A DNA stretch of 42,679 bases. Source: Sulfurimonas sp. GTDB taxonomy: Bacteria; Campylobacterota; Campylobacteria; Campylobacterales; Sulfurimonadaceae. The notes under the pieces are model-generated. The model was given only the letters and a program-made list of their open reading frames with translations. It was not told the DNA's origin and ran no database searches. Shown piece after piece: positions 1-42,679 of this stretch (its first letter is position 1; each line of letters opens with the position of its first letter). The translations under genes were made by a program, and so were the position numbers. Location: contig NZ_JALXBK010000096.1 in the NCBI RefSeq assembly GCF_026991475.1, positions 1 to 42,679 on the forward strand, given 5' to 3'.

Positions 1-35
1 AGTTCATTACCAGTTGAAATTACTTCTCTTGCCAT
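1..35 (-). CDS. oorA: 2-oxoglutarate:ferredoxin oxidoreductase alpha subunit OorA (5' fragment only)
   Basis: Only the first 11 codons are inside the window. On the minus strand they read MAREVISTGNE, which fits the start of OorA, the subunit of the CoA-dependent 2-oxoglutarate:ferredoxin oxidoreductase that fixes CO2 onto succinyl-CoA in the reductive TCA cycle. The ATG shares one base with the oorD stop codon (TAATG), so translational coupling is likely. The oorD-oorA order is usual in Campylobacterota. The call rests on this short N-terminus plus position. Confidence 0.7.
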   Translation of the reverse strand, partial: MAREVISTGNE

Positions 36-385
36 TATTTAGCTCCTTCTTCTTCTAAAGACATATAATTGTTTGCAACAATTGCTGCTTGTCTCGCTTT
101 TGATTCATCTGTTAATTTAGCAAAACCTTTACCTGCTGCTTTTAGCTCTTTTCTATCTGCTACATAAATAGCAAAATCAGGACAAGACAATTCACATTCC
201 ATACAGCCTATACAAGCTTCTGGATGATCTATTGAAATCATTGCACCAAGCGTTGAAGTCTTTTCATAGACCATTCCAAGCACACCTGAAGGACATACAG
301 ATACACAAATATCACATGCTTTACAGTTACTTGTATTTACCCAAACTGGTTGGTTTCCTGGGTTTTCAGTTTTAAAAGTTCCCAT
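35..385 (-). CDS. oorD: 2-oxoglutarate:ferredoxin oxidoreductase delta subunit OorD (2x[4Fe-4S] ferredoxin)
   Basis: This 116-residue ferredoxin-like protein has two cysteine clusters, CKACDICVSVCP (about residues 21-32) and CIGCMECELSCP (about 58-69). Each is a CxxCxxCxxxCP motif ligating one [4Fe-4S] centre. In the Oor complex this subunit passes electrons between ferredoxin and the thiamine-containing catalytic subunits. A strong ribosome site, AGGAG, lies 6 bases before the ATG. The gene sits 155 bases after sucD on the same strand and overlaps oorA by one base. Product and substrate therefore adjoin: succinyl-CoA made by SucCD is carboxylated by Oor when the cycle runs reductively. Similar ferredoxin subunits occur in pyruvate oxidoreductases, but the sucCD/fumC/mdh context favours Oor. 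Confidence 0.88.
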   Translation of the reverse strand: MGTFKTENPGNQPVWVNTSNCKACDICVSVCPSGVLGMVYEKTSTLGAMISIDHPEACIGCMECELSCPDFAIYVADRKELKAAGKGFAKLTDESKARQAAIVANNYMSLEEEGAK

Positions 386-401
386 TTATTCTCCTAATTT
401 T

Positions 402-426
402 AAAATGTAGTTTAAGACCACATTTT
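402..426 (-). promoter_or_regulatory. small hairpin in the sucD-oorD gap, just ahead of the oorD ribosome site
   Basis: Arms AAAATGT (402-408) and ACATTTT (420-426) form a 7-bp stem with an 11-base loop. It lies between sucD and the oorD Shine-Dalgarno sequence in a 155-base gap. The rest of the gap is AT-rich with no clear -35/-10 pair; TTATAGTAAG on the minus strand is a possible weak -10. It may be an attenuator or a processing site, or it may have no role. Confidence 0.3.
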
Positions 427-540
427 ACTCTAATATTTTAAAAGAGTATCTAACTTACTATAAATTTACTCTAAAGTTGTGCTAATAACGCCCTACACCA
501 CTACATAATGTAACAAATATGGCTCACACAAAAATTAAAA

Positions 541-1416
541 TTACTTTTTAGCTAATACTTCGGCTACTGCTTTACCAATTTCTGCAGGACTAACAACAAC
601 TTTTACTCCAGCCGCTTCAAGTGCTGCCATTTTTTCAGCTGCAGTACCTGCAGTTCCTGAAACAATTGCACCCGCGTGCCCCATAGTTTTACCTTTAGGT
701 GCAGTCTGCCCTGCAATAAATGCAACAACTGGTTTAGTAATTTGTTCTTTAATAAGTTTAGCAGCTTGAATTTCAAGATCTCCACCAATTTCACCAATCA
801 TAACAATTGCTTCAGTTTCAGGATCTGCTTCAAACATTGGTAAAATTTGCTTGTATGAAAGACCAATAATTGGATCTCCACCAATACCAACAGCAGTAGT
901 AATTCCAAAACCTTCTTTACATACTTGATTTGCACCTTCATAAGTAAGTGTACCAGATTTTGAAATTAGTCCAACATTACCTTTTTTGAAAATCATACCA
1001 GGCATAATTCCAATTTTACACTCTTCAGCAGTAATAATACCAGGACAGTTTGGCCCAATAGTTTTCATATTGTGTTTTGTTGCATAAGCTTTTGCCATTT
1101 GCATATCTTTTACTGGAGCACCTTCTGTAATAATAACAGCAAGCTCTATGCCAGCTTCAGCAGCTTCCATTACTGCGTCACCAACAAATGCAGGTGGAAC
1201 AAAAATCATACTTACAGTTGCACCTGTATTTTTAACAGCCTCAGCAACAGTATTGAAAACGGGTTTACCTAAATGCTCTTGACCACCTTTGTTTGGCGTA
1301 ACACCACCAACAATTTGAGTTCCATAAGCAAGACACTGCTCAGCATGAAAAGAACCCTCTTTACCTGTAAAACCTTGAACGATTACTTTTGTATCTTTAT
1401 TTACTAAAATTGACAT
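541..1416 (-). CDS. sucD: succinyl-CoA synthetase alpha subunit SucD
   Basis: This 291-residue protein is full length for SucD. The N-terminal CoA-binding Rossmann domain carries [11 protein letters not shown] (11-21), and the phosphohistidine loop [12 protein letters not shown] (246-257) contains the active-site His247. With SucC it interconverts succinate + ATP + CoA and succinyl-CoA + ADP + Pi. Here it probably supplies succinyl-CoA to the oxidoreductase encoded next door. A GGAG ribosome site for sucD overlaps the end of sucC, which stops 6 bases before the sucD ATG. The pair is clearly one transcription unit with fumC and mdh upstream. Confidence 0.96.
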
Positions 1417-1422
1417 ATTTAA

Positions 1423-2595
1423 TTATTCTCCTTTTGCAGCAGCTACAGCTTTTGCTGCACCGTCACCTAAATCATCACCAACAATTAAGTTTGATATATT
1501 TGCATTTTTAAGAATTTCAGCAGCTTCTGGTGCATTTGTACCATCAAGACGAACAATAACAGGAACATTAACATCAGTAATTTTTGTTGCTTCAATAATA
1601 CCATTTGCAATACGGTCACATCTTACGATACCACCAAAAATATTTACAAAAATAGCTTTTACATTTGGATTTTTAAGAATAATCTCAAATCCTTTTGCAA
1701 CAGTCTCCGCATTTGCACTACCGCCAACATCAAGGAAGTTTGCAGGAGTTCCACCCATATGGTTAATTGTATCCATAGTACCCATAGCAAGTCCAGCACC
1801 ATTTACCATACAACCAATTTCACCATCAAGAGCAACATAAGAGAGACCATATTTAGAAGCTTCAACTTCATCTGGGTCCTCTTCACTTAAGTCTCTCATC
1901 GCTGCGATATCAGGATGACGACCAAGAGCAGAATTATCAAATCCCATTTTACCATCTAGTGCTAAAAACTCGCCATTTCCAGTTCTTACAAGTGGATTAA
2001 TCTCGATTAATTCTGCATCATTATCCATATATAATTTATAAAGTTTTGATGCAAAACTAATAATGTTTTTTTGCTCATTTTTGTCTGTAATTCCAAGACC
2101 AAACGCTAATTCTCGTCCATGAAATCCTTGAAAACCAATAGATGGATCAACTGGAACTGTAATGATTTTTTCAGGAGTTTTTTCAGCAACATCCTCAATA
2201 TTCATTCCACCCTCAGTAGATGCCATAATTAAAGGCATTTCCAATTTTCTATCTAAAACAACAGAGAGATAAAATTCATCTTTAATATCTGCTCCATCTT
2301 CAATGTAAAGCTTTTGAACAAGTTTACCTTCTGCAGTAGTTTGATGTGTTACTAAAGTCATTCCAAGTATTTCATTTGCTAACTCTTCAACTTCTTCAAG
2401 ACTCTTAGCAAGTTTTACACCACCACCAAGACCACGACCACCTGCATGAATTTGCGCTTTAACAACCCATACCGGACCACCTAACTGCTCAGCAGCAGTA
2501 ACTGCATCCTTAACGCTTTCAACCATTATACCTTTTGGTGTTGGAACACCATACTTAGCAAAAATTTGTTTTGCTTGATACTCATGTACATTCAT
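1423..2595 (-). CDS. sucC: succinyl-CoA synthetase beta subunit SucC
   Basis: This is a full-length 390-residue beta subunit. It begins MNVHEYQAKQIFAKYGVPTP, the hallmark N-terminus of the ATP-grasp domain. It contains the glycine-rich lid AQIHAGGRGLGGGVK and, near the C-terminus, the FVNIFGGIVRCD segment that contacts the alpha subunit and phosphohistidine. It binds nucleotide and succinate. It follows fumC by 40 bases and precedes sucD by 6, so fumarate-to-succinyl-CoA steps are clustered. Fumarate reductase itself is not in the window. Confidence 0.96.
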   Translation of the reverse strand: MNVHEYQAKQIFAKYGVPTPKGIMVESVKDAVTAAEQLGGPVWVVKAQIHAGGRGLGGGVKLAKSLEEVEELANEILGMTLVTHQTTAEGKLVQKLYIEDGADIKDEFYLSVVLDRKLEMPLIMASTEGGMNIEDVAEKTPEKIITVPVDPSIGFQGFHGRELAFGLGITDKNEQKNIISFASKLYKLYMDNDAELIEINPLVRTGNGEFLALDGKMGFDNSALGRHPDIAAMRDLSEEDPDEVEASKYGLSYVALDGEIGCMVNGAGLAMGTMDTINHMGGTPANFLDVGGSANAETVAKGFEIILKNPNVKAIFVNIFGGIVRCDRIANGIIEATKITDVNVPVIVRLDGTNAPEAAEILKNANISNLIVGDDLGDGAAKAVAAAKGE

Positions 2596-2635
2596 TTAAT
2601 CTCCTTATTTTAAATTAGTTTTTTCCGCACTAGCA

Positions 2636-4027
2636 CTATGCTTTTGGTGCAATCATCTCTTCTGGCTTAACATACTCATCAAATTGTTCAGCAGTTAAAA
2701 GACCAAGCTCAATTGCAGTCTCTTTAAGTGTTGAGTTATTTGCATGTGCAGTTTTTGCAATTTTTGCTGCGTTTTCATATCCAATATATGGATTAAGTGC
2801 TGTTACTAACATAAGTGAATTATTTAGGTAGTAATCAATTTTATCTTCAACTGGTTTTATACCAACTACAGCATTATCATTAAATGAAACAATAGAATCA
2901 CTTAAAAGTCTTACTGACTGTAAGAAATTATATGCAATTACAGGTTTAAATACATTTAACTCAAAATTACCTTGAGACGCTGCAAAACCAATAGTAGCAT
3001 CATTACCCATAACTTGACAAGTTACCATTGTAACGGCTTCACTTTGTGTAGGATTTACTTTTCCTGGCATAATTGAAGAGCCTGGTTCATTCGCAGGAAT
3101 TTCAATCTCCCCTATTCCACATCTAGGACCAGATGCCAACCATCTCACATCATTTGCTATTTTCATCATATCTGCAGATAGTGCTTTTAGGGCACCATGT
3201 GCAAATACAAGTGCATCATGAGATGTTAGGGCATGAAATTTATTTGGAGCTGTTATAAAGTCATGACCAGTAAGTTCTGAAAGTTTTTTAGCAACTCTTT
3301 CACCAAGTTCAGGGTGTGCATTAAGTCCTGTTCCAACAGCAGTTCCACCAAGGGCAAGCTCTCTTACAGCCTCTAGTGAATCTTTTGCCATTTTTTCAGA
3401 TTTATTAAGCATCTCTACCCAACCACTAATTTCTTGACCAAGAGTTAAAGGTGTAGCATCTTGAAGATGTGTTCGTCCAATTTTTACAATATGAGCAAAC
3501 TCTTCACTTTTTGCTTGAAGTGTAGCTTTTAATTTTGCAATAGCAGGTAAAAGTTGCTCTTCAACAGCAATAACAGAAGCTACATGAAGTGCAGTCGGAT
3601 AAGTATCATTTGAAGATTGTGATTTATTTACATCATCATTTGGATGAACAAGTTTTTCTACTCTAAAATCTCCACCTAAAATCTCTGTGGCACGATTTGC
3701 AAGCACTTCATTGTTGTTCATATTTGATTGTGTACCTGAACCAGTTTGCCATACAACTAAAGGATAATTTCCATCAAGTTTACCTGCAAGCATATCATCA
3801 GCAGCTTGCGCTATTGCATCTGCTTTTTTTGCATCAAGCTTACCTAAATCTTTATTTACAAGAGCTACTGCCTTTTTTAAATATGAAAATGCACGAGTAA
3901 TCTCATATGGCATTGTCTCTGCACCAATTTTAAAATTCTGTATACTTCTCTGCGTTTGTGCAGCCCAATAAGCATCAACAGGAACTTCAATTTCCCCCAT
4001 TGTATCTTTTTCAATACGAGTTTTCAT
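2636..4027 (-). CDS. fumC: class II fumarate hydratase FumC
   Basis: This 463-residue enzyme belongs to the aspartase/fumarase superfamily. The conserved regions are [10 protein letters not shown] (95-104), [10 protein letters not shown] (184-193, with catalytic-site His187) and the signature [11 protein letters not shown] (316-326, with the catalytic serine loop). It hydrates fumarate to malate reversibly and needs no iron-sulfur cluster, unlike class I fumarases. The gene lies 4 bases after mdh and 40 before sucC, so it is co-transcribed with both. Length and motifs are typical, and the start ATG follows a GGAG in the mdh end. Confidence 0.96.
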
Positions 4028-4031
4028 CTAT

Positions 4032-4988
4032 TTATTCTCCTTCAAAAAAATTGTTTGATTTTAATGTATTAATCAGACCTTCTACCGAAGCACATGACTG
4101 AGCAAACATTTTATTTTCTTTATCATCTAATGTGATTTCAATGATCTTTTCAGCACCTTTTGCACCTAACATTACAGGCACACCAGATACAACATCACTA
4201 TAACCATATTCACCTTCAAGACAAACAGCACATGGATGAATCTGTTTTGTATCTTTAAGAATTGCATCAACCATAATAGCTGCAGATTTTGCCGGAGCAT
4301 AATACGCTGAGCCAGTTTTAAGGTAACCCACAATTTCAGCTCCACCATGGCGCGTACGGTCAACAATTTCATCTATTTCTGTTTGGCTCAAAACATCTGT
4401 CAGAGGAACACCAGCTACTGTTGAGTAACGAGGAAGAGGAACCATATCGTCACCATGTCCACCCATGACTGAAGCACGAATCTGTCCTCCGCCATAGCCT
4501 AGTTTTTCTTGTATAAACGCAGCCATACGAGAACTGTCAAGAATTCCTGCCATACCAATTACTCTACTTCTTTCAAATCCACTCTCTTTAAGAGCAACAT
4601 AAGTCATAGCATCGAGAGGATTTGAAACCATAATAATTATAGCCTGAGGTGAATACTTTGCAACACCAAGCACCACTTCTTTTGTAATCTTTGCATTTAT
4701 CATAAGTAAGTCATCACGACTCATACCCGGTAATCTTGGGCTTCCAGCTGTAATAACTACAACATCACAATCTACAAGATCAGACATCTCTTCAGCAACA
4801 GAGACTACAGTATGACTTCTAACAGCAGAAGCAGCTTGGGACATATCTAACGCTTTTCCTTTTGCTACATCAATCTTATTATCACGAAGAATAATCTCAT
4901 GACAAGATCCTTGCATAGCAAGAGAATACGCAACTGTTGCACCAACGTTCCCTGCTCCTACAATACCTACTCTTTTCCCTTGACTCAT
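4032..4988 (-). CDS. mdh: malate dehydrogenase (LDH-like type)
   Basis: This 318-residue NAD-dependent dehydrogenase has a Rossmann glycine motif [10 protein letters not shown] (11-20). Arg91 in GMSRDDL selects malate over lactate, and the catalytic His178 lies in GGHGDDMVP. It interconverts malate and oxaloacetate. It is of the short LDH-like MDH class common in Campylobacterota. An AGGAGC ribosome site precedes the ATG. The upstream gap holds the icd terminator and then a nested hairpin inside the likely mdh leader (5013-5085). Mdh is therefore probably the first gene of an mdh-fumC-sucC-sucD transcript, possibly regulated at the leader. Confidence 0.94.
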
Positions 4989-5012
4989 ATATGCTCCTTA
5001 AAATTAAATTAC

Positions 5013-5085
5013 AATGGCATTGAGTTTGAAATATACTTAAACAGTATGTGCGAACACACAACACTTAAGTACATCAAATGCCATT
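5013..5085 (-). promoter_or_regulatory. nested inverted repeats forming a long hairpin in the mdh 5' leader
   Basis: Three concentric inverted repeats share a centre. The outer arms are AATGGCATT/AATGCCATT (5013-5021 and 5077-5085). The middle arms are TACTTAA/TTAAGTA (5034-5040 and 5065-5071). The inner arms are TGTG/CACA (5047-5050 and 5055-5058) around a 4-base loop. In the minus-strand transcript the loop reads UUCG. The whole lies between the icd terminator and the mdh ribosome site, about 25 bases from the mdh ATG. It could be a regulatory leader RNA, an operator or an mRNA-stability element. No known riboswitch consensus is recognised. Confidence 0.5.
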
Positions 5086-5098
5086 TAACAACATAAAA

Positions 5099-5123
5099 AG
5101 TCATGTGTAATTTACACATGACT
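5099..5123 (-). terminator. Rho-independent terminator of icd
   Basis: A perfect 11-bp stem, AGTCATGTGTA / TACACATGACT, has a 3-base loop and is followed on the minus strand by TTTTT. It begins about 10 bases after the icd stop codon, so it should end the icd transcript before the mdh leader. On the plus strand it is followed by ATTTTT, so weak bidirectional action is possible. Confidence 0.82.
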
Positions 5124-5133
5124 ATTTTTAAAA

Positions 5134-7326
5134 CTAGATTGAATCTATAATAGCATTCAAAGTAGCAGATGGGCGCATTGCCGCAACAGCTTTTGCATTA
5201 TCTGGACGGTAATAACCACCAATATCTTTTGCCTCACCTTCTGAAGCTAAAAGTTCAGCAATAATTTTTTCTTCGTTTTCAATAAGAGCTTTTGCTATTG
5301 GGCGGAATTTAGCAGATATTTCAGCATTATCACTATCAGCTAAATCTTGTGCCCAATATTGAGCTACAAAAAAATGAGAAGCTTTATTGTCTGGCTCACC
5401 AACTTTTCTTGATGGAGCTTTGTTGTTGTCAAGGTATCTATTGTTTGCAACATCAAGTGCAGCAGTAACAGCCTCTAATTTTTCATCTGGATGTTTTTGC
5501 TCAATATATCTTAAAGATTCAGCAAGCGCTAAAAACTCACCTAGAGAATCCCATCTCAAATGTCCTTCTGAAAGAAACTGATCAACATGTTTAGGAGCAG
5601 ATCCACCAGCACCAGTTTCAAAAAGACCACCACCTGCTAATAATGGAACGATTGAAAGCATTTTTGCAGATGTTCCAAGCTCTAAAATTGGATACATATC
5701 AGTTAAATAGTCACGTAAAACATTACCAGTTACAGCAATAGAGTTTTTCCCTTCTCTAACACGAGCATTAGAAAATTTTGTAGCTTCCTCTACTTCCATA
5801 ATACGAATGTCTAAACCTTCCGTATCATGCAGTTTTAAGTACTCATTAACTTTTTTGATCATATTCGCATCATGAGCACGATTTTCATCTAACCAAAAAA
5901 TTGTTGGTACTTTTTCAATTCTAGCCCTCTCTACTGCAAGACGAACCCAATCTTTGATTGGAATATCTTTTGCACGAGACATTCTCCAAATATCACCTTC
6001 TTCTACTTTATGACTCATAAGAACATTTCCAGCAGCATCTTTTACTTCCATAGTTCCATCTTCAGGTACTTCAATAGTAGTTGGATGAGAACCATACTCT
6101 TCAGCTTTTTGAGCCATAAGACCAACATTTGCAACACTACCCATAGTGGTTACATCATATTGACCATTTTTTACACAATCCTCAATCATTGGACGATAGA
6201 AGTTAGCATAACAACGGTCTGGAATTACAGCTACACACTCTTCTGTTTTACCATCTTTGTTCCACATTTTTCCGCCATCACGAACAACAACAGGAAGCGA
6301 AGCATCAATAATAATATCGTTTGAAGCATGTAAATTTGTAATACCATTGTCACTATCAACCATAGCAATGTTTACATCACCATTATTAATCACATTTTTA
6401 AATGCTGCTAAAATTTCATCTTTTTTATCCGAATTCTCCAGTTTTTTCTCTAAATCACCAAGACCGAGGTTTGCATTTACACCAAGTTTTTCAAATTCAT
6501 CTGCATATTTGGCAAATACATCTTCAAAGAATACTTCAACAGCATGACCAAACATAATTGGATCAGATACTTTCATCATCGTTGCTTTTAGATGAAGTGA
6601 CCATAAAACACCATTCTCTTTTGCTCTTTGAATTGATTCTTTATAAAATTTACGCAATGCTTTTGCAGATAGAAATGTACCATCTAAAATCTCTTTATCT
6701 TTTGCATCAACATTTTTAAGAACTTTACCATTAAGTTCAATAGTTACGTTTTGCTCACCATCAATAATCACTGATTGTTCATTTGCATAAAAATCATCCG
6801 ATGACATTGAATCTACATAAGTTTTTGAATTTTCAGAAAAAGGACGTAATTTATGCGGGTTTTTCTTAGCAAAGTTTTTAACTGCTAGTGCTGCACGACG
6901 ATCTGAATTTCCTTCACGAAGGACAGGATTAACTGCCGAACCAAGACAAGTAGCATATTTTGCTTGAAGTGCTTTTTCTTCTTCACTCTCTGCATGTTCA
7001 GGATACTCCGGTAAAGCATACCCTTTTGATTGAAGTTCTGCAATACACTCTTTAAGTTGAGGAATTGAAGCAGAAATATTTGGAAGTTTAATGATATTCC
7101 CTTCTGGTTGTTGCACAACTTCACCTAAGTATGCTAATTCATTAGCCATCTTTTGGTCTTCTTTTAAATAATCTGCCATAGTTGCAATCACTCTAGCTGA
7201 TAAAGATATATCTCTCTCTTCTACCTCAATACCAGCTGTTTTTGTAAAAGCTTGCACAATTGGTAGTAATGAATATGTTGCTAAAGCCGGAGCTTCATCA
7301 ATTTTAGTCCAAATGATTTTTGACAT
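5134..7326 (-). CDS. icd: monomeric NADP-dependent isocitrate dehydrogenase
   Basis: This 730-residue protein is of the monomeric IDH type (about 740 residues), unrelated in length to the dimeric enzymes of about 410. Recognisable segments are IIWTKIDEAPALATYSLLPI near the N-terminus, the SNSDRR-like GNSDRRAALAVK region, DGGKMWNKDGK in the centre, and GTSAKMLSIVPLLAGGGLFETG toward the C-terminus. It interconverts isocitrate and 2-oxoglutarate + CO2 with NADP(H). In a reductive cycle it would carboxylate the 2-oxoglutarate made by Oor. A GAGG ribosome site precedes the ATG. It has its own terminator (5099-5123). The 132-base gap to mltG is AT-rich and contains TTGACT (7436-7441) and TATTAT-like (7409-7414) elements, but their spacing is too long for a confident promoter. 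Confidence 0.95.
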   Translation of the reverse strand: MSKIIWTKIDEAPALATYSLLPIVQAFTKTAGIEVEERDISLSARVIATMADYLKEDQKMANELAYLGEVVQQPEGNIIKLPNISASIPQLKECIAELQSKGYALPEYPEHAESEEEKALQAKYATCLGSAVNPVLREGNSDRRAALAVKNFAKKNPHKLRPFSENSKTYVDSMSSDDFYANEQSVIIDGEQNVTIELNGKVLKNVDAKDKEILDGTFLSAKALRKFYKESIQRAKENGVLWSLHLKATMMKVSDPIMFGHAVEVFFEDVFAKYADEFEKLGVNANLGLGDLEKKLENSDKKDEILAAFKNVINNGDVNIAMVDSDNGITNLHASNDIIIDASLPVVVRDGGKMWNKDGKTEECVAVIPDRCYANFYRPMIEDCVKNGQYDVTTMGSVANVGLMAQKAEEYGSHPTTIEVPEDGTMEVKDAAGNVLMSHKVEEGDIWRMSRAKDIPIKDWVRLAVERARIEKVPTIFWLDENRAHDANMIKKVNEYLKLHDTEGLDIRIMEVEEATKFSNARVREGKNSIAVTGNVLRDYLTDMYPILELGTSAKMLSIVPLLAGGGLFETGAGGSAPKHVDQFLSEGHLRWDSLGEFLALAESLRYIEQKHPDEKLEAVTAALDVANNRYLDNNKAPSRKVGEPDNKASHFFVAQYWAQDLADSDNAEISAKFRPIAKALIENEEKIIAELLASEGEAKDIGGYYRPDNAKAVAAMRPSATLNAIIDSI

Positions 7327-7458
7327 TGTTCGTCCTCATAGTTATATTTTAGATCCATCAATCTTACAATCCATGAATTTTATAAGTTCAATAATAACAC
7401 TAAGATATATAATATGCGTAAACCTTATAAAAATAAGTCAAGATATTTTAAATATGTT

Positions 7459-8403
7459 TCATTTTGTAGCATGCCTTATATTACGTAAATGTGTAGAATA
7501 GTTACATGCAAATTTATGTGTTCCTAATTTTGATTTTACAAAGTAAAGATAGTCTGTTTTTGCTGGAAATATCGCAGCTTTAATCGCATCAAACCCAACA
7601 TTGCATACTGGAATTTTAGGAACACCTTTATGTTTATATGTGTTATATATACTCATATCTTCCCTAATTCTCTTAGGAGTCACCTTAATATGTGAATATT
7701 TCCCATAATTCAGAGTGCCATCCATTTGTAACTTCATACCTTTTTTAAGACGATTATAAATTACAGAGCTTATTATAGGCATTTCAGCACTATTCGCTGA
7801 TTCTTTTTGAATAATAGATGCAAGTGCTACATAATGAAACCATTTTTTTTCATTGTATGTGCCAAAAATTTTATAGGAGAGCTGTTTTGTTTTACGTAGC
7901 GAAAGTTTAAGCAGAAGTTTTATTACAGTTGCTTCATGTATACCTATTGGCAACTGATATGTATCAGGTACAAATACTCCTTCACTATAAGGAGATTGGC
8001 GCTTATACTCTTTTTGTAAGGTCACTGCGTTTAGCTTTAGTTTTTTTGCTAATTCATTCAAAAAAACATATGTAGTCTCACCTGGAATAAGTGTTACTTT
8101 TTGTAGTGCAGCTTTAGAAGTCGTTAATTTATATAAAAAATCTGCTTTTGTATTACTTGAAGTTTTCAAATTTATCCATCCATTTTGCGGTGAACCAATT
8201 AGTCTTAAAAAGTATGTATCTAATTTATTTACATCATAATGATTTCGCTCTAATTGTGCTATAATTTGATTTATAGAACCCTTCGGTATATAGAGTATTT
8301 TAGCGGTTTGAATTGGCTTATTTAGGTAGTACATGAGAGATAGAGTTATTATTAAAATTATATCGAAAATATACATGAGTATTGTGAGTTTTTTTTCTTT
8401 CAT
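7459..8403 (-). CDS. mltG: endolytic murein transglycosylase MltG (YceG family)
   Basis: This 314-residue inner-membrane protein has one N-terminal membrane segment (about residues 8-27), a LysM-like region, and the catalytic YceG domain. The domain motif ASIIQKES (194-202) includes the catalytic-site Glu201, and FPAKTDYLYFV (279-289) is typical of the C-terminus. MltG cleaves nascent glycan strands and sets their length near the division and elongation machinery. The ATG at 8403 has a modest AAGAGA upstream. The first 71 bases overlap, antisense, the start of the divergent AsmA-like gene. A second in-frame ATG (8376) falls in a CATG shared with an ATG of that gene. Confidence 0.88.
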   Translation of the reverse strand: MKEKKLTILMYIFDIILIITLSLMYYLNKPIQTAKILYIPKGSINQIIAQLERNHYDVNKLDTYFLRLIGSPQNGWINLKTSSNTKADFLYKLTTSKAALQKVTLIPGETTYVFLNELAKKLKLNAVTLQKEYKRQSPYSEGVFVPDTYQLPIGIHEATVIKLLLKLSLRKTKQLSYKIFGTYNEKKWFHYVALASIIQKESANSAEMPIISSVIYNRLKKGMKLQMDGTLNYGKYSHIKVTPKRIREDMSIYNTYKHKGVPKIPVCNVGFDAIKAAIFPAKTDYLYFVKSKLGTHKFACNYSTHLRNIRHATK

Positions 8404-11400
8404 AATTCTCTTTCTAGTCTTTTTATTTTTTGTTTTACAAAATGGATTATATCTTGATAATCTGCATATATCAAATTTTTATCTTAAAAACAGTTATATT
8501 AGACTTGACAATAAACTTCATATTGCAATTGATGATCTGAAAATCAAACAACAAACAGCATCTAGTAAAAAACTAAGCTTTGAAGAGATTAACAACTATT
8601 TAAAATTAATTCCTAAAATCTTACCATATATAGGCACTCTCACTATTAGTAAAATTGAGGTAGATGATTTTACAGCTAATTTTGATTACTCTTCAAAAAA
8701 AAAGGGGTTACTCCATTTTCACTATAAAAACCTAATTAATTGCAATGCTACACTTTTTACAAAAAACAGTAATTTAGCTATTCATATTCATGACTTAAAT
8801 AGTAGCAGATATAAAACTAGAATCAATGGCAATATTGTTATAAACACCACTACTTTAAAACAATATACAAAATTAAATATTTCACTAAATAATGATGCAA
8901 ATTTGATTCTGAATGCTATATCTGATGAAAATCATCTGCGTTACACTATAAAATCACACAATGATATTCACAATATTAAAGATCTACTTAATCTTATTCC
9001 TTTTAATAAAGATGTTAAGTACTGGGCGAATGATGCAATTGAAGCAAAATATGTAACAATAAAAAAAGTGAATGGGGAAATCAACTTTAATGATATGAAG
9101 AATGCCTATAAACATATCTACTTAAACGCAGTGGTTCACTCTTTAAAATATAGATACAATCCAAAACTTGCAACTATTGATAGTAAGCAAACAGAGTTAA
9201 AATTTAAAAATGGTGTTCTTTATATTGAACCACAAAAAGCATATACATATAATACATACTTAAAAAACAGTTGGTTAAAAATCGACTTTACAAAAAAACA
9301 TGAGTTTTTAGATCTATATTTGTACTTAGATGGAAAAGTAAATAATGATATATTACATCTTCTGTCTGTATATAAAATAATATTGCCATTTAAGCAAAAT
9401 AGTGGTGTAATAAAAACAGATTTACATTTGAATGTAGATTTACGCACAATTCATGTCAATGTTGATGGAGACTTTTCGCTTAAAAAAGCAAATATTGACT
9501 ATATAGGTCTTAATCTCAATCTTTTTAATAGTCATATTCATCTACATAATAGTGATGTGACAATTAATAAAATGCAGATTAAATATCAAAATATTCTCGA
9601 TACAAATTTAAGTGCTATTTATAATGTCAAAAAAGAGCTTGGTGACATTAGTTTTAAAGTTAATAGCATTAAATATAAAGGATTAAAACTTGACAAATCA
9701 AACTCAAAACTTTATGTTTTATATCACCTCTCAAAAAATAAGAAATTTTTACAACTTAGTAAATCACAATGGAAATATAAAAATCAAGAGATAATAGTTG
9801 ACGCATTTTCTATGCCTTATGATATCAATGATGCTACTATTGTAGTACCTCCGGTAATGATTAGTGCTAAAAATCTCGCACAAACATTTGTTAGCGGTAC
9901 TCTAAATATAAAGAGTAAACATTTAAATTTTGACATAGATCTCTTTAAACTTAATTATGAGAGTTTGAAACTTGAACAAACAGATGTCTACCTTAAAGCA
10001 GAATACGATACTAAACTTACTTTAAACGCAGCAAATAATATTTATATATCTATTAATGGTTCACAATATAAAATCAAGAAGCTTCAAATGATTTTTGATG
10101 ATAAAAGTGCTAGATTACAACGTACTTCAATTGAGATTGGTAAATATATAACTACCAAAATCTATGCAAAATATCTCTTTAATTCCAATAAAGTAAATAT
10201 TGAACTGAATAATTTTATACTCAAGAGTCCAAGAACACAAAGAATTCTTTATAATAATAAAAAGATTAGAGTGCAAGCATTTTTTAGTGACAGAAACATC
10301 ACAGTTAAATCTCCTCAACTCGATGCCACATTTTTTTCAGATAAAGAAAAATGGGGACTTAATCTATTTTCATTGAATACAATAGCAAAAAATTCAGATG
10401 TTTTAAAACAGTTGAATATTTCTAATGGTTCAGTAAGTTTTTATAAAAAAAGCATACAAACAAGTACAAAGTTCCAAGCAGATATCATCTATCCATATTC
10501 AATACTTATGGATAAAAACAAGCAAATTCATAAATATAAAATAGTAGGTAAAATTACTAAAGATAGAAAAATATATATGAATGTAAATAATAGTGTTAAA
10601 ATAAAAATCGACGACAAAGTAAAAATTAATCCCAAAAATTGTGGTATCAATATAAATGAAATAATCAAGCTAGTTAAAAGCATTCAAACAACACAAACCA
10701 ATACAAAATCTTCTGCACCAGCACCTAAAATATATTTAAACGCGACAAATTCATATATATACATAGGAAAAAATAGATATGCAATATCTGATAAAATATA
10801 TATGCAATATATTAACAATATCATTACTGCACAATTAACATATAAAGAAGGACAAGCCGGTTTTAGACTTGCTCACAATAAATTTTATCTCTATGGAAAA
10901 GATTTTAATGACAAATTTATGGAACAATTCTCAGCATTTTCAAAATTTATAGGAGGGAGATTGGATTTTTCCATGCAAGGAACTTTTGATGATTACTCAG
11001 GTGTTTTCTTTATGAACAATACAACAATAGTTGATTATAAACTCTTAAATAATATTCTTGCCTTTGTCAACACTGTTCCCTCTTTAGTAACTTTTTCTTT
11101 ACCAAACTACAATAAAGATGGACTTTATGTAAAAAATGCTTATCTTAATTTTTCATCTAAAAATGGATTAATGAATATTTCTAACCTTTATCTTAACTCA
11201 AAAGAGTTAAAAATTGTAGGGAAAGGAACTGCAAATATAAAACAAAATAAAATCAATTTGTTATTAAATTTAAAAACGGATTTAGCAAGTGATGTTTCAA
11301 AGATTCCATTAGTAGGATATATTATATTTGATGGTAAGAGCCTCTCTACTACATTAAAAGTCACGGGCAAACTAAATAATCCAAAAATACAAACGCAACT

Positions 11401-11512
11401 TGCAAAAGATATAGTTGCAGCACCTTTAAATATTATTAAACGAACACTTACTCTGCCATACAGACTAATTAAAAAGGCAGTAGATAATGTAAGTGGTACT
11501 AGCCATCAATAA
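8333..11512 (+). CDS. large AsmA/YhdP-like envelope protein (DUF3971-type, AsmA-like C-terminus)
   Basis: The protein has 1059 residues. One N-terminal membrane segment (about residues 16-40, rich in F, I, L and V) is followed by a very long, beta-rich periplasmic region with Asn/Lys/Ile repeats. The C-terminus, with GKGTANIKQNKINLLLNLKT, PLVGYIIFDGKSLSTTLKVTG and NPKIQ, is the typical AsmA-like ending. Members of this family (YhdP, TamB, AsmA) are thought to form long hydrophobic grooves that move phospholipid toward the outer membrane. That function is inferred here from family only. Neighbours mltG, the Lol-type permease, secA and lolA also serve the envelope. The start is uncertain: ATG 8333 has only a weak AGG, and ATG 8375 is an alternative. 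Both lie inside the divergent mltG. Confidence 0.72.
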   Translation: MRDRVIIKIISKIYMSIVSFFSFIILFLVFLFFVLQNGLYLDNLHISNFYLKNSYIRLDNKLHIAIDDLKIKQQTASSKKLSFEEINNYLKLIPKILPYIGTLTISKIEVDDFTANFDYSSKKKGLLHFHYKNLINCNATLFTKNSNLAIHIHDLNSSRYKTRINGNIVINTTTLKQYTKLNISLNNDANLILNAISDENHLRYTIKSHNDIHNIKDLLNLIPFNKDVKYWANDAIEAKYVTIKKVNGEINFNDMKNAYKHIYLNAVVHSLKYRYNPKLATIDSKQTELKFKNGVLYIEPQKAYTYNTYLKNSWLKIDFTKKHEFLDLYLYLDGKVNNDILHLLSVYKIILPFKQNSGVIKTDLHLNVDLRTIHVNVDGDFSLKKANIDYIGLNLNLFNSHIHLHNSDVTINKMQIKYQNILDTNLSAIYNVKKELGDISFKVNSIKYKGLKLDKSNSKLYVLYHLSKNKKFLQLSKSQWKYKNQEIIVDAFSMPYDINDATIVVPPVMISAKNLAQTFVSGTLNIKSKHLNFDIDLFKLNYESLKLEQTDVYLKAEYDTKLTLNAANNIYISINGSQYKIKKLQMIFDDKSARLQRTSIEIGKYITTKIYAKYLFNSNKVNIELNNFILKSPRTQRILYNNKKIRVQAFFSDRNITVKSPQLDATFFSDKEKWGLNLFSLNTIAKNSDVLKQLNISNGSVSFYKKSIQTSTKFQADIIYPYSILMDKNKQIHKYKIVGKITKDRKIYMNVNNSVKIKIDDKVKINPKNCGININEIIKLVKSIQTTQTNTKSSAPAPKIYLNATNSYIYIGKNRYAISDKIYMQYINNIITAQLTYKEGQAGFRLAHNKFYLYGKDFNDKFMEQFSAFSKFIGGRLDFSMQGTFDDYSGVFFMNNTTIVDYKLLNNILAFVNTVPSLVTFSLPNYNKDGLYVKNAYLNFSSKNGLMNISNLYLNSKELKIVGKGTANIKQNKINLLLNLKTDLASDVSKIPLVGYIIFDGKSLSTTLKVTGKLNNPKIQTQLAKDIVAAPLNIIKRTLTLPYRLIKKAVDNVSGTSHQ

Positions 11513-11529
11513 GTACCTAAGCATCATAA

Positions 11530-12732
11530 CTATTCGTTTCTAAGAACAGTAAGTATATCTACTTCACTTGCTTTTTTAGCAGGATAATAAGAAGAAGCAA
11601 CTACAATTACAAAAGCTCCAACAATAATCATGAAAAAATCCCAAAGGCTTAAATCTAAGGGTAAAGTTGATGTAGGGTAGACATCTTTGGGTAAGGAAAC
11701 TATATCGAAATTACTTAAAATCCAGATGCCACTTAAGCCTAAAACAGTTCCTGCAATTATGCCTCCAATACCAATAACAACACCAAGATATAAAAATACC
11801 TTTTTTACCTCACCCGTTGTTGCACCAAGAGACAAGAGTAATGCAATTTCGCCACGCCTATTCATTACGGTCATAAGTAAAGATGAAATTATATTTATGG
11901 CTGCGATTAGAATAATGAGCATTAAAACAATAAAAAGAGAAGTTTTTTCCATTTCAAGAGCAGCAAAAAAATTAAGATTATCTTCCCACCAACCTTTGAC
12001 CGTAGTAGTAATTGGAAGTGCCTTTTGAATTCTTTTTATATCTTCATGTGGATTTTGTGAATATATATGGATTCCATCGTACTCATTTCGTGGCATATTT
12101 AAAATAAGTTGCAAAGATGCTAATGTAGTGTAAGAGTAAGCCTTATCGTAAGCAGACAAGCCAGAGTCAAATACAGAGCGTACATGAAATCTTTTTATTT
12201 TAGGAGTTACAGAGAGTCCTCCTGGTTCTAAATTTGTAAAAATATACATAAGTTTATCGTTGGTATTGAGGTCAAACTCTTCTTTTAGGCTATGTCCAAT
12301 AAGCACATCAAATTTCTTAAAATGATGTCCATCAATAGCCTTTTTCAGGACAGAATTAACACTCTTTTCATCATCAAAATTTACACCAAAAAGATAACCA
12401 CCTTCTAGTTTTCTTCCACTTCTTGCCATAACGGACGATTGAACATAAGGACTAAATTTTAAATTTGGAAATTTTGATTCTAAATCTATAAGAAGGTTTT
12501 GATTTACTGAACCATAAAATTTGGGAAGTATAGTCAAGGGATAATTCATAATAGTAAGTTTATGCTTAAATTCTTTATCAAAACCATTCATAAGTGCCAT
12601 GGCAATAAGAAGTACCATAACACCTAAAGTAATCCCTAAAAATGCGAGGAGCGCAGAGATAAAGATAAAAGGCTGTTCTTTATCAAAGCGTAAAAATCTT
12701 TTTACAAGATAAGTTACTACTGAGTGTTTCAA
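11530..12732 (-). CDS. LolC/LolE-type lipoprotein-releasing ABC transporter permease
   Basis: This 400-residue membrane protein has the MacB/FtsX layout. TM1 (about residues 22-47) contains [20 protein letters not shown], followed by NGFDKEF as in LolC/E. A periplasmic domain of about 200 residues comes next, then three C-terminal TM helices ending in [21 protein letters not shown]. LolCDE extracts lipoproteins from the inner membrane and hands them to LolA, encoded 2.7 kb away beyond secA. The ATG lies inside the secA 3' end (4-base overlap), so the two are co-transcribed. The LolD ATPase is not in the window. Whether this permease works as a homodimer or with a partner cannot be told here. 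Confidence 0.82.
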
Positions 12733-15323
12733 GAGGCAAATACACCTTTTTTAGGACCACTCTTACCACAACATTGTTTATATTTTTTTCCACTGCCACA
12801 TGGGCAAGGTTCATTTCTTGCTATTTTTTTCTCTATTACTGGTAAATCATCTTCAGCATCAATATCTACATCATCACGAAGGTTAAAGTGCATTAACGCC
12901 TCTTGAGCACGTTTTTCTTCTTCTAGTTGTTGGGCAAGTTTTGCCGCTTCTTCTTCTGCTGTTTCAACTTGAAATTGAATAATATGAAGCGTTCTAATAG
13001 TATTAAACTTAATATCATTAATAAGTTCACCAAAAAGATTAAAACTCTCCTTCTTGTACTCTACTAAAGGATCTTTTTGATTATATGCACGTAAGCGAAT
13101 ACCTGTTTTCATATTATCCATTGCATATAGATGTTCTCTCCATGAATTATCAAGTTCTTTAAGATAAAACTCTTTTTCTATTGCTTGGCGTGTTTCTTCA
13201 TCTATAACACTCATTTTTTCATCATAAGATGTTTTTAAAATTTCTAAAACTTTTGTAAATAACTCTTCATATTCTAAATCTTTTAAAACATCAAGATCTA
13301 GATCAAAATTCGTTTGTTCTTTGAGTAATTCAGCAAGTTTTTCAAGATTAAAATCTTCTGCATCTGAACCTTCATATATATCCGCAAGAGAAAAAAGATT
13401 TATTAACCACTCTTCTCTAATTTCATTTACTTTTGATGTAATATCATACTCATCACTTAAGAGTTGATTTCTAAATTTATATACAATTTTTCTCTGCTCA
13501 TTTGCAACATCATCATATTCAACGATTTGCTTACGACCTTCATAGTGCATATTTTCAACTTTTTTCTGTGCTTTTTCTACTGCACGAGTCACCATTTTAG
13601 ACTCTATATATTCACCATCTTCAACACCAAGTCTTTCCATAATAGATTTAATCTTGTCTGAACCAAAAATTCTTAAGAGATTATCTTCTAAAGAGAGATA
13701 AAACTGTGTAGTACCAGGATCACCTTGACGACCTGAACGTCCACGGAGTTGATTATCAATTCGTCTATTTTCATGTCTTTCTGTACCAATAATATAGAGA
13801 CCACCAAGATCTTTTACCTCTTGATCTACTTTAATATCAACACCACGCCCTGCCATATTAGTTGCAATAGTTACAGCACCTTTAGCACCAGCATGCTTAA
13901 TAATTTCACCCTCTTGAGCATGATTTTTTGCATTAAGTACGGTATGTGCAATTTTTTTCTCTTTTAAAAGCTCATGTAAAAGTTCAGACTTTTCAATCGA
14001 AGCAGTACCAATAAGTACAGGTTGTCCAGTTTTTGCAAGTTTTTTTATTGTCTCAATAGCTGCGCCAAACTTTTCTTCTTCTGTTTTATAGATAAGATCA
14101 TTTAAATCTTCTCTTAAAATTGGAATATTTGTAGGAATAGAGACAACATCAAGTGAATAAATCTCTGCAAATTCTGTTGCCTCAGTCTCTGCTGTTCCTG
14201 TCATACCTGCTAACTTATCATACATTCTAAAGTAGTTCTGAAATGTAATGTCTGCAAGTGTTTGTGTCTCTTCTTTTATTTCAACTGCCTCTTTCGCTTC
14301 AAGCGCTTGATGCAATCCTTCTGAAAATCTTCGTCCTTCACTTAAACGACCTGTAAATTCATCAACAATAACAACTTCACCATCATTTACAACATAATCC
14401 ACATCTTTTTCAAAAAGGTGATTTGCTTTAAGGGCTTGATCGAGCATATGTGGAAGTGATGCATTTTCAGGAGAGTATAAATTTTCAACACCGAAAAGTT
14501 CTTCAGCTTTTGTAATCCCATCTTCTGTTATTAGAATTATTTTATCTTTCTCATCTACAGTAAAATGTGTCTCTTTTTCAAGTTGTACAGCAATAGAATT
14601 TGCACGGATATAATCTTGCATATTTTGATTTGTTGGACCAGAAATAATAAGTGGCGTTCTTGCTTCATCAATTAAAATGGAATCGACTTCATCAACAATT
14701 ACAAAATTATGTCCGCGTTGTACCATTTGATCACGAGAATAACTCATATTGTCTCTTAGAAAATCAAATCCAAACTCATTGTTTGTACCATAAGTAATAT
14801 CAGCTTCGTAAGCCTCTCTTTTTTGAGCAGGATCATTCATATCTTCTAAAATTGTTCCAACACTATAGCCTAGAAAATTATAGAGTGGTGCCATCTCATT
14901 TGCATCACGCGAAGCAAGATAATCATTTACCGTAACTAAATGAACACCTTTGTTTGTCATTGCATTTAATGTAATCGCCAAAGTTGCTACAAGTGTTTTA
15001 CCCTCACCTGTTTTCATCTCAGCTATACGCCCTTCGTGAAGAACCATACCACCTATAAGCTGTACATCAAAATGACGCATACCCAATACACGATGTGATG
15101 ATTCCCTTGTTATTGCAAAAGAATCAAAGAGTACATCATCAAGTGTTTTTTCTTCATTTAACACACTCTCTTTTAAAGCTTCAAACGCAGCTTGAAGTTC
15201 CTCATCACTAAGCGCTTTATATTTCTCTTCTAGCGCATTTATCTTATTAACTTTTTTTACATATTTTTTTAATTCTCGGTCATTTGCAGTACCAAATACC
15301 TTACCCATGAATGCTTGTAGCAT
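12729..15323 (-). CDS. secA: protein translocase motor SecA
   Basis: From the preferred start this is an 864-residue SecA. It contains Walker A TGEGKT (about 105-110), the DEAD-like VDEVDS, the arginine-finger region [13 protein letters not shown], and the C-terminal zinc-binding SecB/lipid-interacting motif [14 protein letters not shown]. SecA drives post-translational export through SecYEG. An ATG 18 bases upstream (15341) gives 870 residues but has no ribosome site and coincides with the likely -10 of the secA promoter. The ATG at 15323 has AAGG 6 bases before it and is chosen. The gene overlaps the Lol-type permease by 4 bases and is divergent from lolA. Confidence 0.97.
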
Positions 15324-15341
15324 TTGCAACCTTATTGTCAT

Positions 15342-15363
15342 ACTATATAATTTACTATATAGT
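15342..15363 (-). promoter_or_regulatory. secA promoter region with an inverted repeat
   Basis: Arms ACTATATA (15342-15349) and TATATAGT (15356-15363) form an inverted repeat around 6 bases. On the minus strand it ends in TATAGT (15347-15342), a good -10 hexamer about 20 bases before the chosen secA ATG. Transcription would start at roughly 15335, which supports ATG 15323 over 15341. The symmetry may be fortuitous in AT-rich DNA, or it may be an operator in the secA/lolA divergent gap. Confidence 0.5.
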
Positions 15364-15424
15364 AGTTATTTAAATTGCTTTATTTTATCACATTAAACAT
15401 AATAAAAAGTATAAATAGATAATT

Positions 15425-15433
15425 TGCTATAAT
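15425..15433 (+). promoter_or_regulatory. lolA promoter, extended -10 TGCTATAAT
   Basis: TGCTATAAT is an extended -10 element about 20 bases before the lolA ATG. The AAAGGAGAGAG ribosome site follows directly. The leader would be only about 12-14 bases. There is no clear -35, as is usual in Campylobacterota promoters. Confidence 0.65.
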
Positions 15434-15452
15434 TTCTTATCAAAGGAGAGAG

Positions 15453-15968
15453 ATGAAAAAGTTACTATTCTTAGCACTTGTGACAGTTACTGCTCAAGCA
15501 AGCATTAAAAACATTCAATATTTTGAAGCTAATTTTACTCAAAATATAGTCGATGATGAAAATAAAACCATTACATACAAAGGGCATATTAAAGCAGCAA
15601 AACCACAATATGCTCTGTGGCAATATAAATCACCAGTAGATAAACAAGTTTATATACTTCCTCATAAAATTGTTATAGTAGAACCAGAATTAGAACAGGC
15701 TATTATTAAAAGGATAGGCGATAATTTTGATTTTTTCTCTTTAATAAAAAATGCAAAAAAGATAGACAATAAACATTACCTTGCGAATTTTCGAGGAAAA
15801 AATTATTTAATCACTATAAATAATAGTATTTTAGTCTCTATATCATACAAAGATGAGCTTGACAATAAAATCACTATAAACTTTACAAATACAAATACAG
15901 ATAAAAAAATAGAAGAAAAAAGCTTTATACCACAAATCCCAGAAGATTACGATTTGATTAAAGAGTAA
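15453..15968 (+). CDS. lolA: outer-membrane lipoprotein carrier LolA
   Basis: This 171-residue periplasmic protein has a clear Sec signal peptide, MKKLLFLALVTVTAQA, probably cleaved before Ser17. The mature part has the LolA pattern: YFEANFTQNIVDDENKTITYKG, then PQYALWQYKSPVDKQVYILPHKIVIVEPELEQAIIK, as in LolA chains with KPDLFRW. It carries lipoproteins from LolCDE to the outer membrane. It is divergent from secA and convergent with acnB, and starts after a strong AAAGGAGAG site and an extended -10. LolA is weakly conserved in sequence. The call uses motif spacing, signal peptide and the nearby Lol-type permease. Confidence 0.82.
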   Translation: MKKLLFLALVTVTAQASIKNIQYFEANFTQNIVDDENKTITYKGHIKAAKPQYALWQYKSPVDKQVYILPHKIVIVEPELEQAIIKRIGDNFDFFSLIKNAKKIDNKHYLANFRGKNYLITINNSILVSISYKDELDNKITINFTNTNTDKKIEEKSFIPQIPEDYDLIKE

Positions 15969-15970
15969 AA

Positions 15971-15995
15971 GAGAAACAGAATGATTCTGCTTCTC
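15971..15995 (-). terminator. acnB Rho-independent terminator
   Basis: GAGAA-x-CAGAA-TGA-TTCTG-x-TTCTC forms two stacked 5-bp helices with a single mismatch. On the minus strand it is followed by TTTTACTCTTT. It lies between the converging lolA and acnB ends, 3 bases after the lolA stop, and should end the acnB transcript. It may also serve lolA, although the plus side lacks a U-run. Confidence 0.72.
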
Positions 15996-15998
15996 GTT

Positions 15999-16029
15999 AA
16001 GATTATAAACTAGTTAAGTTTATAATCTT
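15999..16029. repeat. 13-bp inverted repeat covering the end of acnB
   Basis: AAGATTATAAACT (15999-16011) and AGTTTATAATCTT (16017-16029) are perfect complements around 5 bases. The acnB stop codon (16010-16012) and its last codons lie inside the structure. With the hairpin at 15971-15995 it makes a tandem stem-loop between the converging lolA and acnB genes. Confidence 0.7.
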
Positions 16030-18556
16030 GAATAAGGTTAAAGTTAAGATATTTATAAATATCATCTTCTTTACCTTGAATTTTTTGCGTCAATGCAATA
16101 TACTCTTCTTTTGTTGGAATTTTACCAAGAAGAGAACATACCGCAGCAAGCTCTGCTGAACCTAAATACACTTGTGCACCTTTACCTAAACGGTTATCAA
16201 AGTTACGCGTTGATGTTGAAAATACAATAGCATTGTCAGCAACACGCGCTTGATTACCCATACATAAAGAACATCCAGGAATTTCAGTTCTAGCACCAGC
16301 AGCACCAAATAGAGAGTAGTATCCCTCCTCTGTTAGCTGTTTTGCATCCATTTTTGTTGGTGGACATACCCATAGGCGTGTTGGTACAGCACCCTCACCT
16401 TTTAGAACTTCACCTAATGCACGATAGTGACCAATATTTGTCATACAAGAACCAACAAATACTTCATCAATTTTCGTCGGTCTATCAGATGCTAAAACTT
16501 CTGAAAGTGTTGCTACATCATCTGGATCATTAGGACATGCTAAAATTGGCTCTGTAATCTCATTTAAATCAATTTCAATTACTGCCGCATATTCAGCGTT
16601 TTCATCTGCAGTCATTAAGGTTGGATTTGCTAACCACTCTTCCATTTTAGCAATACGACGACGAAGTGTTCTATGATCTTCATAACCAGCATCAATCATC
16701 TGCTCTAAAAGTACAACATTTGATTTTAAATATTCAATAACGGGTTCTTTGTTAAGTTGTACTGTACATGCTGCAGCCGATCTCTCAGCGGAAGCATCTG
16801 AAAGTTCAAATGCCTGCTCAGCTTTTAAATTAGGAAGCCCCTGAATCTCTAAAATACGACCAGCAAAGATATTTTTCTTACCTTTTTTTTCAACAGTTAA
16901 AAGTCCTTCTTTAATTGCTTGATGAGGAATAGCATTTACAAGATCACGAAGTGTAATACCTGCTTGCATTTCACCTTTAAATTTTACAAGAACAGACTCA
17001 GGCATCGTAAGTGGCATAGAACCTGTAACAGCTGCAAACGCAACAATTCCAGATCCACCAGGAAAAGAGATACCGATAGGAAAACGTGTATGACTATCTG
17101 CACCAGTACCAACAGTATCTGGAAGAACCATTCTATTTAACCATGAATGAATAACACCATCACCAGGACGAAGAGCAACACCTGAACGATTTGCTATAAA
17201 ATCAGGAAGTGTATGGTGCATTGTTACATCTGATGGTTTTGGATATGCAGCTGTATGACAAAATGATTGCATTACCAAATCAGCATTAAATCCAAGTGCT
17301 GCTAGCTCTTTAATTTCATCTCTTGTCATAGGTCCTGTTGTATCTTGAGAACCTACTGTACTCATTTCAGGTTCTACATACATACCTGGGCGAACACCTG
17401 CTAAACCAGAAGCCTTTCCAACCATCTTTTGTGCAAGAGTGTAACCTTTTCCATTATCTTCTGGTTGCTCAGCTGTAAGGAAAATGTCAGTTGCATCAAA
17501 TCCTAAAACACCGCGAGCTTTTGAAGTAAGACCACGACCAATAATTAAAGGAATACGTCCACCAGCACGAACTTCATCAGTAATTGTATTTGGACGAAGA
17601 TTAAAAGTTGCAATACACTCACCATTTTTATGTGCTTCCCCTTTATATGGAAAGATATCAATTACATCACCGGTCTCCATTTGTGTTACATCAAGTTCTA
17701 AAGGAAGTGCACCTGAATCTTCTGCTGTTGCAAAAAATATAGGAGCAATAGTTCCGCCCAGAATAACGCCACCAGTACGTTTATTTGGAACACCCGGAAT
17801 GTCTTCACCCATATGCCATTGAACAGAGTTAATACCCGACTTTCTTGATGAACCAGTTCCAACAACATCACCAACATAAGCAACTGGATGACCAAGTTCT
17901 TTTAATTTATTAATAGTACCTATTGGATCTTCCATTTTAGCTGCCAGCATAGAGTTTGCATGCAGAGGAATATCTGAACGAGTAAAAGCTTCTGAGGCAG
18001 GAGATAAATCATCTGTATTTGTTTCACCAGCAACTTTAAATACCGTTACAGTGATTTTTTCAGCTAAAGCAGGTTTTGAAGTGAACCATTCAGCTTCTGC
18101 CCAAGATGCTAAAACTTGACTAGCTGCGTTTAGACCCTGTTTGTGTAACTCTTCAACATCATTAAACGCATCATAAACAAGAAGAGTATGTGAAAGTGCG
18201 TCAACTGCTGCTTCAACTACTTTCTTGTTTTTTGAAGATAAACAGTTTACTAGAGGTTTTACGTTATAACCACCAAGCATCATTCCCAACATTTGAACTG
18301 CTTCTTCTGGTGCAATTGATGCTACATGATGCTCCTCAGATGCAACTTCATTTAAAAATGCTGCTTTCACATATGCGGCATCATCAACACCAGGAGAGAC
18401 ACGGTTACGTAAAAGTTCAAGCATCTCTGCTACATTTTCACCTACTTTGATTGACTCAATTACATCTACAGTTTGTGCAGCAGTAAGTGGTAAAGGTGGA
18501 ACACCTAAAGCTTCTCTTTGCGCTACATGCGCTTTATACTCTTCAATAAATCCCAT
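16010..18556 (-). CDS. acnB: aconitate hydratase B
   Basis: This 848-residue protein is AcnB-length and has the AcnB domain order, with the HEAT-like domain first. The active-site segment [11 protein letters not shown] is followed by the [4Fe-4S] ligands Cys704 ([10 protein letters not shown]) and Cys762/Cys765 (PGCSLCMGN). It interconverts citrate and isocitrate, so it supplies Icd in either cycle direction. It stands apart from the TCA block, with an AGGAA ribosome site and its own -10 TATAAT about 30 bases upstream. Two copies of a GTGTTACA-type element lie further up (see separate entry). It ends within a pair of stem-loops against lolA. Confidence 0.97.
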
Positions 18557-18585
18557 AATAATTCCTATGTTTTTAATATTTAGCC

Positions 18586-18679
18586 ATTATATCTTAAAGA
18601 ATTGTGACTTATACAACAGTGTTACACTATGGAACAGTATAATTTTATTTTACTTAGAATATGTGAAAAAATGTAACAC
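18586..18679 (-). promoter_or_regulatory. acnB promoter with paired GTGTTACA elements
   Basis: On the minus strand a TATAAT -10 lies at 18591-18586, about 30 bases before the acnB ATG. Upstream, AGTGTTACACT (18618-18628) is a near-perfect small palindrome. The complement of its GTGTTACA (18619-18626) recurs as TGTAACAC at 18672-18679. The inner palindrome is centred about 35 bases upstream of the -10, where an activator or repressor could act. No regulator is identified. Confidence 0.4.
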
Positions 18680-18681
18680 CT

Positions 18682-19077
18682 TTAAAGTTTTCTCTTTTTC
18701 AGTTCGGAAACAATTATTGCTCTATCTTCGCCATTGTAGTTTTTCTTAAGCCATAGCAGATAAGAGTCAGGTACTTCACTATAGAGCATACCCTTGTATT
18801 TTCCAAAGCTAACTTGTTTAGAAGAATTTGTTTTAGGCAGCTTTTTTTGTGTAATAACAGCATCTATATTTAACGAAGATATAAGCTTTTTAAACTCTGT
18901 AAATGTAATTCTTTTTTGAATAGAAAAAGTAAAACTGTTAAAATAAAAATATCCATGTCGCACAAGAACAAACTTTTGCAGTTCTTGAATTTGTACAACA
19001 CTGAGTTGCTCTAAGTTTTTTACAAAGACACTAAAAGAGTTTGAATACTCCGTAAATACAAGCTCAATTTTTTTCAC
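18682..19077 (-). CDS. small protein with DUF3820-like C-terminus, coupled to ftsK
   Basis: The protein has 131 residues. The first 85 are unrecognised, mixed strand/helix, with a short repeat of aromatic residues (HGYFYFNSFTF). Residues about 90-131 (SFGKYKGMLYSEVPDSYLLW and following) resemble the DUF3820 'FGKYKG...P.sYL.Wl' domain, also seen at the ends of some exonuclease X-like proteins. That domain suggests a nucleic-acid role, which is not proven. The start is GTG, sharing one base with the ftsK stop (TAGTG), so translation is probably coupled. It lies downstream of ftsK and upstream of acnB. Confidence 0.6.
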   Translation of the reverse strand: MKKIELVFTEYSNSFSVFVKNLEQLSVVQIQELQKFVLVRHGYFYFNSFTFSIQKRITFTEFKKLISSLNIDAVITQKKLPKTNSSKQVSFGKYKGMLYSEVPDSYLLWLKKNYNGEDRAIIVSELKKRKL

Positions 19078-21287
19078 TAAAGTATCTCTCTTATACCTTT
19101 TGCATTTGGAGCAGAGAGTACACCCTCTTGTTCTAACTGTTCAACAACCCTTGCAGAACGGTTGTATCCTATCTGCAATTTTCTTTGTAAGTAAGAGATA
19201 GAAGTTTTTCTGTCTGTAAGCACAACACTTTTTGCCTCTTCATACAGTGGATCTAGCTCTTCGTATGATTCATTTGATGATGAAGCACCACCTTCACTCT
19301 CTTCAACTAAAAAGCTTTTATCGTAATTTGCTTCTCTTTGAGACTTAATAAATTCAACAATATTTTCTATCTCCTCTTCGGTTGCCCATGGAGCGTGCAG
19401 GCGCACAAGACCAGTTGCACCTGGAGGAGTAAAAAGCATATCTCCACGTCCCAAAAGTGACTCTGCCCCCATTTGATCTAAAATAATTTTAGAATCAATC
19501 TTCTGTCCTACTCTGTAAGATATTCTTGATGGAAGATTTGCTTTAATGAGACCAGTTACAACATCCACAGATGGGCGTTGCGTTGCTACAATAAGGTGAA
19601 TACCACACGCACGAGATTTTTGAGCAAGACGCGCAATTGAAATCTCTACATCCTTACCACTTGTCATCATCAAATCAGCAAGTTCATCTATGATAACAAC
19701 GATGTAAGGAAAATGCTCACCACCTATTTTTTTAATTTTTTCATTATAGTTCTCAATATTTTTTGTACGACTTTCTGCCATAAGTTCATAACGGCGTTCC
19801 ATCTCCGCTACCATATTATTAAGAGCAGCTATTGCCTGCTTTGGCTTTGTAATAACAGGTGTAAGCAAATGCGGAATGTCATTGTAAATGGAAAACTCAA
19901 GCATCTTTGGATCTATCATAAGTAAACGCAACTGGTCTGGAGAGTTTTTATAGAGCAATGAGAGAATCATTGCGTTTATACCCACACTTTTACCACTTCC
20001 TGTTGTTCCAGCTATAAGCAAATGAGGAAGCTTTTTCAGGTCTGTTACAAAAGGTTTTCCAACAATATCTTTTCCAAGTGCAATAGTAAGTGGTGAGGAG
20101 GAGTCTTTAAAGAGTTTATCATCAAGTAATTCTCTTAAATAAATAGTATCTACTGTCTCATTTGGTATCTCAATTCCTACAACATTTTTACCGGGAATTG
20201 GTGCTTGAATACGAATGGTCTCTGCAGAGAGTGCCATTGCTAAATCATCTTGTAGATTTAGAATCTTACTCACTTTTACATTCGCTGCAGGTTTAAACTC
20301 AAATGTAGAAACAACAGGTCCAGCATAAGTTCGTACAACATCTCCATCTATTTTAAAATGTGCAAGTTTATCTATAAGATAGCGTATTTTATCATCAAGT
20401 TCACTCTCATCAATCGTATGCTTGCTCACTTTTGGTTTTTGTAAAAAATCAATAGAAGGGAGTTTAAAATTCTTAGGCTTTGCAACTTTTCCTTTTTCAA
20501 TATTTGCCAAAAGCTTTGTGTTCTCTTCGAGTTCATCGACAATAACAGTCGCTTTTTTCTCTTTAACTTCTGTTGCAATATCAAGAATATTTTTCTTTTT
20601 TTCTTCTTTGTTCTCTTCATGACGAAGATATGCAGGTTTATCTATCTCCTCTTCTAAAACAATTTCAGTGTCAATTACTGGCGTTATATTTTGAAGATTT
20701 TCCTCTTCTTTCTTTTGTGCTTTATCTTCTATTTCAATAGCTTCTTCTTGTTTTAATGCTGCTCTTTTCTTCTTTTTTATCTCTTTTTTAGGCTCTTCTT
20801 CTTTTTCAGATGAAAAATCTATTTTTGAAGTTTTATTTTTCACTAAAGAGAGTACAAGGGATAGAATTTGAGATGAGTTTTTATCTGCTAAAATTATGAT
20901 AGAAACTGCAGTAATAATAAACCAAAAAACCCATAAACCAAAAACACCAATATAAGGAGATAAAAAATCAACAAAATCAGCCCCAAATTTCCCTCGAAAA
21001 GCTCCATGTACCAGAAGAGATTGTGCAAGTAAAAATGAGTATAGTAGCAAAAAAGATGCAACAATCAATTCTGCAACTCTAAAGTCAAAACGAGCATTTT
21101 TATACGAAAAATATAGAGGTACAAGAAGCATAAAAAGCCAAGCATAAGCAACATAACCAAAATAGAGTTTATTATAAAGTGCGAAAGTTGCACCATAAGA
21201 GCCCATTAAACCAGTATCACCAAAAATTGTAGAAAATCCGAAGTAAATAAGTAAACCAAAAAATATAATATAGAGCGTATCTTTCAA
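19077..21287 (-). CDS. ftsK: DNA translocase FtsK
   Basis: The protein has 736 residues. Four N-terminal membrane segments (to about residue 135) are followed by a very charged Glu/Lys linker (about 155-260). The alpha/beta RecA-like motor has Walker A GTTGSGKS (427-434) and Walker B VVIIDELADL (530-539). A C-terminal winged-helix gamma domain (about 680-736, with SISYLQRKLQIGYNRSARVV) would read chromosome polarity signals. It pumps DNA at the septum and aids dimer resolution. The start codon is TTG with AAAGG 10 bases upstream; no in-frame ATG lies close upstream. It follows flgL by 82 bases and is coupled to the DUF3820-like gene. Confidence 0.94.
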   Translation of the reverse strand: MKDTLYIIFFGLLIYFGFSTIFGDTGLMGSYGATFALYNKLYFGYVAYAWLFMLLVPLYFSYKNARFDFRVAELIVASFLLLYSFLLAQSLLVHGAFRGKFGADFVDFLSPYIGVFGLWVFWFIITAVSIIILADKNSSQILSLVLSLVKNKTSKIDFSSEKEEEPKKEIKKKKRAALKQEEAIEIEDKAQKKEEENLQNITPVIDTEIVLEEEIDKPAYLRHEENKEEKKKNILDIATEVKEKKATVIVDELEENTKLLANIEKGKVAKPKNFKLPSIDFLQKPKVSKHTIDESELDDKIRYLIDKLAHFKIDGDVVRTYAGPVVSTFEFKPAANVKVSKILNLQDDLAMALSAETIRIQAPIPGKNVVGIEIPNETVDTIYLRELLDDKLFKDSSSPLTIALGKDIVGKPFVTDLKKLPHLLIAGTTGSGKSVGINAMILSLLYKNSPDQLRLLMIDPKMLEFSIYNDIPHLLTPVITKPKQAIAALNNMVAEMERRYELMAESRTKNIENYNEKIKKIGGEHFPYIVVIIDELADLMMTSGKDVEISIARLAQKSRACGIHLIVATQRPSVDVVTGLIKANLPSRISYRVGQKIDSKIILDQMGAESLLGRGDMLFTPPGATGLVRLHAPWATEEEIENIVEFIKSQREANYDKSFLVEESEGGASSSNESYEELDPLYEEAKSVVLTDRKTSISYLQRKLQIGYNRSARVVEQLEQEGVLSAPNAKGIREIL

Positions 21288-21313
21288 AGTAGAGAACCTT
21301 TCAAATGAATTAT

Positions 21314-21333
21314 AGACTTCTTAGAAGAAGTCT
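21314..21333 (-). terminator. hairpin after flgL
   Basis: A perfect 9-bp stem, AGACTTCTT / AAGAAGTCT, with a 2-base spacer sits in the 82-base flgL-ftsK gap. There is no U-run on the minus strand, so termination would be inefficient. It may instead be a processing site. A 10-base direct repeat AGTATAGCTA (21340-21349 and 21355-21364) lies beside it. Confidence 0.4.
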
Positions 21334-21369
21334 AAATGAAGTATAGCTAAAAAAAGTATAGCTATTAAT

Positions 21370-23439
21370 TTAAAGATAATTTACCAAGCTAAGTTTTGAA
21401 ATTTTTCCTACTGTAGAGAGCATTGCTTGATAATTTAAAGTCAATTGTTGCAGTTTTAAAGAAGCTTCTGCTACATCCGTGTCAATAACTGATGAACGGA
21501 GTGTCGTCGTACTCACTTCTAAAAGTTGTGTTCGTTGTAAAGATGTATTTAGTGTGTTTGATTGTGCACCAACCTTAGAGTGCATACGCGCAACATGTGA
21601 CTGCAGATCATCCATTTTCTGAATTGCATTTTCTATTCCAATTGTATTAGGGTTAGCATTTTCTGCATCAGGATAATTTGTATGGTCCGAAACAGAAGTA
21701 ATTACTTCATCAATTGTCTTAAAAAAATCTGTTTTTGGATCAGAGATTGTAAGTGCATTGTTAGTATTAAATGTCATAACTGATGCATCTTTAGTAAAAT
21801 TATCACTATTTGAGTCATACAAAGCAATACTTGCTTTTGTAATACTAGATGTTTGATCAGAAAAAGTTATTTTTCCATCATAACTTAATTCTGTTTTTCC
21901 CTTTACATTTGACTCTTGTATAGCTTCATCATATTTATCAGCTGTATCTGCCGCTGGTAAAGTATTAGTTACCGCCATATTTACTGTGTCCATCAACTGT
22001 TGAAAGGTCATTTCATCTGCATCTACTGCTTTTCTTCCATTTGGATCCATATCATATATATGGTACTTAGTAGTTCCACCATCTGGAGTAAAATAAGATC
22101 CATTTTTATTAGAATCATTTGGATCATTTTTATCTAAATGAACTTCAAAGCTATAATCATTTCCCCCAATATCTTTTCCACTCAAATTAAAAACAGTACC
22201 ATCAAGTGTTCCCTCACCCCGAGTTAAATCAGCAACCTCTGAAATTTTTGTAGATGGAGAAGCAAAAGCATTATCTGCTTTTAAAACCTGAGTTACATTT
22301 GATGAAAGTTTCGCACCATCTTGAGAAAATTGTGTTCTATCATAAACAATACCCTCTATCTTATCTGCTGCACCTGATGCTGGTTTCAACCCTGATTTTA
22401 TAAATTCATGCACAAATAGATGATTCGTATCTCCATCATTATCATCTTTTACTTTATCGTAATCACTCTCTCCACTATTTAAATCATCAATATCATCAAC
22501 ATTCGCCCTACCTGTATCATTAAAATCAACAGCACCGACCATATGAAAATCAAGTTTACTTGAACCATTTTGTTTATCTTGTACAACTATCTCTCCATTA
22601 GAGTTCAATGTTACATTCACCAAATCTAAATTTCCACTATTTCCATATTCTTTGCCTATATCAGTTAACAAATCACTCACCTTAGCAGTGTCATCAAGTT
22701 CTAGTTTCTTTTTAAAAGCAGTTCCATCACTTTTTATACCTCTGATATAAAAATAATTTTTATTTACTGTAGTTTTATCATTATCAATATCACCCATAAG
22801 ATCTCGAATACTACTATCTGTTGTGATTACCCCATCGTCAATTAAATTATTGTTAATGACATTAGATGTAATCTCTCTTTTAGTATTATGCTCTTCTCCT
22901 AAAAAAAGTTCTGATCCCGTTAAGTTATACTGCTGTTGATTGTTTGAACCTAAAAAGGCATTCATAGACTTATCATTACCGTGATACTTTCCATTATCAT
23001 CAATAGGTTTAACATTTACAGAAGAGCCTGAAAAAAGATACTGTCCATTGATGGAAGTATTGGCTAAAGATTTAAGGTTCTTTTTTATTCCTTTTAACTC
23101 CTCAGCAATAGCATCTTGAGAAATATCATCACTAGCTCCATTGGCAGCTTGGAGTAAAAGGGTTCTCATTCTATTCATAGAAGTTTCAAATTCATTGAGT
23201 ACAACATCAGATTGATTTGAAACTTTGTAACCACTCTCTGTGCTCTTTTTCACTTGTCCCAGCGTTGTCATTTCATTATCAAGACGCATTGTCTGTGTAA
23301 AAGTAGCAACATCATCTTTTGCATATTGAATTTTCAATCCAGATGCTATTTGTTTATTAACATCGAAAAGTTCATTATTAATTTTTGAATTATTTGTACC
23401 GTATAAACTGTGGTAATACATACTTGATGTTACACGCAT
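21370..23439 (-). CDS. flgL: flagellar hook-filament junction protein FlgL
   Basis: From ATG 23439 the protein has 689 residues. The flagellin-type N-terminus MRVTSSMYYHSLYGTNNSKI is followed by a coiled helix with QIASGLKI and YAKDDVATF. The C-terminal helix pair (VARMHSKVGAQSNTLNTS to QLTLNYQAMLSTVGKI) is the matching D0/D1 half. E. coli FlgL has 317 residues. The extra 370 or so here are a central Asp/Asn/Gly-rich insert (about 170-590), surface exposed by analogy with other Campylobacterota junction proteins. The longer reading frame from 23547 is rejected because GGAGG stands 6 bases before 23439 and the extension has no family match. A sigma-54 promoter lies upstream (23482-23497). Confidence 0.9.
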   Translation of the reverse strand: MRVTSSMYYHSLYGTNNSKINNELFDVNKQIASGLKIQYAKDDVATFTQTMRLDNEMTTLGQVKKSTESGYKVSNQSDVVLNEFETSMNRMRTLLLQAANGASDDISQDAIAEELKGIKKNLKSLANTSINGQYLFSGSSVNVKPIDDNGKYHGNDKSMNAFLGSNNQQQYNLTGSELFLGEEHNTKREITSNVINNNLIDDGVITTDSSIRDLMGDIDNDKTTVNKNYFYIRGIKSDGTAFKKKLELDDTAKVSDLLTDIGKEYGNSGNLDLVNVTLNSNGEIVVQDKQNGSSKLDFHMVGAVDFNDTGRANVDDIDDLNSGESDYDKVKDDNDGDTNHLFVHEFIKSGLKPASGAADKIEGIVYDRTQFSQDGAKLSSNVTQVLKADNAFASPSTKISEVADLTRGEGTLDGTVFNLSGKDIGGNDYSFEVHLDKNDPNDSNKNGSYFTPDGGTTKYHIYDMDPNGRKAVDADEMTFQQLMDTVNMAVTNTLPAADTADKYDEAIQESNVKGKTELSYDGKITFSDQTSSITKASIALYDSNSDNFTKDASVMTFNTNNALTISDPKTDFFKTIDEVITSVSDHTNYPDAENANPNTIGIENAIQKMDDLQSHVARMHSKVGAQSNTLNTSLQRTQLLEVSTTTLRSSVIDTDVAEASLKLQQLTLNYQAMLSTVGKISKLSLVNYL

Positions 23440-23481
23440 GATATACCTCCATATAATATATTTACTCTTTTGGCTAATTAT

Positions 23482-23497
23482 AGCAATAAAAGTTCCA
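23482..23497 (-). promoter_or_regulatory. flgL: sigma-54 promoter of flgL
   Basis: TGGAACTTTTATTGCT on the minus strand has the exact GG-N10-GC spacing (GG at 23496-23495, GC at 23484-23483). It matches the TTGGAAC-N4-TTGCTT form known in Campylobacter and Helicobacter flagellar genes. Transcription should start near 23471, about 30 bases before the flgL ATG. The -12 TTGC overlaps TGCTATAAT, which could act as a sigma-70 extended -10. The gene for sigma-54 itself is at the end of this window. Confidence 0.8.
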
Positions 23498-23524
23498 CTT
23501 ACAAGCCAAATCGGCATAAAGTTA

Positions 23525-23540
23525 TTTACTTTTAAGTAAA
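23525..23540. repeat. palindrome upstream of tRNA-Leu
   Basis: TTTACTTTTAAGTAAA is a perfect 16-base palindrome in the flgL/tRNA-Leu divergent gap, 33 bases before the tRNA. It could be an operator or chance AT-rich symmetry. A TATTAT about 20 bases before the tRNA is a possible -10. Confidence 0.35.
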
Positions 23541-23572
23541 AAATCACTATTATTTCACTTCAAAGATAAAAT

Positions 23573-23656
23573 GCCAGAGTGATGGAACGGTATACATAGC
23601 GGATTCAAAATCCGCCGCCTCGCGGCTTAGGGGTTCAAATCCCCTCTCTGGTACCA
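23573..23656 (+). tRNA. tRNA-Leu (anticodon CAA)
   Basis: The acceptor stem GCCAGAG pairs with CTCTGGT (first pair G-U). The anticodon stem GCGGA/TCCGC encloses loop TTCAAAA with anticodon CAA, reading UUG. A long variable arm (GCCTCGCGGC) marks a class II tRNA. The T-arm is AGGGG-TTCAAAT-CCCCT, and the 3' CCA is encoded. It lies 39 bases before flgA on the same strand with no clear terminator between, so flgA may be read from the tRNA promoter. Confidence 0.95.
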
Positions 23657-23695
23657 TCTTTTAACAAATACAAATCCTCAAATTGAGAGATTGTC

Positions 23696-24574
23696 ATGCA
23701 TATAAAAACAATTCTTTTACTCCTATTTATCTCTTCCTTTTTATATTCACAAAATATTTTAAAAAATGAATATTATATTAAAAATGATTTCGTAATGCTC
23801 TCAGATGTAGTGCATAGTGCTAAAACAAATGATAAAAAGCTTTTTTCACTTGAAACAGATAGGCATACAATTAGAGTCAAAACAAGAGAGCTTGTTAAAT
23901 TATTAAAAAAAAATGGATATAGCGGATATGTCTCAAAACATAGGGGATATATTCAATTTACCAAACGCAGTCCCATCAATAGAAAAAAAATCATTACAAA
24001 AATTAGAAAACTTTACAAAACAAAATATAACTCTATTACAATTAAAAACATATCTGTGCAACCAAATGTATATTTGGAAAAACTTCCTTCATCCTATACG
24101 GTTCATTTTGAAGAAAAATCTTATCTCTCTAATAAAGGCGTACTTTATATTAAAACACAAGAAAGAAGAAAAATATTTTTTCATTATCTTGTGAATGCAA
24201 AAGTTGGTATTTACCAAGCAAAAAGAGATATAAGGAAAGGTACTCATTTAGAAAATAGAAATTGTCAAAAAAAGAGTATAATGTTAGATAAATTTTGGGC
24301 TATGCCCGTGCAAGATATAAACAAACATCAATACCAGAGTAAATATAACATTAGAGCTGGGCGTACAATTACAATGCGTAATGTAACAGGTCTTGATTTA
24401 GTGAGACGCGGCTCGCGAATCAATGTTTTTATGGGTGATGAAAATATGCAAATTTCTTTTTTGGCAAAAGCTCTACAAAACGGAGAGTTAGGAGAGACTA
24501 TAAATGTCCTTAACAGAGAAGGAAGAAAAATAAAAGTTGTTGTAACTGGTAAAAACAGAGCAGAGGTAAGATGA
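23696..24574 (+). CDS. flgA: flagellar P-ring assembly chaperone FlgA
   Basis: This 292-residue exported protein has a signal peptide (MHIKTILLLLFISSFLYS). Its C-terminal SAF domain runs from about residue 175 (YQAKRDIRKGTHLE, AGRTITMRNVTG, VRRGSRINVFMGD) to ETINVLNREGRKIKVVVTGK, the characteristic FlgA ending. FlgA assists FlgI P-ring formation in the periplasm. The N-terminal half is weakly conserved. A GAGAG ribosome site lies 7 bases upstream. It follows tRNA-Leu and overlaps ubiX by 4 bases (ATGA). Confidence 0.85.
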   Translation: MHIKTILLLLFISSFLYSQNILKNEYYIKNDFVMLSDVVHSAKTNDKKLFSLETDRHTIRVKTRELVKLLKKNGYSGYVSKHRGYIQFTKRSPINRKKIITKIRKLYKTKYNSITIKNISVQPNVYLEKLPSSYTVHFEEKSYLSNKGVLYIKTQERRKIFFHYLVNAKVGIYQAKRDIRKGTHLENRNCQKKSIMLDKFWAMPVQDINKHQYQSKYNIRAGRTITMRNVTGLDLVRRGSRINVFMGDENMQISFLAKALQNGELGETINVLNREGRKIKVVVTGKNRAEVR

Positions 24575-25113
24575 AAAAAAGAAAAATTGTAGTGGCTGTT
24601 AGTGGCGCAAGTGGTGTCAATATAGGCATAAAAGTTTTAGAACTACTTCCCTCTTCTGTTGAAAAGCATTTTGTGATGTCACAAAATGCAAAAACTGTAC
24701 TTGATAAAGAGATGAAAAATGTTTATGTTCATGACAATGAAGATATTTCAGCCTCTATAGCTTCGGGCTCTTTTGGAGTTGATGCTATGATAATAGTACC
24801 TTGTTCTATGAATACTTTAGCAAAAATTTCCTGTGGCATTGCAGATAATCTTACAACTCGTTGTGCAGCGGTAATGATAAAAGAGCAAAAAAAGCTCATT
24901 CTTGCACCTCGTGAGATGCCTTTTTCCCCAATAGCACTTGAAAATATGCATAAACTCTCTTCTCTTGGAATTATCATTGCACCCCCTGTAATGGCGTATT
25001 ATTCCGAGCAACAGACGCTTGATGAAATGGAAAATTTTGTTATTGGAAAGTGGTTTGATTTGCTTGGAATTGAAAATAGTTTATATAAAAGGTGGCAGAG
25101 TGAAGAGTTGTAA
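24571..25113 (+). CDS. ubiX: flavin prenyltransferase UbiX
   Basis: This 180-residue flavoprotein of the UbiX/Pad1 family has VSGASGVNIGIKVLELL at the N-terminus for FMN binding, then VPCSMNTLAKISCGIADNL and the RxxP-type APREMPFSPIALENM. It makes prenylated FMN, the cofactor of UbiD-type decarboxylases. The usual length is about 190. It overlaps flgA by 4 bases and coaD by 14, so it is part of the packed plus-strand run. Confidence 0.92.
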   Translation: MKKRKIVVAVSGASGVNIGIKVLELLPSSVEKHFVMSQNAKTVLDKEMKNVYVHDNEDISASIASGSFGVDAMIIVPCSMNTLAKISCGIADNLTTRCAAVMIKEQKKLILAPREMPFSPIALENMHKLSSLGIIIAPPVMAYYSEQQTLDEMENFVIGKWFDLLGIENSLYKRWQSEEL

Positions 25114-25597
25114 AATTGCACTATATCCGGGGACATTTGACCCTATTACAAATGGACATTTTGACATTATTGAACGTGCAGGAAAACTTTTTGATGAGGT
25201 TATAGTTGCAATAGCTGAGTCAAAAGATAAAAATCCTATGTTTGATCTTGATGATAGAATCCAGATGGCACGCTTAGCAACTATGAAACTTGATAATGTT
25301 CGCGTAGTTGGTTTTAACAATCTCACAATAGAACTCGCACATGAACATGATGCTGGTGTCCTTATTCGCGGGCTTCGTGCGGTAAGTGATTTTGAATATG
25401 AACTCCAACTTGGTTACCTTAATAACTCTCTTGATGATACAATTGAGACAGTTTACCTCATGCCAACACTCAAACATGCCTTTGTAAGTTCCTCCATTGT
25501 GCGAAATTTACTAAAATTCAATGGAAAAATAGAACATCTTCTTCCTGCAGAGATTCAAGATATGGTTATTCGGACAAGTCAATGTACATTGCTATAG
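25100..25597 (+). CDS. coaD: phosphopantetheine adenylyltransferase CoaD
   Basis: The protein has 165 residues when started at GTG 25100, matching the family's usual 160 or so. Nucleotidyltransferase motifs are YPGTFDPITNGH near the N-terminus and VSSSIVRNL near the C-terminus. Between them RGLRAVSDFEYELQL is diagnostic. It makes dephospho-CoA from 4'-phosphopantetheine and ATP. An upstream TTG at 25019 would add 27 residues with no counterpart in the family and is rejected. The GTG has AAGG upstream inside ubiX. The gene overlaps ubiX by 14 and tmk by 16 bases. Confidence 0.93.
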   Translation: MKSCKIALYPGTFDPITNGHFDIIERAGKLFDEVIVAIAESKDKNPMFDLDDRIQMARLATMKLDNVRVVGFNNLTIELAHEHDAGVLIRGLRAVSDFEYELQLGYLNNSLDDTIETVYLMPTLKHAFVSSSIVRNLLKFNGKIEHLLPAEIQDMVIRTSQCTLL

Positions 25598-26157
25598 AAG
25601 GCATAGATACTGCGGGAAAAAGCACGCAAATAGCAGCACTTGCAAAGCACTTTACAAACGCAGTCATTACAAAAGAACCAGGTGGCACGGCCATAGGCAA
25701 AGAGATTCGAGAGATGGTACTCAGTGCCAAAACAAAAAGTAAAAGAGCGGAATTTTTACTCTTTTTAGCAGATCGTGCAGAGCATGTAGCAGAAGTAATC
25801 GAGCCAAATCTCGACAAGATGATAATCTCAGACAGAAGTGCGGTGAGCGGTGTTGCTTACGCTCTTATTCAAGGTGACATCGACAAAAAAAGCCTTGTAG
25901 AACTTAACAATTTTGCTACAAAGAGTATCTATCCACAAAAGGTCTTCTTACTGCGTTTGACAAAAGAGGAGCTTGAATTTAGACTCTCACAAAAAGAGCT
26001 TGACGGCATTGAGCTTCGTGGAAGTAAGTATCTTTTAGCTATTCAAGAGGCAATTATAGAGGCAACAAAGCTTCTGGGACTTGAACTTGTAGAGATCGAT
26101 GCAACCAAGAGCATAGAGGCTATAACACTAGACATACTAAATAATATTAAAGACTAA
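25582..26157 (+). CDS. tmk: thymidylate kinase
   Basis: The protein has 191 residues. The P-loop IEGIDTAGKSTQ lies at residues 5-16, the substrate DR motif is ISDRSAVSGVAY, and FLLFLADRAEH is present. It phosphorylates dTMP to dTDP. It is slightly shorter than E. coli Tmk (213) but complete. The ATG lies inside the coaD end, and the stop is 16 bases before hisS. Confidence 0.94.
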   Translation: MYIAIEGIDTAGKSTQIAALAKHFTNAVITKEPGGTAIGKEIREMVLSAKTKSKRAEFLLFLADRAEHVAEVIEPNLDKMIISDRSAVSGVAYALIQGDIDKKSLVELNNFATKSIYPQKVFLLRLTKEELEFRLSQKELDGIELRGSKYLLAIQEAIIEATKLLGLELVEIDATKSIEAITLDILNNIKD

Positions 26158-26173
26158 AAGGAAAGAAACAGAC

Positions 26174-27388
26174 ATGATAAAATCACTCCGTGGAATGAAT
26201 GACATACTAGAAGAGAATGAGTATAAAAGATTTACATATTTTTTACAAGTTGCTACTGCTGTAGCACAAAGATATGGTTTTCACTACATTGAAACACCTC
26301 TTTTAGAAGAGACAGCACTCTTTAAACGCAGCGTTGGCGAGAGTAGTGACATTGTTGGAAAAGAGATGTACCAGTTTATAGATAAAGGTGAAAATGATGT
26401 CTGTCTGCGCCCAGAGGGAACTGCAGGTGTGGTTCGTGCTTTTATACAAAAAAAGCTTGACCGTGCAGGTGGTACACACCGCTTTTTCTACTATGGACCT
26501 ATGTTTCGCTACGAGCGACCACAAAAAGGACGTCTAAGAGAGTTTCATCAGTTTGGTGTAGAGAGTTTTGGGCTTGATAGCGTTTATGAAGATGCTGCGA
26601 TGATTATGATGGTTGCGGACATTTTAAATGAGCTTGGCGTTGGTTACAGACTCCAACTAAACTCTTTGGGTGATCAAAACTGTATGCCACAGTATCGTGA
26701 CAGTCTTGTGAGTTTCATTGAGAGTGTTGAAGAGGAGATCTGTGAAGATTGTAAACGCAGAAAAGAGACGAACCCTATTCGTGTGCTTGATTGTAAAAAT
26801 GAGAAGTGTCAAGCACTCTATGAAAATGCACCAAAACTCATCAATGCACTTTGTGATGGGTGTGAAAGTGACTTCAACAAACTCAAAAAGATCCTTGATG
26901 CAAATAACATCGCCTATGAGATAGATACAAACCTTGTCCGTGGACTTGATTACTACTCAAAGACTGCGTTTGAGTTTGTCAGTGACAACATCGGCTCTCA
27001 AAGCGCTATAGCAGGTGGTGGAAGGTATGACAGACTTGTAGAATTTCTTGATGGTCGCCCTACTCCTGCTGTTGGTTTTGCTATGGGCATCGAGCGTCTT
27101 ATTGAGCTTATAGAGATGCCACAAGAAAAACGCAGCGGCTATTATCTTGGTGCTATGGACGATGAGGCGGTTGATCTCATAATCACTACAACACAAAAAA
27201 AACGTAAATCTGACAAAGCAACGTGTGAATACCGTGCAAGAAATCTCAAAGCACACCTCAAAAACGCAGACAAAGCAAATGCAAGATACTGCTGTATCAT
27301 CGGTTCAAATGAACTTGAAAATGGTACGATTTGGGTAAAAGATTTAGAAGAAAAAAGAGAAGAAACAGTTAAACTCAAAGATTTCTAA
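26174..27388 (+). CDS. hisS: histidyl-tRNA synthetase
   Basis: This 404-residue class II synthetase has the HisS signatures LRPEGTAGVVRAF, RYERPQKGRLREFHQFG (motif 2), LVRGLDYYSKTAFEF and AGGGRYDRLVE, plus motif 3 GFAMGIERL. A C-terminal anticodon-binding domain follows. A Cys cluster (CEDCKRR, CKNEKCQ, CDGC) in the insertion domain may bind zinc. It is preceded by AAGGAAAG and sits 16 bases after tmk. It carries five copies of the AAACGCAG octamer, the most of any gene here. Confidence 0.96.
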   Translation: MIKSLRGMNDILEENEYKRFTYFLQVATAVAQRYGFHYIETPLLEETALFKRSVGESSDIVGKEMYQFIDKGENDVCLRPEGTAGVVRAFIQKKLDRAGGTHRFFYYGPMFRYERPQKGRLREFHQFGVESFGLDSVYEDAAMIMMVADILNELGVGYRLQLNSLGDQNCMPQYRDSLVSFIESVEEEICEDCKRRKETNPIRVLDCKNEKCQALYENAPKLINALCDGCESDFNKLKKILDANNIAYEIDTNLVRGLDYYSKTAFEFVSDNIGSQSAIAGGGRYDRLVEFLDGRPTPAVGFAMGIERLIELIEMPQEKRSGYYLGAMDDEAVDLIITTTQKKRKSDKATCEYRARNLKAHLKNADKANARYCCIIGSNELENGTIWVKDLEEKREETVKLKDF

Positions 27389-27399
27389 AGGTCATACAA

Positions 27400-29229
27400 G
27401 TGAATAATTTTGGTTTAAATATCTGGGCAAATAAAAATTTTATTATAGAAGATGGTGAGATAAAACTCAACTATAAATCTATGCCTTCTATTTTAAATAT
27501 AACAAAAGAGATACGCGAAAATGATGTAAAAGGTCCTATTATTTTACGTTTTCCACATCTAATAAACAAGCAGATACAGACTCTCTACAACTACTTTGAA
27601 AAAGCAATAGAAGAAAATTCTTATCAGGGAAAATTTAATGCTGTTTTTCCTCTCAAAGTAAACCAATTTCCAGCTGTTGTAGATGCAATAAGCAAACAAG
27701 GTCAAAAGTTTAACTATGGACTTGAAGCAGGAAGTAAAGCAGAACTCATCATTGCTATGAGTGAAACTTCTCATAACGCAAACATTACAGTAAATGGTTT
27801 TAAAGACGAAGAGATGGTTACACTCAGTTTTATTGCAGCACAAAGTGGACACAATATTACTGTTACTATTGAAGGACTTAACGAGTTAGAGACCATAATT
27901 AATGTTGCCTCAAAACATCATTTAAAAGTTCCAAATATCGGCATACGCGTAAGACTGCATAGTGCGGGCAGTGGTAGCTGGGCAAAAAGCGGTGGAATGG
28001 ATGCAAAATTTGGACTCACTTCTACAGAGATTATAGAGGCTATAAGTCTGCTCAAAAGTGCGAATCTTTTAGATAAACTCACTATGATTCACTTTCATAT
28101 TGGCTCACAGATGGCAGATATTGCACCCATTAAAAAAGCGCTGCGTGAAGCGGGAAATATCTATGCAGAGCTTAAGAAAATGGGAGCAGTTTCACTCTCA
28201 AGTATAAATATAGGAGGAGGACTTGCAGTTGAGTATGAGCAACACACCAAATCAGACACAAGAAACTACTCCATAGATGAGTTTTCAAGTTCTGTTGTTT
28301 TTCTGCTTGGTGAAATTATGGATGCAAAAAATGTAGCACATCCAGATATATTTACAGAATCAGGGCGTTTTGTGGTGGCTTCACATGCGCTGCTTATCAC
28401 CCCTGTACTAGAGCTTTTTTCACAAGATTACCAAGAGCAGTTGCTTAACTTTAAAGAGGAAAATCCGCCACTTATTGAAGAGCTCATTGAACTCAACCGT
28501 CTTTTAAACAATGCAAACTGTATAGAGTATCTCCACGATGCACTTGACCATATGGAGTCACTTTTTACACTCTTTGATTTAGGTTATATTGACCTACAAG
28601 ACCGTTCAAACGCAGAGATACTCGTCCACAATATCATTAAAAAAGCACTCTATTTAAAATCTTCAAATCCTACAAATGAGCTTGAAGCACTGCAAACAAA
28701 GCTCCAAGAACGCTACCTTATAAACGCCTCTATTTTTCAAAGTCTGCCCGATTATTGGGGACTAGGACAACATTTTCCAGTAATGCCAATTCATCATCTC
28801 AACACTACGCCACTTCGTGCTGCTTCTTTGTGGGACATAACTTGTGATAGTGATGGAGAGATTGGCTTTAATCCTGAGAAGCCTCTCTATCTTCACGATG
28901 TAAACCTTGATGAAGAGGAGTATTTTCTTGGATTTTTTAATGTCGGCGCTTACCAAGAGACCTTAGGTATGAATCACAATCTTTTTACCCATCCAAATGA
29001 ATATACCATCATCATTAATGATACAGATTATGAAATATCAAACGCAGTCGAATCAAAAAATATTTTACAAATCCTAGAATCTATTGGCTATGACGGCAAT
29101 AATATTGTAACAAAACTTAATTCAGAACTTGAAAATAGTGAATTTATTGCAGAAAAAGAAAAAAGTGATACACTTGCGATATTAAAAAAACTTTTAAGTC
29201 AAAATGGCTATTTAAGAACTACAAACTAA
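27400..29229 (+). CDS. speA: biosynthetic arginine decarboxylase SpeA
   Basis: This 609-residue PLP enzyme is of the alanine-racemase-fold class. The PLP lysine lies in FPLKVNQFP, followed by GLEAGSKAEL, FHIGSQ and the glycine loop NIGGGLAVEYE. TESGRFVVASHA and LFDLGYIDLQDRS are typical of SpeA. It makes agmatine for polyamine synthesis. The start is GTG with AAAGG upstream, 11 bases after hisS, and the gene ends 9 bases before cysE. No in-frame ATG lies near the start. Confidence 0.94.
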   Translation: MNNFGLNIWANKNFIIEDGEIKLNYKSMPSILNITKEIRENDVKGPIILRFPHLINKQIQTLYNYFEKAIEENSYQGKFNAVFPLKVNQFPAVVDAISKQGQKFNYGLEAGSKAELIIAMSETSHNANITVNGFKDEEMVTLSFIAAQSGHNITVTIEGLNELETIINVASKHHLKVPNIGIRVRLHSAGSGSWAKSGGMDAKFGLTSTEIIEAISLLKSANLLDKLTMIHFHIGSQMADIAPIKKALREAGNIYAELKKMGAVSLSSINIGGGLAVEYEQHTKSDTRNYSIDEFSSSVVFLLGEIMDAKNVAHPDIFTESGRFVVASHALLITPVLELFSQDYQEQLLNFKEENPPLIEELIELNRLLNNANCIEYLHDALDHMESLFTLFDLGYIDLQDRSNAEILVHNIIKKALYLKSSNPTNELEALQTKLQERYLINASIFQSLPDYWGLGQHFPVMPIHHLNTTPLRAASLWDITCDSDGEIGFNPEKPLYLHDVNLDEEEYFLGFFNVGAYQETLGMNHNLFTHPNEYTIIINDTDYEISNAVESKNILQILESIGYDGNNIVTKLNSELENSEFIAEKEKSDTLAILKKLLSQNGYLRTTN

Positions 29230-29238
29230 AGGATAAAA

Positions 29239-29940
29239 ATGGGTGTTTTTGCAAATATTAGAGAAGACTTTGCCAACGCTTATAAAAATGATCCAGCACT
29301 CAATTCTAGACTTGATTTTATATTTAACTATCCTGGTGTTTGGGCTGTTGCATGGTATAGAGTAGCACATAAACTTTATACTTCTAACTTCAAAAGAACA
29401 GCAAGAATCATTATGGGCATAAACCAAATTCTTACAAATATTGACATCCATCCTGCTGCAGTTATTGGTAGTCGTGTTTTTATTGACCATGGTGTCGGTG
29501 TTGTCATTGGAGAAACAGCCATTGTAGAAGATGATGTGCTCATTTATCAGGGAGTTACTCTTGGTGGTGTTTCACTCATACACGGCAAACGCCATCCTAC
29601 AATCAGAAAAGGCGCAGTTATTGGTGCTGGAGCAAAAATACTTGGCAATATTGAAATTGGAGAGTATGCAAAAGTTGGCGCAAACTCTGTTGTTGTTAAA
29701 GCCGTTCCAGATTGTTCTACTGCTATTGGTATTCCTGCGCATATCATCGAAAAAGGAAGATGTAAAGACCCTTTTATGCACAATATGCTTCCTGATATTA
29801 ATAAAGAGATGTTTGAATATATGCTAAAAAGGGTTGCTGTACTTGAGCATATTCTTATCAAAGATCACCATGAGTTACTCGATCAAGATTTAGAACTTGA
29901 AAATATCTACGAATCTTTCATAAAATCTATGAAAAGTTAA
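29239..29940 (+). CDS. cysE: serine O-acetyltransferase CysE
   Basis: The protein has 233 residues. A short helical N-terminus (DPALNSRLDFIFNYPGVWAV) leads into a left-handed beta-helix of hexapeptide repeats. DIHPAAVIGSRVFIDHGVGV holds the catalytic His, and GETAIVEDDVLIYQGVTLGG and IRKGAVIGAGAKILG follow. It makes O-acetylserine for cysteine synthesis. It is shorter than E. coli CysE (273), lacking part of the N-terminal helical region, as in many Campylobacterota. AAAGGATAAAA precedes the ATG. Confidence 0.93.
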   Translation: MGVFANIREDFANAYKNDPALNSRLDFIFNYPGVWAVAWYRVAHKLYTSNFKRTARIIMGINQILTNIDIHPAAVIGSRVFIDHGVGVVIGETAIVEDDVLIYQGVTLGGVSLIHGKRHPTIRKGAVIGAGAKILGNIEIGEYAKVGANSVVVKAVPDCSTAIGIPAHIIEKGRCKDPFMHNMLPDINKEMFEYMLKRVAVLEHILIKDHHELLDQDLELENIYESFIKSMKS

Positions 29941-29972
29941 TCTCTCTAAACTTATCTATACAATAGTTTTAG

Positions 29973-29978
29973 TATAAT
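29973..29978 (+). promoter_or_regulatory. aspC promoter -10
   Basis: TATAAT in AGTATAATTCC lies 35 bases before the aspC ATG in a 67-base gap after cysE. No clear -35 is seen. AAAGGG, 6 bases before the ATG, is the ribosome site. It suggests aspC has its own transcript. Confidence 0.6.
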
Positions 29979-30007
29979 TCCTTTAATATTTCGCTTAAAG
30001 GGTTTTT

Positions 30008-31180
30008 ATGCTAACAAAACGCATCAATACACTATCTGAATCAATTACAATCGCTGTTTCTGCACTTGCACAAGAGCTAAAAGATGAAGGAAAAGACATC
30101 TTAAGCTTTTCTGCTGGTGAACCAGACTTTGATACACCTCAAGTTATTAAAGATGCGGCAATAACCGCCATTAATGATGGTTTTACAAAATATACTGCTG
30201 TTGATGGAATTCCTGCACTTAAAGCTGCAGTTGCAAACAAACTCAAACGAGACAATAATCTTGAATATACACCAAAGCAAATTATAGTTAGTAATGGTGC
30301 AAAACACTCTTTGTTTAATCTTTTTTCAGCAACTATTGAAGATGGTGCGGAGGTTATTATTCCTGCACCTTACTGGGTTACGTATCCTGAACTTGTAAAA
30401 TATTGTGGTGGAAAAGTTGTAGAGATCCAAACAAGTGATGAGACTGCGTTTAAAATCACACCTGAACAACTCAAAGATGCAATTACACCAAAAACTAAGA
30501 TGTTAGTACTTACTACGCCATCAAATCCTACTGGTGCAATTTATTCAAAAGAAGAACTGGCTGCGCTTGGAGAAGTTTTAAAAGGTACAGACATCATTGT
30601 TGCTAGTGATGAGATGTATGAAAAACTTACTTATGATGGTGAATTTACCTCTGCTGCTGCAATTAGTGAAGATATGTTTAAACGAACTGTTACTATTAAT
30701 GGTCTTAGTAAATCTGTTGCAATGACAGGTTGGAGATTTGGATATATGGCAGCTTACGATACGGAGCTTATTCAAGCAACGAAAAAACTACAGTCTCAAA
30801 GTACATCAAACATCTCTTCTATTACACAATATGCTGCTATTGCTGGTCTTAATGGTTCTGCCGATGAAGATGTGGCGATGATGAGAAAAGAGTTTATAAA
30901 ACGCCGTGATGAAGCGGTAGAACTTTTCAATGCTGTAGAGGGTCTTAGTGTTTTAAAACCAGATGGTGCATTTTATCTCTTTGTAAATATTCAAGAAGTA
31001 AGCAATGATTCACTTAACTTTGCAAAAGATTTACTTGCAAGTAAAGGTGTTGCAGTTGTTCCTGGCGTTGGTTTTGGAAGTGAAGGCTACTTTAGATTTA
31101 GTTTTGCGACAGGCATGACAACTATAAGAGAAGGAATAAAAAGAATAGCTGAGTTCACTGAAGAACTCAAAAATAAGTAG
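30008..31180 (+). CDS. aspC: aspartate aminotransferase (class I, PLP)
   Basis: This 390-residue fold-type I aminotransferase is of the Ib aspartate transaminase type. The N-terminal SAGEPDFDTPQVIKDAA, PYWVTYPELV, TTPSNPTGAIYS and the PLP-lysine motif SKSVAMTGWRFGY (Lys235) are all present. It interconverts oxaloacetate and aspartate, drawing on the TCA block. Relatives can use other amino acids, so substrate is inferred. The stop codon lies inside a 22-base palindrome shared with the converging gene. Confidence 0.92.
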   Translation: MLTKRINTLSESITIAVSALAQELKDEGKDILSFSAGEPDFDTPQVIKDAAITAINDGFTKYTAVDGIPALKAAVANKLKRDNNLEYTPKQIIVSNGAKHSLFNLFSATIEDGAEVIIPAPYWVTYPELVKYCGGKVVEIQTSDETAFKITPEQLKDAITPKTKMLVLTTPSNPTGAIYSKEELAALGEVLKGTDIIVASDEMYEKLTYDGEFTSAAAISEDMFKRTVTINGLSKSVAMTGWRFGYMAAYDTELIQATKKLQSQSTSNISSITQYAAIAGLNGSADEDVAMMRKEFIKRRDEAVELFNAVEGLSVLKPDGAFYLFVNIQEVSNDSLNFAKDLLASKGVAVVPGVGFGSEGYFRFSFATGMTTIREGIKRIAEFTEELKNK

Positions 31181-31196
31181 GTTTTAAAACCTACTT
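31175..31196. terminator. bidirectional terminator containing both stop codons
   Basis: AAGTAGGTTTTAAAACCTACTT is a perfect 22-base palindrome. The aspC stop TAG (31178-31180) and the stop of the converging 67-residue gene (31191-31193) both lie in its arms. On the minus strand it is followed by ATTTTT, and on the plus strand by TTAACG. Confidence 0.75.
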
Positions 31197-31394
31197 TAAC
31201 GCTAATAAAGCTTCTATAACTGCATCAATATTTTCAAGTGGAATATGCACCTTCCACTCTGGTTCATTAGAATTTCCCGCTAAAGAGATACCTACACTTG
31301 CTACAGAACCACTCCCTGCCCCATAAGGCTCTTCAATTTTTGTTACAGAAATAACACCGTTTTTTGTACCGTTTAATGGAATTGTTTTTGACAT
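31191..31394 (-). CDS. 67-residue protein of unknown function
   Basis: I do not recognise a family. The sequence has a Gly/Ser-rich middle (PYGAGSGSVASVGISLAG), a likely strand around EWKVHIP, and a C-terminal amphipathic helix (ENIDAVIEALLALK). The strand-then-helix ending loosely recalls the small PC4-like ssDNA-binding fold, but this is only an impression. The protein is acidic at the C-terminus, cytosolic and without a signal peptide. A well-placed AGGAG precedes the ATG, and it lies 18 bases after lpxD, so it is probably the last gene of the ilv-lpxD run. Confidence 0.7.
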   Translation of the reverse strand: MSKTIPLNGTKNGVISVTKIEEPYGAGSGSVASVGISLAGNSNEPEWKVHIPLENIDAVIEALLALK

Positions 31395-31412
31395 CCCTCA
31401 CTCCTTCTAGTT

Positions 31413-32363
31413 TTATTTAACAAGTTTAGCAAGTTTTGCCTGAAGTTTAAGCCACTGTCTATGTCCCATCAAAGGAAAACCTGCATAAGTCTTACCTGGT
31501 TCTTTTATGGAACTTGTAATACCACTACGCGCTGCAAAGGTAGAAAATGGTGCAACTTCTAAATGTCCAGCAGCTGCAGCTTGACCACCCATGACAACAT
31601 TGCGTCCAAGTTTTGTAGAACCTGCAAGACCAGATTGAGAAACCATTACGCTATATTCTCCTATCTCACAGTTATGCCCAATTTGGACAAGATTGTCGAT
31701 ACGTGTACCTTTTTTAATAAGTGTTGCACCAAATACAGCACGGTCAATGCTCGTGTTACTGCCAATTTCGACATCATCTTCAACAACTACATTTCCATTT
31801 TGATAAATCTTTTTATGTTCGCCCATATTGTTGGTAGCAAATCCAAAACCATCAGAACCAATAACGCTGTTTGCATGAATAATACACTCATTTCCAATTT
31901 TACAGTCTCTATAAACAGTAACACTTGGATATAAAATAGTATTGTCACCAATAACAGCTTCAGTACCTACATAAACATGTGCCAAAATTGTACAATTTTC
32001 ACCAATCACTGCACCGTTTGCTATTTCAGCTTTAGCAGATACCTTAGAGCCTTTACCAATGATGGCTACAGGTAAATTTTCATCTTCAATAACAGGAGCA
32101 AAATATTTTGACAAAATTGCCATAGACCAGTAAGGATTTGCAACAACAAGCGCCAAAGAGTCAGAAGGAACTTCATTCTTTACATCTTCAGAGACAATTA
32201 CGGCTGCTGCGTTTGTCTCTTTTATATCTTTAACATATTTTGCATTAGAGACAAAAGAGAGTTCATTTTTTTTTGCATCTTTTAAGGTATTCATACCTAT
32301 AATCTCTATATCAGAGCCTTGAAATTCTGCGCCAATTATGGAAGCTATTTCACTTAATTTCAT
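31413..32363 (-). CDS. lpxD: UDP-3-O-acylglucosamine N-acyltransferase LpxD
   Basis: The 316-residue protein starts MKLSEIASIIGAEF, the normal LpxD N-terminus. A uridine-binding N-domain is followed by a left-handed beta-helix (IGENCTILAHVYVGTEAVIG, NSVIGSDGFGFA, IGHNCEIGEYSVMVSQSGLAG). It adds the second acyl chain in lipid A synthesis. An upstream start at 32390 adds nine residues, overlaps ilvH and lacks a good site. The chosen ATG follows GAGAG, 4 bases after the ilvH stop. Close coupling to ilvBH is seen in other Campylobacterota. Confidence 0.93.
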   Translation of the reverse strand: MKLSEIASIIGAEFQGSDIEIIGMNTLKDAKKNELSFVSNAKYVKDIKETNAAAVIVSEDVKNEVPSDSLALVVANPYWSMAILSKYFAPVIEDENLPVAIIGKGSKVSAKAEIANGAVIGENCTILAHVYVGTEAVIGDNTILYPSVTVYRDCKIGNECIIHANSVIGSDGFGFATNNMGEHKKIYQNGNVVVEDDVEIGSNTSIDRAVFGATLIKKGTRIDNLVQIGHNCEIGEYSVMVSQSGLAGSTKLGRNVVMGGQAAAAGHLEVAPFSTFAARSGITSSIKEPGKTYAGFPLMGHRQWLKLQAKLAKLVK

Positions 32364-32367
32364 TTTA

Positions 32368-32844
32368 TTATCTCTCAAGTGCAACAGCACCGCTGCGCAC
32401 TATCTCTTTTGGATTGTAGCGTTTTACTGCACAAAGAAAATTATCAATGCGTTTTGGTTCATCTGAAACCATTGCAATAACTACATTTTCACCAACATTT
32501 ACAATTTTTCCATTGTATGCTTCACAGATGGTATTAATATCGCTCAAATTTTCACTGATTGGAAACTTAATAAGTGCCATCTCTTTTTCAACCATATCTT
32601 CATGTTCATACACACGTAAAACAGGAATAAGTTTATGCAACTGTTTAGTAATTTGCTCAATTACACGCACACTTCCTGAAGTAACAATTGTCAAACGAGA
32701 GTATTTACTCTCAGGAATTGGTGCAACAGTAAGTGAAGTAATATTATAACCACGACCGGAAAACAGATCAGTAATACGAGACAAAACACTTGCCTCATTA
32801 ACAACGATAACCGAAACTACTCTTCTTGCATTGTTGTCATTCAT
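32368..32844 (-). CDS. ilvH: acetolactate synthase small (regulatory) subunit
   Basis: The protein has 158 residues. The N-terminal ACT domain (RRVVSVIVVNEASVLSRITD, FSGRGYNITSLTVAP) and the IlvH C-domain are present. It gives feedback control by valine to the catalytic subunit. AAAAGGAG precedes the ATG, which shares one base with the ilvB stop. It is full length for the family. Confidence 0.95.
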   Translation of the reverse strand: MNDNNARRVVSVIVVNEASVLSRITDLFSGRGYNITSLTVAPIPESKYSRLTIVTSGSVRVIEQITKQLHKLIPVLRVYEHEDMVEKEMALIKFPISENLSDINTICEAYNGKIVNVGENVVIAMVSDEPKRIDNFLCAVKRYNPKEIVRSGAVALER

Positions 32845-34541
32845 TATTTACTCTCCTTTTTCTCTAATAACATCATATTAAATAGACTTCCACCTGATGG
32901 AACCATAGGCATTACATTCTCAAATCGTTCCACTTTTACCTCTATAAACGCAACAACATCTTTTTTAATTGCATCTTGAAGCGCCGCGTCAAACTCCTCT
33001 TTTGTAGTAACTCTGTATCCAATTCCACCAAATGCTTCTGCAAGTTTTACAAAGTTTGGCTGTACTGACAAATCTGTCTCAGAGTGGCGCTTGTCATAGA
33101 AAAGTGTCTGCCATTGACGCACCATTCCAAGAAAATTATTGTTTAAAATGATGTTAATAACAGGCAGTTTTTTCTCAACTGCAGTCATAAGTTCTTGACA
33201 ATTCATAAGGATTGAGCCATCACCAGTAAAGTTTATACTCGTTTTTTCAGGAGCTGCCGCTTTTACACCAATTGCTGCTGGAAAACCAAAACCCATTGTT
33301 CCAAGTCCACCAGAACTAATAAACTGACGCGGTCTGCTAAATGGATAAAACTGCGCTGTCCACATTTGATGTTGTCCAACATCTGTAGAGATATTTGCAT
33401 CGTCACCAAGCAACTCACCAACACGCTCAATAACCCATTGAGGCTTAAGTCTCTCACTGTCTTCATAGTAAGTGAGTGGATGTAACTCATTAAAATTAAT
33501 AATAGTCTCTCTCCACTGCTCATAATTTTGTGCATCAATCACTGAAGATTGCGCAAGCATATCATTTACAACATTTTTGATATCTCCAACAATTGGAAAG
33601 TTTGCATTTACAAGTTTAGAGATACTAGCAGGATCTATATCTACATGAATAACTGTAGCATTTTTTGCAAATTCCGAGAGTTTCCCAGTTACACGGTCAT
33701 CAAATCTAGCACCTAAAGCAATGACCATATCAGTCTCACTCATCGCCATATTTGCCGCGTAAGAACCATGCATACCAAGCATACCAATAAGTAGCGCATC
33801 ATCATGGACAAGTGTTCCACGCGCCATAAATGTCTCAACTGCAGGAATACCGGTTTTATGTACTAGTTCACGCACTTCGTCTGCTGCGTTTGAATTAATA
33901 ATACCACCACCAAGATAAAAAACAGGACGCTTAGAGTTTGCTATTGCCTGTATCGCTTTTTTAATTTGGCGAGGATTTCCTTTTGTATGTGGTTTATAAG
34001 TCTCTAAATCAAGCTTAATGTCATAATTATACTCTGCAATCTGTGCTGTAACATCTTTTGGAATATCAACATGAACAGGACCAGGACGACCACTTCTTGC
34101 AATATAAAATGCCTCTTTTAAAATGCGTGGAAGATCTGCTGCATCTGTTACAAGATAGTTGTGTTTTGTACATGAACGACTTATACCAACAGCATCAATC
34201 TCTTGAAATGCATCAGTACCGATAAGGCTCATAGGAACTTGTCCCGAGATAACAACTAAAGGAATAGAGTCCATATAAGCATCTGCTAAACCTGTAACTG
34301 CGTTTGTAAACCCAGGACCACTTGTAATCATAGCAACACCGACTTTTGCACTGACTTTTGCGTAACCCTCAGCAGCATGAACTGCTGCTTGCTCATGACG
34401 AGTTAAAATATGACGAAATTTATCTTGTTTGTAAATTGCATCATATACATTCATAATTGCCCCACCAGGGTAGCCAAATACTGTATCTACACCCTCAGCA
34501 ATTAACGCTTCAATGACCATCTGTGCACCACTAATTTGCAT
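32844..34541 (-). CDS. ilvB: acetolactate synthase large (catalytic) subunit
   Basis: This 565-residue ThDP enzyme starts MQISGAQMVIEALIAEG. It contains VFGYPGGAIMNVYDA, the active-site RHEQAAVHAAEGYA, ITSGPGFTN, the FAD-binding middle domain, and the ThDP motif GDGSILMNCQEL...NN near 430-460. It makes acetolactate or acetohydroxybutyrate in branched amino-acid synthesis. The reading frame is open to 34592, but ATG 34541 has AGGAG 7 bases upstream and starts where the family does, so it is chosen. Confidence 0.95.
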   Translation of the reverse strand: MQISGAQMVIEALIAEGVDTVFGYPGGAIMNVYDAIYKQDKFRHILTRHEQAAVHAAEGYAKVSAKVGVAMITSGPGFTNAVTGLADAYMDSIPLVVISGQVPMSLIGTDAFQEIDAVGISRSCTKHNYLVTDAADLPRILKEAFYIARSGRPGPVHVDIPKDVTAQIAEYNYDIKLDLETYKPHTKGNPRQIKKAIQAIANSKRPVFYLGGGIINSNAADEVRELVHKTGIPAVETFMARGTLVHDDALLIGMLGMHGSYAANMAMSETDMVIALGARFDDRVTGKLSEFAKNATVIHVDIDPASISKLVNANFPIVGDIKNVVNDMLAQSSVIDAQNYEQWRETIINFNELHPLTYYEDSERLKPQWVIERVGELLGDDANISTDVGQHQMWTAQFYPFSRPRQFISSGGLGTMGFGFPAAIGVKAAAPEKTSINFTGDGSILMNCQELMTAVEKKLPVINIILNNNFLGMVRQWQTLFYDKRHSETDLSVQPNFVKLAEAFGGIGYRVTTKEEFDAALQDAIKKDVVAFIEVKVERFENVMPMVPSGGSLFNMMLLEKKESK

Positions 34542-34559
34542 GAAAAGTCTCCTAGAAAT

Positions 34560-34565
34560 ATTATA
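34560..34565 (-). promoter_or_regulatory. ilvB promoter -10
   Basis: TATAAT on the minus strand lies about 20 bases before the ilvB ATG in the 77-base gap after the WD40 gene. The AT-rich stretch ahead has no clear -35. It could let ilvBH-lpxD be transcribed apart from ilvA. No leader peptide with Ile/Val/Leu codon runs was seen. Confidence 0.5.
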
Positions 34566-34618
34566 TTTTAAAAATTGCCAGATTTTACTCAAAAAGAGCT
34601 ATATTTGAGGTTAAAATT

Positions 34619-36745
34619 TCAGTCTAAAATTGAATTTACTATCATAGAAGGTCTCCACATGGCCAAAGAGCCTTTTGTTAGGAGTTCGGAATTTAATTTT
34701 GAAGTGGGGTATTTCTCCTTAAACGCAGTGAAAAAGCTCTCTATCTGCTCTTGCAAACCAAAATTTAAAATGTAATTTTTAATGCCATTTTCAAGTTCTG
34801 CCTGTGACTCTCCAGCTTGCAGAGCATTTTCCAACTGTACTATGTATGTCCATGCAAAAATAGTCGCCAAAGATCTATATTTGGAACTTATATTTATATA
34901 CTTTGCCAAACTCTTTTGCACACTATGAGCATCTCCAAGAGCAGCAAAAGTGTTTGCCTTTTGTAGGTCTGTATTCCACTTTTCATGCAGCTCCTTTCCC
35001 TCATTGCTAAGAAGTAACTCTTCTGCTATAGCCATCATATTGTAGGCTGTTGTAATGTCATCATTCTCAATGGTATTGAAAAATTTCTGCTTGGATACAA
35101 GCTCTTTCATAAGTATTTGTGCTTCTTCTTTGAAGTCTGTAAAGTCCGTTAAAATTCTCAAAATTTTAATAGCCGAATGGGTATCACCCTCTTGCAAAAA
35201 TTTATTTGCCTTTATATAAAGTGTATCAGCATACTTCATCAAAGCGTCATACTCGGGAAACTCTTTTAAAAAAGGGTTATGTTTAATAAGTTCAAAACAG
35301 ACCTTGAAGTCTTTTTGTCCTATTGCCACACGAAAACGCTTGTATATTTCCCCTTTGCTCATCACTTCTTGAATAAACTTTGTCTTCTCAGTTATTCCTC
35401 TATAGGGAGTTAAAAGTTCTTGTGCTTTTGCCATACTTTTTTGGTCAAGCGCATATTTTTGTGCAGTAATAAGACTCTTTTTCCACCTATTTTCTAAGGC
35501 TTTATATATTTTTGACTCTTTATAAATAGGATATGTATTTACCAAGTTATATGCAACAGTCAGCTTTCCCTCTTGTGCACTCTGTTTAAATTTATCAAAA
35601 TGTTCATAATCTTTAAATAGTTTTTGAATTATTCTATTTTTTACAGGTATATTTTGAAAACTTTTTACAAGAGCGTGAGCAGTTTTCTTATCTCCATTTT
35701 CAAGCAATATTTTTGCTTTTTCAAAGCTATGTTTCCAAAAATTTGAAACCAATCCAGCAATTTTTGTAAATTGCAATACCGGATTTTTTTCAATTTCAAG
35801 ATGAATAGCTTCAAAATTTTTCACTTTTAAAAGTGCTTTGAGTTTTTCTTGCCCCTCATAAATATCATAACGAGTTACAAAACCATCTTCAGTGCCTATT
35901 ATTAGATGTTTGCTCTGCGTGTCAAACTCTAATGCCGTAACCATAGAAGAGATCTTAATATATTTTTCGGAGAGTTGCTGATATGTATCTAACTGATAAA
36001 GTAAAATATAGCCCAGTTCTGTTGCTAAAAAGAGAAGATTCTCCTCTGTTGCAACACAAATTTGTGTTACATCATCATGCACACCCTTTAGTTTGTGTAT
36101 GATTTTATTGGTATGAATATCCCAGACAATTGCAGAAGATTTTTTATCTATACTTAGAAGCTCATTTTGTGAAAGAAATTCTAATTTCACTACAGGTGCA
36201 GAGTGCCCGGTAAATTTCTCTACAGGTGTCATCGTAACAAGATTAAAAAGAGAGACTTTTCTGTCATAGCTTGCAACTGCTACCCAGTTTGCATTTTGAG
36301 AAAAGGCTATGTCATTTATGGTGTCGGTATGCATAGGAAGTGTAAAAACGAGCTTACCACTTTTGGTATCTATTGCAAAAGTTTTCCCATCATCTCCACA
36401 TGAAAACATAAAACGAGAAAGAGGATCTATACCAACACACGAAACCTCTCCGTGGTGTCTTTTAACCATACCCAACACTTTTTTTGTCTCAGCACTATAG
36501 AGTAAAGACTCCCTTGCATTTGCAGAGAGTGTTGCAAAATACTTGCTATCACGACTATAGTCTACAACTTGTGTTTTGTAGTGTTGATGTGTAATTCCAA
36601 CTTTAAAACCATTGATAAGTTCAAGTGTCTCTACATTTAAAATACGTACCACACTATCAGCATTAATAGCTGCCAAAGTATTGTTGTCGAGTATTTTTAA
36701 TAAAATAACTGGCTTAGATACAGTTTGGCTGTTTACAACTTTCAT
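34619..36745 (-). CDS. WD40-repeat protein with helical C-terminal half, in the ilv operon
   Basis: The protein has 708 residues. Residues about 15-300 form WD40-like blades ending in segments such as DGKTFAIDTKSG, YDRKVSLFNL, SSAIVWDIHTN and TEDGFVTRYDIYE, with HSAPV/HTDTI/HDDVT blade starts, so about seven blades. From about 300 on it is helical and Lys-rich, with repeated ...A..LL..G...A...L... units (AKILLENGDKKTAHAL, ANKFLQEGDTHSAIKI), like an alpha-solenoid. No signal peptide or catalytic motif is seen. It is probably a scaffold; the partner is unknown. It lies 4 bases after ilvA. Campylobacterota have other WD40 proteins (NapL), but no nap genes are here. Confidence 0.75.
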   Translation of the reverse strand: MKVVNSQTVSKPVILLKILDNNTLAAINADSVVRILNVETLELINGFKVGITHQHYKTQVVDYSRDSKYFATLSANARESLLYSAETKKVLGMVKRHHGEVSCVGIDPLSRFMFSCGDDGKTFAIDTKSGKLVFTLPMHTDTINDIAFSQNANWVAVASYDRKVSLFNLVTMTPVEKFTGHSAPVVKLEFLSQNELLSIDKKSSAIVWDIHTNKIIHKLKGVHDDVTQICVATEENLLFLATELGYILLYQLDTYQQLSEKYIKISSMVTALEFDTQSKHLIIGTEDGFVTRYDIYEGQEKLKALLKVKNFEAIHLEIEKNPVLQFTKIAGLVSNFWKHSFEKAKILLENGDKKTAHALVKSFQNIPVKNRIIQKLFKDYEHFDKFKQSAQEGKLTVAYNLVNTYPIYKESKIYKALENRWKKSLITAQKYALDQKSMAKAQELLTPYRGITEKTKFIQEVMSKGEIYKRFRVAIGQKDFKVCFELIKHNPFLKEFPEYDALMKYADTLYIKANKFLQEGDTHSAIKILRILTDFTDFKEEAQILMKELVSKQKFFNTIENDDITTAYNMMAIAEELLLSNEGKELHEKWNTDLQKANTFAALGDAHSVQKSLAKYINISSKYRSLATIFAWTYIVQLENALQAGESQAELENGIKNYILNFGLQEQIESFFTAFKEKYPTSKLNSELLTKGSLAMWRPSMIVNSILD

Positions 36746-36749
36746 ATCT

Positions 36750-37955
36750 CTAGTGCTCTCTTAAGTATCCCTCAGATTTAAGAGCTCTTCGTATCTCTTC
36801 TTGATGCTCTTTTCCTTTTGTCTCCATATGTACAGTCACATTTGCATCCCCATAATCAAGAGAGATAGATGTTCTGTCATACGCAATGTGAACAATGTTT
36901 GCGTTTAGCTCTTGAAGTATCTCCGTAAAACGCATTAAAGAGCCCGGCTTGTCAATAAGTGTGACCGTAACTTTCATCTTACGATGCGATTTCAAAAGAC
37001 CTTTCTCGATGATAACTGACAGCAGTGTGACATCCATATTTCCGCCACTAAGCACCACAGCTACATTTTTTCCTTTTAAATGCTCTAACTTATGATGCAG
37101 CAATGCAGCCACACCAACAGCACCAGCACCCTCAACAACAAGCTTTTGCTTCTCTAAAAGATACAAAATGCCACTCGCTATCTCTTCATCATCTACACCT
37201 ATCATCTCATCAACACATTCAAGTGCCGTTGCAAGTGTCATAGGGGAAGTGTCACGCACTGCTATGCCATCGGCAATGGTGCGAACACTTGTAGTATCTA
37301 CCGCTTTTTTAAGCTCATATGAGTTCTTAAACGCAGGAGCACCTTTTGCACTTACACCTATTACTTTTGTAGATGGAGAGAGTGCTTTTATGGCACTTGC
37401 CATACCGCCTATAAGCCCACCGCCACCAACTGGTATTAAAACAGCGTCAAGCGTTTGGCATTTGTCTAAAATTTCTAATGCAACAGTTCCCTGCCCTGCC
37501 ATAACCTCTTCATCTTCAAAAGGATGCACAAAAGTAAGATGATTTTTCTCACCATACTCTTTGGCATAAGCATAAGCTTCATCGTAATTTGTGCCTGCTA
37601 AAATCACCTCTGCACCGTAGTGTTTCACGCCGTCTATTTTTGTAAGCGGTGTAGACTCGGGCATAACAATGACAGCTTTTGTATCAAACGCAGCGGCAGA
37701 GTAGGCAACGCCTTGTGCATGGTTTCCTGCACTTGCAGCTACTACACCAGCTGCTCTTTGTGCATCGCTAAGTGTTGCCAATTTATTGTAAGCCCCACGA
37801 AGTTTAAATGCACCGGTAATCTGCAGATTCTCTTTTTTAAGGTAAACATTACACCCTGCCTCTTCGCTCAAATAGGGAGCATACGAAAAAGGAGTGTTTA
37901 CTGCAACATCTTTGATGCGCTCTTGTGCTGCTTGTATCTTTGTAAGTTCTATCAA
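36750..37955 (-). CDS. ilvA: threonine ammonia-lyase (threonine dehydratase)
   Basis: The protein has 401 residues. The PLP lysine lies in GAFKLRGAYNKL (Lys51), SAGNHAQGVAYSA and the glycine loop PVGGGGLIGG are conserved, and VLSGGNMD follows. A C-terminal ACT domain (about 325-401, MKVTVTLIDKPGSLMRFTEI) suggests feedback control. It converts threonine to 2-oxobutyrate. With only one ACT domain it is the short form, which can be biosynthetic or catabolic. The ilvBH neighbours support biosynthesis. It is 9 bases after the CoA-binding gene. Confidence 0.93.
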   Translation of the reverse strand: MIELTKIQAAQERIKDVAVNTPFSYAPYLSEEAGCNVYLKKENLQITGAFKLRGAYNKLATLSDAQRAAGVVAASAGNHAQGVAYSAAAFDTKAVIVMPESTPLTKIDGVKHYGAEVILAGTNYDEAYAYAKEYGEKNHLTFVHPFEDEEVMAGQGTVALEILDKCQTLDAVLIPVGGGGLIGGMASAIKALSPSTKVIGVSAKGAPAFKNSYELKKAVDTTSVRTIADGIAVRDTSPMTLATALECVDEMIGVDDEEIASGILYLLEKQKLVVEGAGAVGVAALLHHKLEHLKGKNVAVVLSGGNMDVTLLSVIIEKGLLKSHRKMKVTVTLIDKPGSLMRFTEILQELNANIVHIAYDRTSISLDYGDANVTVHMETKGKEHQEEIRRALKSEGYLREH

Positions 37956-37964
37956 TGAAACTCC

Positions 37965-38393
37965 CTAGTAAAGATTTCTATGGTCAACCATAGAGCATTG
38001 ATTTTGCACAACTTTCATACCGGCATCTTCTGCTTTTTTCGCCGCTTCATTGTTCACTATGCCTTTTTGTGCCCAAAATACTTTCACATCACCACGAGCG
38101 ATGCATGTATCGGCAATAGCATCAAGTGCAGCAGGCTTTCTAAAAATATCTACCATATCGACCTGATCAGGAATCTCCGCCAAAGATGTGTAAACCTTTT
38201 CACCTAAAATAGTATCACCTTTTGGATATACAGGAATGATTTTATACCCATGAGCCTGCAAATATGCAGCAACTCTATGAGAATCTTTTGTCGCATCAGG
38301 AGAAAGACCCAAAACTGCAATGGTCTTCACCGTATCAAAAATCTCTTTTACTTCATCCATATTTGAATTTACTGTAGGGAACTCACACTCCAT
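37965..38393 (-). CDS. CoA-binding domain protein (YccU family)
   Basis: This 142-residue Rossmann-like protein contains KTIAVLGLSPDATKDSHRVA, GYKIIPVYPKG and VDIFRKP, followed by FWAQKGIVNNEAA. These are the YccU/CoA-binding family features, related to the CoA domain of SucD. The role is unknown. AAGGATG precedes the ATG. It is first in the run to ilvA and has a TATAAT upstream (38432-38437). Confidence 0.86.
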   Translation of the reverse strand: MECEFPTVNSNMDEVKEIFDTVKTIAVLGLSPDATKDSHRVAAYLQAHGYKIIPVYPKGDTILGEKVYTSLAEIPDQVDMVDIFRKPAALDAIADTCIARGDVKVFWAQKGIVNNEAAKKAEDAGMKVVQNQCSMVDHRNLY

Positions 38394-38431
38394 AATTACA
38401 TCCTTTTGTCAATGATATTTTAATTTTGGTG

Positions 38432-38437
38432 ATTATA
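38432..38437 (-). promoter_or_regulatory. promoter -10 of the CoA-binding protein/ilvA run
   Basis: TATAAT in TTTAGCTATAATCACC on the minus strand lies about 40 bases before the ATG. TTCACA, 15 bases upstream, is a possible -35. It faces the plus-strand promoter at 38474 across a 103-base divergent gap. Confidence 0.6.
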
Positions 38438-38471
38438 GCTAAAAAGAGCTTATGTGAAAATCCAAATATAT

Positions 38472-38479
38472 GCTATGAT
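38472..38479 (+). promoter_or_regulatory. -10 of the catalase-like gene
   Basis: TGCTATGAT is an extended -10 about 18 bases before the ATG at 38497, followed by a TAGGAGAG ribosome site. The leader would be very short. Confidence 0.5.
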
Positions 38480-38496
38480 CCGCTGTAGGAGAGAAA

Positions 38497-39414
38497 ATGA
38501 AAGCACTATTTCTTATTTGTCTGTTGTTTGTTTTTGGTACTTGTTCTAATGGGGTGAAACATAGTTTTGCAAATGTTTGGTCTCAACTTGAGTCAGACCC
38601 TTATATAAAACTGCCACAAACAGAAGTTTCTTACTTTAAGCTCTCTAAAGATGGGGAAAATATTATTTTAGAAAATGCAATTCGAACGCTAAATGACGAC
38701 TCTGACTTACTAGAGCCTTTTGAAAAATTAGCACACCCTAATGGCATCTGTTTTAAAGGGGTATGGAAGATAGAAAAAGAAAATCCTTATGGCGGCTACT
38801 TTAAAAAAGGGAGTGAGTCACTCATTATTGCAAGGGCTTCAACGGCTATGAGTCATACAAAGAGTAGCAGCACTCGCGCCTTTGGCTTTGCAGGTAAACT
38901 TTTTGGTACTATGAACCCTCAGCAAGTAAATGTAACACCAAGTGCAAACTTCTTTCTCATCGATGATTTGGGTGGCACTGACGCTGCGTTTTATAGAGAC
39001 GTTTCACTGATCAACGAACCATCTGTAAGTATTACCTATGAAGTAGTCAAAAATCTAGCCTATGCAATGAAAGTCTCTTCTTCTTTTTCAGAGGCAAACA
39101 AGAACCCTACAATAAGACAACTGTATGAGATTTCTTATATGGGCGAAGATTCAAAAGAGGGTATTTTAACTCCAAAATGGATGAAAATAGAGATCTCAAA
39201 ATCTAATGTATCAAACGCTAAAGATTTTCGAGATGAGTTGAAAATAGAAGATGGGCAAGAGTTAGTTTTTGACATCTCTGTTTCGAGTGAAATTATCGAT
39301 GAAAAGAGAGTATGGCAAAAAATTGGAAAGATTATTTTAGACACTTCGGTGGTTTCTGAATCTTGTGACAAACGTTTACATTTTCATCATCCGAAGTTTA
39401 GAGATAATTTATAG
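38497..39414 (+). CDS. exported protein with catalase-superfamily-like core
   Basis: The protein has 305 residues. A signal peptide (MKALFLICLLFVFGTCSNG, roughly cleaved at 16-20; the Cys16 context FGTC is not a good lipobox) is followed by a region recalling the catalase core: HPNGICFKGVW (80-90), YGGYFKKGSESLIIARAS (98-115), and RAFGFAGKLF (127-136), then ANFFLIDDL. Catalases have VHARGAGAHGYF, R.FA.KFY and FFIRD in the same order. The catalytic His is replaced and no RxxxY heme-ligand motif is evident. It may be a heme-binding relative like SrpA rather than a true catalase. Function is not known. It is alone on its strand and converges with the DUF188 gene. Confidence 0.6.
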   Translation: MKALFLICLLFVFGTCSNGVKHSFANVWSQLESDPYIKLPQTEVSYFKLSKDGENIILENAIRTLNDDSDLLEPFEKLAHPNGICFKGVWKIEKENPYGGYFKKGSESLIIARASTAMSHTKSSSTRAFGFAGKLFGTMNPQQVNVTPSANFFLIDDLGGTDAAFYRDVSLINEPSVSITYEVVKNLAYAMKVSSSFSEANKNPTIRQLYEISYMGEDSKEGILTPKWMKIEISKSNVSNAKDFRDELKIEDGQELVFDISVSSEIIDEKRVWQKIGKIILDTSVVSESCDKRLHFHHPKFRDNL

Positions 39415-39419
39415 AATAT

Positions 39420-39872
39420 CTATTTCATATACTTCTGTAAAAACATATTCAACTGATTTGCGAAATGCTCTGCATCTTTTTGCCCAAAAGCTTTTGGTCC
39501 TTTGGTGGTTTCTCCCATCTCTCGTATGCTCTCCATCAGGTTTCGCATCGCCAAATATTGTTTGATGTTGTCTTCACTGTAGAGCTCACCTCTGTGGTCT
39601 ATGGCGTGGGCATTTTTGCTTATGATTCTGTCTGCTAGTGGGATGTCCGCGGTGATGACCAAATCGCCCTCTTCTGCCATTTCTACTATTTTGTGGTCGG
39701 CTTCATCCGCTCCGGCTTCTACAATGATGTAGTGGATGTTTGGTGATTTACCTATGTTTATTTTTTTGTTTGCAACTGCGTAGGTCTCTATGGCGTATTT
39801 ATCTATTTGACGTAAGACTATAGGCTTTAAAAGGTTGGGAAACGCATCTCCGTCTATGTACATTTTTAACAT
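39420..39872 (-). CDS. YaiI/YqxD family protein (DUF188)
   Basis: This 150-residue protein has MYIDGDAFPN, GADEADHKIVEMAEEGDLVITADIPLAD and AHAIDHRGELY, the DUF188 pattern, related to PIN-like nuclease folds by its Asp-rich N-terminus. Activity is unproven. The ATG overlaps the end of the patatin gene by 7 bases and has GAGAGA before it. It converges with the catalase-like gene, 5 bases apart. Confidence 0.88.
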   Translation of the reverse strand: MLKMYIDGDAFPNLLKPIVLRQIDKYAIETYAVANKKINIGKSPNIHYIIVEAGADEADHKIVEMAEEGDLVITADIPLADRIISKNAHAIDHRGELYSEDNIKQYLAMRNLMESIREMGETTKGPKAFGQKDAEHFANQLNMFLQKYMK

Positions 39873-40624
39873 AAAATCTCTCTCATATCTTCCACTCCAA
39901 GGGCATAAGCTTTGTCTAAGTCTCTAAAAGAGAAGATTTTAACATCATTTAGCTTTTCATTGCTTAGATAGAGATGGCACAGTTCACTTTTTTTATAATA
40001 CTGACTCTGCCAAGCAGTATGTATGTTCTTTTTCAGCCATCCAAAAATACTTTTTGGTATATATCTCTGTTTGGGATGGAGGTTTATTCCTATGATGGGC
40101 ATGTTATATTTTTGCAACTCCTCTACAGGAAAGTTATCTACCACGCCACCATCGACATATATCTTGCCATGCAAAGAAACGGGCTGAAAAAGAGGAGCGA
40201 TGGAGCACGATGCCAAAACAAGCTCTTTAAGATCCTCTCCTCTGCTGCAATGTAGTGCCGACTCGTCCGCAACATCACACACGCAAACGCTCAGCGGAAT
40301 TGACAACTCTTCAAACGCAGCTCTGTCTATAAGCTTCTCAATAACCTTTGCAGCATAGTCAATCTTAAAAATGTAACCTTTTCCAAGACTCAGTTTAAAT
40401 ACACGCCGAAACTCTTTGGACTTTAGCACGTTAAATATATCATCGGCACTCCTGCCACACGCTAAAGATGCACCTATAAGCGCGCCAATACTTGTACCAC
40501 TAATGGCTTTTATGCCTATGTTATGCTCTTGTAAAACCGATATAACCCCTAAATGGTACGCACCACGCGCTGCGCCACCAGAGAGACAAAGTGCTACTTC
40601 TTTTGGAAACTCACTCTTTTTCAT
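39866..40624 (-). CDS. patatin-like phospholipase (RssA-like)
   Basis: The protein has 252 residues. The oxyanion loop SGGAARGAYHLG (15-26), nucleophile GTSIG with Ser45, and DGG (Asp158) form the Ser/Asp dyad. It is a cytosolic acyl hydrolase, presumably of phospholipids or acyl-CoA, substrate unknown. AGGAGC precedes the ATG by 6 bases. It is followed by DUF188 with a 7-base overlap. Confidence 0.9.
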   Translation of the reverse strand: MKKSEFPKEVALCLSGGAARGAYHLGVISVLQEHNIGIKAISGTSIGALIGASLACGRSADDIFNVLKSKEFRRVFKLSLGKGYIFKIDYAAKVIEKLIDRAAFEELSIPLSVCVCDVADESALHCSRGEDLKELVLASCSIAPLFQPVSLHGKIYVDGGVVDNFPVEELQKYNMPIIGINLHPKQRYIPKSIFGWLKKNIHTAWQSQYYKKSELCHLYLSNEKLNDVKIFSFRDLDKAYALGVEDMREILC

Positions 40625-40645
40625 TTTGATGCTCCTAAAGTTTTG

Positions 40646-40942
40646 TCAATTTACAACTTGGAGTAATGGTTTGTTTTGATTAAAAATATTTAAAATTTCA
40701 ATACTATTTTCTTCTAGGTTGACCTCATAATTTATTGTATGCTTTTTATATATTAAATCTCTCATATTTTTATCATTAAAATAAATGGATTGCCTATATT
40801 TATAGGGAAAGTTTGGAATATTTTTGATGAGTTTATCTAACTATTTTTGAAAGTTTTTACTAGCGCTGACTTTATCCTTGGCAATATTTTGCAAAGTTAC
40901 CAAAAAATTTATTTGAAATTTTCTTGAACGAATTATCTTCAT
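40646..40942 (-). pseudogene. RelE/ParE-type toxin interrupted by an amber codon
   Basis: Read on the minus strand, this 98-codon frame begins MKIIRSRKFQINFLVTLQNI. It has one in-frame TAG at codon 34 (40843-40841), then continues LDKLIKNIP, KYRQSIYF, MRDLIYKKHTINYEV, ENSIEILNIFNQN and stops at 40646-40648. The second part is a standard RelE/ParE fold ending. The ATG lies 2 bases after the antitoxin stop, as in many type II toxin-antitoxin pairs. A single base change (for example GAG or CAG to TAG) would explain the break. It fills most of the 320-base gap before the patatin gene. Either the toxin is dead, or suppression or a restart yields a fragment. Confidence 0.8.
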
Positions 40943-40944
40943 AT

Positions 40945-41190
40945 TTATTTTTCAAGTTCTGAAAAAAACTGTTCTATTTCTTTTTCATATTGTTCTTCTG
41001 ATAACATCTCCATCTTACCACTTTTAACAGCATCTCTAATTTGATGAAGTTCTTTTTTTCTCTCATAAAAATAAGGATCATATTCTAAATTTGTATCTTT
41101 TTTTATTATTATGCTGTCACTATGGTTGTTAACATAGTTCATGAAATCACTAACATAATCATCTTGAACCTGAATCGCTATATTTTGCAT
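40945..41190 (-). CDS. type II antitoxin-like protein
   Basis: The protein has 81 residues from ATG 41190: MQNIAIQVQDDYVSDFMNYV, then a strand/helix region and an acidic C-terminal helix (MLSEEQYEKEIEQFFSELEK) of the kind that wraps a toxin. GGAG lies 6 bases before the ATG; the TTG at 41202 is rejected. It precedes the broken toxin by 2 bases. The N-terminal half probably dimerises and binds DNA, but no clear ribbon-helix-helix or AbrB motif is seen. Confidence 0.72.
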   Translation of the reverse strand: MQNIAIQVQDDYVSDFMNYVNNHSDSIIIKKDTNLEYDPYFYERKKELHQIRDAVKSGKMEMLSEEQYEKEIEQFFSELEK

Positions 41191-41217
41191 AATATACTCC
41201 AATCTTTAATTAGGTAC

Positions 41218-41226
41218 ATTATAACA
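41218..41226 (-). promoter_or_regulatory. antitoxin promoter, extended -10
   Basis: TGTTATAAT on the minus strand is an extended -10 about 28 bases before the antitoxin ATG. It sits in a partly symmetric TGTTATAATGTA element, a possible autoregulation site. Confidence 0.5.
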
Positions 41227-41262
41227 AAAATTTACTAAATCTTATTTGTCACTTTTCAATAA

Positions 41263-41448
41263 TTATGTTTGAAATTCTTTAAGAAGCCTATAGATATTTT
41301 CTTTTGCAGAACCTTCGTTAGCAAGTTGCGATCTTTTAATTCCAGCAAATACATCAAGTTGTAAAACCATCATTGGATTAGTTGAAGAAGTCCATGAAAG
41401 AGTTGTTTCAGAGTATGTTAATTGCAAGATTTTGCCAATAACAAACAA
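41263..41448 (-). CDS. possible small protein or gene remnant (61 residues)
   Basis: The frame starts at TTG with AAGG 6 bases upstream. It encodes a 61-residue sequence with protein-like composition, including MMVLQLDVFAGIKRSQLANE and KENIYRLLKEFQT. It lies in the 267-base gap between the TIGR02757 gene and the toxin-antitoxin pair. I do not recognise it. Because it joins a mobile-type locus, it may be the end of a lost gene. The frame is open back to the TGA of the TIGR02757 gene. Confidence 0.3.
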   Translation of the reverse strand: MFVIGKILQLTYSETTLSWTSSTNPMMVLQLDVFAGIKRSQLANEGSAKENIYRLLKEFQT

Positions 41449-41469
41449 ATTATTCCTTAAAGCATATTC

Positions 41470-42213
41470 TCACGCCAACCCTTCCTGCCCCAAACGATAA
41501 AGAGCAAAGTCATACTTTAAAGGGTCCTCTGCATCAAAACTTTTTAGCGTCTGTGTCAGTTCAAACGCAGCTTCAAGGTCGTAGGTTTTTCTTTTGAGCA
41601 GTCCTAAACGCAACCCTACATTAAAAGTGTGTGTATCGAGTGGAATTATCAAGTCTGCTTTATTTACACCACTCCACAGCCCCATATCTATGTTGTCTTT
41701 TCGTACTACCCAGCGTAAAAACATCATCCAGCGTTTGAGTGCCCCTGCTCCCTTGCGTTTAGTCGTTACATTTCCAAGTAAAAAGGTATAGCCTCTTGAG
41801 TTGTGTGGGTAGAGTTCTCTGAGTCGGCTTATGAGAGCGTTTAGCCCATCTATTACACTGCGTTTAGGAGTATAATTCTCTACAAAAACATCCTCAAGCG
41901 TTGTCACTGCGTTTAGCCTTTTGAGTGCTATAAAAAGAGCGATGATGTCCTCACTCTTTTGAAATCTGTAGTAGTGATTTTGCAACGCTTTTGCTATCTC
42001 TTCATCACTTTTTTGCAACAGTGAGAAGTCCAAAGAGTCCAAAAACTTTACTATTTGAGTAACATTTCCATAAGAGAAGAGCGCACAAATAAGTGCGATA
42101 TTTGCATCATTGTAGCGTTTGGCAACGATGATGGGGTCGAGCTTTTCGCTGCTTACTTCATCGCTTTTGTTGCGTTTGACAACTTCGGCATCAAGTCTTG
42201 CTTTTATACTCAT
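41470..42213 (-). CDS. TIGR02757 family protein (DUF2400)
   Basis: This 247-residue protein has [26 protein letters not shown], the TIGR02757 entry signature, and the middle [26 protein letters not shown] followed by [11 protein letters not shown]. The pattern resembles helix-hairpin-helix DNA glycosylases, so a DNA-repair role is possible but unproven. The ATG overlaps the rpoN stop by 4 bases (ATGA), so it is co-transcribed with rpoN. It carries three octamer copies, two of them 49 bases apart. Confidence 0.86.
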
Positions 42214-42679
42214 GAGAGTCCGAGTTTGTAGAGCTTTTTACGCTCACTTGAACCTGCAATGTTGAGCTGTTTTCTGTACTTTGCAATGGTTCTACGCACC
42301 ATTTTTACTTTGAATTTTTCTTGAATGAGATCGAGCAGCTTCATATCGCTCAGCGGTTTTTCTCTGCTCTCCTCTTTTATAAGCCCAATCAAAAACTCTT
42401 TTATGGCTGCGTTTGAGACATCTTCATCTATGGCTGTGGTGAAGAACTCCTTCATAGCAAGCACACCTCTGTCACACGCTATGTACTTGTTGGCAATGGC
42501 GCGTGAAATGGTTGAAGGGTTATGTCCAAACTCATCTGCCAAAGTCTTGAGAGTCAGCGGCATTATCTGTCCGCCTGTAAAGAAGTCGTACTGGTACTCA
42601 ACTATCATCAGCCCTACTTTGTAGAGCGTTGCTTTTCGCATATCGAGCGCATCTACAAGTGATTTTGCCTCTTTTATCT
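42210..42679 (-). CDS. rpoN: RNA polymerase sigma-54 factor RpoN (C-terminal part; cut by window end)
   Basis: The frame is open to the window edge, giving about the last 155 residues. It has [20 protein letters not shown], then [20 protein letters not shown] (the HTH that reads the -12 element) and the RpoN box [11 protein letters not shown] (reads the -24 element). The N-terminal activator-binding half lies beyond position 42679. An ATG at 42641 is internal and not the start. In Campylobacterota sigma-54 drives middle flagellar genes; a matching promoter precedes flgL here. Confidence 0.93.

Follow-up and report, generated by a model that had tools for sequence, protein, structure and literature searches.

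To our knowledge, Campylobacterota are poor in cis-regulatory RNA. The TPP riboswitch was the only one found in the 5′ untranslated regions of Campylobacter jejuni (PMC3847290). A stem-loop in the 5′ untranslated region of Helicobacter pylori vacA raises the half-life of the mRNA, and its authors propose that RppH and RNase J reach the message less readily (PMC4843948). Candidate leader RNAs of central metabolism, namely, sucC (RF01759), sucA-II (RF01758) and aceE, are presented as motifs of Gammaproteobacteria/Pseudomonadales (PMC2864571).

In this study, a nested hairpin ahead of the malate dehydrogenase gene mdh was analysed in a stretch of 42,679 nucleotides from Sulfurimonas sp. (assembly GCF_026991475.1, contig NZ_JALXBK010000096.1, forward strand), hereafter the window, and in related genomes. 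The hairpin resembles the vacA stem-loop in being a 5′ leader structure from the same phylum, in a background that has RNase J and no detected RNase E, and differs from it in covarying across a family and in having a conserved inner helix; the half-life effect is that of vacA, and the likeness drawn here is one of structure and setting (PMC4843948). Like sucC, sucA-II and aceE, it is an orphan structured leader before genes of the TCA cycle or their neighbours (PMC2864571); the model comparison covers sucC and sucA-II, as the table there gives no Rfam number for aceE, and RF01759 and RF01758 were absent from the Rfam matches of the window or 20 relatives. Like riboswitches, it is an RNA structure in cis that precedes a metabolic operon, but it lacks a conserved unpaired core (its loops vary and its helix is conserved) and no terminator or Shine-Dalgarno-masking switch was seen. 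A reading made earlier from the sequence alone (the sequence-only reading) could name no matching riboswitch, and Rfam agreed: the region gave no match at gathering scores and none credible at loose thresholds, and the window plus 20 relatives gave only sub-threshold matches to implausible families and one tRNA elsewhere. Literature searches turned up no description of an element of this sort in Sulfurimonas. The hairpin can be regarded as a candidate new family, most akin to stabilising 5′ stem-loops and to orphan leaders of TCA genes such as sucC/sucA-II.

The genes concerned lie on the minus strand of the window in the order mltG, icd, mdh, fumC, sucC, sucD and oorD. The spacer between icd and mdh is 145 nt long and holds, in the sense direction, a terminator-like hairpin, the nested hairpin (5085-5013) and the Shine-Dalgarno sequence ahead of the mdh ATG (4988). 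The features are as follows:

5134..7326, minus strand: icd, monomeric NADP isocitrate dehydrogenase, the upstream gene (NCBIfam TIGR00178)
5099..5123, minus strand: terminator-like hairpin at the icd end (terminator scan; leader context)
5077..5085, minus strand: outer stem, RNA 5′ arm AAUGGCAUU (arm match and fold; covaries with 5013-5021 in relatives)
5064..5073, minus strand: inner conserved helix, 5′ arm UGUACUUAAG, family consensus UAURCUUA (fold; near-invariant in alignment A8)
5045..5060, minus strand: apical stem UGUGUG/CACAUA with the UUCG loop at 5054-5051 (fold; the loop sequence varies among relatives)
5032..5041, minus strand: inner conserved helix, 3′ arm UUUAAGUAUA (fold and alignment A8)
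5013..5021, minus strand: outer stem, RNA 3′ arm AAUGCCAUU (arm match, fold and covariation)
4994..4999, minus strand: Shine-Dalgarno AAGGAG of mdh, 13-14 nt past the hairpin and 5 nt ahead of the ATG (sequence)
4032..4988, minus strand: mdh, malate dehydrogenase, the first gene 3′ of the hairpin (NCBIfam TIGR01763/NF004863), followed by fumC, sucC, sucD and oorD

The sequence-only reading had described three inverted arm pairs around one centre, closed by a UUCG loop in the transcript and lying between the icd terminator and the mdh ribosome site. The arms were recovered as a 9-bp pair (5013-5021/5077-5085), a 7-bp pair (TACTTAA at 5034-5040/TTAAGTA at 5065-5071) and a 4-bp pair (TGTG at 5047-5050/CACA at 5055-5058); the CGAA between the TGTG and CACA arms on the forward strand gives UUCG in the mdh-sense RNA, and the terminator-like hairpin (5123-5099) and AAGGAG (4999-4994) flank the structure as described. 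The common centre did not hold: the centre lies at 5049 for the outer pair and at 5052.5 for the other two, 3.5 nt apart, because the joining strands are unequal in length. The predicted fold of the mdh-sense RNA comprises the outer 9-bp stem, three more pairs, a 10-bp inner helix, a 6-bp top stem and the UUCG loop, with an energy of −23.8 kcal/mol versus −12.7 for shuffles (z −4.5; 0 of 200 shuffles), and the antisense strand folds less well (z −2.7). In the window, the conserved 5′ arm has G in place of A at its second base, and the pair survives as G-U. Such symmetry had been called unlikely by chance. From the window sequence by itself the hairpin is unusual without being decisive, since 31 of the 7746 77-nt segments of this DNA fold equally well or better, and a nested-dyad rule, set after the hairpin had been seen, found one site in the window and one across five whole-window shuffles; it is the comparative evidence that upholds the claim.

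Comparison with relatives shows that selection maintains the nested hairpin as an RNA structure of the sense strand, which goes with mdh and lies ahead of the ribosome site at a short and steady distance. Among 48 distinct aligned rows, 92.7% of the pair cells hold standard pairs, and both-sided changes occur in 15 of the 27 pairs, including all nine pairs of the outer stem. Double-changed cells over the whole structure number 116, versus 26.3 in shuffles and 25-38 with the partner slid, and the 40-row set agrees; the alignments (A5 and A8) were fitted to the model, and these covariation counts lean towards the structure. A5 contains 40 matches from 40 sources and was chosen for strong model matches. 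A8 contains 50 matches from 52 sources, with L003, L006, L029, L104, L212 and L213 excluded to keep antisense rows out and with near copies and weak matches also omitted. Alignments A4 and A6 contain antisense rows and were hence left uncounted, and plain MAFFT misaligned the outer arms.

Because the covariation alignments were fitted to the structure, an alignment-free test of flank pairing was run on 57 loci (8 of 65 pattern matches dropped). The 5′ and 3′ flanks of the same locus pair at a mean of 15.9, versus 9.7 when swapped between loci, and 0 of 2000 permutations reached the same-locus mean, without any structural alignment. The own flank is the best or tied best partner in only 8 of the 57 loci, because near relatives share arms. 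The sense strand folds more stably than the antisense strand in 58 of 59 loci (6 of 65 pattern matches dropped; the exception is L028), and the conserved G-U pairs of the inner helix form solely in the sense RNA; in L029 and L101 part of this wobble region has turned into Watson-Crick pairs. The inner helix UAURCUUA/UNAGUNUA is nearly unchanging, the sequence of the outer stem changes freely, and the top loop and middle vary. A helix of fixed sequence within a freely varying stem suggests that something reads the inner helix. The earlier expectation of an RNA structure with compensatory changes in relatives is thereby borne out, by the double changes in every outer pair, the excess of double-changed cells and the permutation result. 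The wider proposal of a cis-regulatory RNA or operator that would control central carbon flux stands in part: an RNA structure in the mdh leader is upheld, and a DNA operator disagrees with the strand-specific G-U pairs and with one site per genome.

BLAST found strong matches ahead of mdh among 135 genomes of the genus. The covariance model R1, seeded with 11 sequences sharing the arm offset (MAFFT gapped the other three of 14), matched 78 of 228 family genomes at an E of 1 or better, weak matches included. With the broader model R2, 398 genomes sampled from the order yielded 16 with a match; every one belongs to Sulfurimonadaceae, the family of the window, and the other families in the sample gave none. 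R2 gave sense-strand matches at an E of 0.01 or better in 45 of 81 sources in one set and in 31 of 65 in a second; among the 65, several are second copies of one genome, L040 ends at a contig edge and L035 has a shortened hairpin. The antisense score of R2 exceeds the sense score in L133 and L224. Twelve Sulfuricurvum-type loci carry, at the same position, a hairpin with another outer stem (mostly CUCUCU), a like inner helix and another top; these hairpins (among L143-L178) were missed by R1 and R2 and were recognised from the fold and by eye. Some genomes of the genus (L092-L099) have a more distant mdh (about 70% identical), often with a second mdh-like gene (about 55%) nearby, and no hairpin was found in the eight distant-mdh loci searched in this group. 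The hairpin occurs at one site in its own genome, and a dispersed palindromic repeat was therefore ruled out.

The gene mdh adjoins the model match in 62 of the 64 loci retrieved by the R1 and R2 searches, several of which are repeats of one genome, and the two loci without an adjoining mdh are weak matches (E 0.07 and 0.27). The locus L104 lacks icd, with mltG directly preceding mdh on the same strand, and still has the hairpin, which thus belongs to mdh. The gap between hairpin and Shine-Dalgarno sequence has a median of 13 nt in 58 loci (7 of 65 pattern matches dropped). Masking of the Shine-Dalgarno sequence was not seen, as its mean accessibility (unpaired) is hardly altered by removing the hairpin in silico (0.65 with it, 0.68 after removal). 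An intrinsic terminator was likewise rejected; no U tract directly follows the stem, and the minus-strand scan gave only the 5123-5099 site. A sigma-70 −10 element ahead of the hairpin was also set aside: the 67 nt preceding it in the window hold no −10-like hexamer, and such sites are scattered among relatives, lying 26-40 nt ahead of the core in L104, L133, L146 and L161 and being absent from most loci.

Several losses of the hairpin were found. The two closest relatives, G086 and G087 (98% identity in mdh), have an icd-mdh spacer of only 24 nt, and both the terminator-like hairpin and the nested hairpin are gone. Their loci (L034 and L033, respectively) cleanly lack the 121 nt between the icd stop and the foot of the hairpin, after which the sequence resumes at the base past the foot; this was read directly, and MAFFT had placed the gap badly. 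The icd and mdh genes of these two genomes, 24 nt apart, probably share one message. In G079 (L035) the hairpin is shortened, with the top between the ACTTAAG-like arms lost and the outer stem kept. A tree of icd-end sequences, with 125 columns only and many open forks, was used to score presence and absence; 92 loci were chosen and 91 placed, with the hairpin present in 60 (four Sulfuricurvum hairpins scored so), partial in 2 and absent in 29. Parsimony on this tree requires at least 16 changes in presence, and five or six of the changes are forced by well-supported branches. The hairpin is not essential, since it has been lost several times.

The reading we prefer, at a probability of roughly 0.4, is that of a cis-acting 5′ leader hairpin that would shield the mdh-fumC-sucC-sucD(-oor) mRNA of Sulfurimonadaceae from decay at its 5′ end. 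Standing at the 5′ end of the mdh message or close to it, the folded RNA would act as a shield that hinders the access of RppH and of the 5′-to-3′ exonuclease RNase J, and the reduced access would make the operon mRNA more stable while leaving the Shine-Dalgarno sequence uncovered. The own genome encodes RNase J, and RNase E/G was not detected in it. A stable leader stem-loop with a free ribosome site, as in stabilising stem-loops, is what was found here. The hairpin may not be 5′-terminal, because no good −10 precedes it in the window. A shield alone needs only some stem and leaves the sequence conservation of the inner helix unexplained; the helix UAURCUUA/UNAGUNUA may be a contact site for a partner. 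The conservation of this sequence beside a freely changing outer stem, its recurrence in Sulfuricurvum under a different hairpin top and the place of the hairpin before central-carbon genes lend some weight to a regulated RNA element, in which a protein or small molecule would read the inner helix and switch what becomes of the mRNA of the mdh operon, for instance with the load on the TCA cycle or its direction. We regard such an element as possible and on balance unlikely, given that the apical loop and internal region vary, that neither Shine-Dalgarno sequestration nor a terminator-like U tract after the hairpin was seen, and that Rfam gave no match.

A nuclease could instead act on the hairpin, with RNase III or another enzyme cutting it in an icd-mdh read-through RNA and so parting two messages. 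A long imperfect double strand between two genes, an RNase III gene in the own genome and the lack of a promoter-like hexamer ahead of the hairpin in the window fit such a processing site, which nevertheless appears improbable: the hairpin is kept in L104 without icd (read-through from mltG is possible there), L103 and L112 carry it with no icd end within 500 nt, and a terminator-like hairpin already stands behind icd. That the conserved sequence acts as DNA, as an operator dyad or as a −10 element in the 5′ arm, is still harder to credit. The arm does read TATACT or TATGCT in nearly all relatives, and both arms are strongly conserved; however, the outer arms change by compensation, the G-U pairs work in sense RNA only, and the window arm reads TGTACT, with the key −10 A lost and the pair held as G-U. 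A leader peptide translated through the hairpin (in the window, MAFDVLKCCVFAHTV) is very improbable. The window and several close relatives do have an open frame that starts with an AUG at the base of the stem, yet across the 56 loci scanned (matches with more than three mismatches excluded) the AUG falls in differing frames relative to the core, many frames stop within few residues and 11 loci have no AUG at that place.

Many relatives (L052, L053, L062, L079, L137 and others) have two extra hairpins between icd and mdh, which are absent from the window. The first has a U-rich/A-rich stem, UUUUUUAUGAAACU..AGUUUUAUAAAAAA, with both-sided changes in 5 of 14 pairs; the second, AAAGGC-GAAA-GUCUUU, can compete for the AAAAGG strand of the first, which can pair either with the U-rich strand of the first hairpin or with CUUU of the second. 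A pattern search for the two upstream hairpins gave many false places. It is conceivable, at rather low odds, that the two strand-sharing hairpins and the mdh hairpin of the Sulfurimonadaceae icd-mdh region form a switch of the (reverse) TCA operon answering to a metabolite or protein, of which the window species keeps the last part only.

The bacteria with this mdh-fumC-sucCD operon are known to run the reverse TCA cycle. The genomes that have lost all or part of the hairpin (G086, G087 and G079) are natural comparisons, and a covarying leader ahead of mdh-fumC-sucCD would offer a handle on the post-transcriptional control of the reverse TCA cycle.
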